From Balneolaceae bacterium (GTDB taxonomy: Bacteria; Bacteroidota; Rhodothermia; Balneolales; Balneolaceae), in contig JAEPQE010000002.1 of assembly GCA_017640665.1 (NCBI GenBank), positions 372,001-436,000 on the forward strand: a DNA stretch of 64,000 bases. Direction: 5' to 3'. Each line of letters opens with the position of its first letter. Within the stretch, counting starts at the first letter, position 1. The notes beneath the pieces are model-generated. The model ran no database searches. It was not told the DNA's origin and worked only from the letters and a program-made list of their open reading frames with translations. Positions 1 to 64,000 of the stretch are shown here, piece after piece. The position numbers and the translations under genes were made by a program.

Positions 1-2391
1 ATACTGGAACTGTCTGGACATTCCTGATGCCCAACGAATTCCACTATAGGCACTCGTCATATTTCCAACCGGAGCGCCCGCTACCGCTGCATCAAAAATA
101 TCTGTCTGGGTTAGAATAAAGGCGGTTTGATAGCCACTCCAGGAATGCCCGTGTAATCCCAGTTTGTCTTCGTCAGCTATACCCATCTCAATCAATTTTT
201 GAATTCCGGGAACTAAACTTTTGGTGGCCGCGAATCCCGGCCGACCGATTTCAAAACGGATATCCGGAAGAAACACCACGTAGTCATCGCTCACATACTG
301 AGCAAATACCGGTCGGTGATTGGTTCTGGGCTCATTGAAATCATACAAGCGATTGGAATAGAACCGATAATAGTAGGTCATGATCGGATAGCGTTTATTC
401 GGATCATAATTATCCGGTTTGATCACCACGCCTTGAATATATGTTCCATCCAGGCTTAGCCAGTCCACTAATTCTGCCTTTCCCCAATTCCACTTCTCAT
501 GTAAATCCATGTGCAGTTCAGAAATCTGATCGGTCGAATTGAATTTCCAGTTATTTGCCACCCATAAGTTCGGAAACTCATCATAAGCTTCTCTCTTATA
601 CAGAATCTGATCTGAATCGTCTGCTTTTGCTACAAAAGTAAATTTCTTGTCCTCCTCTAGCAATCGTTGAACTCCTGATCTTCCAACTCTGGCTGAATAG
701 AACCCAAAATTCTTCTTCAAATCATGATAAGAGGTAAGCAGGAGTTCTTCATTTCTGCCAAAATTATTATCATCGCCCAGGTTTTCAATCCTGAAAATTC
801 GCTTAGCTTCTCGCCCCTCTCCTCCTGTAATCTTTATTGCATCACCCCTTTCCAAAGAAATTTGCCAGATATCGTACTTATCGTTTATGAGTACAGATTT
901 ACCTCCTTCAACCCAGCCTTCCAATCCATATCCCGGAGCCTGAGATGGATAATCGTGATCTTCATTAGAGAACGGTACCTCAAGGTTAGAAGTAAGGTTC
1001 TTGGTTGTTCCTGATTCTACATCATAATGGTGCCAGTTTTTATCATGATAATAGACCACTGATTTACTATCCGGTGAAATTCGGGCAGGACCGTTTGACG
1101 TTCTTTCGGCAACCTTAACCCGGCTTCCTGTTTCTAAATCCACAACATACCAATCCCGGAATCCACCTTCATAAGCAACAGCTCGTAAATATGGAACGTC
1201 CGTATTTCCCATCACTCTATCTTTGTTATGGGTTATTTGAATGAATGGCATTTCTTTGTCTGCAAGACGCACCCAACGCTTTTTATCCAGATGATATACT
1301 GCGGTATAGACTCTGTTTTTTCTGTTATTAAAAGTGACTTTCTCTCGGGTTTTGATTCTGGGGTCGTCTCCATGCCATAGGTCCATTCCCCGATCCGCTA
1401 CTATACTTTCTACATCGTAGATATCAATTTCTTCATCATCATTTTTCGGCTTGTTGTCCAGATCAACCATATCCTGAGCCATAAAACCAAAGAATAATCG
1501 ATCGCCATCATGGGTAAAGGTCAGTTCATTATTGGATCTAAGCGCCCAATCTTCGTTGGCATCATTGGGTTTTACTAGGGTTTCAAGGTTCCCATTCCTT
1601 GCTGTCCAGAGAAGTAGTGATGCATCGCTTTCTTTATAAGAAGTATCAAAATTTGCTTTAGTGAAGGCTATTCTTGGTCTTTTGGAATCCCATGTTAAAT
1701 TAGAATAGTATCCATTTTCTGAAGAACTAATGGTCCCTTTTTCGAGATTCTCCAACTCATACACATAAAGTCCATTTCCTGAACCTGATGTGTCCACTAC
1801 CGAATAGGAAAAGTAATTTGAAAGGCTGTCAAAACCCATTTCAGATATAAAATCCAGACTGGTACTTTCGTTATTGTCTAAATCCCAAAGAGTAACTTCA
1901 GTACCCAGTTTCTTATTCTTATGCTTCAACTCTTCAATTGCTTTGCTTTGATAGTTCTTTATTGCAAGCCACCTCCCGTCATTCGAAAGCTGATAACCAG
2001 ATACATTTTCAAATTCCTGAATTGAGCCGTTCGAAAGGTCCATTAGTGCCAGACCTCTTTTTGGAGCATTTTTCTTTTCTTTAAGTTGAGTAGCCAAAGG
2101 AACACTTTTATAAGCTACCACCCAGTTTTCATTGAAAGATATAACCGGATTACTTCCCAGCTCTATTTCATATTCTGTTCCATTAGAAGTGTGCTGAACC
2201 ACCGTTTTTCCATCTCCCCGATCCGGCCATACTCCGTAAGCAATCCAGTTTCCCTGGCTCGATATTGAAGGTGAATTTATATCTTCAAACTTCATCACAT
2301 CTTCGAATGTTAAAACACTCTGGGCGTTTACCGTGAATGAGATCAGAATTCCTGTTAAAAAAAGCATTGCCGTTCTTGAAATGCGAGTCAT
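1..2391 (-). CDS. Secreted S9 (prolyl oligopeptidase) family peptidase, C-terminus cut by window edge
   Basis: An open reading frame of 797 codons runs from an ATG at 2391 to the left edge without a stop; it is missing from simple ORF lists because its end lies outside the window. The N-terminus is a signal peptide (hydrophobic stretch ending in VNAQ), so the enzyme is exported. The long middle part resembles the beta-propeller of S9 peptidases. Near residue 750 the nucleophile elbow G-H-S-W-S-G is visible (plus-strand 130-150), followed by the typical D-x-F-D-A-A-V-A-G-A-P-V segment. The catalytic Asp and His are expected beyond the edge. It probably degrades oligopeptides in the periplasm or at the cell surface. 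The gene is monocistronic as far as visible and divergent from the SatD cassette. Family assignment is solid; substrate is unknown. Confidence 0.9.
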   Translation of the reverse strand, partial: MTRISRTAMLFLTGILISFTVNAQSVLTFEDVMKFEDINSPSISSQGNWIAYGVWPDRGDGKTVVQHTSNGTEYEIELGSNPVISFNENWVVAYKSVPLATQLKEKKNAPKRGLALMDLSNGSIQEFENVSGYQLSNDGRWLAIKNYQSKAIEELKHKNKKLGTEVTLWDLDNNESTSLDFISEMGFDSLSNYFSYSVVDTSGSGNGLYVYELENLEKGTISSSENGYYSNLTWDSKRPRIAFTKANFDTSYKESDASLLLWTARNGNLETLVKPNDANEDWALRSNNELTFTHDGDRLFFGFMAQDMVDLDNKPKNDDEEIDIYDVESIVADRGMDLWHGDDPRIKTREKVTFNNRKNRVYTAVYHLDKKRWVRLADKEMPFIQITHNKDRVMGNTDVPYLRAVAYEGGFRDWYVVDLETGSRVKVAERTSNGPARISPDSKSVVYYHDKNWHHYDVESGTTKNLTSNLEVPFSNEDHDYPSQAPGYGLEGWVEGGKSVLINDKYDIWQISLERGDAIKITGGEGREAKRIFRIENLGDDNNFGRNEELLLTSYHDLKKNFGFYSARVGRSGVQRLLEEDKKFTFVAKADDSDQILYKREAYDEFPNLWVANNWKFNSTDQISELHMDLHEKWNWGKAELVDWLSLDGTYIQGVVIKPDNYDPNKRYPIMTYYYRFYSNRLYDFNEPRTNHRPVFAQYVSDDYVVFLPDIRFEIGRPGFAATKSLVPGIQKLIEMGIADEDKLGLHGHSWSGYQTAFILTQTDIFDAAVAGAPVGNMTSAYSGIRWASGMSRQFQY

Positions 2392-2568
2392 AGTATCCCT
2401 GTTATTTTATTTTGATCTGCTGAAATAACTCAATCCTTTATTCTATTCAAAACTGACTTTGTAAATAATTGCTGTTGATAATACTCATTTCGAGGTTCTG
2501 CATACACGGGAATGACTTAATGAAAGTACTTCCAACTCTTTGAAATAAATACTAGTGCTTCATTAATA

Positions 2569-2606
2569 TTGAAACACTTTGCGTTGTATCATTATTTTTG
2601 ATACAA
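2569..2606 (+). promoter_or_regulatory. Promoter of the SatD cassette with overlapping palindromic operator
   Basis: A Bacteroidota-type -7 box TATTTTTG (2593-2600; consensus TAnnTTTG) lies 13 bases before the satD-like ATG, with a TTG at 2569-2571 about 21 bases upstream as -33 element. A perfect inverted repeat, TTGTATCA (2584-2591) and TGATACAA (2599-2606), spacer 7, straddles the -7 box. A repressor bound here would block the promoter. The boxes and palindrome are seen directly; regulation, perhaps by the HTH-like C-terminus of the SatD protein, is inference. Confidence 0.5.
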
Positions 2607-2612
2607 TAGATC

Positions 2613-3251
2613 ATGTCTAAGAAAAAACTCATTTATCCGATTTTAATGGGAGATGTTGTTTCAAGTTCCAGCTATGAGGCAAAAAAACTTGGAACTGAGC
2701 TAAAAGAATTGGTCGATTCCGTGAATCAAAAATTCCAAAAAAGCATCCTCTCACCTCTTACTATTACCCTGGGAGATGACTTTCAGACAGTGTTGAATTC
2801 TGTTCAAACCGGAATTGATATCATCTTCTGTATTGAAGAAGAATGCTTATTACATGAGTTAGACTTCAAGCTTCATTATGTACTTCACACCGGAACTATT
2901 GATACTGAGATAAACCCGGATATTGCGTATGAAATGCTTGGCGAAGGATTGACCACCGCTCGGAAAATGCTAAACATCAAAAAAAGAGATCGTAAACGAT
3001 TCAAAATTGATATTCAGTCAAAAACCGATTCAGAGCAATTAAATCGCTTGTTTGAAGTACTTGACAGTATTATTATGAACTGGAAAAAAGAAGATTATAG
3101 CCTCATTCTGGATATGATTAATAATGAGAATAATAGTGAAGTAGGCGATAAGTACAATAAGAATCGGGATCAAATCTGGAAAAGAAGAAGTACACTGATG
3201 ATTAAAGAATATAATCTCCTTAAAGAAGTCATTTTCACTTACATCCGATAG
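2613..3251 (+). CDS. SatD-family protein, class III nucleotidyl cyclase-like
   Basis: The 212-residue protein matches the SatD family, named after the Streptococcus mutans sat acid-tolerance locus and of unknown biochemistry. By eye it follows the layout of class III nucleotidyl cyclases: beta1 with G13-D14-V-V-S-S-S (compare aDIvgSt), a hairpin L-G54-D55-D56-F-Q (compare iGDgfmavF), then F-K-L-H-Y-V-L-H92-T-G94 (compare lrvGIHtG) and L-G-E-G-L-T-T-A-R117-K-M-L (compare G-x-x-V-N-x-A-x-R). Both metal-binding Asp positions are therefore kept, while the Asn of the Asn/Arg pair would be Thr114. Residues 150-212 look like a helix-turn-helix. It starts a three-gene operon (5-base gap, then a 4-base overlap). 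Family call is good; the cyclase fold is my inference, and activity is unproven. Confidence 0.75.
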   Translation: MSKKKLIYPILMGDVVSSSSYEAKKLGTELKELVDSVNQKFQKSILSPLTITLGDDFQTVLNSVQTGIDIIFCIEEECLLHELDFKLHYVLHTGTIDTEINPDIAYEMLGEGLTTARKMLNIKKRDRKRFKIDIQSKTDSEQLNRLFEVLDSIIMNWKKEDYSLILDMINNENNSEVGDKYNKNRDQIWKRRSTLMIKEYNLLKEVIFTYIR

Positions 3252-3256
3252 CTATA

Positions 3257-3592
3257 ATGGATCCAAGACTTATACTCTTTTACGTACTGATGGAGGTTGT
3301 AGTACATGTCATCTTTTTTACACTAAACCAAAAAATGCTACTAGCAGTTAATGAAGATCTCAATTCAGCATTAAACCAGAAAGATGTACTTAAAGGAATG
3401 TTGGAGCGGTTTGTGCTAATCGCAGGTTTAATGGCTGGATATCCCCAAACCATTATTGCATTTGGTGCTCTCAAAATTGGTACTCGTATTAAAGACGACA
3501 AGAACAAAGTGAGTAATGATTATTTCCTCGTTGGTAACTTAATTTCAATTCTTGCTGCTATTGCTTTTGTAGCTATAATAAAAGAGATATGA
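3257..3592 (+). CDS. Small three-helix membrane protein of the SatD cassette
   Basis: This 111-residue protein has three predicted transmembrane segments (about residues 5-24, 51-72 and 88-108) separated by short charged loops (a K/E/D loop near 30-47 and K-I-G-T-R-I-K-D-D-K-N-K near 74-85). I do not recognise the family. It begins 5 bases after the SatD stop and overlaps the next start as ATGA, so the three genes are almost certainly co-transcribed and translationally coupled. In the sat locus a membrane protein (SatE, DUF3307) also follows SatD, so this may be its positional counterpart, but no sequence match is claimed. In a nucleotide-signalling reading it would be a membrane partner or effector; that is speculation. 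Confidence 0.7.
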   Translation: MDPRLILFYVLMEVVVHVIFFTLNQKMLLAVNEDLNSALNQKDVLKGMLERFVLIAGLMAGYPQTIIAFGALKIGTRIKDDKNKVSNDYFLVGNLISILAAIAFVAIIKEI

Positions 3593-4920
3593 TGCAAGAT
3601 GTAATACAATTTATTGAAAACTCTCCTTTACTTACTACCATTATTGGGACTGTTTTAGCAACAGTTATTATCAGTTTGCGAGGTATCATGAAGAAGAAAG
3701 AGATTTCTGATACGCTTGTAATTGATTCCCAAAGAAATTTTATTGATTTGAATAAAAAATGGATAAGCAAGGGAAGAAAACTCATTTCTCAAAAAGCCTT
3801 TGAGTTTAATCATATCATCCTGAAAGATGATGCATTCATTCAAAACCGAGACTATCTCCCTCTTCTCGCAAAAAAAGAATGGATACCCGATCATCCTATC
3901 CCTATTCAATCAGTAAAATCTGAACTTGTTGAAGAGGTGGTACCTAAAATTAAACCAAGGACTGATATACTTCCTTATTCAAGCAAAACTAAGAGATTTT
4001 CTGAATATCATGCAGTGATTGAAGAGTTGATTAAGCCACCTGTTTTTTATAATAATAGGCATTACCGACTCATGGATATATCAATGGATGAAAAGTCTGC
4101 AAAATTTGATATTTCTAAAGAACCTAACTCCTATTTCAACAAAATTGATTACGGAAAAACTGCTGAACTTGAGTTTACCGATGCTATTAAAACAAAGAAT
4201 AAGCTTGAGTCTTCAGGCTTGCCGGGGAACCTTCAAAAACTTCCTTCCAAATCTTCTCAGAAATACAGAGTCCAGTTACTTAATACTTTTAAGCAAAACA
4301 AAGACTTTTCTAATACAGTAATTCTTGGAGGTGTAAGCACACTCACTTTAATCCAAACTAAAGAAGGTAATTTTAGATTCCTGATGCACTTGAGATCTGA
4401 TGATCAAGGATATGCTGAGAGTACTCGTCATGTTGTGCCTGCTGGAGAATTTCAACCAATTAACGAAGGGAATAACTTTGAAACAGATAGCAACATCCTT
4501 TACAATATTTTGAGAGAATATGCAGAAGAGATTGAAGGAATAGAAGAAATAACAGGAAAAGAGAATCAAAGGTACGACTATGAAACCAACCCGCTTTTTA
4601 AGAAGTATTTCGAAGCCATTAATAAAGGGGATTTAAAAATATATTACCTGGGGTTTGGTTTAGATCCTCTAAGCCTGCAAGGCGAACATATGACTTGTGC
4701 TATATTTAAAGAAGATTCATTTCTAAAACTTTTTGGGTCAAAAGTTAAATCTGGAAACTATGAAGGTGAAATAATATCAGATTCAAATATATGGGGAATG
4801 GAATTCAATGAAAGCAATATTCAAGATCAACTGATGGGAAATATACTTTCTGCGGGTGAGGCAATAATTATGCAAGTACGTAAACATTTATCGTTCTTAA
4901 AAAAAGATTTTAGTTCCTAG
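3589..4920 (+). CDS. Membrane-anchored NUDIX-like protein of the SatD cassette
   Basis: The 443-residue protein has one N-terminal transmembrane helix (about residues 13-30), a basic stretch, a linker of about 200 residues, then a NUDIX-like domain from about residue 240. There the strands V-I-L-G-G-V-S-T-L-T-L-I and F-R-F-L-M-H-L-R lead to H-V-V-P-A-G286-E-F and, after an insertion of about nine residues relative to the canonical box, L-R309-E310-Y-A-E313-E314-I-E-G (compare REUxEExGU). The helix keeps the Arg and the Glu pair, so metal-dependent binding of a nucleoside-diphosphate-linked ligand is plausible. As I recall, NUDIX domains tied to TM helices occur next to SMODS nucleotidyltransferases in CBASS loci, which makes the neighbourhood with a cyclase-like SatD notable. 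Whether it hydrolyses or only senses a nucleotide cannot be told. Confidence 0.65.
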   Translation: MMQDVIQFIENSPLLTTIIGTVLATVIISLRGIMKKKEISDTLVIDSQRNFIDLNKKWISKGRKLISQKAFEFNHIILKDDAFIQNRDYLPLLAKKEWIPDHPIPIQSVKSELVEEVVPKIKPRTDILPYSSKTKRFSEYHAVIEELIKPPVFYNNRHYRLMDISMDEKSAKFDISKEPNSYFNKIDYGKTAELEFTDAIKTKNKLESSGLPGNLQKLPSKSSQKYRVQLLNTFKQNKDFSNTVILGGVSTLTLIQTKEGNFRFLMHLRSDDQGYAESTRHVVPAGEFQPINEGNNFETDSNILYNILREYAEEIEGIEEITGKENQRYDYETNPLFKKYFEAINKGDLKIYYLGFGLDPLSLQGEHMTCAIFKEDSFLKLFGSKVKSGNYEGEIISDSNIWGMEFNESNIQDQLMGNILSAGEAIIMQVRKHLSFLKKDFSS

Positions 4921-4941
4921 CTACATCACTATTTTTACAAT

Positions 4942-5406
4942 ATGAGATACTTTTGCTTGACTTTCATTTTTCTTATCCCAATAGAGGATTTGTTCTGTCA
5001 GAAAACATTCCTATCTGATCCCCAACCCTATTTTAGTGCATTCATTGTCAGCAATATTGACTCTTCAGCATCTTGGTATCAGGATATCCTTGGATTTGAG
5101 CTCATCACCATAACAGAAAATAAAGAGCGAGGGTTTTATCAGTCCAATTTGAGACGTGGTGAAAGTTTAATTGAACTTATTCAGTTGAGTGGAACCCTTT
5201 CACAGAACTAAGCATCTCCAGGTGTAAGAATAGAAGGGATTTTTAAGGTGGGATTTAAAATTCAAAACTTTGATTCATGGGTAAAATATCTTAGAGAAAA
5301 GCAGGTCTCTTTTAGAGGAGATGTAGTTAACGATCCAATTTCTGGAAAGAAAATGGTTGTTGTTCTGGATCCGGATGGTAACCGAATCCAATTCTTTGAA
5401 TACTAA
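4942..5406 (+). pseudogene. VOC/glyoxalase-family gene interrupted by an in-frame stop
   Basis: Reading from the ATG at 4942 gives a signal peptide (to about residue 20) and the first beta-alpha-beta-beta unit of a vicinal-oxygen-chelate domain (F-I-V-S-N-I-D-S-S-A-S-W-Y-Q-D-I-L-G-F). At 5209 there is TAA, but the same frame continues without shift to a proper end at 5404-5406, giving the second half (V-G-F-K-I-Q-N-F-D-S-W, then V-V-L-D-P-D-G-N-R-I-Q-F-F-E-Y, the classic VOC C-terminus). The whole is a normal-length single VOC domain, so one base change (for example A, C or G to T at 5209) explains the break. Either a recent pseudogene or, less likely, readthrough or a sequencing error. Confidence 0.8.
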
Positions 5407-5407
5407 T

Positions 5408-5656
5408 TCAGGAGCGTTGCTCTTGTAATCTTGAAATAAGATTAGCCCGAAACTTGTCGCTCGCTTTCATAAATCCAAGCTGCTGAAGTAGCTTTTTACC
5501 CTCCTTCGCGGAGAATGCCAATTCACGGAGATCATCATCATGAACCAGCACCTCCTCGAAGGCGTCTCTCTCGCCAGTTTCAAGGGTATCGTCGGTATAG
5601 TCAATAATATATTCTTCTATTACCGGGTGGTATTCTTTATCAGTAAAATTTTTCAT
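5408..5656 (-). CDS. Small anti-sigma-like protein, partner of the ECF sigma factor
   Basis: An 82-residue acidic, helical protein begins 65 bases after the sigma factor stop, in the position usual for an anti-sigma gene. The N-terminal half (I-E-E-Y-I-I-D-Y-T-D-D-T-L and a D-D-D-L-R-E-L segment) has the look of the zinc-finger anti-sigma helical domain, with patterns such as 'l..yldgeLs..e...fe..l..c..c', but contains no Cys and no transmembrane helix. If it binds the sigma factor, it does so as a cytoplasmic, zinc-free regulator. Function rests on position and general shape only. It converges on the broken VOC gene with one base between them. Confidence 0.6.
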   Translation of the reverse strand: MKNFTDKEYHPVIEEYIIDYTDDTLETGERDAFEEVLVHDDDLRELAFSAKEGKKLLQQLGFMKASDKFRANLISRLQEQRS

Positions 5657-5721
5657 AAAAAGGTAATGCTAGTCAACGTTCACTACCTTTAATTGCACTG
5701 TGAAAAAAATGTTCCCGGATT

Positions 5722-6333
5722 TTAAAACGCCGTTTCTAATTCCACATAACTGTCGATCATTGCTTTAATCTGAGCACGTCCTCTGTTAATTCGGGACTTA
5801 ACTGTACCCATTGCAATACCGGTGATTTCAGCGATTTCGTCATAGCTTAATTCTTGCAAATCACGGTAAACAACTACTTCCCGAAATTCGGGTGCGAGAC
5901 TCATAAGTGCTTTTTCAAGCTTCTCAAGACTTAACTTTTGGTGAAGCTCTTCATCTTGCAGAATGTTAGTATCCTCAATATTCATTTCATAATCCTTTGG
6001 ATCGCTTTCATCTTTATGAATAGATACCTTCTGCATACGCTTTTTCTTCTTATATAAGCTCTTGGCAAGATTGAGTGCGATTGTATACATCCAAGTACTG
6101 AATTTGGCTATGCGCTCATACGAATGCTTGCTTTTGTGCACTCTTAAGAAGGTCTCCTGAACCAGGTCTTCACAATCCTGATGGTTATGAGTATATCGGT
6201 ACAAAAAATTATGGAGACGATCGGTATAGCGCTTTACCAGCTCATTAAAAGCAGGTTCTCTTCCCTCTTGAAAATATTCCATTAAATCTTCGTCGCTGTA
6301 ATTGGCTACCTGAGCATACTTGAATGCTTCCAT
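5722..6333 (-). CDS. RNA polymerase sigma factor, ECF (sigma-70 family)
   Basis: The 203-residue protein has region 2 at about residues 25-95 (F-N-E-L-V-K-R-Y, then D-C-E-D-L-V-Q-E-T-F-L-R-V-H and F-S-T-W-M-Y-T-I-A-L-N-L) and region 4 at about 135-195 (L-S-Y-D-E-I-A-E-I-T-G with T-V-K-S-R-I-N-R-G-R), with no region 1 or 3: the standard ECF layout, close to the SigW/RpoE type. It redirects RNA polymerase to stress or envelope promoters. The start at 6333 is preceded by a GGAG ribosome site about 9 bases upstream. It is followed by the anti-sigma-like gene, with which it likely forms an operon; the target regulon cannot be read here. Confidence 0.93.
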   Translation of the reverse strand: MEAFKYAQVANYSDEDLMEYFQEGREPAFNELVKRYTDRLHNFLYRYTHNHQDCEDLVQETFLRVHKSKHSYERIAKFSTWMYTIALNLAKSLYKKKKRMQKVSIHKDESDPKDYEMNIEDTNILQDEELHQKLSLEKLEKALMSLAPEFREVVVYRDLQELSYDEIAEITGIAMGTVKSRINRGRAQIKAMIDSYVELETAF

Positions 6334-6386
6334 TTTTTATCTCCACTAATTTTATTGCAGTTCTTGTTCAACCGCGAATTCTGGTA

Positions 6387-7445
6387 TTAACCAATCATCC
6401 GCTTAACAAGGAGAAATAAAATGGAAGTGGAGTCTAGTGTGGAAAATCCTTTGATGGATTTATCAGCGTCGAGCAATGCTTCAAATACTCTCGGCATGTC
6501 GCTGTATCTGAAATTGGAAGCATCGTCCCAAAGCTTATTGAAGTACCAGGAGTTGTTAATCCCCAGTTCGGCTTGAACCTGTTGTTTAGCATTACCTCGG
6601 TCGGCCAATCTTCTTATCTGCCAGATATTTACAAACACACTGTAAAAGAACCCCACGAGTCGAATTATTTCTCCCGTGTCTGTTTTACTGTGTTGCAACA
6701 TCTGTTCCGAGATATACATGGCTTTGTCCAGGTCTCTCTTGATTACGGCTTCTTTGAGCTCAATCGCCGTATATTCTCTGTATGAGCCGATTATTTTTTT
6801 TACATCGGCCTCTGAAACCGTTTCAGAAGTGTCTACAAAAGTGCACACTTTGTCTATTTCGGTAGACAATAGCTGTAAATTATTACCTACAAACTGACCC
6901 AATAGCTGTGCCGCTGCAGGGTTAATGTTCTTTTTGTGATGGGATTCTACCCAGCTGATTACCCATTCAGGAATCAAGTAATCGGGCATGCTTTCAAACT
7001 GATGAAATCCTACATTCGAATTCTTCGCTATAGCTTTTCCGATTTTGGTATTCCCGGCAGGTTTTCCGGTATCAAATAGAGCAACCAAACAGCTTGGATT
7101 AGGATTCTCGAAATACGAAATAAAATCATTCATCTCTCCTTCCCCTGCTGCTCCCTTTCCTGTTTGAAGAAAATTTCTGACAATCAACACTCGACGTTCA
7201 GCCATCATAGGAAAACTTCGTGCAATCCCAAGAACCTGAGCCGGAGATACATCCTGCCCGTACAATAAATCAAAATTGAAGTCTTTTTCGTGAGGAGGAA
7301 GTAAATTCGAAAATTGTTCGAGCAACTGATCTAGATAAAATTCTTCATCTCCATATAGATAATAGATCGGTTTCAGATCTCCTGAACTGACTTCCTTCTT
7401 AACCTGATGAAATATGTCTGAACTGTTTTGCTTTCGGGCTGCCAT
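6387..7445 (-). CDS. holA: DNA polymerase III subunit delta
   Basis: The 352-residue protein matches HolA: an N-terminal AAA+-like domain (I-Y-Y-L-Y-G-D-E-E-F-Y-L near residues 25-37; E-R-R-V-L-I-V-R-N-F near 83-92), the middle lid region (I-P-E-W-V, A-A-A-Q-L-L-G-Q-F-V-G-N-N-L-Q-L-L-S-T-E-I-D-K) and the C-terminal collar helices (K-A-M-Y-I-S-E-Q-M-L and the terminal S-I-L-F-L-L-V-K-R-M-I). Delta opens the beta sliding clamp as part of the clamp loader. Length is typical (about 340). It lies 53 bases upstream of the sigma factor on the same strand, so some co-transcription is possible. Confidence 0.93.
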   Translation of the reverse strand: MAARKQNSSDIFHQVKKEVSSGDLKPIYYLYGDEEFYLDQLLEQFSNLLPPHEKDFNFDLLYGQDVSPAQVLGIARSFPMMAERRVLIVRNFLQTGKGAAGEGEMNDFISYFENPNPSCLVALFDTGKPAGNTKIGKAIAKNSNVGFHQFESMPDYLIPEWVISWVESHHKKNINPAAAQLLGQFVGNNLQLLSTEIDKVCTFVDTSETVSEADVKKIIGSYREYTAIELKEAVIKRDLDKAMYISEQMLQHSKTDTGEIIRLVGFFYSVFVNIWQIRRLADRGNAKQQVQAELGINNSWYFNKLWDDASNFRYSDMPRVFEALLDADKSIKGFSTLDSTSILFLLVKRMIG

Positions 7446-7536
7446 CGAATTAAAATATCAAATAACCTGTTCCAAATCATAGAGGATTCTTCGTTTTTTG
7501 AAAGTATTAAGGAAAGAGATCAGACCAGTTAATTAA

Positions 7537-8718
7537 CTATGGGCTAACCTTGTATTTGCTAATCGCATACAACCCAAAAACAGGTCCTGCCAACATAATC
7601 CAGAATACAAAGACTGAACCTGTTGTACTGTAGATTAGATTTACCAGTTGAATACTGACTATTGTTAGTGCAAATCCCAGGCTGTTTACTATAGTCAGTC
7701 CTGTTGCGATATACTTCGAATCACATGATTTCGCTACCATCGTTGAAAATTGAGGTGAATCAGGAATAACGAATACTCCCCATAAAAAAAGCAGGAAAAA
7801 GAAAGCCAGTGCAGGAACACCGAAACTTAATGGGAGTAATAAACAACTAAATCCGGAACCTATTAACGAAGCCATTGCAACGCGCTTGCTTCCCTTTGTT
7901 AATGAAATATGACCTCCTACCGCACAACTGATTCCACCTATGCCAATTATTAGAAAAGAAAGAAAAGAGCTATCAAAATCAGATTCGGGATTCTGAGATT
8001 TATAGATGGTAAGCATCAAAGGAATAAAAGCCCAGAAGGTATAGAGCTCCCACATGTGGCCAAAATACCCAAAAGCGGCCGATCTGAAGTTTGACACTTT
8101 GAATAACTTTACAATCGCATCATACTCAAATACCAACCCTTTTGAAGGCGTACGATTTGGTCCGTCTTTAACGGTGAAGAAAAGTAAGAATCCACCTAAA
8201 CCAGCAAACACTGAAGTTCCGATGAGTACATAAGTCCAGGAAATATCCCTGGCTAGAAAATTCAGGAAATGAGGAAAAGCTGTACCCAAAACTAGCGCCC
8301 CCACTAAATAGCCAAGTGCTTTACCAAGCCCTTCTTTGTGCCAATCCGAGGCAATCTTCATCCCAACAGGATAAATACCCGCCAGAAAAAACCCGGTTAA
8401 CAATCGGGCTAACATCACTTGGGTGAAATCTGATGCCGATATAGTAGATAGATTAAACGCTGATCCTGCAAGAGCACAAAACAGGAACACTTTGACAGGA
8501 GAAAAACGATCGGCAATGTTTAAAAAAGCAAAAACCAGTGTTCCCACAATAAATCCAGCTTGAACGGCCATAGTGATAAACCCAACAAACATCTCCAGTA
8601 GGCCCAGTTCAATAATTAAGTCTTCCACTACTGCATTTCCTGCAAACCAAAGCGAGGTTCCTGTGAACTGAGCAATTACTATAACAGGAAGAATATGACT
8701 TGGAGTCTGCTTTTTCAT
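7537..8718 (-). CDS. Major facilitator superfamily transporter
   Basis: A 393-residue polytopic membrane protein with about 12 hydrophobic segments, the MFS cytoplasmic-loop signature after TM2 (A-F-L-N-I-A-D-R-F-S-P) and an N-terminal start in the motif P-S-H-I-L-P-V-I-V-I-A-Q-F-T-G-T-S-L-W-F. The overall pattern resembles the CynX/NarK-like 'MFS transporter' group often seen in marine Bacteroidota; the substrate is unknown. It is divergently transcribed from an ArsR regulator, and the shared 110-base intergenic region holds two palindromes, so it is probably regulated by that ArsR protein. Confidence 0.88.
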   Translation of the reverse strand: MKKQTPSHILPVIVIAQFTGTSLWFAGNAVVEDLIIELGLLEMFVGFITMAVQAGFIVGTLVFAFLNIADRFSPVKVFLFCALAGSAFNLSTISASDFTQVMLARLLTGFFLAGIYPVGMKIASDWHKEGLGKALGYLVGALVLGTAFPHFLNFLARDISWTYVLIGTSVFAGLGGFLLFFTVKDGPNRTPSKGLVFEYDAIVKLFKVSNFRSAAFGYFGHMWELYTFWAFIPLMLTIYKSQNPESDFDSSFLSFLIIGIGGISCAVGGHISLTKGSKRVAMASLIGSGFSCLLLPLSFGVPALAFFFLLFLWGVFVIPDSPQFSTMVAKSCDSKYIATGLTIVNSLGFALTIVSIQLVNLIYSTTGSVFVFWIMLAGPVFGLYAISKYKVSP

Positions 8719-8773
8719 CCGTCGAATTAACGAACTATACCCTTCACTAAAAATTAAAATAAAATTTATTTGC

Positions 8774-8815
8774 GTAACTAAATGGTTACATATATATTAG
8801 TAACCAATCGGTTAC
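8774..8815. promoter_or_regulatory. Two palindromic operators between MFS and ArsR genes
   Basis: Two related 16-base palindromes lie between the divergent genes: GTAACtaaatGGTTAC (8774-8789, one mismatch) and GTAACCaatcGGTTAC (8800-8815, perfect arms). Their starts are 26 bases apart, roughly two and a half helical turns. A TTTG at 8769-8772 and the AT-rich box near 8791-8798 could be the rightward promoter, with the first palindrome between the boxes. They are the obvious binding sites for the ArsR protein encoded directly downstream. Sequence observed; factor assignment inferred. Confidence 0.65.
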
Positions 8816-8831
8816 TTAATCAGCTCGAATT

Positions 8832-9164
8832 ATGAGAAGAGATGTTTTTCAAGCTATTGCGGATCCTACACGAAGAGATATCATAACCCTTCTTGCTTCA
8901 GGTGACGCTATGAATTTAAACAGTATTGCAGATCAATTTGATATCTCCCGCCCTGCTATATCAAAACATATAAAAATCCTGGAAGAGTGTAATCTTATTG
9001 ATATTCAGCAAGAAGGCAGAGAACGCATTTGCGAATTAAAACCTGAAGAGCTTGAACCGGTCTCAGATTGGGTTGAGAAAAACCGAAAACTTTGGGATTC
9101 AAGGCTGGATCGCCTCGAAAACTATTTGAATGAACTTCAAACTAAGAATGAAAAAAATGACTAA
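8832..9164 (+). CDS. ArsR-family winged-helix repressor
   Basis: A 110-residue winged-helix protein of the ArsR/SmtB type: F-Q-A-I-A-D-P-T-R-R-D-I-I-T-L-L at residues 5-20, recognition helix I-S-R-P-A-I-S-K-H-I-K-I-L-E near 40-53, and the wing I-Q-Q-E-G-R-E-R-I-C-E-L near 59-70. It lacks the CxC metal motif of ArsR proper and belongs to the group that is usually coupled to SRPBCC (AHSA1-like) proteins, as here. It overlaps the following SRPBCC gene, so the two are translationally coupled. Likely autoregulated through the palindromes just upstream. Confidence 0.93.
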   Translation: MRRDVFQAIADPTRRDIITLLASGDAMNLNSIADQFDISRPAISKHIKILEECNLIDIQQEGRERICELKPEELEPVSDWVEKNRKLWDSRLDRLENYLNELQTKNEKND

Positions 9165-9654
9165 TACGAATCAATTAATAATTACACGGGAATTCGAAGC
9201 TCCGGTAGAACTGCTTTGGGAAGTCCATTCAAAACCGGAACATATTGAACGATGGTTTGGTCCTGCTGAAATGTATACTAATGTGCTGGATATGGATTTC
9301 AGACCTGGAGGTTCTCTATTCTACTCCATTGGAAATGAACAGGGTAAGATGTTTGGATTAGTGAAATACACCGAAATTCAACAGCCTTCAAAAATGATTT
9401 ATATCAATTCTTTTGCAGATGAGAACCGGAATATAATCCGGCATCCAATGTCCGATACCTGGCCATTAGAGGTTCACAATACTCTTGTTTTTGAAGCCCT
9501 CGGAAATAAGAGCAAACTGATAGTTACCAGTGTCCCAATCAAAGCTTCAGAGGAAGAAATTGATACCTACAGAAACAGTCACGGTATGGTAGAACAAGGC
9601 ATGGGCGGAATGTTTAAGCAACTGGATGATTATCTCGAAACTGTAACCTCTTAA
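9148..9654 (+). CDS. SRPBCC (AHSA1-like) domain protein
   Basis: The protein (about 168 residues) opens with L-I-I-T-R-E-F-E-A-P-V-E-L-L-W-E-V, followed by P-E-H-I-E-R-W-F-G-P, the hallmark of AHSA1/START-like ligand-binding helix-grip proteins. Three in-frame ATGs (9130, 9148, 9157) are possible; 9148 or 9157 fits the fold best, since 9130 overlaps ArsR more deeply. It overlaps the ArsR gene and is followed 10 bases later by a second SRPBCC gene. The ArsR-SRPBCC pairing is common, but the ligand is not known. Confidence 0.88.
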   Translation: MKKMTNTNQLIITREFEAPVELLWEVHSKPEHIERWFGPAEMYTNVLDMDFRPGGSLFYSIGNEQGKMFGLVKYTEIQQPSKMIYINSFADENRNIIRHPMSDTWPLEVHNTLVFEALGNKSKLIVTSVPIKASEEEIDTYRNSHGMVEQGMGGMFKQLDDYLETVTS

Positions 9655-9664
9655 TCTAAATACC

Positions 9665-10210
9665 ATGAAAAACGATTACGCGACTTTTATAGAAGAAGAC
9701 ACCTTAACCCTTGAACGAATTCTTCCCGGATCTATCGAACAAGTCTGGGCTTGTTTAACAGAATCTGATCATAAAGGAAAGTGGCTCTCAGGTGGAGACA
9801 TTGAACCGGAAGTTGGGGGTAAGGTTACTCATCATTTCGATAATCAGACATTTAGTGAGGAACATGAACCAACCCCAGAAAAATACAGTGACATGCCTGA
9901 ACAAGTAACTATGTACGGAGAAGTACTTGCCTGGGAGCCTTATTCCCTGCTCAGCTATACATGGGAAGAAGGTGATGGAAATTCATCCGAAGTAATTTTC
10001 AAGCTTTCTGAAGTTGAAAATGAAATGGTTAAACTGATCCTGATTCATACCAAAGTTCCTGATTCCAAGGACTTCAAAGTTGGGGTAAGTGCAGGATGGC
10101 ATACGCATCTCAATATTCTGCGTAATGTACTTGAAGGTAGAAAACCCGGTGGCTTCTGGAGTGTCCACATGCCATTGGAAGCAGAGTACGAAGAAAGATT
10201 ATATGGTTAA
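9665..10210 (+). CDS. Second SRPBCC (AHSA1-like) domain protein
   Basis: A 181-residue paralogue of the preceding family: L-T-L-E-R-I-L-P-G-S-I-E-Q-V-W near residues 13-27, then K-W-L-S-G-G and a hydrophobic cavity pattern ending in a long C-terminal helix around S-A-G-W-H-T-H-L-N-I-L. It starts 10 bases downstream of the first SRPBCC gene and closes the ArsR operon. The two paralogues are quite diverged, so they probably bind different ligands. No enzyme motif is visible. Confidence 0.88.
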   Translation: MKNDYATFIEEDTLTLERILPGSIEQVWACLTESDHKGKWLSGGDIEPEVGGKVTHHFDNQTFSEEHEPTPEKYSDMPEQVTMYGEVLAWEPYSLLSYTWEEGDGNSSEVIFKLSEVENEMVKLILIHTKVPDSKDFKVGVSAGWHTHLNILRNVLEGRKPGGFWSVHMPLEAEYEERLYG

Positions 10211-10236
10211 AGACCCGCTTGTCTTAATCACATCAT

Positions 10237-10275
10237 AACTGTAAACTGATCGACAAGTTTAATCAGTTTACAGTT
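10237..10275. repeat. Perfect 14-base inverted repeat abutting a start codon
   Basis: Arms AACTGTAAACTGAT (10237-10250) and ATCAGTTTACAGTT (10262-10275) are perfectly complementary with an 11-base loop. The right arm ends two bases before the ATG at 10278. It has no T-tract, so it is a poor intrinsic terminator; it could be an operator or an mRNA hairpin that covers the ribosome site of the next gene. Confidence 0.6.
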
Positions 10276-10277
10276 CA

Positions 10278-11009
10278 ATGGAAAAAACCGTCTCGCTAGT
10301 TTTACTCGTACTCATTTCAATTCCGCTATTTGCTCAGGAACAGCAATATAAACTCACCTTACTGCGAGCCAATCCCGGAGATTTGCTGGAACTGATCGAA
10401 GTGATTAAAGAAGATATTTCAGAACATGAATCTTTAGGTATTGATAAACCTTATTTGTTAAGGCATAGTCAGGGCGATCAATGGGATTTAATGCTCGTCT
10501 ACCCTATTGAAAATCTGAGTTCGTATTTCTCCGAAGAACAAATGATAAACAGAACTGCTTCCTCGTCCCTTGAAAAATCGTACGGCTCCTCTTTTTTCGA
10601 TCTGGTAAGCTTTCAGGAGGAGGCTATTGTGGAAGGTCCTGATAAAGAACTATTTAACGAATGGTTTGAAGAATACAGCTATTTCCACATCGAAATTTTT
10701 ACTGCACTAGCCGGGAAACAGGCTGAACTTCTCAAACAACGCAAGATGGAAAATGAGTTCTACAGCCATATCAACCATAAAGGAAACTTCATCTTTACCA
10801 GAGTATTTGGTCCTTCCTGGGATATCCTGACAATCGGGGCATACTATAATATTCAGGATTTTGCTGGTGATGGAAGCACAACTTTTGAAGAAGAAGATGA
10901 AGCAGCTAAAAAGGCGGGGTTTGATGGTGTAAACTACATAGGAAGTTATTTACGGTCTCTTCTACTCCATCATCATGATACGCTTGCTAATAAAGTAAAT
11001 GTAGACTGA
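10278..11009 (+). CDS. Secreted protein with two ferredoxin-like (dimeric alpha/beta barrel) units
   Basis: The 243-residue protein has a signal peptide (to about residue 19, L-F-A-Q). Two segments look like repeats of one unit: residues about 22-85 (Y-K-L-T-L-L-R-A-N-P-G ... W-D-L-M-L-V-Y-P-I) and about 135-200 (Y-F-H-I-E-I-F-T-A-L-A-G-K ... W-D-I-L-T-I-G-A-Y). The alternation of strand, helix, strand with a 'W-D-x-L' strand resembles NIPSNAP/dimeric alpha-beta barrel proteins. No catalytic motif is obvious. A perfect hairpin lies directly before its start codon. Function unknown; exported location is likely. Confidence 0.7.
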   Translation: MEKTVSLVLLVLISIPLFAQEQQYKLTLLRANPGDLLELIEVIKEDISEHESLGIDKPYLLRHSQGDQWDLMLVYPIENLSSYFSEEQMINRTASSSLEKSYGSSFFDLVSFQEEAIVEGPDKELFNEWFEEYSYFHIEIFTALAGKQAELLKQRKMENEFYSHINHKGNFIFTRVFGPSWDILTIGAYYNIQDFAGDGSTTFEEEDEAAKKAGFDGVNYIGSYLRSLLLHHHDTLANKVNVD

Positions 11010-11038
11010 ACGCTTGTAGTGTAAAAGTGTTCATATCG

Positions 11039-11347
11039 ATGAATATGAGCACAAACTATATCAAAAAATACAACCTCCGACCTCACCAAGTAGACCGGAT
11101 CATTGGTATGGCATGGGAAGACCGAACTCCATTTGATGCTATAGAAACTCAATTCGGTCTTTCAGAAGATGAAGTAATTGACTTCATGCGTCGTAATCTC
11201 AAACGCAAAAGCTGGGAGCGCTGGAGAAAACGAGTTTCCGGGAGAAATACTAAACATCGAATGAAAAGAAGCGAAGAAGTAAACCGATTCGTCTCCCCTG
11301 CTCAGAATCCTATCACCAACAATAGAATTGCTAAGAAGAAGTACTAG
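11039..11347 (+). CDS. DUF2805 / TIGR03643-family small protein
   Basis: The conserved core D-R-I-I-G-M-A-W-E-D-R-T-P-F-D-A-I, then F-G-L-S-E-D-E-V-I-D-F-M-R-R and W-R-K-R-V-S-G-R-x-T-K-H identifies the DUF2805 (TIGR03643) family, a small basic, probably helix-turn-helix protein of unknown role. ATG at 11039 or 11045 is preferred to a start at 11027, because the conserved region begins about ten residues later. The Arg/Lys-rich C-terminus suggests nucleic-acid binding. It is followed by a convergent SGNH hydrolase gene. Confidence 0.85.
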   Translation: MNMSTNYIKKYNLRPHQVDRIIGMAWEDRTPFDAIETQFGLSEDEVIDFMRRNLKRKSWERWRKRVSGRNTKHRMKRSEEVNRFVSPAQNPITNNRIAKKKY

Positions 11348-11353
11348 CAGTAG

Positions 11354-12577
11354 CTAGTTCAAAACAGAATCAGCAATGAAGGAGGCAGCTACCTTTGCCG
11401 CTAAATCCTGTCCGAAATCATTCCAATGATTGTTTTCTCCTCTGAAAAACAGGGTCTCAGGATTATTTTGAAGGAACATCTGGTACAAATTTATTGACGG
11501 AATTTCCAACTCTCTTGTAAACTCTGAAAGAATATTTGTAAGCCGACCCTGGTTATAATCGGGATAATTTTTCTTCAGAAACTCATTCCCGAGCACATAG
11601 TTTGAAGGGGTTAAATCAGTAGAAGAAGGCAGAATCTGAACCGCAAACTGAACTTCTTTTTCTATTGCTAATTCGTTCATTCTGGCAATAACTGATTTCA
11701 TTAATAATTTTTTTTCTTGAGATGCCTCAGATTCAGGAGCCGTAGCGATATCAGTCTCATACGAATCCTGAAAGTTAGAGAAATACCGTTGCTCCCCTTT
11801 TTTGTAAATCTCATAAGCCTCTTGATTTGCCTTATCAAAATAATCAAATACTCCTCGTTCATATGCTTCAGGGGCTTCTACTGCTCTCTTTTCATTTCTT
11901 CGTTCATCCATTCCTTCCCGAACTGACTTCGTCCATTCTAACAATCGAAATTTAAAACCTTCCTCTTTTTTAAATTCCTGATCAGGCTCAGTTTTAAAAG
12001 GAGTTTTTACTAATCCATTTTTCTCATTCAGCTCAAACAATCGATTCCTAATGATGTCCCCAAAATCATTTCCGGCAAAAATATTTAAAATCACTACATC
12101 AGGTTTATAGATATCCACTTCCCTCTCGAACTTTAGCATAGCCTGATCCGGTCCAAACCCAACTACTCCGGCGTTAATAACTTCTATTCCTTTCCCCGTA
12201 CTTTCTTTCAAAAACTTACCTAATTTATACACATAGGTTGATTCTTCTACAGAGAACCTTGCCTGAATATTAGAATCGCCGTAAACCATTACTTTGACTT
12301 CAGAATCGTTTTTTAACTCTGATCCTCTGAAGCCATCTCTGTTTACTTTCCAATGGATAGAATCTCCTCCATTCTCCTCACTTCGTATATATGTTTTCTT
12401 AATCGTGGGCACTAACTCTACCAGGTAATCCTCATTAAACTGAAAAGCCAATTCAGGTTGTTCATACTGTCCTGGGTTCTTCTTCATACCAAAATAGTAC
12501 GCAAACTGCATAGCTACTTCGATTCCAGCTAAAACACCCAGAGAAATAAGTAATATTATTAAACCGTCTTTACTCAA
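11354..12577 (-). CDS. Membrane-anchored SGNH/GDSL-type hydrolase-like protein
   Basis: The 407-residue protein has an N-terminal signal anchor (about residues 5-25), then a block I M-V-Y-G-D-S-N-I-Q-A-R, block III-like F-A-G-N-D-F-G-D, and a C-terminal N-N-H-W-N-D-F-G that supplies the catalytic His. This is the SGNH layout seen in AlgX/AlgJ-like O-acyltransferases and esterases. It probably acts on an envelope polymer in the periplasm. The start is TTG (12575-12577); no in-frame ATG precedes it. No polysaccharide operon surrounds it, so the substrate is unknown. Confidence 0.78.
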   Translation of the reverse strand: MSKDGLIILLISLGVLAGIEVAMQFAYYFGMKKNPGQYEQPELAFQFNEDYLVELVPTIKKTYIRSEENGGDSIHWKVNRDGFRGSELKNDSEVKVMVYGDSNIQARFSVEESTYVYKLGKFLKESTGKGIEVINAGVVGFGPDQAMLKFEREVDIYKPDVVILNIFAGNDFGDIIRNRLFELNEKNGLVKTPFKTEPDQEFKKEEGFKFRLLEWTKSVREGMDERRNEKRAVEAPEAYERGVFDYFDKANQEAYEIYKKGEQRYFSNFQDSYETDIATAPESEASQEKKLLMKSVIARMNELAIEKEVQFAVQILPSSTDLTPSNYVLGNEFLKKNYPDYNQGRLTNILSEFTRELEIPSINLYQMFLQNNPETLFFRGENNHWNDFGQDLAAKVAASFIADSVLN

Positions 12578-12707
12578 TCTTTTTATAACTTTTATCTAAA
12601 GTTAGTAAGATGTACTCCCTATCCCAATTCCCATCTATGAACTCTTTTTTAATTTGAAGTAAGCTTTCTAAGTTTGGTATGATATTCACTAATGGCTATT
12701 CTTAGAC

Positions 12708-13133
12708 ATGTTTAGTCAGGATTATATAATGCGTCAAATTCAGCAACTGATTCAGGTATTGAATACTGTTCTTACTCAGGTTTTAAAGGTCAAAGAACAA
12801 GGTCAGGATTCAGATATAGTTGCCTATACCAATGAGATGTTTGAAAAGAAACTTGGTTTTGATCTGGATGAGCTTTCAGATATCCTTGAAAAAGACAACA
12901 ACATTTCTCACCTGAAGAAAGAAAAAGGATTTACGAATGAACATCTTAGTATCCTTGCTGATATCTTATATGAGTTGGGAGAAGATGGTTTTGAACTTCC
13001 GGAAAAACATACTCGAAGCGTGGAATTACTTACCCAAAGTTTAACACTGTATGAATTTATTGAGTTAGACGATCGCATCTATTCGATAGATCGAAATCTC
13101 AGGATCACCAAAATCAAAGACTATCTGAACTAG
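12708..13133 (+). CDS. DUF6483-type helical protein
   Basis: The 141-residue protein opens with F-S-Q-D-Y-I-M-R-Q-I-Q-Q-L-I-Q-V-L and contains a helical middle with E-M-F-E-K-K-L-G-F-D-L-D-E-L, the pattern I associate with DUF6483 proteins of Firmicutes and Bacteroidota. It is predicted to be soluble and largely alpha-helical, with a TPR-like periodicity in the second half. Function is unknown. It converges with the T9SS-sorted protein gene, with two bases between the stops. Confidence 0.7.
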   Translation: MFSQDYIMRQIQQLIQVLNTVLTQVLKVKEQGQDSDIVAYTNEMFEKKLGFDLDELSDILEKDNNISHLKKEKGFTNEHLSILADILYELGEDGFELPEKHTRSVELLTQSLTLYEFIELDDRIYSIDRNLRITKIKDYLN

Positions 13134-13135
13134 GA

Positions 13136-14176
13136 TTATTTTATAATGCTCATCATTCTGGTCAGGCTCTTCCCCTCTACCGTAAGGGTGTAAAAATAAG
13201 TACCACTACCCAGAGAATTGGAATTAAAATCTACAGTGTGAAGCCCCGCAGCAAACTGTTTCCCCGCTAAAGTTGAAATTTTCCTGCCAGATGCATCATA
13301 GATAATCAAACTTGTAAACCCGGGTTTATCTAAAGTAAAAGTAATCTTTGTAGTTGGATTGAATGGGTTAGGATAATTCTGCTCCAGCGAAAACTTAACC
13401 GGCTCTTCTGTTATCTCATTAGACGTAGCTGTTAACTGAGTGACTTCAATTCCATCACAAGTTCCTACAAAAGGAAGACCGTTCTGTTCAAAGACATACG
13501 TAATCAAACCAACATACACACTATCACCGTATGTTGGAGCCGTTCCGGGCAGAGTTCCAGTATCGTTGTATAAAGTCCAGTTATCTTCTGCTTGTTCCGG
13601 TAGCTGCCAGTACACTGTAATAGTTCTGTCCTCATTTCCGACAATTCTGATATCTGCTCTTCCATCAGGTACTATTCCTTCCCCGGCATCATTAACACTC
13701 GAAACTCCATTAAGGGTATTCTTGCCTTCAATAGTAAATTCTGTTGGTCCGCGGTGACCTACCACTACATGTGAAGAATTTCTCGATTCCAACTCAGGAA
13801 CATGAACCTGAACACCTGAAAAGATATAAGGATCACCGGATGAAGCCGGAGCTGTTTGGGAATCTCCCTGAGTTCCAATCCCTATGTTCCTGGCGATAAA
13901 CTCAAAAGGAAAAGCTAAAAGTTTAGCATCCAATCGACCCTGAAACTCATTAAAATGAAGTGTGATGTTATTGTCATTATTGATCACATTCGCCCGGTAC
14001 CGACCATCCACTTTTACCACATCCGGTAATGAATTGGGATTGTTGGTAACGAATCCGGTGAGTTCTCCAGCTGTTTCAAAATCATCGGATAAATCACCAT
14101 TCTGGAAAGCAAATACAGATACTTGCTGGCCGGTTAAAAATACAAGAGTAAAAGCAATGCGAGCGAACAGGTTCAT
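13136..14176 (-). CDS. Secreted protein with T9SS type A sorting domain
   Basis: Starting at the ATG at 14176 (preceded by AAGGA) gives a signal peptide (F-A-R-I-A-F-T-L-V-F-L-T-G), so the longer upstream start at 14266 is rejected. The middle (residues about 35-245) resembles a carbohydrate-binding or concanavalin-like beta-sandwich (F-E-T-A-G-E-L-T-G-F-V, W-T-L-Y-N-D-T-G-T). The last 85 residues are a type A sorting domain: Q-N-Y-P-N-P-F-N-P-T-T-K-I-T-F, then I-Y-D-A-S-G-R-K-I-S-T-L, ending S-I-I-K. It is exported by Sec, then by the T9SS to the surface. Ligand unknown. Confidence 0.85.
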   Translation of the reverse strand: MNLFARIAFTLVFLTGQQVSVFAFQNGDLSDDFETAGELTGFVTNNPNSLPDVVKVDGRYRANVINNDNNITLHFNEFQGRLDAKLLAFPFEFIARNIGIGTQGDSQTAPASSGDPYIFSGVQVHVPELESRNSSHVVVGHRGPTEFTIEGKNTLNGVSSVNDAGEGIVPDGRADIRIVGNEDRTITVYWQLPEQAEDNWTLYNDTGTLPGTAPTYGDSVYVGLITYVFEQNGLPFVGTCDGIEVTQLTATSNEITEEPVKFSLEQNYPNPFNPTTKITFTLDKPGFTSLIIYDASGRKISTLAGKQFAAGLHTVDFNSNSLGSGTYFYTLTVEGKSLTRMMSIIK

Positions 14177-14270
14177 AGAGGGTTCCTTATTTTTGAAGGT
14201 AAGAGATTCAACGTTTAAATGAGTTACAAAATAGCTTCTAAGAAATCTTCGCTTAAAAATGTACATCTAG

Positions 14271-14366
14271 TCTTTGTCATTCCGAGCGGAGCGAGAAATC
14301 TAAAGAATGAGTTTCAAATAACTCTTTAGATTTCTCAGTCGCTTCGCTCCTTCGAAATGACAAAGA
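14271..14366. repeat. Long imperfect inverted repeat (REP/MITE-like)
   Basis: Arms of about 42-45 bases, starting TCTTTGTCATTCCGAGC at 14271 and ending with the near-complement at 14366, are separated by only a few bases; both contain the core GAAATCTAAAG / CTTTAGATTTC. Such 'GTCATTCCGAGCGnAGCGAG' elements recur between genes in many Bacteroidota-like genomes. It lies between two divergently oriented genes, so it is not a simple terminator. No transposase and no clear target-site duplication were seen. Confidence 0.75.
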
Positions 14367-14508
14367 TTACGTTCCTACCTATCTCAAGGTCCGCTTGTTT
14401 TTTTATTGATACAGATAATCTTTAATCCATAAAAACAGCATGATTATGTAGTTATTTAATAATGAAAGTTTTGAATTCTAGGGGAACCCTTAACTAATCT
14501 TATAGAAG

Positions 14509-14988
14509 ATGGAAACTCTCTTTAACTCCGAAGATCAAATTACTGAAGAATGGATAAACTACTTAGCTCTTGAAGGAGCCGCGCTCGCTGAAAATAGTGA
14601 GGAATATATAGATAGATATATGAACCGAGAGCTTGAAAATCCTCTCTTTATAGACTTTCTTGAAAGTGAAAAATCTGCAAAATTCCTTGCAAATTTTGAA
14701 GAAGAAACAGGAGAATTAAATTTCTCTTTTGCAGAAACACTTTTGATTACTCCAAGATTCAGAATTAGACTTCCTAAGTTACGTAAACTCAAAAGTGCTA
14801 TTAAAAAGGTTTTTTGTGATGTAGTTAAAGTACAAGTAGATGGTGGTATTAAAGATATTATAAAAGCAGTGCTTTTAGGACTAATTCCTGTATTGGGTGG
14901 AGGAGGAATAGCTCCTGTATTACTTCCGTTTATCATAGCGTACATAGCAAAATTATTAAAAAATGGTGCTGATGCAGTATGCGCTTAA
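14509..14988 (+). CDS. Hypothetical protein with glycine-rich hydrophobic C-terminus
   Basis: I do not recognise this 159-residue protein. The first 75 residues are acidic and helical (many E, N, S); residues 75-105 are basic (R-F-R-I-R-L-P-K-L-R-K-L-K-S-A-I-K-K); the last 45 residues hold a hydrophobic stretch L-L-G-L-I-P-V-L-G-G-G-G-I-A-P-V-L-L-P-F with a second short hydrophobic helix, and the chain ends V-C-A. There is no signal peptide. An acidic leader, basic hinge and Gly-rich membrane-active end would suit a secreted or pore-forming peptide precursor, but there is no export or immunity gene beside it. It ends in a strong shared terminator. Confidence 0.6.
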   Translation: METLFNSEDQITEEWINYLALEGAALAENSEEYIDRYMNRELENPLFIDFLESEKSAKFLANFEEETGELNFSFAETLLITPRFRIRLPKLRKLKSAIKKVFCDVVKVQVDGGIKDIIKAVLLGLIPVLGGGGIAPVLLPFIIAYIAKLLKNGADAVCA

Positions 14989-15002
14989 CCGCGTTAGAAT
15001 GA

Positions 15003-15036
15003 TTAACAATGGACTTTCTATTAAGTCCATTGTTAA
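15003..15036. terminator. Bidirectional terminator between the hypothetical gene and asnS
   Basis: Perfect arms TTAACAATGGACTT (15003-15016) and AAGTCCATTGTTAA (15023-15036), 6-base loop, lie between two convergent genes and can serve both strands. Confidence 0.75.
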
Positions 15037-15038
15037 AT

Positions 15039-16532
15039 CTACGGTTTAAGCCTTCCCATCATCCTTGGGAAAGGAATGGTCTCACGGACGTGAGAAAGTC
15101 CACAGAGCCATGCTACTGTGCGTTCCAAGCCAAGACCAAAGCCTGCATGCGGAACGGTTCCATAGCGGCGTAAATCGAGGTACCATTCAAAAACTTCTTT
15201 ATCGAGTCCTTCCTCTTCAATGCGTTCGTGCATCAGTTCGAGATCATCCTCACGTTGACTTCCACCAATTATCTCACCATAGCCCTCAGGAGCGAGTACA
15301 TCGACACCCAGAGCGTGTTTACCGGATTCATCCCGTTTCATATAAAAGGCTTTTATTTCCGCCGGCCAATGAGTCACCATAACCGGAACTTCGTATTGCA
15401 TGGTTAGTACGGTTTCATCACTTCCACCGAAGTCATTGCCCCACTCAAAATTCTGAGCTGATTCTTTCCACTGTGGAATATTGCGATAGTCTTCCTCAAT
15501 CTGATCCAAGCGAGAACCAATTTCTTTAATGCGGGCGTCTATCTGGTTCTTTCTCCATTTCTTAGCAGAACCATGCTCTTTCTTAATCTCTTCTCTCTCC
15601 TGCTTGACATCCTTTTCTTCCTGCTTGCGAGCTTCAAGCATATCATCCAGCATTTTCGCTGTTGCATCACTGGTTAGAGTTTCCACTGCTTCGGTATAAG
15701 TCATTCGGATGAACGGATTATCCACCAAAGCTTCCAGTTTTGAAGTATCCCTTTCCAGAATATCCAATTCAGCCTTTCGTTTATCCAGCACCGTTTTCAC
15801 AATAAACCGGATCATGTCTTCTGCAAGATCCATGTTCATTTTCAAATCATAATAAGCCATTTCCGGCTCTATCATCCAGAACTCAGATAGATGTCGACGG
15901 GTTTTGGATTTTTCTGCTCGGAATGTTGGCCCAAAAGTATAAATCAAGCCATGAGCCATTGCCATCGCTTCGCCGTACAACTGACCGGTTTGAGCTAAGT
16001 ATGCAGGCTCTTCGAAGAACTCGGTTTCAAATAATGTTGTACTTCCTTCGGCGGCATTTCCGGTAAAAATCGGAGAATCCATCTGCACGAAATTACGATC
16101 CTGAAAGAAAGTATGAATGGCGAAAATAATTTCGTTACGAACACGCATCGCTGCCCACTGGCGCTGACTTCTCAACCAGAGATGACGGTTATTCATCAAA
16201 AACTCAACTCCATGCTCTTTGGGAGTGATTGGGTAATCTTCTGCAACTTGAATTACGTTTACACCCGAAACATGGATTTCATGTCCACCAATACTTCTTT
16301 CGTCAGCTTTAACCGTACCGGTGATTTCCAGTGAACTTTCCTGCTTCAATGAAGTTGCTGCATCCCAGGCTTCTTCTGAAACATCGTCTTTGGCTACCAC
16401 GCATTGTGTAAGACCTGTTCCGTCCCTCATTTCAATAAATACCAAGCTTCCGCTGCTGCGGTAGTTATACACCCAACCTTTCAACGTTATGGTGTTATCA
16501 ACATGGTTTGCGAGTTGATTGATGTAGATCAT
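15039..16532 (-). CDS. asnS: Asparagine-tRNA ligase
   Basis: The 497-residue class II synthetase has an N-terminal OB-fold (residues 1-110; [16 protein letters not shown]), motif 2 ([15 protein letters not shown]) and motif 3 (G-F-G-L-G-L-E-R). It charges tRNA-Asn. The SKTRRH/E-F-W motif separates AsnRS from AspRS. It is longer than the usual 430-465 residues because of an insertion, at about residues 285-355, of highly charged coiled-coil sequence ([18 protein letters not shown]). Separated from the M16 peptidase upstream by a palindromic 74-base gap. Confidence 0.95.
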
Positions 16533-16558
16533 TTTTTCAATTAAGAATTAAAAATTAT

Positions 16559-16592
16559 TCAATTAAGAATGACTTCTTACATTCTTAATTGA
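16559..16592. terminator. Hairpin between the M16 peptidase and asnS
   Basis: Perfect arms TCAATTAAGAATG (16559-16571) and CATTCTTAATTGA (16580-16592) with an 8-base loop; the left arm is repeated directly at about 16537-16549. AT-rich and placed after the peptidase stop on the minus strand; it may terminate that gene or be a small repeat element. Confidence 0.5.
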
Positions 16593-16606
16593 TCATTGAT
16601 AATTGC

Positions 16607-17857
16607 TCACTCCTCCGGAGAGAGCACGGCTTCCATATAGTATTTCTGGTCAAAGAAGTCTTTGGCAAATTCCTGGATTTGTTCTGCGGTCACATCCACA
16701 ATATTCTCTTCAAGTTCATCCAGCGTAACAAAGCGATCGAAATAGAGTTCACTCTTTGCCAATCGCATCATTCGATTACTGGTATTTTCCTGTGAAAGTA
16801 ACAGTTTTCCTTTCAATTGAGACTTCGCTTCTTCCAATTCTTTTGCAGGAACAACTTCGTTTCGGATTTTATCCAGTTCCGCAACCACCAATTCATGCAC
16901 ATGCTCCACATATTCTTTATCAGTTCCCACATATACTCCCCATATTCCGGTATCTGAATAGGATTGATTAAAGGCCTGGATAGAGTAGCAATATCCATAT
17001 TTCTCACGCACATTTTGATGCAAACGAGAACTCATTCCTCCTCCCAGAATAGTATTTGCTAACAGAAGCAGATACTTATTTTCGTGGTCAAAATTTAGTC
17101 CTCTTCTCCCCAGGATGTAATGCGTTTGTTCAATAGCTTTGGTGAGTTCCAGCTTCTCTGGGTTTAACTCTTCAATAGGCTGTTTTCCATTTACAACCGG
17201 ATCATATTCGAGATGATCAAAATAGCTCTTCACCACCTCCACCACTTTATCATGATCCACATAACCTGCGACTGAAACCAGCAAATTCGAAGGCTTATAA
17301 CGATCTGCCATATAGTTGTACAAATCCTCACGACTGAAAGCAGATACGGTCTCTTCAGTTCCAAGAATCGGGCGACCAAGAGCATGTCCTTCAAACATTT
17401 TTGAGCTGAATTCTTCGAAGAGATAATCATCCGGAGAATCGCGGTACATCTTCATCTCTTCGATTACCACTTTCTTTTCTTTCTCCACTTCCTCTTCCGG
17501 AAATGAAGGGTGGAGTACCATATCAGAAAGTACATCCAAAGCACGATCGAGCTGATCTTCTACACAACGGGCGTAATAACAGGTGTATTCTGAAGAAGTA
17601 AATGCATTCAAATATCCCCCTACCGATTCCATACTTTGCGCGATTTCGTATGCTGTTCTTTTGTCGGTTCCTTTGAAGAGCATGTGCTCAAGAAAATGGG
17701 TTACTCCACCCTGCTTTTCCGTTTCATTTCTGGAACCTGTTTTAACCCAAATTCCTACCGAAATACTTTTAACACTTTCGATATGCTCAGTTACAATTCT
17801 GAGTCCGTTATTCAAGGTAGTTTTGCGAATAAAATCAATTTCTTTCAGGTTTTCCAT
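16607..17857 (-). CDS. M16-family zinc peptidase (processing-peptidase type)
   Basis: The 416-residue protein carries the inverted zinc motif H-F-L-E-H (HxxEH) near residue 54, with the third ligand in V-V-I-E-E-M-K-M-Y-R-D near 132, the layout of the M16B group (mitochondrial processing peptidase-like, PqqL/YmxG type). No signal peptide; it probably acts in the cytoplasm or near the membrane on short peptides. The C-terminal half is the inactive repeat with the R/Y pair (S-R-L-H-Q-N-V-R-E-K-Y-G-Y-C-Y). Likely a separate unit from asnS. Confidence 0.92.
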   Translation of the reverse strand: MENLKEIDFIRKTTLNNGLRIVTEHIESVKSISVGIWVKTGSRNETEKQGGVTHFLEHMLFKGTDKRTAYEIAQSMESVGGYLNAFTSSEYTCYYARCVEDQLDRALDVLSDMVLHPSFPEEEVEKEKKVVIEEMKMYRDSPDDYLFEEFSSKMFEGHALGRPILGTEETVSAFSREDLYNYMADRYKPSNLLVSVAGYVDHDKVVEVVKSYFDHLEYDPVVNGKQPIEELNPEKLELTKAIEQTHYILGRRGLNFDHENKYLLLLANTILGGGMSSRLHQNVREKYGYCYSIQAFNQSYSDTGIWGVYVGTDKEYVEHVHELVVAELDKIRNEVVPAKELEEAKSQLKGKLLLSQENTSNRMMRLAKSELYFDRFVTLDELEENIVDVTAEQIQEFAKDFFDQKYYMEAVLSPEE

Positions 17858-17964
17858 GCAGAATATTCTGTTGTGCGTCTCTTATTTTTGATGGGTGCAA
17901 ATATACTATTATTGAGGCCGAGAATCAGTAATGGTTTGTGAAATATCTCATGCTTGTCCTCTCC

Positions 17965-18180
17965 CTGATCCATACGCAAGCGTATGGATCAGTCCCTCCC
18001 CAAGGAGGGACAAACAGCTGTCTCCCTTTGGAGGGAGACAGAATTCAAACTTGTTTTGAATTCAGAGGGAGGAATTTTTTCGACCCCATCTGTCTTCCCC
18101 TTTGATAAGGGAAGAACTATTTAGTAAAGTTCAGATTTTGAAAGAAAGCTCCCTCCCCTTACCAAGGGTAGGGTTGGGGT
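17965..18180. repeat. Array of consecutive hairpins in a 400-base gene-free gap
   Basis: Five palindromes follow almost end to end: 17965-17992 (13-base perfect arms, CTGATCCATACGC), 17992-18011 (GTCCCTCC), 18018-18041 (CTGTCTCCCT), 18041-18063 (GAATTCAAA) and 18094-18114 (CTTCCC, imperfect), then a weaker CCCT/AAGGG repeat to about 18180. None has a T-tract. No ORF is supported between 17858 and 18202. Confidence 0.8.
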
Positions 18181-18202
18181 AACTTAAAAAAGGTATATAC
18201 AT

Positions 18203-18235
18203 AAAAAAGGCGCTACCCGGTTAGAGCAGCGCCTT
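18203..18235 (-). terminator. Terminator of pnp
   Basis: On the minus strand AAGGCGCT pairs with AGCGCCTT across a 16-base interior and is followed by a run of T (plus-strand A's 18203-18208), directly after the pnp stop. Confidence 0.85.
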
Positions 18236-18258
18236 AAATTAGCATAGAGAACGATCTA

Positions 18259-20379
18259 TCATTCTCTTTCGATCAATGCTTTTCTGGAAAGTCGAAGTTT
18301 TCCGCCATGCTCTACTTTCAGCAGTTTAACATCCAGCTCGTCTCCAAGCTGAAGATAATCGGAAACTTTTTCCACTCGTTTATGATCAATCTCGGAGATG
18401 TGAAGTAATCCGTCTTTTCCAGGAGCGATTTCAACGAAAGCTCCAAAGTCTTTGATGGATTTAACCACACCTTTGTAAGTCGCACCTTCTTCCAGGTGAC
18501 CTACAATCATTTTGATACGATTTTTTGCTTCTTCCGCTTTACTTAAGTCGTTAGCAGAAATTGTGATCTGACCTTTTCCGTTACTGTCTTCTTCAATAAT
18601 GATTTCAGTTCCGGTTTCTTTCTGAAGCGTCTGAATCACTTTTCCACCAGGTCCGATTACCGCACCAATGTCGCTACCGTCGATTTCCATTCGGAGGAAT
18701 TGAGGAGCATACTGAGAGATGCTTTCCCTGGGTGATGAAATAGTTTTCGCCATTTCACCAAGTATGTGTATACGGCCTGTATGTGCCTGAGCAAGAGCTT
18801 CTTCAATAGTTTCGAAGCTGATTCCCTGCACTTTCATATCCATCTGGCAAGCCGTAATTCCATCTGAAGTACCGGCAGTTTTGAAATCCATGTCTCCCAT
18901 GAAATCTTCTTCACCACGAATATCAGAAAGGATGGCTGTGTTATTTTCGCCCACAATCATACCCATTGCAATACCTGCAACTGGCTTTTTGATTGGAACA
19001 CCAGCATCCATCAATGCCATCGATCCCCCACAAACAGAAGCCATTGAAGAAGAACCGTTTGATTCTGTAATGTCTGAAATTACACGAACAACGTATCCGA
19101 ATTCTTCAAATGTTGGCATCATCATTCTTAAAGAACGTTCTGCAAGATGTCCGTGACCAATTTCACGTCGACCAGGACCTCTCATGAAGCCGGCTTCTCC
19201 TACAGAATATGGAGGGAAGTTATAATGCAGATAAAACTGCTTTGCTTCCTGATCAAATAAAGTGTCTACACTTTGCTCATCACGACGGGTTCCTAAGGTT
19301 GCAGAAACCAAAGCCTGAGTTTCACCACGAGTGAAAATCGAAGAACCGTGTGCACGAGCGATATATCCTACCTGAGTCCAGATATCCCGGATGTCGGTAG
19401 TTGAACGACCGTCGATACGACGTCCTTTTTCAAGAATCATATTACGGAGAGCATTCTTTTCAATACTTCCAAGAATCTTGTTTGCTTCAGAAAGCTTCTC
19501 AGAAGCATCTTCATCATCAGCAAACTCTTCTTCGAGTTTTGCGATTGCTTCTTCTTTCGCTTCTTTAATTTTACCATTGTAATCCTCTTTATTGAGGCCA
19601 ATGTTTACAATATCAACGATAGCTGCTTCTGCAAGACCTTTAACTTTAGATTCCAGATCTTCATCAACTGCCGGAGGAATAAATTCTCTTTTTTCTTTTC
19701 CAAGTTCTTTGCGAAGCTCATTCTGGAAATCACATAGCTTTTTGATGGCTTCATGAGCAGCTTTGATTGCTTTCAGCATCTCAGCTTCTGAAATCTCTTC
19801 CATTTCACCCTCAATCATAAGGATACTGTCTTCAGTACCGCCTACTACCATATCGATGTCGCTATCTTTTAGCTCCGTCACAGTTGGGTTGATAATGAAT
19901 TCACCATTTACTCGTCCAACTCTGACTTCTGCCATCGGTCCATCAAATGGAATATCAGAAAGGTGAATAGCTAGCGAAGCTCCTGTCCCACCTAATACAT
20001 CTCCATCATTTTCATCATCGGATGAAATCACACTTGAAATCACCTGGGTATCACATACATATCCTTTTGGGAAAAGCGGACGAAGTACACGGTCAATTAA
20101 ACGGCTGGAAAGAACTTCCTTTTCGTTTGAACGACCTTCTCTTTTCATAAATCCACCGGGGAAACGTCCCGCAGCAGAAAAACTTTCTTTATGATCTACA
20201 GTTAACGGGAAAAAACTCTGTCCCGGTTTTGGTTCTTTGGCGCTTACCGCAGTACAAAGCACCATGGTGTCCCCCATTTTTACAACAACAGAGCCATCAG
20301 CTTGTTTAGCGATACGGCCTGTTTCTACGGATAGCACCTTACCCGGTGCGAATTCTATACTTTTAAAATCTTCTTTCAT
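18259..20379 (-). CDS. pnp: Polyribonucleotide nucleotidyltransferase
   Basis: The 706-residue protein has two RNase PH-like domains (about 10-140 and 310-535; F-T-R-G-E-T-Q-A-L-V and the G-x-M-D-F-K-x-A-G catalytic stretch with D near 480-490), a central helical domain, a KH domain (about 550-615; I-G-P-G-G-K-V-I) and an S1 domain (about 625-695). It degrades RNA 3' to 5' with phosphate and forms the degradosome core. Length is standard. It follows rpsO on the same strand after a terminator-like hairpin, the usual rpsO-pnp order in which the transcript is processed between them. Confidence 0.97.
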   Translation of the reverse strand: MKEDFKSIEFAPGKVLSVETGRIAKQADGSVVVKMGDTMVLCTAVSAKEPKPGQSFFPLTVDHKESFSAAGRFPGGFMKREGRSNEKEVLSSRLIDRVLRPLFPKGYVCDTQVISSVISSDDENDGDVLGGTGASLAIHLSDIPFDGPMAEVRVGRVNGEFIINPTVTELKDSDIDMVVGGTEDSILMIEGEMEEISEAEMLKAIKAAHEAIKKLCDFQNELRKELGKEKREFIPPAVDEDLESKVKGLAEAAIVDIVNIGLNKEDYNGKIKEAKEEAIAKLEEEFADDEDASEKLSEANKILGSIEKNALRNMILEKGRRIDGRSTTDIRDIWTQVGYIARAHGSSIFTRGETQALVSATLGTRRDEQSVDTLFDQEAKQFYLHYNFPPYSVGEAGFMRGPGRREIGHGHLAERSLRMMMPTFEEFGYVVRVISDITESNGSSSMASVCGGSMALMDAGVPIKKPVAGIAMGMIVGENNTAILSDIRGEEDFMGDMDFKTAGTSDGITACQMDMKVQGISFETIEEALAQAHTGRIHILGEMAKTISSPRESISQYAPQFLRMEIDGSDIGAVIGPGGKVIQTLQKETGTEIIIEEDSNGKGQITISANDLSKAEEAKNRIKMIVGHLEEGATYKGVVKSIKDFGAFVEIAPGKDGLLHISEIDHKRVEKVSDYLQLGDELDVKLLKVEHGGKLRLSRKALIERE

Positions 20380-20466
20380 TTATTTTTTGTCTGTTTGTTT
20401 TATTGCTTTATTCCCGCCGTTAAATCAGGTTGATTGATAAGCTAAAATGAGGCGGGAAGAATTGAA

Positions 20467-20491
20467 AAAGGCTCCAAGAGTTGGAGCCTTT
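20467..20491 (-). terminator. Hairpin between rpsO and pnp
   Basis: Arms AAAGGCTCCAA (20467-20477) and TTGGAGCCTTT (20481-20491), 3-base loop, with T's following on the minus strand. It probably attenuates readthrough from rpsO into pnp. Confidence 0.8.
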
Positions 20492-20494
20492 AAA

Positions 20495-20764
20495 TTATTT
20501 ACGAATACCAAGCTCTTTGATAAGCTCACGGTATTTTGCGATATCGGTTTTCATCAAGTAGTTGAGAAGACGGCGTCTTTTACCAACTAATTTCAATAAT
20601 CCTCGACGAGAAGCGTGGTCTTTCTGGTTCTCTTTTAAATGCTCAGTTAGATGATTGATTCTGTGGGTAAAAAGTGCGATCTGACCTTCAGTAGTGCCTG
20701 TATTGGCTTCTTCTCCACCAAACTTTTTGAAAATTTCTTTTTTTTCTTCTGCAGTTATGCTCAT
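20495..20764 (-). CDS. rpsO: 30S ribosomal protein S15
   Basis: The 89-residue protein is a standard S15: [15 protein letters not shown] near residues 21-35, L-T-E-H-L, then [16 protein letters not shown] near 49-64 and the C-terminal L-I-K-E-L-G-I-R-K. It binds 16S rRNA in the platform and, in many bacteria, represses its own translation. In most relatives ribF sits directly upstream; here the ribF gene is about 7 kb away, see the remnant at 22285-22503. Confidence 0.97.
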
Positions 20765-20805
20765 TGCAATATTCAGTTATAACTTTAAATCGATTTAATA
20801 GTTTG

Positions 20806-20833
20806 CAAAGATAAGGGTTTTATGGGTAAGCAA
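20806..20833 (-). promoter_or_regulatory. Promoter of rpsO-pnp
   Basis: On the minus strand a -7 box TATCTTTG (plus 20806-20813) matches TAnnTTTG, with TTG (plus 20831-20833) 17 bases upstream. It lies 42 bases before the rpsO ATG. It would let rpsO-pnp be transcribed independently of the distant rimP-ribF block. Confidence 0.6.
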
Positions 20834-21096
20834 CAATGATGTAGAGAGACAAAAATTTGAACCTAAAATTATTATTTAATCTTTTAGTGAGTCTAATGAC
20901 AAAACTATTATTTGAGAATGAAGTAAGGAAGCTTTGAATTCCGTTTTTATGTATTAGATTTTGTTAGAGCTTAATATGAGAATCTAAAAGCAGAATTTGG
21001 ACAATTAAAACTAAATATTTACTTATAAGCCTAATTTGCAAATCACTTTTATATTAGTTATAAATATTTTTTAAATCAAAACTTTGGAGAATATAA

Positions 21097-22059
21097 ATGA
21101 GTAATAAAAATTGGACCAATTTCATTTGCTTTAATGATGGTCAAAAGCAACCAGCCTTCACTGGGAACATAATTAGCCTTGCAAGTAGCAACTTTAATAA
21201 TTTTCCAAAAACAATTTGGGCAGTTGAAAAGCTAGATTCTGGAAATAAAATATGGCGATGGGACTATAACTCTAACAGGAAATTAAGTTATTCAAATCCC
21301 GGAGGTAGCGTTACAAAACTAGATGTCAGATTTGCATTAGAAAATGGCGTTCATGCACCACAGGCATGGGGTTTTGAAGGTCAAACGATTAAATACTGGC
21401 CAGCTAATGCACAAGGTAACGGAGATAACTGGATTAATTTATCATATCCAGAGAATACTTTTCCTTCTAATTCTACAATCGTTGATATTTCCTGCTCAAA
21501 TACATTTGGTATCTTTATTCTTTGTAGTGCTGATGGTCAGTCAAGTATATATCAATGGAAATACACCGATATAACTAAGCCATATATTGGTAGTTGGGAA
21601 GAAATATTTATTCCTCCTTCAACAGAAATGCCTTCAGAACTCCGGTGTATTTCTGTTGCAGATAGACCTAGAGTTTGGGATCATTGGTCAAATGGACTTA
21701 TTTGGGCAGTAGATAATAATGGAAAACTCTGGGGCACTGGACAATATACTGCGATTAGATCTTGGTCATGGAATATCTGGCTAGAATTTAAAAAACCGCC
21801 ACCAATTTCTAAACCAGATGACCCTTATACATCTTATAATTTATTAACTGTTGATGCTGGAGGAGAGCAAACATTGGCTGCAATTAGATCGGATGGAACA
21901 CCATTAGAATGGGGATCTTCTCAATCAGGGTACCAATTCAATCCCAAGTTGAATTCCAGAGGTACAACACCAAATATGAAATGCGTTTGCATGGACGAGT
22001 TTGGTTGGGACTTTGCAAGCTCTGATGGAGCAACATCTTTATTATATTATATTGCGTAA
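21097..22059 (+). CDS. Tectonin/RCC1-like beta-propeller protein
   Basis: The 320-residue protein has no signal peptide and shows a repeat of about 50-55 residues with I-W-A-V or similar, then W and a 'dG-x-l' turn: T-I-W-A-V-E-K (about 46-52), G-L-I-W-A-V-D-N-N-G-K-L-W (about 203-215), T-L-A-A-I-R-S-D-G-T-P-L (about 264-275). That is the tectonin/RCC1-type propeller pattern found in sugar-binding or toxin-associated lectins. It is AT-rich and Asn/Trp-rich, unlike its ribosomal neighbours, and stands alone between rpsO and the ribF remnant, suggesting horizontal transfer. An RBS GGAG lies 9 bases before the ATG. Ligand unknown. Confidence 0.6.
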   Translation: MSNKNWTNFICFNDGQKQPAFTGNIISLASSNFNNFPKTIWAVEKLDSGNKIWRWDYNSNRKLSYSNPGGSVTKLDVRFALENGVHAPQAWGFEGQTIKYWPANAQGNGDNWINLSYPENTFPSNSTIVDISCSNTFGIFILCSADGQSSIYQWKYTDITKPYIGSWEEIFIPPSTEMPSELRCISVADRPRVWDHWSNGLIWAVDNNGKLWGTGQYTAIRSWSWNIWLEFKKPPPISKPDDPYTSYNLLTVDAGGEQTLAAIRSDGTPLEWGSSQSGYQFNPKLNSRGTTPNMKCVCMDEFGWDFASSDGATSLLYYIA

Positions 22060-22068
22060 GCTGTTTAG

Positions 22069-22099
22069 GGTCCCAACTTTTTATTTTTTTGTTGGGACC
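22069..22099 (+). terminator. Terminator of the beta-propeller gene
   Basis: GGTCCCAAC (22069-22077) pairs with GTTGGGACC (22091-22099) across a T-rich 13-base loop, just after the stop codon. Confidence 0.7.
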
Positions 22100-22105
22100 T
22101 TCTCT

Positions 22106-22193
22106 CGTTCCCAAGTTCCTGCTTGAGAATGCTGTCGGGAAGCTATGGATTACAAAGATAAAGCTGGAGCCTTAAAGGCTACATTCAAGCTTT
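22106..22193. repeat. Degenerate dispersed repeat, copy A
   Basis: The segment beginning CCAAGTTCCTGCTTGAGAAT and running through GAAGCTATGG and AAAGCTGGAGCC resembles the segments at 25029-25070, 25774-25845 and 34601-34706. The shared elements are C-T-GCTTG-GAATGC, a C-GAAAGCTCTTGC core, and a complementary GAAGC-GGAGCTT arm followed by GCATTC-AA. Each copy is diverged. Confidence 0.5.
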
Positions 22194-22227
22194 TTTTGCC
22201 TAGGCAAAGAATCACTCCTTACTGATC

Positions 22228-22258
22228 CTGAATCAAGCTTGTGCTGAACTTGATTCAG
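22228..22258. repeat. Short inverted repeat beside the ribF remnant
   Basis: CTGAATCAAG (22228-22237) pairs perfectly with CTTGATTCAG (22249-22258), 11-base loop; an outer ATCCTGA.../TTCAGGAT pair extends the stem imperfectly. It resembles intergenic 'TCCTGAA...TTCAGGA' elements of marine Bacteroidota. Confidence 0.55.
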
Positions 22259-22284
22259 TATTCAGGATGACTGATCTTTAGTTT

Positions 22285-22503
22285 TTAGCTAGCACCAATA
22301 ACTTCTAACGACCTCTCTCTATCCCTCTCCAACTGCTCCTTCAACTCCTCTATCCCATTGAATTTCTTTTCACCCCGAATGCAATCGAAGAAGCGAATTG
22401 TAACGTTTTTCATAGAAAAATTGATTAAAATCGAAGATATTCACTTCCAGAGTTTTGGTTTCGCCATCAAAGGTTGGTCGGACTCCGATGTTCATAATAC
22501 TTT
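22285..22503 (-). pseudogene. ribF: Frameshifted remnant of the ribF 3' end
   Basis: On the minus strand this stretch reads N-I-G-V-R-P-T-F-D-G-E-T-K-T-L-E-V-N-I-F-D-F-N-Q, then after loss of one base continues in another frame as V-T-I-R-F-F-D-C-I-R-G-E-K-K-F-N-G-I-E-E-L-K-E-Q-L to a TAA at 22285. These match the last about 70 residues of the intact ribF at 27784-28713 (N-I-G-V-R-P-T-F-D-G-E-T-K-T-L-E-V..., V-Q-I-R-F-F-D-R-I-R-D-E-Q-K-F-N-G-I-Q-E-L-K). Upstream similarity stops abruptly near 22503. It sits where ribF should end in the ancestral ribF-rpsO order. Confidence 0.88.
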
Positions 22504-22549
22504 TTCATAGACAACGTATGCTCTAAGTTTCTCTAGATAAAGTCAATTT

Positions 22550-24928
22550 CTATAAGTTATTCTTAATCGCATTAACTGGGTTTTCAGAAGCATTTTTAAC
22601 TACAAACATTGTAATCGTGACCAAGAACACTATACTTACAATAACTGTAGGGATAAAAAATAAGAATGGACTTATTTCGAGATGAAATGAAAATGATTTT
22701 ATCCACTCTTTAACACTAATGTAAATCAGTGGCAAAGAAATTATAAGCGATACTAAAAAAAGTTTAGCATAGCCTGAATAAAAAAGAAGAAGTACGTCTT
22801 TAATACTAGCTCCTAAAACTTTCCTTATCCCAATTTCTTTTCTCTTTTTCTGCACTATATAAGAAGTAAATCCTACCAACCCTAAAATTGAAATAAATAC
22901 TGCTAACATGGAGAAAACTGAAAATAACGTTTTGGCTTTTCTCTCAGATTTATAAAGACTTTCATATTGATCGTCAACAAATTGATAAGTAAATGCGGTT
23001 CCGGGTATAAACTCCTTCCAGACATTTTCGATATAAGAAAGGCTAATATTGATATCTTCAGAAGTTCCAATTTTAATAGAAGTTTGAAAATTCAACTCAG
23101 GCTCTACGACAAAAATCATGGGAGGAATATCATGATAAAGCGAAAGGAAATTGAAATCATCTACAACGCCCACCACGTACCCATCTTTTCCAAACGAGTT
23201 TAGTTGTTTCCCAATTGGCTCATCCCATCCTAAAACGTCAACGGCGGTTTTATTAATTAAAAATGAGTTCAGAGAGTCTGAAGAAAACTCGCTAGTTATA
23301 TTTCGTCCACTTTTCACTTCTATACCATAGAGACTGAAGTAGTTAGGATCAATTGCCACCCAGCTAAAGGAATACTTAGAATCACTCCCTTCAATTTGTA
23401 CTTGAGCCACCCCACTTGTATTTGAAACTCCAGGAACATATGATGATGATGAAACTGTACTTATTGCTGAATTTTTGGTTAGTAATTCTTTAAATTCTTG
23501 AAGCTTATCTCCTTTTAAGTAATTTTGGATTGTGATAACCTGCTCTTTATTAAAGCCTAAGTCTTTTTCATATATATAATTAATCTGATTTTGAACTACT
23601 GATGTGATAGAAAAAAGGATAAGTGTAATTGAAAATTGAGTTATTACCATACTTCTCCAAAGTAAACTTCCCGAACTATCCCCTTTACTTACATTCTTCA
23701 ACAACAAAGTAATTTTGTGGTGTGATAATACCAAAGCAGGATATATCCCAGAAATCAGACCCATTAATAACACCGCCCCAAGCATTAGTAACATAGAATT
23801 GGGGTGAACAAACTCTGAGAAACCAAATTGTTTATTGGAAATCTCATTGAAATATGGAATCCCGTACCATACCAATAAATAGCCAACGGCTAAACCTGCA
23901 ACGGTTAATAAAATTGACTCAACTAAAAATGAACTAGCCAATGTAAGCCTACCAGCTCCGAGAGCTTTTCGGATACCAATTTCTTTAGCCCTTTGTATTG
24001 ATTTTGCAGTAGCGAGGGTAACAAAGTTGAAACATCCTAACCCTAAAATTATAAAAGCTACCAAAACAAATATATACACAAAAAAGCTCTTGTTATTCAC
24101 GGAAAGTTCTCCTCTTGATGAAGAATTTAAATGAATATCAAGGATAGGTCTCAAATGAAACATTTTGTTTCCAAACTCTCCACTTGGGCCTTCCAGGTAA
24201 CTATGCTGAATTTTTTCTTCGGTCTTATTTGGAAGCACGTTACTTGAAAGCTTCATATAAAAATAGGCGAGTGAAACTTCATTAATCTCATACTCATACA
24301 TTTTTTGAAAAACATCTTCTGAAGTAACGAAATCAAAATAAAAGTGCGAGTTTTGAGGAATATCCTTAAGAACTCCTACTACGGTTAAGACTTCTTTTTT
24401 GTCTTGAAAGTTGAATATCAAAGACTGACCAATAGCATCAGTACTTCCAAAATACTTTTGAGCAGTGGAGTTAGTAATTACCAAGCTATTGGGTTTTGCC
24501 AGCAATTGTTCAGAGTCTCCATTAAGTAACTCAAATGAGAAGATCTCTAGAAAAGCAGCATCTGCTGCAATACCATTAAATTCTGCGAATAATTCTTCTT
24601 CAACTTCTATATTAACGGCTCCATACTTTGCAAATAAGCTTTGATTTTCAACCTCTGGTAATTTTTCAATTGCATCAACAATATGCTTAGCACTTGCAAG
24701 ATTAGCGTATCTGGTTTCTACCCCTTCCCCATATATAGTAGTTTCAAGACGGTATATCTGTTCTGAGTTATGATGAAAAGTATCGTAGCTTAGTTCAAAT
24801 CTTACATATTGAAAAATGAATATGCAGCACATTAATCCAATAGCAAAACTTATCAAATTAATTGATACATACTGCTTATTTCTAATTAAAGACCTAAGTG
24901 TCAACTTAAAATTGAAGAGAAAATTCAT
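22550..24928 (-). CDS. FtsX-like / MacB-type ABC transporter permease
   Basis: The 792-residue protein has a first TM helix (about residues 20-40), a large extracytoplasmic MacB-periplasmic-core domain, three TM helices around 285-400, then a second repeat (TM at about 430, a second periplasmic domain, and three TM at the C-terminus near 675-780). The motif R-A-K-E-I-G-I-R-K-A-L-G-A-G occurs after the first FtsX core and R-K-E-I-G-I-R-K-V-L-G-A-S after the second: a tandem FtsX fusion typical of Bacteroidota. No ATP-binding partner gene is adjacent, so it is an orphan or uses one elsewhere. It is AT-rich and part of the accessory block between rpsO and ribF. Confidence 0.9.
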   Translation of the reverse strand: MNFLFNFKLTLRSLIRNKQYVSINLISFAIGLMCCIFIFQYVRFELSYDTFHHNSEQIYRLETTIYGEGVETRYANLASAKHIVDAIEKLPEVENQSLFAKYGAVNIEVEEELFAEFNGIAADAAFLEIFSFELLNGDSEQLLAKPNSLVITNSTAQKYFGSTDAIGQSLIFNFQDKKEVLTVVGVLKDIPQNSHFYFDFVTSEDVFQKMYEYEINEVSLAYFYMKLSSNVLPNKTEEKIQHSYLEGPSGEFGNKMFHLRPILDIHLNSSSRGELSVNNKSFFVYIFVLVAFIILGLGCFNFVTLATAKSIQRAKEIGIRKALGAGRLTLASSFLVESILLTVAGLAVGYLLVWYGIPYFNEISNKQFGFSEFVHPNSMLLMLGAVLLMGLISGIYPALVLSHHKITLLLKNVSKGDSSGSLLWRSMVITQFSITLILFSITSVVQNQINYIYEKDLGFNKEQVITIQNYLKGDKLQEFKELLTKNSAISTVSSSSYVPGVSNTSGVAQVQIEGSDSKYSFSWVAIDPNYFSLYGIEVKSGRNITSEFSSDSLNSFLINKTAVDVLGWDEPIGKQLNSFGKDGYVVGVVDDFNFLSLYHDIPPMIFVVEPELNFQTSIKIGTSEDINISLSYIENVWKEFIPGTAFTYQFVDDQYESLYKSERKAKTLFSVFSMLAVFISILGLVGFTSYIVQKKRKEIGIRKVLGASIKDVLLLFYSGYAKLFLVSLIISLPLIYISVKEWIKSFSFHLEISPFLFFIPTVIVSIVFLVTITMFVVKNASENPVNAIKNNL

Positions 24929-25028
24929 GCTTACTTCTGGTACAGATTACATAAATGAAGTAACCAAAAATTTTAACCCTTTGCTGATCTTTTAATCTCA
25001 TTTCTACCATCCACGTTGGGAATAGATT

Positions 25029-25070
25029 CATGAAGCTGGAGCTTCGAGACTGAATTCCAAAGGCAGACCT
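25029..25070. repeat. Degenerate dispersed repeat, copy B (partial)
   Basis: Carries GAAGCTGGAGCTTCGAGACT followed by GAATTCCAAAGGC, matching the right half of the copies at 22106 and 34601. Confidence 0.4.
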
Positions 25071-25113
25071 TCGGAACTAGTTTAAGCAACAATGGTCGTT
25101 AAGGATAAATAAC

Positions 25114-25641
25114 TTAAAACAACTGATACTGAGGCGGAGTAATACCGTTCATTCTTAGATACATAGCAGATTGCCCTTTGTGATGCGTATTATGTTCTAT
25201 CGCTTTACTTATCCATCCCAAACGTGTGACTTCAAACTGACCCCGAACTACTACTTCATCTAACTTTGAAGTATCCATTTCCTTCATGCTTTGTATAGCA
25301 AAATCATAGCTTTCAGTTAGTATCCTCGTTACTTCTTCTTTCGTATGATAGGCTTCTGTGGCTTCCAGATTTTCTCCCTGAAATATAGGGGTTGCACCAG
25401 TTCCATTCGACGATAAGCCGATCATACCCTGAGAAATATGTAAAAACTGTGCCGCAAAACTTCTTACGTCATCACTTGGTTTATAGTCAAACTTATCTGC
25501 CGGCATGGCTTCAACATAAGAAAGCGACATAGCCTTGTTTCTTTCCATATCAACAATCAACTGGTCTAATATATTTGATTGTGAAAAAGCTGTAGTTGAA
25601 ATGCAGGCAATAAGCAATGTAAATAGTATGTGTTTTTTCAT
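25114..25641 (-). CDS. Exported DinB-family protein
   Basis: The 175-residue protein has a signal peptide (to about residue 20, T-A-F-S-Q) and a DinB-like four-helix bundle with the metal-ligand histidines in F-L-H-I-S-Q-G near residue 68, and H-N-T-H-H-K-G near 150-156, the hallmark DinB H...HxxxH pattern. Many Bacteroidota have periplasmic DinB/YfiT-like thiol transferase relatives; the reaction here is unknown. It begins an accessory stretch upstream of the FtsX permease on the same strand (185-base gap). Confidence 0.85.
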   Translation of the reverse strand: MKKHILFTLLIACISTTAFSQSNILDQLIVDMERNKAMSLSYVEAMPADKFDYKPSDDVRSFAAQFLHISQGMIGLSSNGTGATPIFQGENLEATEAYHTKEEVTRILTESYDFAIQSMKEMDTSKLDEVVVRGQFEVTRLGWISKAIEHNTHHKGQSAMYLRMNGITPPQYQLF

Positions 25642-25773
25642 GATCGTGTAATTGTTTAATAGTATGTAGAATTAAACCAATTAACGCTTTTGAAATAATA
25701 AGAACTGTAAAAAATTAAGAGGCTGGAAGTTAAGAGATTAACTAATTAGATCGTCAATTCAAGACTTTTATAC

Positions 25774-25845
25774 TCATTCTCAAAATTCTGCTTGGGAGTA
25801 CTATCAGAAAACTCTTGCCTAGTTGCATTTCGAAGGCGGGTTTAT
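25774..25845. repeat. Degenerate dispersed repeat, copy C
   Basis: In the 289-base gap 25642-25930, the sequence CTGCTTGGGAGTACTATCAG, then AAAACTCTTGCCT and GCATTTCGAAGGCGGG aligns by eye with copies at 22106 and 34601. Nothing else of note is seen in the gap. Confidence 0.4.
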
Positions 25846-25930
25846 AACAAATTGAAAATTTCATTAATACTTTTGCTTATTAACTTTTTTTTTACCTAAT
25901 TGAATTAATATCTATTTATTTACATACATA

Positions 25931-27730
25931 ATGTTTCTTATTAAATATCTATCTATAAGCATATTCTTTCTAATAACTCTTTTTGGTTTATATAAAAAGA
26001 ATAGTAACGATGTATCAAGTTATTTACACCAAGAGATTAAGAAAGCAAATGTTTTAGATCATGGTGTAATTCCAAATGACTCAACAGTAGATAATGCCGA
26101 TAGTATTAGTGCTGTTTTAGCAGAATATAACGTCGTCTATTTCCCTTCTGGAGTATACTACACTAATGCACTAAAAAATAAACTTAAGTCTAATCAACTA
26201 ATTTATGGAGATGGTAAGAACGCGTCTATAATTCAACGTAAAGACACTCTGAATGAATATTTAATAGAGCAAATTTCTGGTAGTGGAATATCTAATTCTG
26301 TTAACAATGTCACTTTTAAAGATCTAGGTATTTTTGGAATACCTAGGCATCAATATTCTCTTGTTAAATTTAGAGACAGTTATAATCTAACATTCGAGAG
26401 AATATCATTTAAATTCGCAGAAGGTAGAGAGTTCGTAGATCCTAATGCTGATTCACTGGTAGCCTTTCCCAAAATGGCTTTACTCAGATTTGATTCATTT
26501 GATAAAAATAGTACAAATGAATACACAAATTATATCCTAAATTGTGATTTCGAAAAATTCTATTATGGAGTTTGGGACAGAGTAGAAGGAAATAATTTTG
26601 GAGGGAACTTAATAATTAGAGACTCTAAATTTTTTAATAATGGTCGCGACTCTACTACTGGTGGCCATGGCTCAACAGGAATTAATATTGGCTCAAATTC
26701 GCATTTTGGAAGCACTTTAAATAACTATAAAATTGTTAATAATGAGTTTAAAAATATTGATGATACTGGAATAATGATTGTAGGTGATTCCACTTTAAAG
26801 AAAGATATTTTAATCTCAGGTAATACTATTAAAACATATCAAGTCCCAATTTGGGTAGAATCAAATGAAGACCGTCCAACAACAAATATTCAAATCATTG
26901 ATAATAGGACTTCTTCAGAAATAGATGTTGGAATTCAATTAGATGATGTTCAGCAGTTTATTATTGAAGGGAATATCGTAGACAGTTCGGGTGCAGCTGG
27001 AATTATGGTTTTTGATAGCGAAAATGGAATCATTTCAAATAACCAAGTAATTAGTAATGGTAAAGTTTGGAAGGAAACAGATTCCTCAGGAACCATTGTT
27101 AATTATAATGATGGAATTAGATTATCAAGTAGAAGAAATGAAGGAACAACAAATGTAATTGTTAGTAACAACGTTTCAATAGATAATGGGTTCATCTCTA
27201 ATCCAACAGATACCCCTCCCAATACCCAAATTGGAGGTCAAATTACAGTTTCTTCTTTTTCAGACTATGTTAGAATTGAAGGAAATCTAGTTAGCAACAG
27301 AACCTTGATGCAGCCAACTGATACTGCGGATCTTTCTAAACTAATATATATCCCAAACTCAGAATCGCGACATTTAAATAGTACAGTTTTAAATAACTCT
27401 CCAGAGATTATGCGAGTTAATACAAACTATGTTTGGCGTATTTTGGATTTAGATTTTACTACTATTAAGTTCTATAAAATCAATAATTATAATACATACT
27501 TAACAATTAAGTCATTGAAAGGAGCAAGATTTGGTGATCAAGTTACAATTAACTACAAAAATAATTCAACTGGAACACCATATGGTATTGTATGGCCTAC
27601 TAATGGGAGTATTGAATGGATAGGCGGGACACCGCCTACACCTCCATCTTATGGAAATGAAATTACTGTTGTTTTTGAGTGCATTAGTTTTGAAGGGAGT
27701 AACAAATTTAAGGAGATATACAGATATTAA
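25931..27730 (+). CDS. Right-handed beta-helix protein (pectate-lyase-3 like)
   Basis: The 599-residue protein has an N-terminal signal anchor (about residues 3-22), a pectate-lyase-3/GH28-like opening (V-L-D-H-G-V-I-P-N-D-S-T-V-D-N-A near 39-54; V-V-Y-F-P-S-G-V-Y-Y near 68-77) and many beta-helix rungs rich in N and I, for example I-S-N-N-Q-V-I-S-N-G and V-S-N-N-V-S-I-D-N-G. The last 100 residues form a separate beta-rich domain. It probably binds or cleaves a surface polysaccharide. GC content is visibly lower than in the flanking translation genes, supporting acquisition as part of the block between ribF and rpsO. No catalytic residues could be assigned. Confidence 0.8.
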   Translation: MFLIKYLSISIFFLITLFGLYKKNSNDVSSYLHQEIKKANVLDHGVIPNDSTVDNADSISAVLAEYNVVYFPSGVYYTNALKNKLKSNQLIYGDGKNASIIQRKDTLNEYLIEQISGSGISNSVNNVTFKDLGIFGIPRHQYSLVKFRDSYNLTFERISFKFAEGREFVDPNADSLVAFPKMALLRFDSFDKNSTNEYTNYILNCDFEKFYYGVWDRVEGNNFGGNLIIRDSKFFNNGRDSTTGGHGSTGINIGSNSHFGSTLNNYKIVNNEFKNIDDTGIMIVGDSTLKKDILISGNTIKTYQVPIWVESNEDRPTTNIQIIDNRTSSEIDVGIQLDDVQQFIIEGNIVDSSGAAGIMVFDSENGIISNNQVISNGKVWKETDSSGTIVNYNDGIRLSSRRNEGTTNVIVSNNVSIDNGFISNPTDTPPNTQIGGQITVSSFSDYVRIEGNLVSNRTLMQPTDTADLSKLIYIPNSESRHLNSTVLNNSPEIMRVNTNYVWRILDLDFTTIKFYKINNYNTYLTIKSLKGARFGDQVTINYKNNSTGTPYGIVWPTNGSIEWIGGTPPTPPSYGNEITVVFECISFEGSNKFKEIYRY

Positions 27731-27783
27731 AAGAATAAATTTTGGTTTATTAAATTAACCTATACTTATTTCATGAGTTGTAA

Positions 27784-28713
27784 CTAGGAAAGCACTTGAA
27801 TGGATTTCTTCTTATCCCCCCCCAACTGGTCCTTCAACTCCTGTATCCCATTAAATTTTTGTTCGTCACGAATACGATCAAAAAATCGGATTTGTACCGT
27901 TTTCCCATAGATAGATTGATCAAAATCAAAGATGTTGACCTCAAGAGTTTTGGTTTCACCATCAAAAGTTGGGCGAACTCCAATATTCATCATACCATTA
28001 TACCAAACACCGTCCACTCTTACTTTTACTGCATAAATCCCGTTCTTGGGTATTACTTTATCAGGATGTTCAGCCTGAAGGTTCGCCGTCGGAAACCCGA
28101 TTTTTCGGCCACGTTCATCTCCATGAATTACAAGCCCGTTTAGCATATACGGTCGGCCTAATAATTTTGAAGCCTGGGTCATATCCCCTTCTTCCTGAAT
28201 AGCCTTGCGAATCACTGTACTGCTTATGGTAATTTCTTCTTTCTCTCTCTTGGATACCACATACACATCAAAACCTAATTCAGGTCCTAGATTTTCCAAA
28301 GTTTCAATAGTTCCTGAACGATCTTTCCCAAAGTGATGATCATAACCAATCACAAACTCGCTAATCCCAATTTTAGAGTGAATCACATCCCGTACGAATT
28401 CCTCAGAACTGAGTAACGAAAAATCCCTCGTGAAAGGAATCACACATAACTCATCAACTCCAATATCTTCCAGAATCTCGGCACGCTCTTTAAGTGAAGT
28501 AAGTAAACGTATTGAACTTCCCTTTGGGTTGATGATGGTTCTGGGGTGCGGATCAAAAGTAACCACCACGCTTCGGGCTCCCCTTTTCTTTGCTTTGGCA
28601 ACTACTGTTTCCATTAATGCACGATGACCTTCATGTACTCCATCGAACGTGCCTACCGTAACCACGGTATTAGGTTGAGGTTTGATATCTTTCAGATGAA
28701 CCAGTTTAGCCAT
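27784..28713 (-). CDS. ribF: Bifunctional riboflavin kinase / FAD synthetase
   Basis: The 309-residue protein has the FAD synthetase nucleotidyltransferase domain (residues about 1-175; G-T-F-D-G-V-H-E-G-H at 22-31; S-S-T-V-I-R near 160) and the riboflavin kinase domain (about 185-305; G-R-K-I-G-F-P-T-A-N near 203-212; M-N-I-G-V-R-P-T). It makes FMN and FAD. It overlaps truB by 8 bases. A run of eight G near the 3' end (27816-27823, coding L-G-G-D) is a possible slippage site affecting only the last about 11 residues. A broken duplicate of its C-terminal part lies at 22285-22503. Confidence 0.96.
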   Translation of the reverse strand: MAKLVHLKDIKPQPNTVVTVGTFDGVHEGHRALMETVVAKAKKRGARSVVVTFDPHPRTIINPKGSSIRLLTSLKERAEILEDIGVDELCVIPFTRDFSLLSSEEFVRDVIHSKIGISEFVIGYDHHFGKDRSGTIETLENLGPELGFDVYVVSKREKEEITISSTVIRKAIQEEGDMTQASKLLGRPYMLNGLVIHGDERGRKIGFPTANLQAEHPDKVIPKNGIYAVKVRVDGVWYNGMMNIGVRPTFDGETKTLEVNIFDFDQSIYGKTVQIRFFDRIRDEQKFNGIQELKDQLGGDKKKSIQVLS

Positions 28714-29443
28714 CGGGTCTCAGGAGTTTATCAATTTCGTGTGGCGTATATGCATTAGCAGAAGAATAGCTTCCGATTTGTGTTCGTTCCAACGCACTTA
28801 AATGTCCTCTGGATTCTAAAGTTATTCCAAGATCATGAGCAATGGATCGAATGTACGTTCCCTTGCTGCAACTTACACTAAAAACCAATTTGGGAGCTTC
28901 ATATTGTATAATTTGAACATCATGAATCGTAACCGGACGCGCTTCCAGTTCAACTGTTTTTCCTCTTCGGGCAAGCTCATACAATTTCTTTCCATCCCTT
29001 TTCAATGCCGAATACATTGGGGGCACTTGCTGGATTTCACCATTAAATTGCTCGTTCAAAATTTCCCGGATTTTTTCTTTTGTAATATGATCAAAAGGAG
29101 CGGTTTCATCTACATCAGATTCCGCATCATAACTTGGAGTTGATCCGCCAAAAGTAACTTCCCCAATATAGGTTTTGGACATGTCCTGCAGCTGAGAGAT
29201 AGACTTCGTGGCTCTCCCCGTACATATAATCAGCAATCCGGTTGCCATGGGGTCCAGGGTTCCTGCATGACCTACTTTCTTCGTTTTAACTCTCCCCCGG
29301 ATATACTTTACCGCATCAAAGCTGGTCCAGTCCTTTTCTTTGTTGACCAGAAGAATAGCTCCTGTACTGTAATCAAAATCGGGAGAAGGTGGATTCTCCT
29401 TAGAGAAAACCGGAATGGTTTCTAAAGGAAGCGGCTTGGCCAT
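28706..29443 (-). CDS. truB: tRNA pseudouridine(55) synthase
   Basis: The 245-residue enzyme has the TruB catalytic block G-H-A-G-T-L-D-P-M-A-T-G-L-L (Asp near residue 63), with K-E-K-D-W-T-S-F-D-A-V upstream and Y-E-L-A-R-R-G and S-K-G-T-Y-I-R-S downstream. It makes pseudouridine 55 in the T-loop of tRNAs. The C-terminal PUA domain is minimal, as in many Bacteroidota. It overlaps rbfA by one base and ribF by eight, so the three are translationally coupled. Confidence 0.96.
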   Translation of the reverse strand: MAKPLPLETIPVFSKENPPSPDFDYSTGAILLVNKEKDWTSFDAVKYIRGRVKTKKVGHAGTLDPMATGLLIICTGRATKSISQLQDMSKTYIGEVTFGGSTPSYDAESDVDETAPFDHITKEKIREILNEQFNGEIQQVPPMYSALKRDGKKLYELARRGKTVELEARPVTIHDVQIIQYEAPKLVFSVSCSKGTYIRSIAHDLGITLESRGHLSALERTQIGSYSSANAYTPHEIDKLLRPDG

Positions 29444-29814
29444 TATTCTTCTTCGTCGCGTGGTGCTTTAGGCTGCTCGTCTACTTTTTTGAAGAGCGTT
29501 TCCATTTTGTTTACATATTCGGCTGTGTCGTCGGCATAGAAATGGAGTTCAGGAATTTTCCGAACCTGATTCCTTATTTTTCCAGCTAAAGTATGTCGGA
29601 TTGCAGGTACATGTTCATCGATAAATTCGTAAACAACCTGTTCATCTCTTCCGGGAGAGAACACGCTCAGATACACTTTTGCAATGGACAGATCGGGAGT
29701 TACCCGGACATTTGTCACCGTAACAAAAGTGCCTTCCGGCTGATATTCTCTATGAATAATTTCAGCCAAATCTTTCTTCAGAAGTGCGCCTAAGCGTTCT
29801 ACACGTAAACTCAT
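29443..29814 (-). CDS. rbfA: Ribosome-binding factor A
   Basis: The 123-residue protein has the KH-like RbfA fold: R-V-E-R-L-G-A-L-L-K-K-D-L-A-E-I-I near the start, V-T-V-T-N-V-R-V-T-P-D-L-S-I-A-K-V-Y-L-S-V-F in the middle and L-A-G-K-I-R-N-Q-V-R-K-I-P-E-L-H-F near residues 76-93. It helps mature the 16S rRNA 5' end. It follows infB by 18 bases. Confidence 0.94.
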   Translation of the reverse strand: MSLRVERLGALLKKDLAEIIHREYQPEGTFVTVTNVRVTPDLSIAKVYLSVFSPGRDEQVVYEFIDEHVPAIRHTLAGKIRNQVRKIPELHFYADDTAEYVNKMETLFKKVDEQPKAPRDEEE

Positions 29815-29832
29815 AGATGAGATTTCGGGTGA

Positions 29833-32637
29833 TTAATTTGCGTCTTCGAGGGTACGTTTCTCTTCAGTAATCTTATAGCTCTCGAAGGAGTCGCCAACCT
29901 TGATGTCGTTGTAGTTCTGAATGCTGATACCACACTCGTAACCAGAGGCAACTTCTTTCACATCATCCTTGAAACGTTTCAGTGCTCCAATAGCGCCATC
30001 ATAGATTACAACGCCTTCACGGATAATTCGAACCGGATTGTTTCGATCAATCTTACCTTCTGTAACGTAGCAACCGGCAATGGTTCCAACTTTAGAAACT
30101 TTGAAGATTTCACGAACCTCAACGATTCCCATCATCTGTTCTTTCAATTCCGGAGATAGAAGCCCTTCAAGAGCATCTCTTACTTCATCAACGGCATCGT
30201 AAATAACACTGAAGAGTCGGATATCGATTTCTTCTGACTCGGCCAATTTACGTGCCTGGGCAGTAGGACGAACCTGGAAACCAATTATAATCGCATCAGA
30301 AGCGGATGCAAGCAATACATCTGATTCAGAGATTGCACCAGCTCCGGTATGAATGATATTCACGGCAACTTCATCGGTACTTATTTTCTGTAACGATCCC
30401 GAAAGTGCCTCAATGGAACCATCCACATCCGCTTTAATTATGATATTCAATTCAGAAACTTCACCAAGAGCAAGTCGGCGAGACAGATCATCCAGCGTCA
30501 TGTGCTTAGTTTTACGCATTGCTTGCTCACGACGGATCTGTTGACGTTGATTTGCAACTTCTTTAGCTGTTTTCTCATCTTCAGCAACAACAAGTTTGTC
30601 TCCTGCCTGAGGCATTTCGTCAAAACCTGTCAACTGAACCGGAGTTGCCGGACCAGCCGCTTTAATTCGTTGGCCATGATCATCTTCCATCGCACGAACG
30701 CGACCGAAACATGGACCTGCTACAAATGCATCTCCAACATTCATCGTACCATTTTGTATCAGAATATTGGCAACAATACCTTTTCCTTTATCAAGACGGG
30801 CTTCGAGTACCACACCATCTGCACGTCGATCCGGATTTGCTTTAAGATCAAGAAGTTCAGCTTCAATCAACACTTTCTCGAGCAGGTCATCAATTCCAAC
30901 ACCGGTTTTCGCTGAAACAAGTGCGAACTGAGTTGTTCCACCCCATTCCTCAACAATCACATCATGATCAGAAAGCTGTTGTTTAATCTTATCAGGAGTA
31001 GAACCGTCTTTATCAATCTTGTTGATAGCAACTACAATAGGCACCCCTGCTGCTTTCGCGTGATTAATCGCCTCAATAGTTTGGGGCATCACAGAGTCAT
31101 CAGCAGCGACAACCAGAATTACAATATCGGTTGCCTGAGCACCACGGGAACGCATTGCAGTAAAGGCCTCGTGACCAGGAGTATCCAGAAATGTCACTTT
31201 TTTGCCTTGATGGTTCACTTCATAAGCACCAACGTGCTGAGTAATACCACCCGCCTCGCCTTCAGCTACTTTTGCTTCTCGAATATAATCAAGTAAAGAT
31301 GTTTTACCGTGATCAACGTGCCCCATTACCGTAATAATCGGAGCACGAGGTTTAAGGTCTTCCTCAGCATCTTCTTCAATAACCAGTTCTTCTACAAGCT
31401 CTTCCGCGTCGATGAACTTAACATCCTTCCCGAATTCACTGGCTACCAATTCAATGGTACCTGCATCAAGCCGTTGATTGATGGTAATCATCAAACCAAT
31501 ACTCATACATGCAGAAATAATATCGTTTACGCCAACTTCTAACTCTTCAGCAAGATCGTTAGCTGTAATGAACTCAGTTACCTCGATGGTACCTGATTCC
31601 ATTTCTTCCATTTCCTGCTGTTGTTGCAACTCCTCTTCTCTTTCTTCTTTTCGTTGACGGCGACGTTTACCTCGTTTTGTACCAACGGTACTATTCCCCT
31701 GCATTTTTTTCAGGGTTTCGCGCATCATACGATCAACATCCACCTCATCGACTTCAGTCTTAGACTTAGCTTTTCCTTTGCTGTCTTTTTTAGGAGATGG
31801 TTTTCTTTTACGTTCTTTTGTTGCTGATTTCTCATCCTTCGATTTAGAATCAAATCCCGGACGATCTTTCTTTCGTTTTCTCTTCTTTCGTACTTTTGAA
31901 TCTGATGTCAGGTCATTGGTAAAGGCTGTTTTTCCAAGTACTTTAGTTCCTTTTAATTGCTTAGCACGTCCACGGATGATTTTCTGCTTCTCTTCTTCGG
32001 ATACATCTTCGTCGTCCTCAGACTCGTCATCGTCACTTTCTTCTTCTTCATCCTCAGTCTCTTCCTCATCTTTATCAGAATCAGAAGCTTCTTCTTCAGA
32101 GTCTTCTGTATCTTCCTCGGTAACCTGTTCTTCCTCGGTCTCTTCTTCAGCAACTACTTCTTCTACTTCAGGTTCGGGTTCAGCTTCAGGCTCTTCTTCT
32201 TTTTGAGCAACTTCAGGCTCAGGCTCCTCCTCCGGTTCTTCTTCAGCTACTTCAGGCTCAACTTTTTCTTCCTCTTCGATGGGTTCTAAGTCAGCGACTA
32301 AGTCCTCTTCAACATCCGGAGTTTCCTCTTCGTCGATTGGTTCAAGAGCATCTATAGGTTCCAAAATGTTATCTAGTGTAACGCTATCGTTACGCTGATT
32401 CATCATATGACTACGGCGACTTTCGTATTCTTCTTTGGCTCGCTCGTGGTCCTGGCTTTTCGCCTTGTCTTCCCCATAAACTCCATCCAACACTTCATAC
32501 ATTTCTGGTGTTATCTTGAAATTAGGACGATTAGCCGCAGAAAAATCATTTTCTTCCAGCGTATCAACGATAGACTGTGTAGAAACATTAAATTCTGAAG
32601 CTACTTTAAATAAAGGTTTTGGTCTGTTTATGGGCAT
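29833..32637 (-). CDS. infB: Translation initiation factor IF-2
   Basis: The 934-residue protein ends in the conserved IF-2 core: GTPase with G-H-V-D-H-G-K-T-S near residue 442, D-T-P-G-H-E near 490, N-K-I-D near 545, followed by domains II to IV. An IF2-N domain is repeated (residues 1-55 and about 350-400). Between them, residues about 80-225 are almost entirely Glu/Asp/Ser (long runs of E-E-E-P-E), then a Lys/Arg-rich stretch about 230-335. It positions initiator tRNA on the ribosome. The charged spacer explains the many false Ser/Phe-rich reading frames on the opposite strand. Confidence 0.97.
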   Translation of the reverse strand: MPINRPKPLFKVASEFNVSTQSIVDTLEENDFSAANRPNFKITPEMYEVLDGVYGEDKAKSQDHERAKEEYESRRSHMMNQRNDSVTLDNILEPIDALEPIDEEETPDVEEDLVADLEPIEEEEKVEPEVAEEEPEEEPEPEVAQKEEEPEAEPEPEVEEVVAEEETEEEQVTEEDTEDSEEEASDSDKDEEETEDEEEESDDDESEDDEDVSEEEKQKIIRGRAKQLKGTKVLGKTAFTNDLTSDSKVRKKRKRKKDRPGFDSKSKDEKSATKERKRKPSPKKDSKGKAKSKTEVDEVDVDRMMRETLKKMQGNSTVGTKRGKRRRQRKEEREEELQQQQEMEEMESGTIEVTEFITANDLAEELEVGVNDIISACMSIGLMITINQRLDAGTIELVASEFGKDVKFIDAEELVEELVIEEDAEEDLKPRAPIITVMGHVDHGKTSLLDYIREAKVAEGEAGGITQHVGAYEVNHQGKKVTFLDTPGHEAFTAMRSRGAQATDIVILVVAADDSVMPQTIEAINHAKAAGVPIVVAINKIDKDGSTPDKIKQQLSDHDVIVEEWGGTTQFALVSAKTGVGIDDLLEKVLIEAELLDLKANPDRRADGVVLEARLDKGKGIVANILIQNGTMNVGDAFVAGPCFGRVRAMEDDHGQRIKAAGPATPVQLTGFDEMPQAGDKLVVAEDEKTAKEVANQRQQIRREQAMRKTKHMTLDDLSRRLALGEVSELNIIIKADVDGSIEALSGSLQKISTDEVAVNIIHTGAGAISESDVLLASASDAIIIGFQVRPTAQARKLAESEEIDIRLFSVIYDAVDEVRDALEGLLSPELKEQMMGIVEVREIFKVSKVGTIAGCYVTEGKIDRNNPVRIIREGVVIYDGAIGALKRFKDDVKEVASGYECGISIQNYNDIKVGDSFESYKITEEKRTLEDAN

Positions 32638-32688
32638 GTTCTGCTTTTAAATTGTGCTCTAAAACTAAATAAAAATATGAGTAATTGC

Positions 32689-33948
32689 TTAGCCTGCTTC
32701 CTCGTCAAATTCATACGCAATTACTTTGATGATTTTAGCTGCAAGCTCTGCATCAATCTCGCCATTGGTACGGCTTACGATTTCATCTGCATCCAGATCA
32801 AGTACGGCACGGGCGGTATCGCAACCGATCTCGTGTAGTTTTTTGATGTTTTCGGCACCAAAATCTTCCTCAAACTCGGCCAGATCGATATCGTCTTCTT
32901 CTTCCACTTCACGGTAGACATCAATTTCGCATTCTGCTAATTTTGAAGCCAGGCGAATATTCACTCCACCTTTACCAATTGCTTTGGATACTTCATCTGC
33001 AGGAACGAGTACATTTGCCTTTGCACCTTCTTCATCCAGTTCCACTTTAAGAACTTCTGCCGGCTGAAGAGCTCTTTTGATAAACTCGATCTTATCTGCT
33101 GAATAATTGATCACATCAATATTCTCGTTTTGAAGCTCTCGTACGATGGCATGAATACGGATACCTTTCATCCCAACACAAGCTCCAACAGGATCAACGC
33201 GCTCGTCATGAGAAAGAACAGCTACTTTAGAACGATCTCCCGGTGCACGGGCAATTTTTACTAGCTCAATAATCCCATCAAATACTTCAGGAATTTCATT
33301 TTCAAATAATCGTTCTAAGAACAATTCTGACGTTCTTGAAATAATAACTGTAGGGTTACCATTCTTCATGTGAACACCAATCACTACCGCGCGGATGGTA
33401 TCCCCTTTGCGGTAACGGTCTTTGTAAATCTGCTCATTCTTTGGAAGGAGCAATTCCACACCGTTGTGATTTACTAAAATATCTTTGTTGTGGCGAACCT
33501 GGTATACATCTCCAAGAATGATTTCACCTACACGATCTGTATAATCTTCGTAGATGTTGTCTTTTTCTATCTCACGAATACGTTGTGCAAGCTGCTGACG
33601 TGCCATCATTACGGCACGACGTCCGAAGTCCAAAATCTGCACTTCCTGAGCAAGCTCGTCATACAATTCAATATCAGGGTCTACTTTTTGCGCTTCTTCC
33701 AGTACAATTTCTGCAACAGGATCAGAAAGCTCTTCTTTCGGAACTACTTCCTGTACATGAAGAATCTGAATCTCTCCCCGGTCGGCATTCAAGATCACCT
33801 CGAACGCGTCGTCTGTTTCGTACTTCTTACGAATCATAGTTCTGAATACATCTTCCAAGATGGAAAGTAACAGGTCACGATCAATGCCTTTTTCTTTCGC
33901 GATCTCAGCAAATGAGGAAATAATCTGTTTTGATAAATCGTTTTGCAT
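32689..33948 (-). CDS. nusA: Transcription termination/antitermination protein
   Basis: The 419-residue protein has the NusA N-terminal RNAP-binding domain (1-125), an S1 domain (about 130-200), and two KH domains (about 210-350; V-G-A-C-V-G-M-K-G-I-R-I and A-I-G-K-G-G-V-N-I-R-L-A). The C-terminus has one short acidic helix-hairpin region (about 355-415) rather than the two acidic repeats of E. coli, a common shorter form. It lies between rimP (13-base gap) and infB (51-base gap). Confidence 0.96.
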   Translation of the reverse strand: MQNDLSKQIISSFAEIAKEKGIDRDLLLSILEDVFRTMIRKKYETDDAFEVILNADRGEIQILHVQEVVPKEELSDPVAEIVLEEAQKVDPDIELYDELAQEVQILDFGRRAVMMARQQLAQRIREIEKDNIYEDYTDRVGEIILGDVYQVRHNKDILVNHNGVELLLPKNEQIYKDRYRKGDTIRAVVIGVHMKNGNPTVIISRTSELFLERLFENEIPEVFDGIIELVKIARAPGDRSKVAVLSHDERVDPVGACVGMKGIRIHAIVRELQNENIDVINYSADKIEFIKRALQPAEVLKVELDEEGAKANVLVPADEVSKAIGKGGVNIRLASKLAECEIDVYREVEEEDDIDLAEFEEDFGAENIKKLHEIGCDTARAVLDLDADEIVSRTNGEIDAELAAKIIKVIAYEFDEEAG

Positions 33949-33961
33949 CAGGGCTTGCCTA

Positions 33962-34423
33962 TTATATTACGGGGATAATTTTTGCTTCAATAATGGACTC
34001 AAAAGGAATCTCAGTCTGTTCTTTTTCATTGTTAGCAACCACAACAGCTGCTTCTGTAACTTCGACTATGATTCCCTGGAGTTTTTCAACGTCTTCGTCT
34101 GTTTTCCAGTAACGCACTTTTACCGTGCGCTCTTTATTTTTTTTGTATTGTCTGATATCTGTAAGCGGACGACTTAATCCCGGTGAAGAAACGTTCAACC
34201 TGTACTTATTATCAAACAACTCATGTGCGTCAATAAGAAATCCCAGCTCACGGCTGATATCCGCACATTCATCCAGATTTACACCACGTTCTTCGCCATC
34301 CAGATATACCCATATCTCGGTGCCACCACCGGTTTTAAGTTCCACATCTACCAGAAACAGGCCTTTTTCTTCAGCCAGCGGCAATGCAAGTTCTTTAATT
34401 GTTGAGGTTACGTCTGGATTCAT
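33962..34423 (-). CDS. rimP: Ribosome maturation factor
   Basis: The 153-residue protein fits RimP: an N-terminal alpha/beta domain (K-E-L-A-L-P-L-A-E-E-K-G-L-F-L-V-D-V-E), C-A-D-I-S-R-E-L near residues 52-59, Y-R-L-N-V-S-S-P-G-L-S-R-P-L near 74-87, and a C-terminal Sm-like domain. It assists 30S assembly and heads the rimP-nusA-infB operon. A hairpin with T-tract lies just upstream of its start. Confidence 0.95.
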   Translation of the reverse strand: MNPDVTSTIKELALPLAEEKGLFLVDVELKTGGGTEIWVYLDGEERGVNLDECADISRELGFLIDAHELFDNKYRLNVSSPGLSRPLTDIRQYKKNKERTVKVRYWKTDEDVEKLQGIIVEVTEAAVVVANNEKEQTEIPFESIIEAKIIPVI

Positions 34424-34441
34424 ACAGCAAATTTCGAAAAC

Positions 34442-34470
34442 AAAAAAAGTGAGTGCCTTTCGACGCTCAC
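34442..34470 (-). promoter_or_regulatory. Leader hairpin with T-tract just before rimP
   Basis: On the minus strand GTGAGCG pairs (one mismatch) with CACTCAC across an 8-base loop (plus 34449-34470) and is followed by seven T's (plus 34442-34448), ending 18 bases before the rimP ATG. It has the form of an intrinsic terminator inside the operon leader, a possible attenuator. No gene ends nearby on this strand whose transcript it would otherwise terminate. Confidence 0.45.
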
Positions 34471-34600
34471 CGAGCCTTGAAGATAGCTGTATTCAGTCTA
34501 AATTTCAATGAATTGAGAATGTTTTGTTTTGGGAGATTTAGCATGGCAGGTTCTGGTTTTAAAGTCTATTTAATTCTCGATATACAATTTTCCTCGTCCG

Positions 34601-34706
34601 CAAGCTCCGCCTTGGAAATGCACTCGGAAAGCTCTTGCTTCCATGTGTATAAAGTAGAAGCAGGAGCTTCAGAGATAGCATTCAAAACAAGGGAAACAGG
34701 AATGGT
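34601..34706. repeat. Degenerate dispersed repeat, copy D, with internal hairpin
   Basis: Within the 590-base gap 34424-35013, GCAAGCTCCGCCTTGGAAAT, then CTCGGAAAGCTCTTGCTTCC and GAAGCAGGAGCTTCAGAGAT match copies at 22106, 25029 and 25774. AGCTCTTGCTTC and GAAGCAGGAGCT can pair (one mismatch). The rest of the gap (34710-34940) shows no credible ORF. Confidence 0.5.
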
Positions 34707-34945
34707 CATCACGAGGAGCATATAAACTGAACTATGATTTCAATATAAATCGACGACATGATCTCCTTATCAGTGATACCAGACCTATTTTATGAGATTG
34801 CTTCGTAGAATTTGGACCTGCCTTAATTAAAAAGCAAGATACTCCTCGAAAAGATTTCTGGGTAATAGGGAGTGATCATGAGGAGCTTCTAAATGATATG
34901 CTAGCAGTTAGACTCTTCCCACTTGCCTTTTCCTTACAAAGCAAA

Positions 34946-34973
34946 AAAGCCCAACTCCGCAGAATTGGGCTTT
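34946..34973 (-). terminator. Terminator of the small membrane-protein genes
   Basis: AAAGCCCAA (34946-34954) pairs with TTGGGCTTT (34965-34973); the minus strand continues with T's, so it ends the 35723-35014 transcript. Confidence 0.8.
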
Positions 34974-35013
34974 CATTAATTATTTACTTTTCCGGCACAA
35001 ACGGACGCTTGCG

Positions 35014-35289
35014 CTAGTTGGGCGAGTTTATTTTAGCATAAAGGAATATTAATATTCCTAAAAAGAAACTGAAATATCCTACGTAAGCAACAGTTTTAAC
35101 ATATTTAAATTGGGATTGAATTTTATCCGAGGATACTTTTTCCTTCAAAATAGAAATATCTCTCTTCGATAAATATTCTTTCCAAACAGGCAGCCCTATT
35201 TTTTTTGAAACCTTTAAAAGAGTATATAAACTGGCTATAAAAATTATTATAAAACCTATCCTAAAGAAATGACCTGCTATTTCAAACAT
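35014..35289 (-). CDS. Small membrane protein (two TM helices)
   Basis: A 91-residue protein of unknown family, with TM helices at about residues 8-28 and 66-86 and a charged cytoplasmic loop (K-E-Y-L-S-K-R-D-I-S-I-L-K-E-K-V). It is the last of three tiny genes read on the minus strand and ends before a good terminator. No partner or domain is recognised. Confidence 0.55.
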   Translation of the reverse strand: MFEIAGHFFRIGFIIIFIASLYTLLKVSKKIGLPVWKEYLSKRDISILKEKVSSDKIQSQFKYVKTVAYVGYFSFFLGILIFLYAKINSPN

Positions 35290-35302
35290 TTTAACAAGAA
35301 TT

Positions 35303-35491
35303 TTAATCAGAGTTCTGTGATAACAACTTTAATATGAGCTTTTCTCTTATCATTTGTGTTACCAGAAACGCAAGAATCGCTACAAGAAATACCCATTGTG
35401 AATATTTTAAAGCCCAATAAAAGAAAGGGCTGCTTAAAATAAACCATTCAATCAAAAGCTTAATTCTCAGGCTTTTTTTCTTCCTTTCCAA
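35303..35491 (-). CDS. Very small membrane protein (two TM helices)
   Basis: A 62-residue protein, basic N-terminus (E-R-K-K-K-S-L-R-I-K), then two short hydrophobic segments (about 12-28 and 30-47). It overlaps the end of the upstream broken membrane gene by 32 bases and precedes 35014-35289 by 13 bases. Unknown function; could be part of a small membrane complex. Confidence 0.45.
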   Translation of the reverse strand: MERKKKSLRIKLLIEWFILSSPFFYWALKYSQWVFLVAILAFLVTQMIREKLILKLLSQNSD

Positions 35492-35723
35492 TTAACATTA
35501 AATCAAGAGCAGTGATGCTAATAATTAAAGTTAAAAAGAAGATTGAGCCATAAAGTACAAGCCCAATCACCCCTCCTATAAAACCAGTCCAAAGCGCTTT
35601 TGACAAATCAAGATCTGCATTCACTTTTAACAGCTCACTTATTATTCCAAATAAATAGACTGCTAGCAATATACCTGAAACAGATACCTAGTTAGTAAGG
35701 GCTATCTTTGCTTTAGTGTTCAT
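35460..35723 (-). pseudogene. Small membrane protein gene with early in-frame stop
   Basis: From the ATG at 35723 the minus-strand frame reads M-N-T-K-A-K-I-A-L-T-N, then TAG (plus 35688-35690), then continues in the same frame as V-S-V-S-G-I-L-L-A-V-Y-L-F-G-I-I through two TM helices to a stop at 35460. The first hydrophobic helix begins right after the stop, as expected of a single intact chain with one nonsense change. A downstream TTG (35667-35669) could still give a 69-residue product lacking the N-terminus. Hence pseudogene or a shortened gene with a TTG start. Confidence 0.6.
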
Positions 35724-35866
35724 ATTTTTTTCTCTGGTTCCATTGCTCTATTGTTGAATGAGGTTTGATACCTCTTTTTCGATGCTTCTCAATCAATATA
35801 ATCTTTTTCTTTTTTTTTGAACTGCATTTAATATCATCACTGATCTAATTCACAAAACTAACTACC

Positions 35867-38653
35867 ATGCGTTTTCTATTTTCTGCTGTTTTCATTCTAT
35901 GCTCCTCTTCTCTTCTAGCTCAACCCGTAGTTCCTTCTTCTGTTGCAGAGATGGAAGCTTCTATTAAACAAAGAGCTGAATTAAGAGCTAGTTCAATATT
36001 CAAAGATTTCCCAATACGTTCGGTAGGACCTGTTGTAATGAGCGGACGTGTTACAGATTTGGCTGTACACCCGGATAACCCACGGGTGTTTTATATCGGA
36101 TTCGGATCAGGAGGTGTTTTTAAAACTACAAACAGTGGTAATACCATGGAGCCGATTTTTGATCATCAGGATGGGGCATTAGGAGTTGGAGATATGGAAT
36201 TATCGAGAGCTAATCCGGATATCCTATGGGTTGGAACCGGAGAGAATAACAGCAGTCGTTCTACGTATGCCGGAACCGGTATTTACAAAAGCATGGATGC
36301 TGGTGAAACATGGACATTTAGTGGATTAAGAGGATCGCAGCATATAGGTCGGATTGTGAGTCACCCCACAGATGAAAACACGGTTTGGGTTGCAAGTCTT
36401 GGAGCTTTGTACAGTTCAAACTCTGTCCGTGGTGTATACAAAACTACTGATGGCGGCGAAACATGGGACCGTACTTTATTTATAAATGACAGCACCGGAG
36501 TTGTGGATTTAGTTATTCATCCGACTAACCCCGATATCCTGTGGGCATCAGCCTGGGAAAAAGACCGAAAGACCTGGAATTTTAAAGAAAGCGGTGCAGG
36601 ATCGGGGATTTATAAATCAACAGACGGTGGAGAAAATTGGACGAAAATCACCAGTGGGCTTCCTGATGGAGCTCATGTTGGTCGAATTGGGCTAGATATT
36701 AGCCAGTCGAATCCGAATATTCTGTATGCCTCGGTAGATAATCAGTTTGAGACAAAAACGGAGGTCGAAGAATCTGAAGGATTAACTTCTGCTGATTTTG
36801 TAGATATGAGTAAACGAAACTTCCTTCATCTGGAAGATAAAGAACTAAACGAGTATCTCAGATCTAACCGATTCCCAACCGAGTACACCGCTGCAAGTGT
36901 AAAAGCAGATGTCGAATCGGACAAATACGAACCCAGAGCTTTGGCTGATTATCTTGGTGATGCTAACGCGGCACTATTCAATACCAGTATCAAAGGACTT
37001 GAGGTTTATCGCTCGAACGATGGCGGTGAAAGTTGGGAACTTGTGAATTCTTACCCACTTGAAGGCGTGGTATTTACGTATGGATATTACTTCGGAGAAA
37101 TCAGAGTGGATCCCAACGACCCTGAGACGATTTACACATGGGGAGTTCCGCTGCTTAAATCCACCGATGGTGGAAAAACCTGGGAGCAAAAAGCAGACAA
37201 CCAGCCTGTTCATGTCGATCATCATGCTATGTGGATTAACCCGGACGATTCAGAGCACATCCTGCTTGGAAATGACGGTGGTTTGTACGAAAGTCATGAT
37301 GGAGGCGAAAACTTCATCCATCATAATGTAATGGCTGTTGGCCAGTTTTATACAGTAAATGTAGACATGGAAGAGCCTTACAACATATACGGCGGCTTGC
37401 AGGATAACGGAACCTTCATGGGACCTTCTACGTCAACCGGAGATCGAAATCGGCCATGGACAAGAATTGGCGGCGGAGATGGTATGCATGTGGCTCCAAA
37501 CCCGGAAAATCCCAATATCGTGTATACTGGTTTTCAGTATGGAAACTATGTCCGCCGGGATTTAGAGAATGGAGGAACGGTTCGCATCACTCCCGTTCAT
37601 GACCTTGGGGAAGCCCGCTACCGCTATAATTGGAATACCCCGGTGAATATGAGTTATCATAATCCGGAAATTATCTACTTCGGTTCTCAGAAACTGAATC
37701 GATCTTTTAATGAGGGTAAAGACTGGAAAGCCATCAGTCCTGATTTGACCGATGATTTACCAAATGGTGACGTCCCCTACTCTACACTAACAACCATTGC
37801 AGAATCACCCATTTCTTTTGATGTAATCTGGGTGGGATCGGATGATGGCAATATCCATGTGACTACCGATGCAGGAAATTCATGGAATAAAGTCTCGGAT
37901 AATCTTCCTCAACGACTATGGGTAAGTGAAATCCATGCTTCTAAGTATGATGAGAGAACAGCTTATGTTTCTTTAAATGGGTACCGATGGGATAATTTCG
38001 AGACTCATCTTTATAAAACTACTGACTACGGACAAAGCTGGACATCAATAAAAGGGAACCTTCCTGATGAAGTTACTAATGTGATTATTCAGGACCCGGT
38101 GAATCCTTCTATTCTTTATGCGGGGTTAGATTTTGGCAGCTATGTAAGTTTTGATGACGGTGACGAATGGCACTATCTGGTTAACATGCCCAATGTGGCT
38201 TCTTATGATATGATTGTCCACCCACGGGATTTGGAGTTAGTAGTTGCAACTCACGGTCGCAGTATGTGGGTGATGGATGTAGTGCCGCTTCATCAAGTAG
38301 CAGAACGATTAGATGAAGCCATTACGGCCATAAAACCTGAGTCAGTTCGTCACTCAAATCGTTGGGGAAATAAACGAGCTGAATGGGATGATGCATTTAT
38401 GCCCGACGTTGAGCTCATCTATTTCTTAGGTAGAGATGGGATGGAACAGAATGTGGAAATAGAAGTTAAGGATGAGCATGGAACAACTGTTTCAACTTTA
38501 GAAACACAAGGTTCCCATGGATTCAATACCTTTACCTGGAATTTAATAACCTCAGAAAATGAAGACGGTTTTGAATTCTTACAAAAAGGAACATATACAC
38601 TATCATTTAAGACAAGACGTACATCCCATGAGGTTAAATTCGAGATTAAATAA
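35867..38653 (+). CDS. Secreted BNR/Asp-box (sortilin-VPS10-like) propeller protein
   Basis: The 928-residue protein has a signal peptide (to L-L-A-Q, about residue 18) and many Asp-boxes: K-S-M-D-A-G-E-T-W, K-T-T-D-G-G-E-T-W, K-S-T-D-G-G-E-N-W, R-S-N-D-G-G-E-S-W, K-S-T-D-G-G-K-T-W, E-S-H-D-G-G-E-N-F, V-T-T-D-A-G-N-S-W, K-T-T-D-Y-G-Q-S-W. This is the VPS10/BNR 'glycosyl hydrolase-like' propeller abundant in Bacteroidota and Balneolota. The C-terminal 130 residues form a separate beta-sandwich without a T9SS tail. It is probably periplasmic or outer-membrane associated; true hydrolase activity is not established for this family. Overlaps the DUF192 gene by 26 bases. Confidence 0.9.
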   Translation: MRFLFSAVFILCSSSLLAQPVVPSSVAEMEASIKQRAELRASSIFKDFPIRSVGPVVMSGRVTDLAVHPDNPRVFYIGFGSGGVFKTTNSGNTMEPIFDHQDGALGVGDMELSRANPDILWVGTGENNSSRSTYAGTGIYKSMDAGETWTFSGLRGSQHIGRIVSHPTDENTVWVASLGALYSSNSVRGVYKTTDGGETWDRTLFINDSTGVVDLVIHPTNPDILWASAWEKDRKTWNFKESGAGSGIYKSTDGGENWTKITSGLPDGAHVGRIGLDISQSNPNILYASVDNQFETKTEVEESEGLTSADFVDMSKRNFLHLEDKELNEYLRSNRFPTEYTAASVKADVESDKYEPRALADYLGDANAALFNTSIKGLEVYRSNDGGESWELVNSYPLEGVVFTYGYYFGEIRVDPNDPETIYTWGVPLLKSTDGGKTWEQKADNQPVHVDHHAMWINPDDSEHILLGNDGGLYESHDGGENFIHHNVMAVGQFYTVNVDMEEPYNIYGGLQDNGTFMGPSTSTGDRNRPWTRIGGGDGMHVAPNPENPNIVYTGFQYGNYVRRDLENGGTVRITPVHDLGEARYRYNWNTPVNMSYHNPEIIYFGSQKLNRSFNEGKDWKAISPDLTDDLPNGDVPYSTLTTIAESPISFDVIWVGSDDGNIHVTTDAGNSWNKVSDNLPQRLWVSEIHASKYDERTAYVSLNGYRWDNFETHLYKTTDYGQSWTSIKGNLPDEVTNVIIQDPVNPSILYAGLDFGSYVSFDDGDEWHYLVNMPNVASYDMIVHPRDLELVVATHGRSMWVMDVVPLHQVAERLDEAITAIKPESVRHSNRWGNKRAEWDDAFMPDVELIYFLGRDGMEQNVEIEVKDEHGTTVSTLETQGSHGFNTFTWNLITSENEDGFEFLQKGTYTLSFKTRRTSHEVKFEIK

Positions 38654-39122
38654 AGTTTTACTAATCATAGTATCTGGTTTTTTTATAACTAACTGCAGTT
38701 CAGAAAAAACCGAACCCGCCAATAACAACCAGCCTAAAGGAAGGATAGTAACTCCGGAAAGTGAGTTAACCTTCCTCAACAAATCAGGGCAGGAAATCAC
38801 TAACCTTAGTATTTCAATAGCCGATTTACCGGATGAGCGAAATCAGGGTTTGATGGATGTACGAACTATGCCTCAGGATGTAGGGATGCTTTTTATCTTT
38901 GATGGAGAAGCACCCCGAAGTTTCTGGATGGCAAATACTCCTCTCCCCCTCGATATCATGTATGTGAATAGCGATAGTGTGATAGTTCGAATCTATCAAA
39001 ATACGACTCCCTTTTCTGAGACCAGCTTACCTTCGGAAGCACCTGCTCAGTTCGTTGTTGAAACGAACGGAGGTTTTTCGCTCACACATGGTATCACCGA
39101 AGGGATGAAGATTCGGTTCTGA
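38628..39122 (+). CDS. DUF192-family lipoprotein
   Basis: Starting at the ATG at 38628 gives a lipoprotein signal with lipobox I-T-N-C near residue 23; the upstream start at 38559 would place 23 hydrophilic residues before it and is rejected. The mature part is a DUF192 domain (L-P-D-E-R-N-Q-G-L-M-D-V-R, M-L-F-I-F-D-G-E, F-W-M-A-N-T-P-L-P-L-D-I-M-Y-V). DUF192 proteins are small beta-barrels of unknown role, often in the envelope. The start lies inside the end of the BNR gene, so translational coupling is likely. Confidence 0.9.
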   Translation: MRLNSRLNKVLLIIVSGFFITNCSSEKTEPANNNQPKGRIVTPESELTFLNKSGQEITNLSISIADLPDERNQGLMDVRTMPQDVGMLFIFDGEAPRSFWMANTPLPLDIMYVNSDSVIVRIYQNTTPFSETSLPSEAPAQFVVETNGGFSLTHGITEGMKIRF

Positions 39123-39198
39123 GCAAAATTCTCCCTTTTGCTCTTCCTGGGAAAAAACTTTTTCTTTTATCTAAACTCACTTTAACCAGTTCTCTCTC

Positions 39199-40920
39199 AT
39201 GCAAAAACTCTGCTCTTCAATCTCGTTTCTAATCATTCTTTCATTTTGCTTTTCTTCTTCCGCTTCAGCATGGTTTCAAAATAGTGGCCCCTCTTCGCCG
39301 GAGGTTTTAGTAGATGGTATTGAAATTTCATCTGCTGTCACTTCGATTCCTGATGGAACCGTACGCATCAGTTTTAATAAAGCTGACAGCACGTTGTATC
39401 TGCTTACTCAAAATGGCGGATTATACAGAGTAGATTTGAGCATAGGATTCACAACCAAACTTCAAGATGATGATGATCATGAACTGGAAGACACACAAGG
39501 ACTTGATATCTCCACTGATGGTACTTTTTATATAGTTGGAAACCTGCGAAATAATGCCAATTCAACCAACGTAGCTGTTGTCAAGAGAGGAACCAAAGAT
39601 GGTGTTAACTGGATCTGGGAAACAGTCGCTGAAACAGAGCCTTACCCTTTGAGCAACACCGCTTTTGATCATATTGCGAATGGAATTGTTGTAAGCCCGG
39701 ACGATTCTACATTGTATGTTAATAGTGGTTCCAGAACAGATCACGGGGAGATTCACGATGTTAATGGTCAATATCCTAATCTTCGAGAAGCTCCTCTTAC
39801 GGCAAAAATTCTTCGTATCCCGGCAGATACTACAAACGCACTTCTGGAAAACGATTTGGATATGTTAAAAAGTAAAGGTTTTGTTTTCGCTGAAGGAACA
39901 CGTAACAGTTTTAGCCTGGCTTTTGACGGAGAGGGAAATCTCTTTGGAACTGAAAATTCCGGTGATCGCGATGATTCAGAAGAGTTAAATTGGTTAAGAG
40001 AAGGGCATCATTATGGTTTCCCCTGGGTAATGGGAGGAAATGATACTCCTATGCAATATGAAGGCTTTGACCCGGAAAATGATCCTTTTATCCCTCAAAA
40101 CTCTACCGCTGCAAATCTGGGCACTTTCTATAACGACCCGAACTACCCTGATCGACCTGCAGGGGTTACCTTTACTGATGCAGTTACAAATATCGGCCCA
40201 GATGCTGACACCTATCGGGATGCCGAAGACGGACAGATCAAAGATGCCAGTGATGAAGGAACAACTATAACTACTTTCTCTTCTCATCTCTCTCCGCTTG
40301 GCCTCGTTTTTGATGTTGAGTCTAATTTAGGGGGCAACTATACCGGTGATGGTTTCGTGCTTGGGTTTTCTGGAGGAACTCCGGGAGATGCTTTTCTTCT
40401 TACAAGAATGGATTATCATGGGGAAGATTTGATTCACATGGACTTCACCAAAACAGAGGATAATTACCAAATCTCTGCAACAAGCCTGGTAAGAGGGTTT
40501 CTTAATCCCATTGATGCTGAAATTGTAGGCAACACCGTTTACCTGGTCGAGCATAAAAATAATAGTTGGTTAAATACTAATAACACCGTACAAATGTATG
40601 CTGTTACACTTCCTGCAGCAGGTACAAGCACGGAAGAACGCGGTGATTTAGCGAGCCAATTCAAGCTGTATCAAAACTATCCGAATCCGTTTAACCCAAC
40701 TACTCAAATCCAATTTGTATTACCGGCAGCGGGTTTTGTTGAATTGGAGGTGTATAATGCGATCGGACAAAAAGTAACCTCTTTAGTAAATCGGCAAATG
40801 ACCGCTCAACAGCATGAAGTAACCTTCAATGCTGCTAATATGAATTCCGGGGTCTATTTATACTCACTAAAAGTAGACGGAGAAAGAGTACAAACCCGTA
40901 AAATGCTGTTGATGAAGTAG
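39199..40920 (+). CDS. T9SS-exported PQQ-sugar-dehydrogenase-like propeller protein
   Basis: The 573-residue protein has a signal peptide (to about residue 25), a six-bladed propeller domain with the hallmark G-T-R-N-S-F-S-L-A-F-D and T-E-N-S-G-D-R-D-D-S-E-E-L-N-W, then H-H-Y-G-F-P-W-V of soluble glucose/sorbosone dehydrogenase-like proteins, and a C-terminal type A sorting domain (Y-Q-N-Y-P-N-P-F-N-P-T-T-Q-I-Q-F to the end L-L-M-K). It would act at the surface on a sugar or alcohol, with PQQ or another cofactor. The acidic insertion near residues 290-330 (D-P-E-N-D-P-F-I) is unusual. Its stop abuts that of fbp on the other strand. Confidence 0.85.
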   Translation: MQKLCSSISFLIILSFCFSSSASAWFQNSGPSSPEVLVDGIEISSAVTSIPDGTVRISFNKADSTLYLLTQNGGLYRVDLSIGFTTKLQDDDDHELEDTQGLDISTDGTFYIVGNLRNNANSTNVAVVKRGTKDGVNWIWETVAETEPYPLSNTAFDHIANGIVVSPDDSTLYVNSGSRTDHGEIHDVNGQYPNLREAPLTAKILRIPADTTNALLENDLDMLKSKGFVFAEGTRNSFSLAFDGEGNLFGTENSGDRDDSEELNWLREGHHYGFPWVMGGNDTPMQYEGFDPENDPFIPQNSTAANLGTFYNDPNYPDRPAGVTFTDAVTNIGPDADTYRDAEDGQIKDASDEGTTITTFSSHLSPLGLVFDVESNLGGNYTGDGFVLGFSGGTPGDAFLLTRMDYHGEDLIHMDFTKTEDNYQISATSLVRGFLNPIDAEIVGNTVYLVEHKNNSWLNTNNTVQMYAVTLPAAGTSTEERGDLASQFKLYQNYPNPFNPTTQIQFVLPAAGFVELEVYNAIGQKVTSLVNRQMTAQQHEVTFNAANMNSGVYLYSLKVDGERVQTRKMLLMK

Positions 40921-41949
40921 TTAAACTGTTTCCTCTTCTGCATATTCGAACAGAAAATCCATTACTTTCTCAACATTTCGTTTAGAGCCAATATAAACGG
41001 GAGTACGTTGATGGATTAAGTTAGGCTCAATTTCCATGATCCTTTTTTGTCCATTTGTAGCCATTCCTCCTGCCTGTTCAATAATAAAGCTCAACGGATT
41101 GCATTCATACATCAAACGTAGCTTCCCTTCGGGATATCTTTTACTATGTGGGTAGATAAAGATTCCACCCTTTATCAGGGTTCGATGGATGTCTGCTACC
41201 ATTGAGCCAATATAGCGTGCAGAATAAGGTCGCCCTGTCTCTGGGTCTTCCTCCTGACAATATTTGATGTACTTCTTCAACCCTAAATCCCAGGAATTAT
41301 AACTCCCTTCGTTGATACTGTAAATGGCTCCATGATCAGGCATCTGAATCTTACGATCTGTTAAAATGAATTCGCCAATACTTGGATCCAGAGTGAAGAT
41401 CGAAACTCCAAGTCCTGTTGTATAAGTGAGCGTAGTACTTGATCCGTACAACACATAACCTGCGGCTACCTGTCGGGTCCCTGGCTGTAAAGCATCCTCC
41501 TCTTTCACGGAAGGATCAAACCTTGGCTCCCGCATATAAATAGAAAAAATGGAACCTATGGAGACATTCACATCTATATTTGAAGAACCATCCAGTGGGT
41601 CGAGATAAACAATGTATTTACCGCCCTGACTCCTTAATCTGACGATACCATCATTTTCTTCGGAAATTACCATACAGGTAATGGCAGATCGTTCGAGTGC
41701 AGAGATCAGTTGCTGGTCTGCAAAAGTATCCAGCTTCTTCACCGACTCGCCGTGTACGTTGGTTGTTCCATCGTTTCCCAGAATATTTGTAATCCCGGCC
41801 TTATTAACTTCACGTGATATAATCTTTGCAGCCAGCCCAATATCCCTAAGCAATTGTGAGAGCTCCCCTGTTGCACCCGGGAATCGGTTTTGTGATTGAA
41901 TGATGAATTCTTCTAGGGTTACTAACCGATCATTCTGTTTTAAATCCAT
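40921..41949 (-). CDS. fbp: Fructose-1,6-bisphosphatase, class I
   Basis: The 342-residue enzyme has the class I metal site D-P-L-D-G-S-S-N-I-D near residue 124, V-I-S-E-E-N-D upstream, and the substrate site R-Y-I-G-S-M-V-A-D and Y-P-E-G-K-L-R-L-M-Y-E near 245 and 275. It hydrolyses fructose-1,6-bisphosphate in gluconeogenesis. Length is typical. It follows coaE by 93 bases. Confidence 0.96.
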   Translation of the reverse strand: MDLKQNDRLVTLEEFIIQSQNRFPGATGELSQLLRDIGLAAKIISREVNKAGITNILGNDGTTNVHGESVKKLDTFADQQLISALERSAITCMVISEENDGIVRLRSQGGKYIVYLDPLDGSSNIDVNVSIGSIFSIYMREPRFDPSVKEEDALQPGTRQVAAGYVLYGSSTTLTYTTGLGVSIFTLDPSIGEFILTDRKIQMPDHGAIYSINEGSYNSWDLGLKKYIKYCQEEDPETGRPYSARYIGSMVADIHRTLIKGGIFIYPHSKRYPEGKLRLMYECNPLSFIIEQAGGMATNGQKRIMEIEPNLIHQRTPVYIGSKRNVEKVMDFLFEYAEEETV

Positions 41950-42042
41950 ATCAATAAATTTGTATTTGGAAGCGCTTTTCTGACAAATATACGAATGTTA
42001 AAACCAGATAATAAAAGACTAATTAAATTCTAATTGACCAAT

Positions 42043-42630
42043 TTATTTGAGTAAACCGAAAACTCTTTCTGCTTCTCTTTCCAGATCATCAAGGCTTCCA
42101 TCATTTTCTACCACAAAATCAGCCAGGTCAGTTTTTCTGGTAAAGTCAGGCTGTTTAGAAATTCGATCTTTCACTTTTTCGATGGATGAATCATCCCTTT
42201 TCAATGTTCGTTCAATTCTTTCTTCTTCACCTGTGAGAAGCAAAATAACGTACTTTAATCCTTTGGGTCTTCCGTTATTCAATAGAATTGCAGCTTCTTT
42301 TACAAAGACTTTTACTCCCTCTTTTTCTTTTGCGTTTGCAAGTGCTTCCGTTCTTTCCCATAAAATCGGATGAACGATCGAATTCAATTCTTCAACTCTT
42401 CCTTTTGCAAATGCTTCCTCAGCAAGATATTCCCTGTTCAAGCTCCCATCCCCGAAATACGCACCATCCCCAAAAGCCTGCTTGATTGATGCTTTTAACT
42501 CAGAATCTGAAGTCATTAATTCTTTAGCGAAATCATCGGCATAGAGTACGTAAGCTCCCAACTCTTCCATTTTCTTGCAAAAAGTGGTTTTGCCTGATCC
42601 AATTCCTCCCGTAACTCCGACTTTGATCAT
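42043..42630 (-). CDS. coaE: Dephospho-CoA kinase
   Basis: The 195-residue P-loop kinase begins V-G-V-T-G-G-I-G-S-G-K-T-T, with Y-A-D-D-F-A-K near residue 32 and a lid region E-E-R-I-E-R-T-L-K-R-D near 135-145. It performs the last step of coenzyme A synthesis. It starts 4 bases after the prfB stop, so it is co-transcribed. Confidence 0.95.
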   Translation of the reverse strand: MIKVGVTGGIGSGKTTFCKKMEELGAYVLYADDFAKELMTSDSELKASIKQAFGDGAYFGDGSLNREYLAEEAFAKGRVEELNSIVHPILWERTEALANAKEKEGVKVFVKEAAILLNNGRPKGLKYVILLLTGEEERIERTLKRDDSSIEKVKDRISKQPDFTRKTDLADFVVENDGSLDDLEREAERVFGLLK

Positions 42631-42634
42631 CTCA

Positions 42635-43754
42635 CTATTCTTGTTGTTCAGTGGAAATCATCAGTAAATATGCCTTGATGAAATCATCCAGATCGCCATC
42701 CATAACTGCACTTACATTGGATGTTTCGTGATTGGTTCTGTGGTCTTTAACGCGCTGATCATCAAACACGTAACTTCTGATTTGAGAACCCCACTCATTT
42801 TTTCCTTTCGAGCCTTCCAATTTAGCTTTTTCAGCTTCCTGAATTTCTTTCTCTAACTCATAAATCCTGGATTTCAACAAGACCATTGCTTTCTCACGAT
42901 TCTGTAATTGAGATCGTTCCTGTTGGCATTCAGCAACTACTTTTTCTTCTGATCCATCTGAAAGTGTCCCGGTCCAGATTAACCGAACACCGGTCTCTAC
43001 CTTATTCACATTCTGCCCACCAGCACCGCTGGAATGGAATCGCTGAAGTTCAATATCACTGTCATTCAGATTTAACTCGATCGTATCATCAATGAGCGGA
43101 GAAACGAATACAGAGCAAAATGAAGTATGTCGGCGAGCATTACTATCAAACGGAGAAACCCGAACCAAACGATGCACCCCGCTTTCTGCTTTCAGGAATC
43201 CATAAGCGTTGGTTCCCTGTACTTCGATAGTCGCACTCTTCAACCCTGCCACATCACCATCCTGATAATCGATAACAGAGACTTTAAATCCACTTCGTTC
43301 TGCCCATCGGGTATACATTCGATATAACATCTCTCCCCAATCCTGGCTCTCCGTTCCACCTGCTCCCGGATTAAATGTAACTACTGCATCCCGGTGATCA
43401 TCTGTCCCTTTCAACATATTGCGGAGTTCGAGGCTTTCTAAGCCCTTGAGCAATTTAGTGTATTCTTCCTTGAGTTCAGATTCTACATCCTCTCCCATCT
43501 CTAGAAATTCTAAAAATACGTTAATGCTTTCTCTAAGCTCGTTCAGTTTATCCCATGCTTCTATCAGGCTTTTTTCATTATCAAGTTCTTTCATGGTGAC
43601 CTGTGCCTTAGCCGGGTCGTTCCAGAACTCGGGATCCTGTGTTTTTTCAGTTAGCTCAATAATGCGGACTTTGCGTTTATCGTAGTCAAAGGTACCCCCT
43701 GAGCGCGTCTAATCGCTCGTAGTTTTCCTGTAAATGATCTTTATTAATAGCCAT
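42635..43754 (-). CDS. prfB: Peptide chain release factor 2, programmed +1 frameshift
   Basis: The gene starts at the ATG at 43754, gives M-A-I-N-K-D-H-L-Q-E-N-Y-E-R-L-D-A-L-R-G-Y-L, then meets TGA (plus 43686-43688). The preceding AGGGGG (plus 43695-43700) and CTT-TGA-C make the textbook prfB +1 frameshift site, after which the frame continues D-Y-D-K-R-K-V-R-I into the long downstream part. RF2 hallmarks follow: V-S-P-F-D-S-N near residue 180 (the SPF stop-codon motif) and G-A-G-G-Q-N-V-N-K (GGQ). RF2 terminates at UGA and UAA and controls its own synthesis through this site. The join is at codon 22. Confidence 0.95.
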
Positions 43755-43791
43755 TAACTAATTCTTCATTTTTTGAGTGGGGCATAAAATA

Positions 43792-43840
43792 AAAAGAAAG
43801 TCACACAGAGCGAAGCTTTCGCCTGAAATGACTTTCTTTT
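43792..43840 (-). terminator. Terminator after the DUF883-like gene
   Basis: AAAAGAAAGTCA (43792-43803) pairs with TGACTTTCTTTT (43829-43840); an inner GCGAA/TTCGC hairpin sits in the loop, and T's follow on the minus strand. Confidence 0.75.
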
Positions 43841-43863
43841 CTTTAAATTTTTGAAATCTCTTT

Positions 43864-44133
43864 CTATCTGATCGCTCTTCCGATCAATACACCCACAAAG
43901 AAACCGGCAGCAAGAGCTATCCCAACACCTTGTTCAGGGTTGGCGCGCACATACCTGCGTGCATTTCTGTATTCGTGTTTTAATTCTGTTTCTAACCAAT
44001 CGCGCTCGTCTTTGAGCTTATCGATGACATCATCATAGGTCTTTTCTACTCTTTCCTGAAGTACTTCTGATGCTTCATTCACTGTTTTCCCGATTTTCTT
44101 TTGAGCTTGTTCTAATTTTTCTGCTTTTGCCAT
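43864..44133 (-). CDS. DUF883/ElaB-YqjD-like inner-membrane protein
   Basis: The 89-residue protein has a long amphipathic, charged helix (residues 1-62) with R-R-Y-V-R-A-N-P-E-Q-G near 58-68, and a C-terminal TM helix rich in Gly (G-I-A-L-A-A-G-F-F-V-G-V-L-I-G-R). That matches the DUF883/ElaB group of C-tail-anchored proteins that bind ribosomes in stationary phase in enterobacteria; the role here is inferred only by family. It ends in its own terminator. Confidence 0.82.
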   Translation of the reverse strand: MAKAEKLEQAQKKIGKTVNEASEVLQERVEKTYDDVIDKLKDERDWLETELKHEYRNARRYVRANPEQGVGIALAAGFFVGVLIGRAIR

Positions 44134-44230
44134 TGTTTTAATCCTTTAAGGTTTTGAGAGCTAAAATTAAATCTAATTGTTTGTAAGTTAAAGGCTTTTA
44201 AACCTAATTTAGTTTCAGTTTCTAATATTA

Positions 44231-45355
44231 ATGACCGGCTTTCTCTCCAAACTCTGGTTTAATTTTATCCACTCGAATTTTCTGGTCTATAATATCTGCT
44301 GGGAGGATTCGGACGTAGACCGGCATTTATTGCAAATCAATGCTGACACTTCTCTCCTTACCATCACCAGTGCCGGATGTAATGTACTAAATTACCTACT
44401 CGATAACCCAAAATCTGTGCATTGTGTGGATATCAATCCAAAGCAAACAGCACTCTTAGATTTGAAAGTTGCTCTTATCAAGCATGGCAATTATGAGCTG
44501 TTCTTTTCTTTTTTCGGGGATGGAAAAACGGAACAATTCAATAGTGGATATCAGCAGGTAAGGGACTCTCTCTCTCCCGTTTCTAAATCTTTTTGGGATA
44601 AACACATTCACTACTTTCGTCCGAATGGAAAAGGTTTGTTCTATCATGGGGGAAGCGGCTTATTTGCCCGATTTTTGAATCGGGCTATTGATAAAAAGGG
44701 GATCAGAAAATTGGTTAACCAAATTTTATGTGAAGACTCAAAAGACCAAAGAAAAGAACTCCTCGAAGAGATAAAAGAGAAATTATGGTCTGGACCAGAA
44801 CAGAATCTCTGGAAATCTTCCTTCATTTTAAGCCTTGCAGGGGTCCCAAAAAGTCAACGTGAGGCTATTGGAGATATCAACGAATTTATGAAAGAGGTTT
44901 TATATCATATTTTTGTTGCTCAGAAACCGAACAACAACTATTTCTGGAGGGTGTATCTTAAAGGAAAATTCACACAGAATTGCTGCCCGGATTACCTGAA
45001 AGAGAAGAATTTCGCACTGCTTAAATCTAACATTGAAAAGCTTCATATTTCAACCGGAGGGATACATGAATTTCTCGAAACTTCGACTCATAATTTTACT
45101 CATGTTGTACTTCTGGACTATATGGATTGGTTGGTTGGGCATAATGAATCTCAGTTAAAAAAAGACTGGAAGAGGATTCTAAGTCAAACTAATACCGGGC
45201 CAAACATCCTTTTCAGAACAGCTTATGCTAATGCGGATTTTCTTCCTGAATTCACTTTGGAGAAGATGAATCTTGAGCAGATTGATCCAAATTGGATTAA
45301 TCAGAATGATCGGGTTGGAACGTATACCGGAACCTGGGTGGGAAAAGTCCTATGA
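44231..45355 (+). CDS. BtaA-type 3-amino-3-carboxypropyl transferase (DUF3419)
   Basis: The 374-residue protein has the BtaA/DUF3419 pattern: N-I-C-W-E-D-S-D-V-D near residue 22, I-T-S-A-G-C-N-V-L-N-Y-L-L near 43-55, then V-D-I-N-P-K-Q-T-A-L-L-D-L-K, and a later D-Y-M-D-W-L. BtaA moves the 3-amino-3-carboxypropyl group of SAM to diacylglycerol, giving diacylglyceryl-homoserine, the first step of betaine lipid (DGTS) synthesis. The stop overlaps the next start as ATGA, and the next gene is a BtaB-like methyltransferase, which strongly supports the assignment. The symbol is withheld because the family also has other members. Confidence 0.85.
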   Translation: MTGFLSKLWFNFIHSNFLVYNICWEDSDVDRHLLQINADTSLLTITSAGCNVLNYLLDNPKSVHCVDINPKQTALLDLKVALIKHGNYELFFSFFGDGKTEQFNSGYQQVRDSLSPVSKSFWDKHIHYFRPNGKGLFYHGGSGLFARFLNRAIDKKGIRKLVNQILCEDSKDQRKELLEEIKEKLWSGPEQNLWKSSFILSLAGVPKSQREAIGDINEFMKEVLYHIFVAQKPNNNYFWRVYLKGKFTQNCCPDYLKEKNFALLKSNIEKLHISTGGIHEFLETSTHNFTHVVLLDYMDWLVGHNESQLKKDWKRILSQTNTGPNILFRTAYANADFLPEFTLEKMNLEQIDPNWINQNDRVGTYTGTWVGKVL

Positions 45356-45984
45356 TTCCAACGGATATTAAAAGCTACTACCGCCTCCACTCCAAATTCT
45401 ATGATGCTACACGTTGGGTTTTTCTGTTTGGAAGGGATGCCCTCAAAAAGTACTTCCCTGAACTTCCTGATAACCCAAAAATTTTAGATGTTGGATGTGG
45501 TACAGGAAAACATCTGGTACAGCTTCAGAAAAAATACCCCAACGCGGATATTACCGGAATTGATTTATCAGGAGATATGCTCAGCTTCGTTAATCACAAA
45601 AACGTTGCTTCGATAAAGCTGAAAAATGAACTCTATTCTGAAAACTCTTTCAAAGACAATGAGTTTGATCTAATTCTATGTTCCTACTCGCTAACTATGG
45701 TGGATGATCTCAAATCTACCTTTGAAGATATACAGAAGCACCTTAAACCAAATGGATTGGTATTGGTTGTAGATTTTGACTCCACCCTTTTCACATTGTT
45801 TTCAAAATGGATGAAGAAAAATCATGTTTCTTTTGAACCAAACTTATTTAAGCTATTAGATGAAGCTTTTGAAGTTGAAATTAAGAGTACAAGAAAAGCC
45901 TATTTTGGCTTGTATAGCTATTCTATTTTTCTCGGGAAAACTAAAGAAATGTCATTCCTAAAGATAACAGATAACCTGCCATAA
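45352..45984 (+). CDS. BtaB-like SAM-dependent methyltransferase
   Basis: The 210-residue class I methyltransferase has motif I L-D-V-G-C-G-T-G-K-H near residues 42-51, G-I-D-L-S-G-D-M-L near 70-78 and L-C-S-Y-S-L-T-M-V-D-D near 105-115. The early Y-R-L-H-S-K-F-Y-D-A-T-R-W-V-F-L-F-G-R-D segment is typical of lipid N-methyltransferases of the BtaB/PmtA type. It overlaps BtaA by four bases; together they would make DGTS from diacylglycerol by three methylations. Function is inferred from neighbour and motif. Confidence 0.8.
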   Translation: MIPTDIKSYYRLHSKFYDATRWVFLFGRDALKKYFPELPDNPKILDVGCGTGKHLVQLQKKYPNADITGIDLSGDMLSFVNHKNVASIKLKNELYSENSFKDNEFDLILCSYSLTMVDDLKSTFEDIQKHLKPNGLVLVVDFDSTLFTLFSKWMKKNHVSFEPNLFKLLDEAFEVEIKSTRKAYFGLYSYSIFLGKTKEMSFLKITDNLP

Positions 45985-46115
45985 CCCTGAAAGGGTTTAT
46001 TATACATAGCTCCGGGATTCATTCCGGGGACTGAAATGAACATAGAAAACATCCCCGAGGCTCTTTTCAGATTAACGTCTTCTGTCTCATCGAGGGGTGT
46101 TGATCAATCTCTTAT
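45985..46115. repeat. Intergenic repeat-like segment after btaB-like gene
   Basis: CCCTGAAAGGG (short hairpin), then CTCCGGGATTCATTCCGGGG and a further CCCCGAGG...CGAGGGG pairing. The arrangement is like recurring 'CCCTGAAAGGGTTTA..CATAGC' elements I know from Bacteroidota intergenic regions. No gene is supported. Confidence 0.4.
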
Positions 46116-46134
46116 TAAAGGGAGTTGATATTTT

Positions 46135-46275
46135 TCGAAGAGGGATAAAGGCACAGATTAGGCTTTAGATTCTGCTAACGAACTTGGAAAGCCTCATTTG
46201 GTTGTTAAGCTTAATTAGCCAGCCAGAGAACAACGGAGCGCGACAAATATTGCTGAAGATACACTAAGAATGTCC
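46135..46275 (+). pseudogene. Decayed Rossmann-like gene fragment
   Basis: In one frame from 46141 the sequence reads R-D-K-G-T-D-stop-A-L-D-S-A-N-E-L-G-K-P-H-L-V-V-K-L-N-stop-P-A-R-E-Q-R-S. The stretch 'KGTdyALdsANELGKPhLVVkL' is reminiscent of the C-terminal helix-strand of 'putative molybdenum carrier' and related Rossmann-like proteins (GGTxLAxxLAxxxGKPxLVV). Two stops and no start leave it non-functional. Confidence 0.3.
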
Positions 46276-46282
46276 TTGGTTG

Positions 46283-48070
46283 TCACTTGTCGTTCGTTGC
46301 TGGAACTAACTGATCTTTATACTGAAGCTCGTACAGCTTTTTATAGATTCCACCTTCCTGTTGAATTAGATCAGCGTGAGCTCCTTCCTCTCTGATTTCT
46401 CCTTTATGCATTACCAGAATTTTATCGGCATGTTGAATGGTAGATAATCGGTGAGCTATTACGATAGAGGTTCGACCTTTCATCATTTTTAGACTGGCTT
46501 CATTTACGAGTGCTTCTGTTTCGGAATCGATACTGGAGGTTGCCTCATCCAAGATTAAAATTTTGGGGTCGAATACCATCGCCCGTACAAAACAAATAAG
46601 CTGGCGTTGTCCCATCGAAAGTGAACTTCCCTGCTTCTTGAGTTTGAAATCATAGGTTTTGGGAAGTTTTTCAATAAACCGGTGCGCTTCTACCTGGTGC
46701 GCTGCTTCTATCACTTTTTCTCTCTTGATGGATTTCTCACCAAGGGTAATGTTATCTATAACTGAACCCGTGAATAATGCATTATCCTGAAGTACCAGTG
46801 AGAAGTATTTACGAAGGTTTTCCAGAGATAACTCTCTGATGTCTATCCCATCCATTCGAATAGTTCCTTTTTCGATATCATAAAATCGAAGAAGAAGGTT
46901 GATGATCGTGGTTTTTCCGGCACCTGTTGCCCCTACTATCGCTACTGATTCGCCCGCACTAGCCTTGAAAGACACATCTTTGAGCACATAATCCTCTCCT
47001 TCATTGTACTTGAACCACACATTCTCAAACTCGATTTCACCTTTGGGATTTTCAATCGTTTTCGGGGATATATTATCTACAACTTTGGTCTCTGTATCTA
47101 ACACGTTAAAAATCCGTTCTGAAGAAGCTAAAGCTGATTGCAGTGTATTAAACTTTTCAGATAGTCCACGGATAGGCATGAAAAACTGTCTTGAGTACTG
47201 AATAAATGCAAGTAATACTCCGAAAGTTACTCCTCCCATTAAAGCCCTTCCCCCACCATACCAGACAATCAAAGCCATAGCAAAACTTGAGAATACTTCT
47301 ACAATAGGCCAGAAAATGGAGAAGTAGAAAATAGTTTCAATATGTGCTTCCCGGTGATCAGCGTTTATATCCTTGAATTTATCATGTTGCTTCTTCTCTC
47401 TGTTAAAAAGCTGAACTACATCCATTCCATTAATATGTTCCTGTACAAATGAATTCAGGTTAGAAATCTGATCTCTCACTTTAAGAAAAGAAACGCGCAC
47501 TTTTTCCTTGAACCAAAAAGTAGCGTAAAATAGGATGGGAAGAATAGCTATTGTAACAAGGCTCAACTCCCAGTTCATGCTAAACATGAAATAAAGTATG
47601 AATACAATCCGGAAAAGGTCTCCGATAATAGCAACGACTCCGTCAGAAAGCAGATTACTTAATGCTTCAACATCACTGGTAGTTCTGGTAATTAGCCGAC
47701 CGATTGGATTCTTATCAAAGAACTGAACATTCAGAGATTGTATTTTCTCGAAGATCGTGTTCCGTAGTGAATACAAAGTTCCCTGGCCAAACCATCGTGT
47801 CAAATAGGTGTTTATCATTTGCAGGACAAACTCTCCCAACAGAGCTCCAAAAAGGAGCATAATGATATAAGTTAATCCCTCATAATCACCTTCCGCGATA
47901 TAATCATCCACCGCTAGTTGAGTTAGTTTTGGACGAACGGTACCCAGAAAAGACGCACTAAGCGTAAGCAGGACAGCCAGTATTACATACCAACGGTAGG
48001 GTTTAACAAAAAAGTAAAGCCGTCGAATCAGTTTTCTGTCAACGGCTTTTTTATCTTTCGATGTACTCAC
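46283..48070 (-). CDS. ABC exporter half (TM + NBD), consensus Walker B partner
   Basis: The 595-residue exporter has six TM helices (1-320) and an NBD with Walker A G-A-T-G-A-G-K-T-T near 378-386, signature L-S-M-G-Q-R-Q, Walker B I-L-I-L-D-E-A-T-S (catalytic Glu present) and H-loop I-V-I-A-H-R. The signature has Met in place of Gly. It starts with GTG at 48070, 10 bases after the RNase Z-like stop. With the 49481-51274 gene (degenerate Walker B) it forms the two halves of a BmrC/BmrD or TM287/288-type heterodimer. Substrate unknown; lipid or drug export is likely for this class. Confidence 0.9.
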   Translation of the reverse strand: MSTSKDKKAVDRKLIRRLYFFVKPYRWYVILAVLLTLSASFLGTVRPKLTQLAVDDYIAEGDYEGLTYIIMLLFGALLGEFVLQMINTYLTRWFGQGTLYSLRNTIFEKIQSLNVQFFDKNPIGRLITRTTSDVEALSNLLSDGVVAIIGDLFRIVFILYFMFSMNWELSLVTIAILPILFYATFWFKEKVRVSFLKVRDQISNLNSFVQEHINGMDVVQLFNREKKQHDKFKDINADHREAHIETIFYFSIFWPIVEVFSSFAMALIVWYGGGRALMGGVTFGVLLAFIQYSRQFFMPIRGLSEKFNTLQSALASSERIFNVLDTETKVVDNISPKTIENPKGEIEFENVWFKYNEGEDYVLKDVSFKASAGESVAIVGATGAGKTTIINLLLRFYDIEKGTIRMDGIDIRELSLENLRKYFSLVLQDNALFTGSVIDNITLGEKSIKREKVIEAAHQVEAHRFIEKLPKTYDFKLKKQGSSLSMGQRQLICFVRAMVFDPKILILDEATSSIDSETEALVNEASLKMMKGRTSIVIAHRLSTIQHADKILVMHKGEIREEGAHADLIQQEGGIYKKLYELQYKDQLVPATNDK

Positions 48071-48080
48071 ACAAATTTAT

Positions 48081-49418
48081 TTAGAATCTATCGAAATCAT
48101 CATAAGATGTTCTCGGTGTAATCGTTTTCTTTGGCTGTGAATCGTTGTCCTCACTGCGACCACGATCACGATTGTAAGAACTGCTTCCATAAGAACGCCG
48201 TTCTCCACTACCACGATTGTATCGGTCATCCCGGTTTCGGTCTCCACTCCCTGAATTATAGCGGTTATTACTTCTGTAACCACCTCCACCACGGTTATCT
48301 CGATTATAATTTCCTCCACCTCGATTGTCCCTGTTATAGTTTCCACCGCCGCTTCCTCTTCTGGATCGGAAATTCTTTCCTCCTCTGCTTTGCCCCCGGT
48401 TGTCTCTTCTTCCCGAAGAATGAGAAGAATATCCACCTGAAGAGGAGTTCTTAGTAAGATCTTTAATCTCTACTTTTGGTTTAATTATACCACGTTCATG
48501 AGTCGGGTCTGTGAAGATTGGACGAAGCTCATTCGCAAGCCAGGTTGGATAAAATCCATCACGTGCTTCTTTAAGCAATACGTGCAAATTGGTGTATCTG
48601 GCTGAGAAGTGACCAATTACCAATAACTTAGTTTGGGCTTCTGTTGCTACTCGTGCGGCATCCCCCGCAGTCGAGTGACCTGTCTCCTTCGCCTTATCTG
48701 CTAACTGATTACCAAAAGTAGCTTCATGGTAAAGGATGTTAGTGTTCATTGCGAGCTTAACTGCATTCGGGCAATACTCAGTATCGGATACATAAGCAAA
48801 GCTATCCCCCGGACGAGCATGCCCAACTATTTCATAAGCTTCAATTTCGGTACCGTCATCCAGCTTGATATTATTTCCGGCTTTCAGATCTTTAAACTGC
48901 TGATCGTCTGTAATACCTAGTTTCTCTGCTTTTTCAGCATCCACTTTACCTGGTTTATCTTTTTCCTGAAAGCGGAATCCGAGGCAAAATCTTCGGTGCT
49001 TCAACGGTCGTGCTTCAACATAATAGTCGTCAGCATCAACTACCCGGGTTACTTCTTCTTTTTCATCAACTTCACTGTAGTTGATATCGAACCCAAGCTG
49101 AACTCCAGAGAAGTTAAGGTTCCATTCGACAAATTCTTTGATTCCTTTTGGTCCTGCGATAGTAAGTTCCTTGTCTCTGCGTTGGAGTTGCAGAGTAGAA
49201 AGCAAACCCATCAATCCTGAATAGTGATCCACATCAAAATGAGAGATAAATATCGCATCAATTTTTGAACGTTTTAACCCAGCCTGAAGCATACTCATCT
49301 GAGCATTTTCGCCGCAATCGAAGAGGAATACACTTCCTTCTCTCCAAAGGGCTACTGCTGGCAAATGCCGAACTGCGGTTGGTGTTGCTGAGGCTATTCC
49401 TAATGGTACTACAATCAT
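48081..49418 (-). CDS. RNase Z-like metallo-beta-lactamase protein with Arg/Gly-rich tail
   Basis: Starting at the ATG at 49418 (GGGAG upstream) gives 445 residues. Residues 1-320 are an RNase Z-type metallo-beta-lactamase: F-I-S-H60-F-D62-V-D64-H65, S-D-T-E-Y-C, H-E-A-T-F, G-H-S-T-A-G and I-G-H-F-S. The usual second His of H-x-H-x-D-H is Asp62. Residues about 325-445 are a low-complexity tail of G, R, N, Y, S and D with two copies of G-G-G-N-Y-N-R-D-N-R and several R-G-G: an RNA-binding disordered tail. RNase Z removes tRNA 3' trailers. It lies between the two exporter genes (62 and 10 bases). Confidence 0.85.
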   Translation of the reverse strand: MIVVPLGIASATPTAVRHLPAVALWREGSVFLFDCGENAQMSMLQAGLKRSKIDAIFISHFDVDHYSGLMGLLSTLQLQRRDKELTIAGPKGIKEFVEWNLNFSGVQLGFDINYSEVDEKEEVTRVVDADDYYVEARPLKHRRFCLGFRFQEKDKPGKVDAEKAEKLGITDDQQFKDLKAGNNIKLDDGTEIEAYEIVGHARPGDSFAYVSDTEYCPNAVKLAMNTNILYHEATFGNQLADKAKETGHSTAGDAARVATEAQTKLLVIGHFSARYTNLHVLLKEARDGFYPTWLANELRPIFTDPTHERGIIKPKVEIKDLTKNSSSGGYSSHSSGRRDNRGQSRGGKNFRSRRGSGGGNYNRDNRGGGNYNRDNRGGGGYRSNNRYNSGSGDRNRDDRYNRGSGERRSYGSSSYNRDRGRSEDNDSQPKKTITPRTSYDDFDRF

Positions 49419-49480
49419 TGTTATTCTCCCGTTTTTCGAGGGCTGTTGCCTGTCAAACAATATGCCCGATCGATTTTAAC

Positions 49481-51274
49481 TTATATTTCTGCTAATTCTT
49501 GTTCTAGTAATTGTTTGGTGTACATGGCCTTATAGTGGCCGTCTTTTGATAAAAGTTCTTCGTGAGTTCCGTATTCAGAAATCTTTCCATCTTCCAAGTA
49601 ATAGATGATATCGGCATCCTTAATAGTGGATATTCTGTGACTAATCATGATGGTTGTCCGCCCACCCAGCTCTTCTTGTAACTGTTTTAAAATCGCGTCT
49701 TCTGTTTTTGTATCAATCGCACTAAGCGAATCGTCAAATATTAAAATCCCGGGATTTTTTATCAGAGCTCTTGCGATGGCTGTCCTTTGTTTTTGTCCTC
49801 CTGATAACGTGATACCCCGCTCGCCGAGCATAGTCTTAAATTTTTTCTCAAAATCCAAAATATTCTCTTTTACCTGAGCTTTTTCGGCTGCGGATTCTAT
49901 CTGTTCATCGTTAGCATCTTCTACTCCAAACGCAATATTCTCACCGATAGTGTCAGAAAATAAAAAGGTATCCTGAGGAACAAAGCCAATAGCCTTCCGA
50001 ATGTTTTCTACAGAATGCTTTCTCAAATCAATTCCATCCAACAAAATAGCACCTACGGTAGGATCGAACAACCGGGGAATCAGGTTAATCAGACTCGTTT
50101 TTCCGGACCCCGTTCTTCCAACTATTGCAATATTTTGTCCCGCCTCAATTTTCAGATTCAGATCTTTGATGACAAATTCATCGGAATCAGGATATTTGAA
50201 GGAAACATTCCTGAATTCGATCTCTCCTTTTATTTCCTGAGTGATGGCATCTTCTTTATCTGATATCTCAATCGGGTAGTCTAAAATCTCTTTGATTCTG
50301 TACCATGAGGCCAATGACTTCTGAAAACGATTGGTTGTATACCCCAAAGCAGCAACCGGCCAGATTAAATAAGCAACATAAATCAAAAATTCAGCGATGT
50401 TCCCAACGGTGAGTGTGCCTTCGATAATCATATTCCCGCCCTGCCAGATCACTATAATGAGTGAAATTCCAATGAGGAAATTAAGCCCCGGGTGGAACAA
50501 CGATTCGATTAAGTCGAGGCGGAGTTTTTTCTTCCTATAATCTTCACTGAGATCGTTGAATTTGGTTTGTTCGTAATCAAGCCGGTTATAAGCTTTGATC
50601 AAACGGATACTTGAAAAACTTTCTTTAGCCTGACCTGCAAGCCTTGAATACTGTTCCTGGATTATGATAGAGTGCTTATGGATGTATCCGGTAATCCAAT
50701 ATGCAAAAATGGAAAGCAATGGTAACGGGATAAGTGCCCAAACCATTAATTCTTTGTTTACCAGATACATCATCGTTATCACAAAACCTGCACGAGTAAC
50801 CGTATTGATACTGTACATGATAACCGGACCGTAATATTCACGGACTTTATTCACATCTTCCGTGGCTCGTACATATACTTCACCTTGTGAGTACTTTTCA
50901 TAAAATCGTTGAGGAAGTGCCATCAGTTTTTCGACAATCTGATTACGCATATCAAACTCAACTTTGCGGGAAGAAACGATGAGTGTCTGACGTGTTAGGA
51001 AGAGAAAAATCCCGTATAAAGCTACAGTTCCGACCAGATAGAGAGAGTTCAACCCTAGAATGTGTCCTGCTTCACTTGAAAAAAGAGTTGTAATCAAATC
51101 ATCAGGAACGTTGTAATCCTGATCAGAAAGGTTCTCAACACGGTCTATGGTTCGGCGGATTAAAACAGGAATCCAGACCAAAAAGAAATTCGCAGCTGTA
51201 AGAAACAATGCCCCTAGTATAACAGCGACTTTATACTTTTTTAGATATTTATTTAGGTCTTTAAGTGCCCCCAC
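49481..51274 (-). CDS. ABC exporter half with degenerate Walker B
   Basis: The 597-residue exporter has six TM helices and an NBD with Walker A G-R-T-G-S-G-K-T-S near residue 380, a consensus signature L-S-G-G-Q-K-Q-R, but Walker B I-L-I-F-D-D-S-L-S in which Asp replaces the catalytic Glu, and H-loop I-M-I-S-H-R. Asp at that position marks the non-hydrolysing site of heterodimeric exporters (as in BmrC and TM287). Its partner at 46283 has Glu but an altered signature, so the two defects meet in the same composite site. GTG start at 51274, with GGAAGAG just upstream. Confidence 0.9.
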   Translation of the reverse strand: MGALKDLNKYLKKYKVAVILGALFLTAANFFLVWIPVLIRRTIDRVENLSDQDYNVPDDLITTLFSSEAGHILGLNSLYLVGTVALYGIFLFLTRQTLIVSSRKVEFDMRNQIVEKLMALPQRFYEKYSQGEVYVRATEDVNKVREYYGPVIMYSINTVTRAGFVITMMYLVNKELMVWALIPLPLLSIFAYWITGYIHKHSIIIQEQYSRLAGQAKESFSSIRLIKAYNRLDYEQTKFNDLSEDYRKKKLRLDLIESLFHPGLNFLIGISLIIVIWQGGNMIIEGTLTVGNIAEFLIYVAYLIWPVAALGYTTNRFQKSLASWYRIKEILDYPIEISDKEDAITQEIKGEIEFRNVSFKYPDSDEFVIKDLNLKIEAGQNIAIVGRTGSGKTSLINLIPRLFDPTVGAILLDGIDLRKHSVENIRKAIGFVPQDTFLFSDTIGENIAFGVEDANDEQIESAAEKAQVKENILDFEKKFKTMLGERGITLSGGQKQRTAIARALIKNPGILIFDDSLSAIDTKTEDAILKQLQEELGGRTTIMISHRISTIKDADIIYYLEDGKISEYGTHEELLSKDGHYKAMYTKQLLEQELAEI

Positions 51275-51334
51275 TTACTCTTCCTTGAATAGTTTTGATA
51301 CCAATAACAGGCTAATCTTTTTTATATGCAGAGT

Positions 51335-52705
51335 TTAATTGATTTCGAAGACATTTACCCGTGGTTTTACAGCTTTTTTACTTAGCAATGCCGGCCAGTA
51401 AGCAACTACTTCACTCGCTTTAGGTCTACCACCTGCAAATCCGGTTACTCCGCTTGGTCCGGTAAGAATTAACGGGGCTACTTCCATGCCAAAACGATCA
51501 ATGTCTTTCTTGTCAGGTCCACAAATTGAAATCCGCATTTGTATCTCATCATGATCTGTATTCATGTCTTCCTGAGTAACCATTTTTTCGGTGGTTCCGT
51601 TGAATCCAACAAACTCTTTATTGAATTCATCAATTTTGAGACCCAAATCTTTTGCACGGGCTTCAAGAATCTCTGCGCCCTTAACGGCTTTCTTAAGTGC
51701 ATCAGGCCAGGAGTACACCAAAGTCGCTGATAGTTTGTAGCCGTCGTTATAACTCGCTGATACTTTATAGAATTCAGTGTCTGGAGTGCCTGTAATTCCA
51801 TGAACCTTCACTTTGTTTCGCCCAACATCTTCTACATGTATAGAAGTGAAGTCGGCCACAACATCCGGAGTGATATAATCCTTAGGGTCGCCGATCTCGT
51901 AAAGCAATTGCTCTTTCACCGTTTGTGAACTAACAAGTCCTCCTGTGCCTTCATGTTTGGTTACAAAGAACTCTCCATTGGGATAAGCTTCAACAATCGG
52001 AAATCCGATGTTAGTGAAGTCTTCCACTTTTTCCCAGTCAGTAAAGTTTCCGCCTGAAGCTTGTGCTCCACATTCAAGAATATGACCAGCAATAGTGCCA
52101 ACCGACATCTTATCAAAATCGTCATAGTCCCATCCAAACTCGTGGATCATTGGAGCAAGCGTGAGTCCTGTATCGGTCACCCTTCCTGTAATGATTACGT
52201 CTGCACCAAGTTTTAGCGCCTCAACTATCGCGGTACAACCGAAATAGATATTTGCACTTAAAAGTTGACCTTTTACAGTAGATATCGGTTCTCCGGTTTC
52301 CATGTTTTTAAGTTCATGGCCATCGGCTATTAAAGTATCTATATCATTCAGAATGTTATCGCCGTCTACAACTGCAACTTTTAGTCCCGTATAGCCTTTT
52401 TCTTTAGCGATCTTGAGAATTTCATCTTTACAAGCTTGTGGATTTACACCTCCTGCATTGCTTATTACCGTGACTCCTTTTTCTGTTATTTCAGGCAGAA
52501 TCTGATCTATCACTCCAACGAAATCTCTTGCATAACCCCAATTAGGGTTGCGCATTTTCTGCTTCTGCATAATGGACATGGTCACCTCTGCGAGATAGTC
52601 CATTACTAAATAATCAATAGGTCCGTTTTTTGCCTGATTTACCGGTGCTATTGGGAGATCTCCCCAAAAGCCTTGTCCTGATGCTATGCGTATAAATTCC
52701 TTCAC
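51335..52705 (-). CDS. AtuA / DUF1446-family protein
   Basis: The 456-residue protein matches the AtuA (acyclic terpene utilisation) family: R-I-A-S-G-Q-G-F-W-G-D near residue 6, D-Y-L-V-M-D-Y-L-A-E near 32, V-I-S-N-A-G-G-V-N-P near 80, and V-I-I-T-G-R-V-T-D near 180. These proteins occur with acyl-CoA carboxylases but their activity is undefined. It starts with GTG at 52705 (AGAAGG 6 bases upstream). No carboxylase gene is adjacent in this window. Confidence 0.92.
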   Translation of the reverse strand: MKEFIRIASGQGFWGDLPIAPVNQAKNGPIDYLVMDYLAEVTMSIMQKQKMRNPNWGYARDFVGVIDQILPEITEKGVTVISNAGGVNPQACKDEILKIAKEKGYTGLKVAVVDGDNILNDIDTLIADGHELKNMETGEPISTVKGQLLSANIYFGCTAIVEALKLGADVIITGRVTDTGLTLAPMIHEFGWDYDDFDKMSVGTIAGHILECGAQASGGNFTDWEKVEDFTNIGFPIVEAYPNGEFFVTKHEGTGGLVSSQTVKEQLLYEIGDPKDYITPDVVADFTSIHVEDVGRNKVKVHGITGTPDTEFYKVSASYNDGYKLSATLVYSWPDALKKAVKGAEILEARAKDLGLKIDEFNKEFVGFNGTTEKMVTQEDMNTDHDEIQMRISICGPDKKDIDRFGMEVAPLILTGPSGVTGFAGGRPKASEVVAYWPALLSKKAVKPRVNVFEIN

Positions 52706-52836
52706 TAAGTACCTTCTCTTTCTGATTGGTTAGACTTCTAATATCGGGATAATTTGCGTGGAGGTGAAATATGAAAGTAAGAAAACCTAATCCGCTTCCA
52801 TTCTCATTCCGGCTACAAACAGACTCAACCGCTCTA

Positions 52837-52977
52837 CATAAAAATACGTACATGCTACATATTTTTATGCATTAAGTAATTGTAAATAAGACCTATGCAT
52901 CGGCAAAAAAAATTGATTATAAAAACTCAATTACTATATTGGCAGAAATTTGTAGGTCAAACTACATGTTTATGTAG
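52837..52977. promoter_or_regulatory. Two inverted repeats upstream of the giant surface protein
   Basis: CATAAAAATA (52837-52846) pairs with TATTTTTATG (52860-52869), and ACTACAT (52960-52966) with ATGTAGT (52971-52977). The trinucleotide-like CTACAT recurs five times between 52834 and 53020. The 400-base gap 52706-53105 holds no gene; the repeats may be operators of the divergent AtuA and surface-protein genes. Confidence 0.4.
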
Positions 52978-53105
52978 TGTATGGGTATACATTATAAACT
53001 AACTACAATTTGTTCTACATGTAACATATCTCACTTCTTCTAAAGGGTTAAAAAATAAATCTCGGGTTGTAAGAGGTGGGTACAATAAAATAAAGAGGAG
53101 TAACT

Positions 53106-56100
53106 ATGGAATCGAAACGCTTACCATTATATGGGATGCTATTCCTATTTCTATCTGTCTTGGGTTCAAACTCTGTTCTCGCCCAAGATGGTGTTTTCAC
53201 CAGTAGCTTCGTAACTCCAGATTCTGGAGCTATAGTAAGCAACGCTAATACAACCTTTGAATTAGCAATAGATAATGCAGCCTTAACCGATAGTCTGGAT
53301 TATATAGATATTCATGTATTTCCACAGGGAGATACATTATCAGCAGTAATACTTACAACACTTGGTACACCAGGTACATTAAATGAACTTGCAACTAATC
53401 AAGCGTTTACAGCAAATGGACTTGGAATAGAAACTGCTTTAGGTGGTGCTGATCCAGGTAATTTCTATACAATTAGAGCACAAGCTTACACGGATGATGA
53501 CGGAGTAGGAGGAGGAGCTGTAACTCTGAACGGAGAAGTATATGTTGACGTCTATGTAGACAATGATGCTCCTACAGTTTCTTCGAATGGAATGATCAAT
53601 TATTCAGTAGCCAACGAACCCAATATTGCTGGGGATACAGTATCATTTAATGTTACGGATGACTTTTTATCATTTTCGAATAATGATTTTGAGTTAGAAT
53701 TAAATGTATATGATCAGGCCACCAATCTTGATACACTCTTGAGTGTCTCTGGTTCTATCAGTGATCTATTTACCGATGGTGCTCTGGTTGATACAGTTAT
53801 GAACGACTCTCTTGACTACGATTTCATTTTTGTAGTCGACCTTACTTCACTGGTACCAAACTCATCAACAAATGAGATAATTGAGTTGAACGTAACAGAT
53901 GGAGCAGACAATACTGGAAGTGATACACAAAATGTAACTATCAATGACAACACCGCCCCTACTGTAGATTTACTCTCTATTGACGGTGCCAATCCTGCAA
54001 ATGATGTAATTCCTAATTCGATTTCAGGGTATAATACTTTTGTATTCGATGTCCGGGATACCTATTTGAGTTCATCAGTATTAGACACTCTTTACAATCT
54101 GGACCTGCAAGTTGACACTGAAAACTTTACAGGTACGATTTCTGAACTTGAAAGTGAAGGAATGCTAACCGTTGTAGGTGATACATCATTTATTTTTACA
54201 GTAAATGTTAAGCCTTATTCCCAAGCTATTACTAGTGTTAATCTTGATGTTACCGATGCTGCAGGGAATACTGGTGTGGATAATAACTTTGTTAATATTG
54301 TTGATTTCGTAACGGATTCATACTTCTTAATGCAACCTTATCCTCATACTTCTTTCAATCAGGATCTGGGACTTAATATAGATCTGGAGCCCGGAAACGA
54401 AGCAAATGTAACAGGAGCTTTAGTAGAAGTTTCTTCAACTTCTGATTTCTCTGTTATAGATACCAGCTACACCTTTGATGATGGTTCTGTATTTGATTTG
54501 GTGAACCATGATGTACCTGAAGATTTGGTAGAAGGAATGTATTACGTACGTGCTACTCTCGATCTTGATGAAGGCGGAGAGGAAATTACAAGAACAAATA
54601 TTGTTTTTTATGATACTACCGCTCCTTCAATCACCATAGACCTTTTGGAACCTCAGGAGTTTATGGGAACTGAGTATCTTGTAGGTACGAGCCCGATTCA
54701 ATTTAACACTGATGATCCGGATATCTTTAGCATGGATGTAAGTGTTCAGAGAATTCTTCAGGATTCTACGTCACGCTTTTTTGGTCTCGTAACTTTGTCT
54801 CATTATCCTTTCCGTTTTGACTTTAACTCCAGAAACTATGATGGTGATTTACCTGAGGAGTTATTTGATGGAACGGTTGTTTTCCGGGTTATTACAACAG
54901 ATAATACAGGAAACACTTCCCCTCCTATTTACTTCCCTGTAAATGTTGACAATGAGACCCCGGATTATATTGTATCTGAAATTAATGGCATAGACGTGAT
55001 TGCTTCAGAATATGACGAAGCTCTGCATCCACCAGTATTTGCGGGCGATACACTTGAAATGAAGTTCAAGTACTTTGCTGACGATTTTGGTGATGCGGAA
55101 TTTGAATTAGACTATGGTCCATTTACTGTCGAAGGTTGGATCGCAGATAATACTGACAGTGTGCTAACGGTTGAATTCTACCTTCCTGATAGTGATACCG
55201 ATTACGACAATGTTGACCTGACACCAAACGATGATGAGTTAAGCGTTACCTTTACAGATGTATTTGGTAATGGTGATGGTAACTACATCGGTACACCTAA
55301 TGTTGGGCATCTAAAAATCTACAATAACAGCACTCCTTATGTGTATTTTGATGAAGATCCAATGGGTGAACTTGTAAGAGATACATTATGGTTAGACCTC
55401 GATTGGGATAATTTTGAATTACTTGATAGTGCTGCTATACAATATGCTACTGTTGATGGTGAAGATACTACTGCATTCACAACTATAACTACGCTTTCTG
55501 CTGATAGTTTAGATGAATACAGCACCTTCGTAATGCCGACTGTAGATTTTGCAGATGGCTGGTATGTATTAAGGACTATCACCTATGGGTACGAGACAGA
55601 CCGTTTTGATGGTGATATGGTTGAGATAGAAAGCGATCTGGATGATATTATCGATTTTAGAATAGATAATACTTTCGATGAGTTTGTAACTATTCTGGAA
55701 CAAGCTGATAACACCCTACATGGAAGCGAAGATCTCGAGCTTCTTGCAACCCATGACGGTGATGCTTACGGAGCACTATTCCAGGGTAAATTCGTTCATA
55801 CGAATCCTATGGAAGAAGAAGCCCTGGATACGTCCTGGGTTACTCTTGACTCTGTAGTAACAGAATGGGATGAAGGGGTTTTCAGAATGACTATGGATGA
55901 AGATGATCTCGAAGCTTTCTTCAACATAGCTAATGTCGAAGGCATATTCACCTTCCGTGCTGTTGGTCTTGACTCCGCTGGAATCTGGCAAGACATTTCC
56001 GGTAACAGAGATGATGAGGGAACGGTTGCAACAATCATGGTAGAATATGATGATATCTCTCCTAACGGTACATTTACTATTAACGGTATTCTTACTGAAT

Positions 56101-58820
56101 ACGAAGGTGGTAGTTCAAATGAGTCGAATTCAGGGGTAAATATCAATTCATGGGGCGCTCAGAACTTTGATAATTTCAACGTTTGGGATGGAACCGTATC
56201 GATTGGTACTCATCTTTTCGAGGAAGAAAACGACTATAACAGAACGGTTTTTGAAATCAGAAGATATGCAGCCCGTGAACCTGGACAACTTGCTACATTC
56301 AGGTCATCACAAGATCAAACTCTTGCAACTCTTTCAGATGTTAACGGCGAGTTCGATCTGGATATGAGTGATTTAGACGCCGGAGCTGTATACAAACTGG
56401 TTATGTATATCTTTGATGACTTTGGTAACCGTTATGAGGCAGGAAATCTTTACTTCACTCCTGTTGGCCCTAGAGCTCATGTAACAGGATTAAGTGACGA
56501 ACATGGAGAACTATTCTTCCAAGCCTCTCCTCATACCCAGAGCGTTGTTCTTGAAGTCTCCACTGATGGTACTACCTTTGAACAGGTATCCTGGTTAGAT
56601 AATGATGATTTCAGTTATATAACTGTAGGTTCTTATGATGGATATAAGCATGGAATGCTGAATCTTGAAGATCTGCAACTTCCATTAGGTGATCTTACTT
56701 TCAGGCTTACTGCAGGTGAACACGATGAATGGGATGAATCTGAGATCAGAAATTCAACAACTATTCTCATAAATCACTCCGAGTCTAGCGATGTAAGAGC
56801 AAAAAGTGGCCCAGAGGTAACTCAAAATCAGGGAATCTTTACCCCTGCTACCAGCTCAGATATTGACCTGACTCTGTATAGAGAAAAAGGAGAAATCGAT
56901 GACATCAGGGTTGAGATAACACCGGTAAATACCAACGATAATCTCACTTTATTTTTATTAGCTGATGAGAATACTTTCTCAACACTTAATAGCCTTGAGT
57001 ATGGATTCTTCCCTCGCTGGGGATGGTATAATTATTCAGAATGGTTTGGAGTAGCTAATCCACTTGAAGCCATTGATGGAAATGTACTTGGATTCAAATC
57101 GGATAGCTATTCTATTGAACTAAACAATAATGTTAATATTCTGAGTGGTGGAGTGTTTTACGCTTATGCTACTACTGTCCTCCCATCAGGAGAAACCATT
57201 ATGACTCGTGAGCGAATCGAAGTAAACCGTATAGCTGCTGCGAACGGTGGATCTGTAAGCTCACCAGATGGCAACTTCACGCTGAATGTTGAGGAGAATA
57301 CACTTGAAAAGAATGCTAATGTATTTATTGAGCAGGATCCTTCCCGATTGTTCTTTACTCACAATAGTGAAGCAGAATACGGGCAAATAGGTACTGCCTA
57401 TTATCTTAATTCATTTACTAACGGAGCTGTCAGAAACGGAAGAAGAGTTAATTTTGAAATCGCTTTCGATCCGGCAAGCATTCCTGATTTGAATGAAAGC
57501 GGCTCTAATATAGATGAGATCGAAGCTCTTTGTGTAGGTCATACCAGTGTTTCAGGCACAGAAATTCTTTTTGAAGATATACTCGAAAAAGAAATAGATA
57601 CTGAAAACAATGTGGTGCGGTTTACTATGACTTATCTCCCCTATTTTAATGCCCGACGAATAGCTCTGGTGCTAGAAGGAGCCGTAGTAAATAATCCAGG
57701 ATCGATTACAGTTAGAAATACATCACTTCCTGAGGATAAAATCTACGTAAGTGGAGACCATTATCTGTCTATTACAGTCTCTGATGATAAAGTATTCAGT
57801 TTTGAAAATTACTTTATGCTTATCGATGGTTCTCTTGTCGAGTATGGCACGGAAGATCCGGATGGACTCGAAAATGGTCTTAAATTAGAGGCTAGTGATA
57901 ATATCAATGGATTAGAACTGTCTGAAGGAAGACATACCGTACGTTGGGTAATAATCAATAACAATGGTAACCGACTGGATGTTTCTTACGACTTCATCGT
58001 CGATAAGAAAGTACCAGTTATCTCTCAGAATGCTCAATTTGTAAACAAGATTGAAGCAGGTACTAAGAATACACTCAGTTTTATAATTCAGGATCGTATG
58101 GCTGGTGGCGAACCAGGCAGCGGTGTTGGACTAGACGACATATTTGTTGATGTATATCTGGTTGAGCCTTCTCAAACTGTTGTATACATAGACTCAGCAG
58201 GAACCTTGATTACTGAACAAGACATCTTTAAAAGATACTTCAAACGATACAGTATTGGAGACTTTATTGTAGGTGAAGGAAGTACTATGGACTCTCTGTC
58301 AATAGCTTTTGACATTGTGTTCAATCAAGTGCTTCAAGTAACTGGTTATGAATTTATCGTTCATGACGGTAGTTACGTATTTGATGAAGATGATTATGAG
58401 GAGTGTGAAATATTATGTCGTTCCGATGAATTCGATATTTCACAATACGATGGAAACGGCGTGTATGATATGGCCGGAAATCAATCTAATGCCGTCTCCT
58501 TTACTGTAGGAATCAATCCTTTAGCTACTTCAACCGAAAGCGATGGAGTAGTTCCTGAAAACTTTCATCTTGATCAAAACTATCCGAACCCATTCAATCC
58601 TTCTACTACCATCCAGTATGGTATACCAGAAGCGAGTGAAGTGACGATTAAAGTATTTAATATGCTTGGAAGAGAAGTAGCTACTCTTGTAAATGAGAAG
58701 AAATCAGCCGGTACCTATCAGGCAGTGTTTGATGCTTCCCAGCTTGCAAGTGGAATGTACATCTACAGAATTGTTGCTGGAAGCTTTGTACAAACCAAAA
58801 AGCTAATGCTGATCAAATAA
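53106..58820 (+). CDS. Giant T9SS-exported surface protein with Ig/cadherin-like repeats
   Basis: The 1904-residue protein has a signal peptide (to about residue 26, S-V-L-A-Q) and repeating beta-sandwich domains marked by D-N-D-A-P-T-V, N-D-N-T-A-P-T-V, D-T-T-A-P-S-I, D-N-E-T-P-D-Y, D-D-I-S-P-N-G and V-D-K-K-V-P-V-I boundaries, with a very acidic (D/E/N-rich), Cys-poor composition typical of marine surface adhesins. The last 85 residues are a type A sorting domain (D-Q-N-Y-P-N-P-F-N-P-S-T-T, F-N-M-L-G-R-E-V-A-T-L, ends M-L-I-K). It probably forms a surface fibre or adhesin. RBS GAGGAG is 6 bases before the ATG. Terminates in a strong bidirectional hairpin. Confidence 0.88.
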   Translation: MESKRLPLYGMLFLFLSVLGSNSVLAQDGVFTSSFVTPDSGAIVSNANTTFELAIDNAALTDSLDYIDIHVFPQGDTLSAVILTTLGTPGTLNELATNQAFTANGLGIETALGGADPGNFYTIRAQAYTDDDGVGGGAVTLNGEVYVDVYVDNDAPTVSSNGMINYSVANEPNIAGDTVSFNVTDDFLSFSNNDFELELNVYDQATNLDTLLSVSGSISDLFTDGALVDTVMNDSLDYDFIFVVDLTSLVPNSSTNEIIELNVTDGADNTGSDTQNVTINDNTAPTVDLLSIDGANPANDVIPNSISGYNTFVFDVRDTYLSSSVLDTLYNLDLQVDTENFTGTISELESEGMLTVVGDTSFIFTVNVKPYSQAITSVNLDVTDAAGNTGVDNNFVNIVDFVTDSYFLMQPYPHTSFNQDLGLNIDLEPGNEANVTGALVEVSSTSDFSVIDTSYTFDDGSVFDLVNHDVPEDLVEGMYYVRATLDLDEGGEEITRTNIVFYDTTAPSITIDLLEPQEFMGTEYLVGTSPIQFNTDDPDIFSMDVSVQRILQDSTSRFFGLVTLSHYPFRFDFNSRNYDGDLPEELFDGTVVFRVITTDNTGNTSPPIYFPVNVDNETPDYIVSEINGIDVIASEYDEALHPPVFAGDTLEMKFKYFADDFGDAEFELDYGPFTVEGWIADNTDSVLTVEFYLPDSDTDYDNVDLTPNDDELSVTFTDVFGNGDGNYIGTPNVGHLKIYNNSTPYVYFDEDPMGELVRDTLWLDLDWDNFELLDSAAIQYATVDGEDTTAFTTITTLSADSLDEYSTFVMPTVDFADGWYVLRTITYGYETDRFDGDMVEIESDLDDIIDFRIDNTFDEFVTILEQADNTLHGSEDLELLATHDGDAYGALFQGKFVHTNPMEEEALDTSWVTLDSVVTEWDEGVFRMTMDEDDLEAFFNIANVEGIFTFRAVGLDSAGIWQDISGNRDDEGTVATIMVEYDDISPNGTFTINGILTEYEGGSSNESNSGVNINSWGAQNFDNFNVWDGTVSIGTHLFEEENDYNRTVFEIRRYAAREPGQLATFRSSQDQTLATLSDVNGEFDLDMSDLDAGAVYKLVMYIFDDFGNRYEAGNLYFTPVGPRAHVTGLSDEHGELFFQASPHTQSVVLEVSTDGTTFEQVSWLDNDDFSYITVGSYDGYKHGMLNLEDLQLPLGDLTFRLTAGEHDEWDESEIRNSTTILINHSESSDVRAKSGPEVTQNQGIFTPATSSDIDLTLYREKGEIDDIRVEITPVNTNDNLTLFLLADENTFSTLNSLEYGFFPRWGWYNYSEWFGVANPLEAIDGNVLGFKSDSYSIELNNNVNILSGGVFYAYATTVLPSGETIMTRERIEVNRIAAANGGSVSSPDGNFTLNVEENTLEKNANVFIEQDPSRLFFTHNSEAEYGQIGTAYYLNSFTNGAVRNGRRVNFEIAFDPASIPDLNESGSNIDEIEALCVGHTSVSGTEILFEDILEKEIDTENNVVRFTMTYLPYFNARRIALVLEGAVVNNPGSITVRNTSLPEDKIYVSGDHYLSITVSDDKVFSFENYFMLIDGSLVEYGTEDPDGLENGLKLEASDNINGLELSEGRHTVRWVIINNNGNRLDVSYDFIVDKKVPVISQNAQFVNKIEAGTKNTLSFIIQDRMAGGEPGSGVGLDDIFVDVYLVEPSQTVVYIDSAGTLITEQDIFKRYFKRYSIGDFIVGEGSTMDSLSIAFDIVFNQVLQVTGYEFIVHDGSYVFDEDDYEECEILCRSDEFDISQYDGNGVYDMAGNQSNAVSFTVGINPLATSTESDGVVPENFHLDQNYPNPFNPSTTIQYGIPEASEVTIKVFNMLGREVATLVNEKKSAGTYQAVFDASQLASGMYIYRIVAGSFVQTKKLMLIK

Positions 58821-58860
58821 GTAACCTATAATCTATTGATTGTAGAAATCTTTAAACAAA

Positions 58861-58893
58861 AAAAAAGGCGAGTCAATTTGACTCGCCTTTTTT
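58861..58893. terminator. Bidirectional terminator after the surface protein
   Basis: A-run plus GGCGAGTCAA (58867-58876) pairs with TTGACTCGCC (58878-58887) plus T-run (58888-58893), functional on both strands between convergent genes. Confidence 0.92.
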
Positions 58894-58911
58894 ATTTCTT
58901 ATATCCTGATC

Positions 58912-60231
58912 TTATTCATTCACAGCATCTCGATCTAAAAACTCATCATATAACTGTGAGTGTCTGCTTACCATTGGAATTTTATATCCTTTTATGAATA
59001 CCTGCTCAATTTGAGTTACAGGCTCAAAAGGATCTCCATCAGCGATAAATAAATTGGCTTGCTTTCCAACTTCGATAGAACCAACTAAATCAGCAATACC
59101 GAAGATTTCTGCCGGATTTATGGTTACGGCTTTTAACGCCTCTTCCCTACCTAATCCGTAAGCAGCTGCATAACCAGCTTCAAAGGAAAGATTTCGAACG
59201 TTTTCAATCTCATCGGAAATGATAGCTACTTTTACCCCTGCTTTGTGAAGAGCCCCGGCATTTTCATAAGGCCGATGTACATGATCGTAATCCCGAACCG
59301 GCAGATACAAAGATTTAACCAGGCAGGGGATTCCTGCCTCTGCTATTTCATCCGCTACACGCCAGCCTTCCTGAACGTTAATAAAAATGACATTGAGTTC
59401 GGCATTCTTTTCATCTGTCGCCCATTCCAGTGCCTTCAAAATGTCTTTCTCGCGAGAAACATCAACCAAAACAGGAGTTTCTCCCCGAACAGTTGCCCGC
59501 ATTGCTTCTAAGCGGATATCTTTGTCAGGTTGAGTTTTACCATTCGGATTAGATTCGAATTCGGACATCATCGCATCATAAAAACGGGCTTTATCAAGCT
59601 TATCATTAAGTGTCTTCAGCTCTTCTTCAAATGCTTCCTTGATTTCTTTATCACTTCGGTTATCAAAGAAACCTCTTCGCATTGATGAAGGCCATTCTAC
59701 CACCATAGCTCCGGTAGCATCAATAGCCATAGAATCGGGAGAATAACCCCAAAGATCCATAATGGAAGCCTGACCAGCGATCAATCCGTTAGAGGGTGCA
59801 GTTACAACATGTGTTATACCAGTTACCCTGGTAACAGGTATAGCGGCACTGTGTGGGTTGAATGCTGTAAATGCCAGCACATTTGGATTATAATCCCCCA
59901 CTTCGCGACTATCTACGGTAACTGCAACGGCATTTACTTCAACAAGACCTAATTGCGAACCTGAATCCATAAAGCCCGGATAAACTTCTTTTCCGGAAGC
60001 ATCAATTACAGTGTAACCTTCCGGTATTTGAATGTTCCTACCTACTGCGGTTATTTTTTCGCCTTCGATAAGCACCGTGGCATTTTCAAGCGTTCCATTG
60101 GTGATTGTGTAGACGGTTCCTCCAGTAATTGCAATTTTGCCAAATTCCGGTTTTTCTGTGATTTGTGCCTGAGCAAAGTTAAGACTGAGCGTTACCAACA
60201 CAAACAATATAGTTTTCATGTATTTCTTCAT
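58912..60231 (-). CDS. Exported amidohydrolase-family protein, metal ligands lost
   Basis: The 439-residue protein has a signal peptide (to A-Q-A-Q) and the amidohydrolase small beta-sandwich plus TIM barrel: A-V-G-R-N-I, I-D-A-S-G-K-E-V-Y-P-G-F, and the C-terminal N-P-A-E-I-F-G-I-A-D-L-V-G-S-I-E-V-G-K-Q-A. At the usual HxH of strand 1 it has G91-S-Q93, so two metal ligands are missing. Barrel residues further on (I-I-S-D-E near the last strand) keep Asp. It is the last of three tandem paralogues on one strand, with 13-base gaps. It may be a non-catalytic subunit or bind another ligand. Confidence 0.85.
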   Translation of the reverse strand: MKKYMKTILFVLVTLSLNFAQAQITEKPEFGKIAITGGTVYTITNGTLENATVLIEGEKITAVGRNIQIPEGYTVIDASGKEVYPGFMDSGSQLGLVEVNAVAVTVDSREVGDYNPNVLAFTAFNPHSAAIPVTRVTGITHVVTAPSNGLIAGQASIMDLWGYSPDSMAIDATGAMVVEWPSSMRRGFFDNRSDKEIKEAFEEELKTLNDKLDKARFYDAMMSEFESNPNGKTQPDKDIRLEAMRATVRGETPVLVDVSREKDILKALEWATDEKNAELNVIFINVQEGWRVADEIAEAGIPCLVKSLYLPVRDYDHVHRPYENAGALHKAGVKVAIISDEIENVRNLSFEAGYAAAYGLGREEALKAVTINPAEIFGIADLVGSIEVGKQANLFIADGDPFEPVTQIEQVFIKGYKIPMVSRHSQLYDEFLDRDAVNE

Positions 60232-60244
60232 TTTTTACTCTCCT

Positions 60245-61633
60245 TTATCGTTGTGTTGTTTCTTCAAGCAGGTTGAAAGCGCCTTCCATGCATGCGTCGG
60301 CTTTTCTTCCAGAGATGATTTCTCCAAATGCTGCGCCATCTTCAAAGCTTTCATTCGGATTCACTGAAATCCTCATATCTGCCTGATCTTCCTCAAGATC
60401 AAAGTATTTCATACCGTCAATGTACGTCTGTTCTACTTTGCTGTAGATACTGATCGGATGACCACTCCAGATTACTAGATCCCCATCTTTCCCTTCTTCA
60501 AGACTGCCAACCCGGTCTTCAATTCCCAATTGAATGGCAGGGTTGATGGTAATCATCTTTAAGGCATCTTCCACAGAAGTCTGTCCATAGCGGATCGTTT
60601 TCCCGGTTTCGTGATTGAGGTGGCGAATAAGTTCATCGCTATCGCTGTTAATGCTGTTTGTTACTCCATTTTCGTTCAAAATAGTAGCATTGTAAGCTGT
60701 TGAGTAATATACCTCAAACTTATAGGCCCACCAGTCTGCAAAGATCGAAGTATGTGCGCCATTTTTGGCTAATTCAGGCGCTACCTTAAATGCTTCATTT
60801 GCATGCTGGAACGTATAGTTTTTAACCCCGTAGTCGTTGAATACACGCATCAGCATCAGGATTTCATCAGCACGGTAGGAATGACAATGAACAAGGATTT
60901 CTCCATCAATAATATCGCTCAAAACTTCCAGTCTAAGATTTTTAGCAACAGGAACCGGGGGTGTTCCTCGTCCTCTGCGGTCGAAATTGGCTTTAGCTGT
61001 CAAATACTCTTCCCGGTTACGTTTATAGTCTATTGCTGCATCAAAATGCTCGCGGATTACTTGTTCTACCGCCATTCGTGTTCGGGGATGAATCCCGCTT
61101 CCCTGACCATGAACACGGGTAGGGTTTTCACCTAAAGCGAACTTAATCGTTCTTGGAGCTCCGTCCATTCTCATTCCTTCCTGCCCGGCACCATATCGGA
61201 GTTTGAGCGTCTCACCCTGACCTCCAATTACGTTTGCAGAGCCGTGCATTAAGTGAATAGATGTTGTTCCACCCGCAATTGCCCGATAGATAGAAATGTC
61301 TGTTGGATTAACAGACTCTTCCATTGTTACTTCTGAGGTAACCGGGTTTCTCGATTCGTTCGTACTCACAGTATTCAGATGTGAGTGAGCATCAATGATA
61401 CCCGGTGATATAAATTTGCCGGTTGCATCAATCGTCATTACACCGCGCGGAGCTGATAAATTTTCTCCGATTCGGGCAATTTTCCCATCCCTGATCAGGA
61501 TATCTGTGTTTTCAAGTTCTCCATTTGTAATGGTAACCAATGTTCCATTTTTGATTAGCACCGAACCAGTTTCCTGAGCCTGAGTGTATCCAACCAATAA
61601 AAGAAGGAGAAGTAATGTTAGTAGTTTTTTCAT
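60245..61633 (-). CDS. Exported amidohydrolase, metal-binding HxH intact
   Basis: The 462-residue protein has a signal peptide (to about residue 20), I-S-P-G-I-I-D-A-H83-S-H85 with intact HxH, then V-H-C-H-S-Y-R-A-D near 250, F-Q-H-A-N near 280 and N-S-D-S-D near 345 with the catalytic Asp. This is the complete imidazolonepropionase/iso-Asp peptidase-like amidohydrolase metal set. It would hydrolyse a cyclic amide or dipeptide outside the cytoplasm. Its two neighbours, same family, lack HxH, suggesting a multi-subunit assembly with this one as the catalytic member. Confidence 0.9.
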   Translation of the reverse strand: MKKLLTLLLLLLLVGYTQAQETGSVLIKNGTLVTITNGELENTDILIRDGKIARIGENLSAPRGVMTIDATGKFISPGIIDAHSHLNTVSTNESRNPVTSEVTMEESVNPTDISIYRAIAGGTTSIHLMHGSANVIGGQGETLKLRYGAGQEGMRMDGAPRTIKFALGENPTRVHGQGSGIHPRTRMAVEQVIREHFDAAIDYKRNREEYLTAKANFDRRGRGTPPVPVAKNLRLEVLSDIIDGEILVHCHSYRADEILMLMRVFNDYGVKNYTFQHANEAFKVAPELAKNGAHTSIFADWWAYKFEVYYSTAYNATILNENGVTNSINSDSDELIRHLNHETGKTIRYGQTSVEDALKMITINPAIQLGIEDRVGSLEEGKDGDLVIWSGHPISIYSKVEQTYIDGMKYFDLEEDQADMRISVNPNESFEDGAAFGEIISGRKADACMEGAFNLLEETTQR

Positions 61634-61648
61634 GAGTTAGTTCTCCTG

Positions 61649-62959
61649 TTAAAATTCGTAAGTGGTTCCGTTGCTTACACTGTACACAGCCTTAGCTTTT
61701 TCTTCTGTAAAAGGCTTATCAAATACTGTGAAGCTGGCATTTTTTCCTGTCTCCAGACTTCCAAAACTTTGTTGAATCCCTAAAATCCGGGCAGTATTGG
61801 TCGTCATCAACTTAACCAGATCTTCTTCGGTAAGCCCTCCTTCATCAAGCAATGCCTTGATTGCTTTTGAGGCGTCTTTAAGTTCCATCCCATGAGATGA
61901 ATATCCGACCATTACTCCTGCATCCAGCAACATTTTGATGTTTTTAGCTTCTGCCATCCATGCTTCCAGTTGACGATCCCTGAATAGTTGCTCCTCTTCG
62001 GTAACTTCTTCCATGTCTTCTTTCTTGGAAGTGTCATTTTTAGCCGCATACCATTCCGGGGCTTCCGAAATATCAATACTCGCAAGTACAGGAATATTTC
62101 GCTCTTTTAATTCATCAGCTTTGGCGTAGGCTTCCTTTCCTGAAACAATGACGATATCAAAGCCAAATTCATCCTGATATAAAAATAACCGCTCGATATC
62201 TTCTTTATCATCAACGGTGAAGAACAATGGCTGAGATTTGTTTAACAGTGGAAACATCGCTTCCAGTACTTCATTCCTTTCCGGAGCGGGCATTTCAGGA
62301 TTACCGGACTGATATTGAATATGCGTTTGCAAGGCTTCTGCATCGTACATAACCTGCCGAAATTTCGCCATAATTCCCATTTGAGTAGATGGGTAAACTC
62401 GTCCTCTTGCTCTTTGATAACTCCCATGAATACCTATTGAGTTAGTAAATAAGCCTTCCTTTACTTGATCGGGTGATAATGTGAACACCTCAACTTGTCC
62501 TGAAACCATATAACCTTCCAAACCTAATGCAGCGGTTGTAAATCCTGCCTTCATTGCGGCTTCAAAGTTTTTATCTGCTTCGAGGTGTTGAGAAGGTATT
62601 CTTTCCGGCTGAACTCCAGCCAAATTGTAAGGGGCTTCTCCCGGACTCGAAGGATCTTCAGGATCCCTTGGTTGCGAAGGACTTCCCCATGTTGTAAATC
62701 CATCGATAAAGCCAGGATAAAGATGCATTTCGTTATTTGCATCGGTTACATAGGCATCGAATGGAACAGTAACATTAGTACCAATGGCTTCGATGATTCC
62801 ATCCCGCCAGACAATAGTAGCGGATTCTGTTACAGAACCATCGGTATTATGGATAGTGATGTTTGAAATTGCTTGCGCCGGAGTTTCCTGAGCTGAAAGT
62901 AGTTGACCCGAAGAAACCAAGATGACCAGCGCAGCCAATACTCGAAATTTACGTTTCAT
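61649..62959 (-). CDS. Exported amidohydrolase-family protein, HxH absent
   Basis: The protein is read from the ATG at 62959; a TTG six codons upstream is possible. It has a signal peptide (to L-L-S-A-Q) and the family frame L-Y-P-G-F-I-D86-G-F88-T-T90 with Phe and Thr in place of HxH, and the C-terminal A-R-I-L-G-I-Q-Q-S-F-G-S-L-E-T-G-K-N-A. An acidic segment (E-D-M-E-E-V-T-E-E-E-Q) sits near residue 315. Like the 58912 gene it seems to be a pseudoenzyme. First gene of the three-gene operon. Confidence 0.85.
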   Translation of the reverse strand: MKRKFRVLAALVILVSSGQLLSAQETPAQAISNITIHNTDGSVTESATIVWRDGIIEAIGTNVTVPFDAYVTDANNEMHLYPGFIDGFTTWGSPSQPRDPEDPSSPGEAPYNLAGVQPERIPSQHLEADKNFEAAMKAGFTTAALGLEGYMVSGQVEVFTLSPDQVKEGLFTNSIGIHGSYQRARGRVYPSTQMGIMAKFRQVMYDAEALQTHIQYQSGNPEMPAPERNEVLEAMFPLLNKSQPLFFTVDDKEDIERLFLYQDEFGFDIVIVSGKEAYAKADELKERNIPVLASIDISEAPEWYAAKNDTSKKEDMEEVTEEEQLFRDRQLEAWMAEAKNIKMLLDAGVMVGYSSHGMELKDASKAIKALLDEGGLTEEDLVKLMTTNTARILGIQQSFGSLETGKNASFTVFDKPFTEEKAKAVYSVSNGTTYEF

Positions 62960-63050
62960 ATAAGCTGTTTTTTTCAAGGTTAAAGTAGAATGAAGAAACA
63001 GCTAAAAAGAGTCTAAAAAAAGAGTGGATTTATAAAATGACTAATTCTAA

Positions 63051-63590
63051 TTAGAAATGTTCAGCAAATCCGGGTGAAGATGAATATCCTCCCCAATACC
63101 TTGGGTGTCCGGTGAAGCCTTTTCCTAGTACTTCTCTGATTTGCGAACGGGTGATTTCAACCGAGGCAAACCCCCGGTAATAACCCTCTGTTGCCTTTGC
63201 AATTGATTGATTCAAGGATGCTGCCTCTTCCAATGCAGCATGGGCAGTACGAAGAATGATAATGAAATCTGCATTATCGGCATCAGTCGAACCAGCTTTT
63301 ACCATATCGGTTCTGATCTCTTCCGTAAGCAATGCGACATTCTTTTCCAGATTCAGGCGTGCTTGCTTTTCAGCTCTCTGAAGCGCGATGGTTGAATCAG
63401 CCGCTATTGCAGTAGCAAAACCAGAGTAGCTTAGACTATCTATTCCAAACTCGCTCGATGGATACCAGGATGGAAAAATAGAATCTGTTGCTGTGGTGTC
63501 AGACGATTCTACAGAGCCTGAGGAAGAAGCACATGCTCCTATTACGGTAATTATGATTACTGAGAGCGCCCCAAATTTAAAAAGCTTCAT
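63051..63590 (-). CDS. LPP20-family lipoprotein
   Basis: The 179-residue protein has a lipoprotein signal with V-I-G-A-C near residue 20, then an LPP20 domain: A-E-K-Q-A-R-L-N-L-E near 75-84 and a repeated helix/strand unit with W-Y-P-S-S-E-F. LPP20 proteins are outer-membrane lipoproteins of unclear function. It starts directly after the PDZ protein's stop, so the two are probably co-transcribed. Confidence 0.85.
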   Translation of the reverse strand: MKLFKFGALSVIIITVIGACASSSGSVESSDTTATDSIFPSWYPSSEFGIDSLSYSGFATAIAADSTIALQRAEKQARLNLEKNVALLTEEIRTDMVKAGSTDADNADFIIILRTAHAALEEAASLNQSIAKATEGYYRGFASVEITRSQIREVLGKGFTGHPRYWGGYSSSPGFAEHF

Positions 63591-64000
63591 TTAGTTTCGT
63601 TCTAATTCGATGTATCCCCGTGCATCTTCTTCGTTTAGCACTTCAAACATCACCGATTTATTGGTAGTTAGTTTCTTATTTATAAGTTCTTTTAAACGAT
63701 CGATATCTTCAACCTTTTCTTCATCAATCGTGATAATTTTTTGATTCTCTCTTAATCCTCTATTCCACGCTTCTGAGTATTTATATACATGAGTGATAAT
63801 CAGATCATATTCCTCTTCATTTTCAGGCTTAACTAAAGCCATCACACGAAAACCTAAATCAAATTCATGTACTTCTACGCCTGTATTCTCGCCTTCAGGA
63901 ATTTCATCAGGAACAATAGATTCGTCTTCAAAAGCCAGTTGTTCTTCCGGTGCAGGTTCTAACATTTTAAGTAAAACCATTTTATTCAGTTCGTTTCCAT
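63591..64000 (-). CDS. PDZ-domain protein (C-terminus of Do-like protease), cut by window edge
   Basis: The reading frame is open to the right edge of the window (an ATG at 63978-63980 is internal). The visible 136 residues have a PDZ-like fold with V-Y-K-Y-S-E-A-W-N-R-G-L-R-E-N-Q-K-I-I-T-I-D-E-E-K-V near 80-105, as in the second PDZ domain of DegP/DegQ (HtrA) serine proteases, preceded by an acidic linker. A protease domain would lie off the edge; until seen, 'PDZ protein' is all that can be said. Confidence 0.75.
   Translation of the reverse strand, partial: GNELNKMVLLKMLEPAPEEQLAFEDESIVPDEIPEGENTGVEVHEFDLGFRVMALVKPENEEEYDLIITHVYKYSEAWNRGLRENQKIITIDEEKVEDIDRLKELINKKLTTNKSVMFEVLNEEDARGYIELERN

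Follow-up and report, generated by a model that had tools for sequence, protein, structure and literature searches.

An RNase Z with an aspartate in its HxHxDH motif and a disordered basic tail in Balneolales

RNase Z and related proteins altered at the second metal ligand

In bacteria, tRNAs whose genes do not encode the CCA end are expected to be matured by a 3′ endonuclease, followed by addition of CCA. The metals used by RNase Z are debated: Zn2+ is found in the structures, and Mn2+ or Mg2+ often gives the highest activity. In PNGM-1, a protein of the metallo-beta-lactamase (MBL) fold with tRNase Z activity, the residue equivalent to the second His of the HxHxDH motif is His93. It binds Zn1, and this site is only weakly occupied in the mutant H93A (PMC7404133), whose RNase activity is low or absent with Mg2+ and is partly restored by Mn2+ (PMC6882493). 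Rescue by Mn2+ is likewise quoted for the T. maritima tRNase Z in PMC6882493, and residual RNase activity is mentioned for the H65A mutant of B. subtilis RNase Z (PMC12663964). The ligand mutants studied are mostly substitutions to Ala and not to Asp. Natural replacements are found in other MBL-fold families: flavodiiron proteins carry Glu at the second-ligand position and bind iron, the C. difficile ligands being His83, Glu85, Asp87 and His88 (PMC6033852), and a Y2-AiiA-type lactonase carries Asp for the second His, giving HxDxDH (PMC6146095).

We analyzed a window of 64,000 nucleotides (the whole stretch of DNA examined) from a genome of the Balneolaceae. Their order, Balneolales, is one of marine and salt-lake bacteria, and no paper treating Balneolota and RNase Z together was found in the literature searched. 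The rnz gene of this window (48081..49418, minus strand) starts with ATG, has its stop codon at 48081-48083 and encodes a protein of 445 aa. With 312.9 bits, the product passes the curated equivalog cut-off of the RNase Z model TIGR02651 (292.95), and the PDB sequences closest to the Balneolales query are the E. coli and B. subtilis enzymes. For the catalytic core (residues 1-313; 48480..49418, minus strand), AlphaFold2 gave pLDDT values that mostly exceed 80 as far as residue 310 or so. Foldseek matched the model to B. subtilis RNase Z 2fk6 with an E-value of 2.3e-32 and a TM-score on target of 0.88 (0.88-0.89 for 2fk6/4gcw). The fold of solved bacterial RNase Z was matched including the inserted arm, whose pLDDT is about 81-90.

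Compared to solved bacterial RNase Z/RNase BN (B. subtilis 1y44, 2fk6 and 4gcw; E. coli ElaC 2cbn), the Balneolales enzyme has the same fold (TM 0.84-0.91 on target) at 31-35% identity, the same TIGR02651 model and all other ligands and catalytic residues. It differs by HxDxDH in place of HxHxDH, by Asn38 in place of Gly, and by its tail, which has 85 residues or more and ends in a conserved peptide. We propose, with a probability of roughly 0.6, that it is a working RNase Z with a retuned first metal site (probably Mn2+/Mg2+), a basic tail that would bind RNA and a C-terminal peptide that would serve for docking.

Single origin and fixation of Asp62 in Balneolales

The original prediction placed an Asp at the second His of HxHxDH, with all other ligands present, and it was correct in both respects, as it was in the coordinates of the gene. 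The metal motif (49224..49241, minus strand) reads H60-F61-D62-V63-D64-H65 (HFDVDH), Asp62 aligning with the site-1 ligand His65 of B. subtilis RNase Z, while H60, D64, H65, H141, D212, H231, H248 and H270 are invariant in 105/105 aligned sequences from within and outside the order. We compared 65 distinct Balneolales sequences with 40 from outside, of which 20 belong to other orders of the same class and 20 to the rest of the phylum. All 65 Balneolales proteins have Asp at position 62 and all 40 outsiders have His; the absence of Asp62 outside the order covers these 40 same-phylum sequences and the enzymes of known structure from E. coli and B. subtilis. Since the strict HxHxDH pattern is absent, HxDxDH being found in 65/65, we class the protein as an altered variant of orthologous descent rather than as a canonical HxHxDH RNase Z.

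The core was scanned for positions at least 80% conserved on each side yet differing between the order and the outside. Only two emerged: 62 and 38. The latter is Asn in 65/65 Balneolales sequences (DCGEN for DCGEG; 49305..49307, minus strand), co-diagnostic with Asp62, against Gly in 39 and Ala in one of the 40 outsiders. Asp62 has a single origin and is fixed throughout the clade: a core tree, for which column 62 was masked, has the Asp group on one side of a branch (support 100), and one change suffices for the state of residue 62. HxDxDH was also found in 80/80 named loci of the genome collection, including Balneola, Gracilimonas, Rhodohalobacter and Fodinibius/Aliifodinibius, a count which is biased because one of the two search patterns was an Asp-containing peptide; the fair comparison is that of 65 with 40 sequences. 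Genus names come from a separate contig collection, the whole-genome set being labelled by kinship ranks. Loss of the exosite was rejected as a further clade marker: the GP-type motif of the arm is also missing in sister orders, so its loss does not track Asp62.

Within 46283..51274, rnz is flanked on each side by one half of a heterodimeric ABC exporter resembling TmrAB. The upstream half (49481..51274, minus strand), whose nearest solved bacterial half-transporter is TmrB, is a conserved neighbor in the order and the class. The downstream half (46283..48070, minus strand; nearest solved half-transporter TmrA) starts 10 nt past the rnz stop, the median gap being 12 nt over 76 loci of the order. 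Both neighbors are present in 74/80 named Balneolales loci, the remainder being mostly cut by contig ends. Among ten genomes sampled from the class's other orders, nine show the same ABC-rnz-ABC arrangement around an RNase Z that is canonical and has no tail; in the tenth, only the downstream ABC half lies beside rnz. One genome of another class has the arrangement too, but the three others of the phylum that were sampled do not.

This common slot makes the altered Balneolales enzyme and the canonical sister-order enzyme orthologues, and the Balneolales protein is an orthologue of bacterial RNase Z of the ElaC/RNase BN type. The sister-order proteins (L092-L111) share 37-52% identity with it but carry an HLHGDH-type motif, Gly38 (Ala in one) and 0-16 residues past the core. 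As the altered enzyme occupies the ancestral slot, Asp62/Asn38 and the tail arose later, on the stem of Balneolales. The ancestor of the order would have undergone two linked events, retuning of the active site and gain of the tail. The neighborhood, the co-change at Asn38 and the conserved C-terminal peptide described below go beyond what had been predicted.

Other features of the window were recorded on either side of this locus. A DUF3419 protein gene followed by a small methyltransferase gene, overlapping by a few bases (44231..45984), resembles a btaA/btaB pair of betaine-lipid synthesis. A 1904-aa protein (53106..58820) ends in a Por secretion-system sorting domain and otherwise matches no Pfam family above cut-off. 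Three adjoining amidohydrolase-like genes (58912..62977, minus strand) are apparently tandem paralogues, the one tested being Amidohydro_1.

tRNA 3′ processing and the first metal site

A second, canonical rnz that would do the tRNA job, envisaged in the original prediction, was rejected for the source genome: it has one RNase Z, and its other MBL-fold matches reach at most 36.9 bits against the cut-off of 292.95. RNase Z was found in 83/83 near-complete Balneolales genomes, and almost all of these had one match each; genome G413, with two full-length matches, is 7% contaminated. In the same class, a number of near-complete genomes from families f7, f10 and f54 (e.g. G070, G134 and G376-G380) had no match to RNase Z at an E-value of 1e-20.

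The encoded CCA is missing from 28 of the 30 tRNA genes examined in the source genome (L132-L161), which requires a 3′ endonuclease before CCA addition. Given that rnz encodes the sole RNase Z, its product is almost certainly the working tRNA 3′-processing enzyme of its genome, and as such it would cleave tRNA precursors to mature their 3′ ends. Single copy, invariant ligands, Asp64 and His248, and the CCA-less tRNA genes together make loss of function unlikely. We nevertheless considered that tRNA processing had been lost in favor of another role, such as deAMPylation or cleavage of unstructured RNA, with another nuclease maturing tRNA. In favor of this, a ligand of site 1 is changed, Mg2+ supports little or no activity in the corresponding Ala mutants, and deAMPylation has been reported as a second activity of RNase Z (PMC12663964). 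Against this stand not only the sole copy, the tRNA genes and the invariant catalytic Asp and His, but also TIGR02651 matches above cut-off in 117 Balneolales genomes, and we hold such a change of role to be very improbable.

A shift of the cleavage site to a position after C74, with tRNA genes encoding C74 without the full CCA, was likewise examined. All 30 tRNA genes of the source genome have C at +1 (C74) and only two have the full CCA, as this idea would have it. The same C74 without full CCA is, however, seen in relatives with canonical HxHxDH (L287-L316; sister-order and Bacteroidia genomes) and so does not track Asp62. The shift was rejected, its probability being close to negligible; C74 without CCA appears to be phylum-wide and unrelated to Asp62.

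How would a working RNase Z accommodate Asp62? The position altered is that of PNGM-1 H93A and B. subtilis H65A (2fk6), but these are laboratory Ala mutants with a weakened site 1 and little activity, whereas Balneolales carries a natural, fixed Asp. Flavodiiron proteins, also of the MBL fold, have a carboxylate at the second ligand of their HxExDH motif, the position where Asp62 is placed by alignment; they differ in that it is Glu and not Asp, and in being di-iron O2/NO reductases with a flavodoxin domain, not nucleases. No flavodoxin domain was found by a domain search of the Balneolales protein. The Y2-AiiA-type enzyme has the same natural HxDxDH but is a lactonase, not an RNase Z. From PNGM-1, B. 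subtilis H65A and the flavodiiron proteins we infer that Asp62 would be a working carboxylate ligand in a site 1 suited to a harder metal.

Retuning would thus consist of the replacement of the second His of HxHxDH by Asp62 together with Gly38Asn, all other ligands and the catalytic Asp64 and His248 staying in place. Asp62 would still bind metal, and a carboxylate-richer site 1 would favor Mn2+ or Mg2+ (possibly Fe2+) over Zn2+. By analogy with the proteins above, a changed metal preference, also raised in the original prediction, is plausible. Asn38, located in the loop past the conserved Asp34, is likely a second-shell adjustment. Asp being shorter than Glu or His, site 1 may also be weak rather than retuned.

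The disordered tail and its C-terminal peptide

Past the core, residues 314-445 (48084..48479, minus strand) form a disordered basic tail present in all members of the order, with AlphaFold2 pLDDT below 50 at residues 314-437 and 439-445. From about residue 320 its composition is 17% G, 18% R, 16% S, 12% N and 7% Y. A G/R/N/Y/S-rich tail of about 120 residues with two tandem GGGNYNRDNR copies had been announced, and both exact copies are present, encoded by a 30-bp tandem repeat (48283..48344, minus strand; 2.1 copies, TRF score 75). Equally, the tail and Asp62 are retained in close relatives, the latter in 65/65 sequences and the former order-wide. The number of residues past aligned position 313 has a median of 108 in the order (85-235 in proteins uncut by a contig end), compared to medians of 0 to 5 and a maximum of 16 outside. 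Net charge was positive in 44/44 tails measured. A semi-conserved basic patch, NFRSRR/FRxRK (48354..48374, minus strand), has F350 and R353 conserved at 90% or more in alignment A1, and a FRxRK-like patch was matched in 39 of the 44 tails.

One part of the original prediction is not supported as it stood: the RGG label of the tail. The repeat content varies from family to family, and composition ranges across Balneolales from R/G/N-rich to K/S-rich. Repeated RGG/RG failed as a conserved property: the tail is RG-rich in the source genus but K/S-rich in many relatives, several members having only 0-3 RG/GR dipeptides, so that an RGG-motif model fails for the clade. What is conserved is the C-terminal peptide. 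These observations bear on the possibility that the tail is an RGG-type driver of condensates, tying tRNA maturation to an RNP body, in the manner of the disordered C-terminus of RNase E in BR-bodies. Such a role would suit the R/G/N/Y-rich tails of the source genus and of other families, and a low-complexity basic tail on a ribonuclease, scaffolding tails of this kind being known for RNase E. RNase E and the BR-body scaffolds resemble the Balneolales protein in that a ribonuclease carries a disordered tail of basic character, with short motifs that are conserved; they differ in that enzyme and tail are unrelated, and the Balneolales tail is known from its predicted disorder and basic net charge. 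The many K/S-rich tails with almost no RG speak against condensate formation, as does a conserved part that is a short terminal peptide, suggestive of specific docking. A sequence search of the source genome found no other protein with a similar tail. We therefore consider a condensate driver rather unlikely.

The conserved C-terminal peptide is TITPRTSYDDFDRF (residues 432-445; 48084..48125, minus strand); the conserved end proper comprises the last ~13 residues, ITPRTPFDDFDRF. The terminal pattern [DN]R[FL] is found in 64/65 Balneolales proteins, the sole exception being cut by a contig end, and in 0/40 proteins from outside. In 35 aligned C-terminal ends, codon positions 1 and 2 showed near-zero entropy for most residues, compared to 0.8-1.9 bits at position 3. 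Third positions thus vary while residues are fixed, which indicates selection acting on the peptide: it is under protein-level constraint.

Other explanations for this conservation were set aside. Overlap with the downstream gene was rejected, given the median gap of 12 nt, a start after the rnz stop in most cases and the free third positions. Of 38 genomes, 32 contained a single match to a DNA pattern for the peptide end, and a reversed-pattern control gave none; a genome-wide tag was rejected, with one pattern match per genome, at rnz where both could be placed. Folding back of the peptide on the core found no support in two AlphaFold2 models of two proteins, models which do not speak to a partner. 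In the Balneola-like genus g17 (L206-L210, L255), the end diverges to SSYRDQDRF, with tail and Asp62 kept; a docking motif would then tolerate change in that genus.

The peptide and the tail also bear on a neutral history, according to which Asp62 is tolerated, two zinc ions and the function are unchanged, and drift has kept the tail as a low-complexity extension that the protein could do without. The middle of the tail evolves fast, with variable composition and slippage-like repeats, and the remaining core is that of an ordinary RNase Z, as drift would have it. But both Asp62 and Asn38 occur without exception in 65/65 sequences, and the peptide is kept at the protein level across the order beyond 85-235 variable residues; neither looks neutral, and we judge this history distinctly unlikely.

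We thus return to a working RNase Z with retuned site and docking tail. The simplest reading of the peptide, by analogy with other disordered ribonuclease tails, is a linear motif for a partner. The tail would serve as a flexible tether that binds RNA and is free to drift in composition, from R/G/N-rich in this protein to K/S-rich in others, and it would present ITPRTPFDDFDRF to a putative partner. More tentatively, and with appreciable doubt, a switch from Zn to Mn (or Fe/Mg) through H62D/G38N, combined with tethering of tail and peptide to a dedicated partner, could amount to an undescribed bacterial tRNA-maturation assembly.

A natural, order-wide exchange of a ligand, accompanied by only one further change and found in the sole RNase Z, offers a clean experiment on the RNase Z metal question. 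Similarly, a tail with a strictly conserved terminal peptide predicts a partner of tRNA maturation across the whole order, and the SSYRDQDRF end of g17 provides a natural test of the peptide's binding target. The Balneolales RNase Z is in this way a natural test of how such enzymes change metals and partners.
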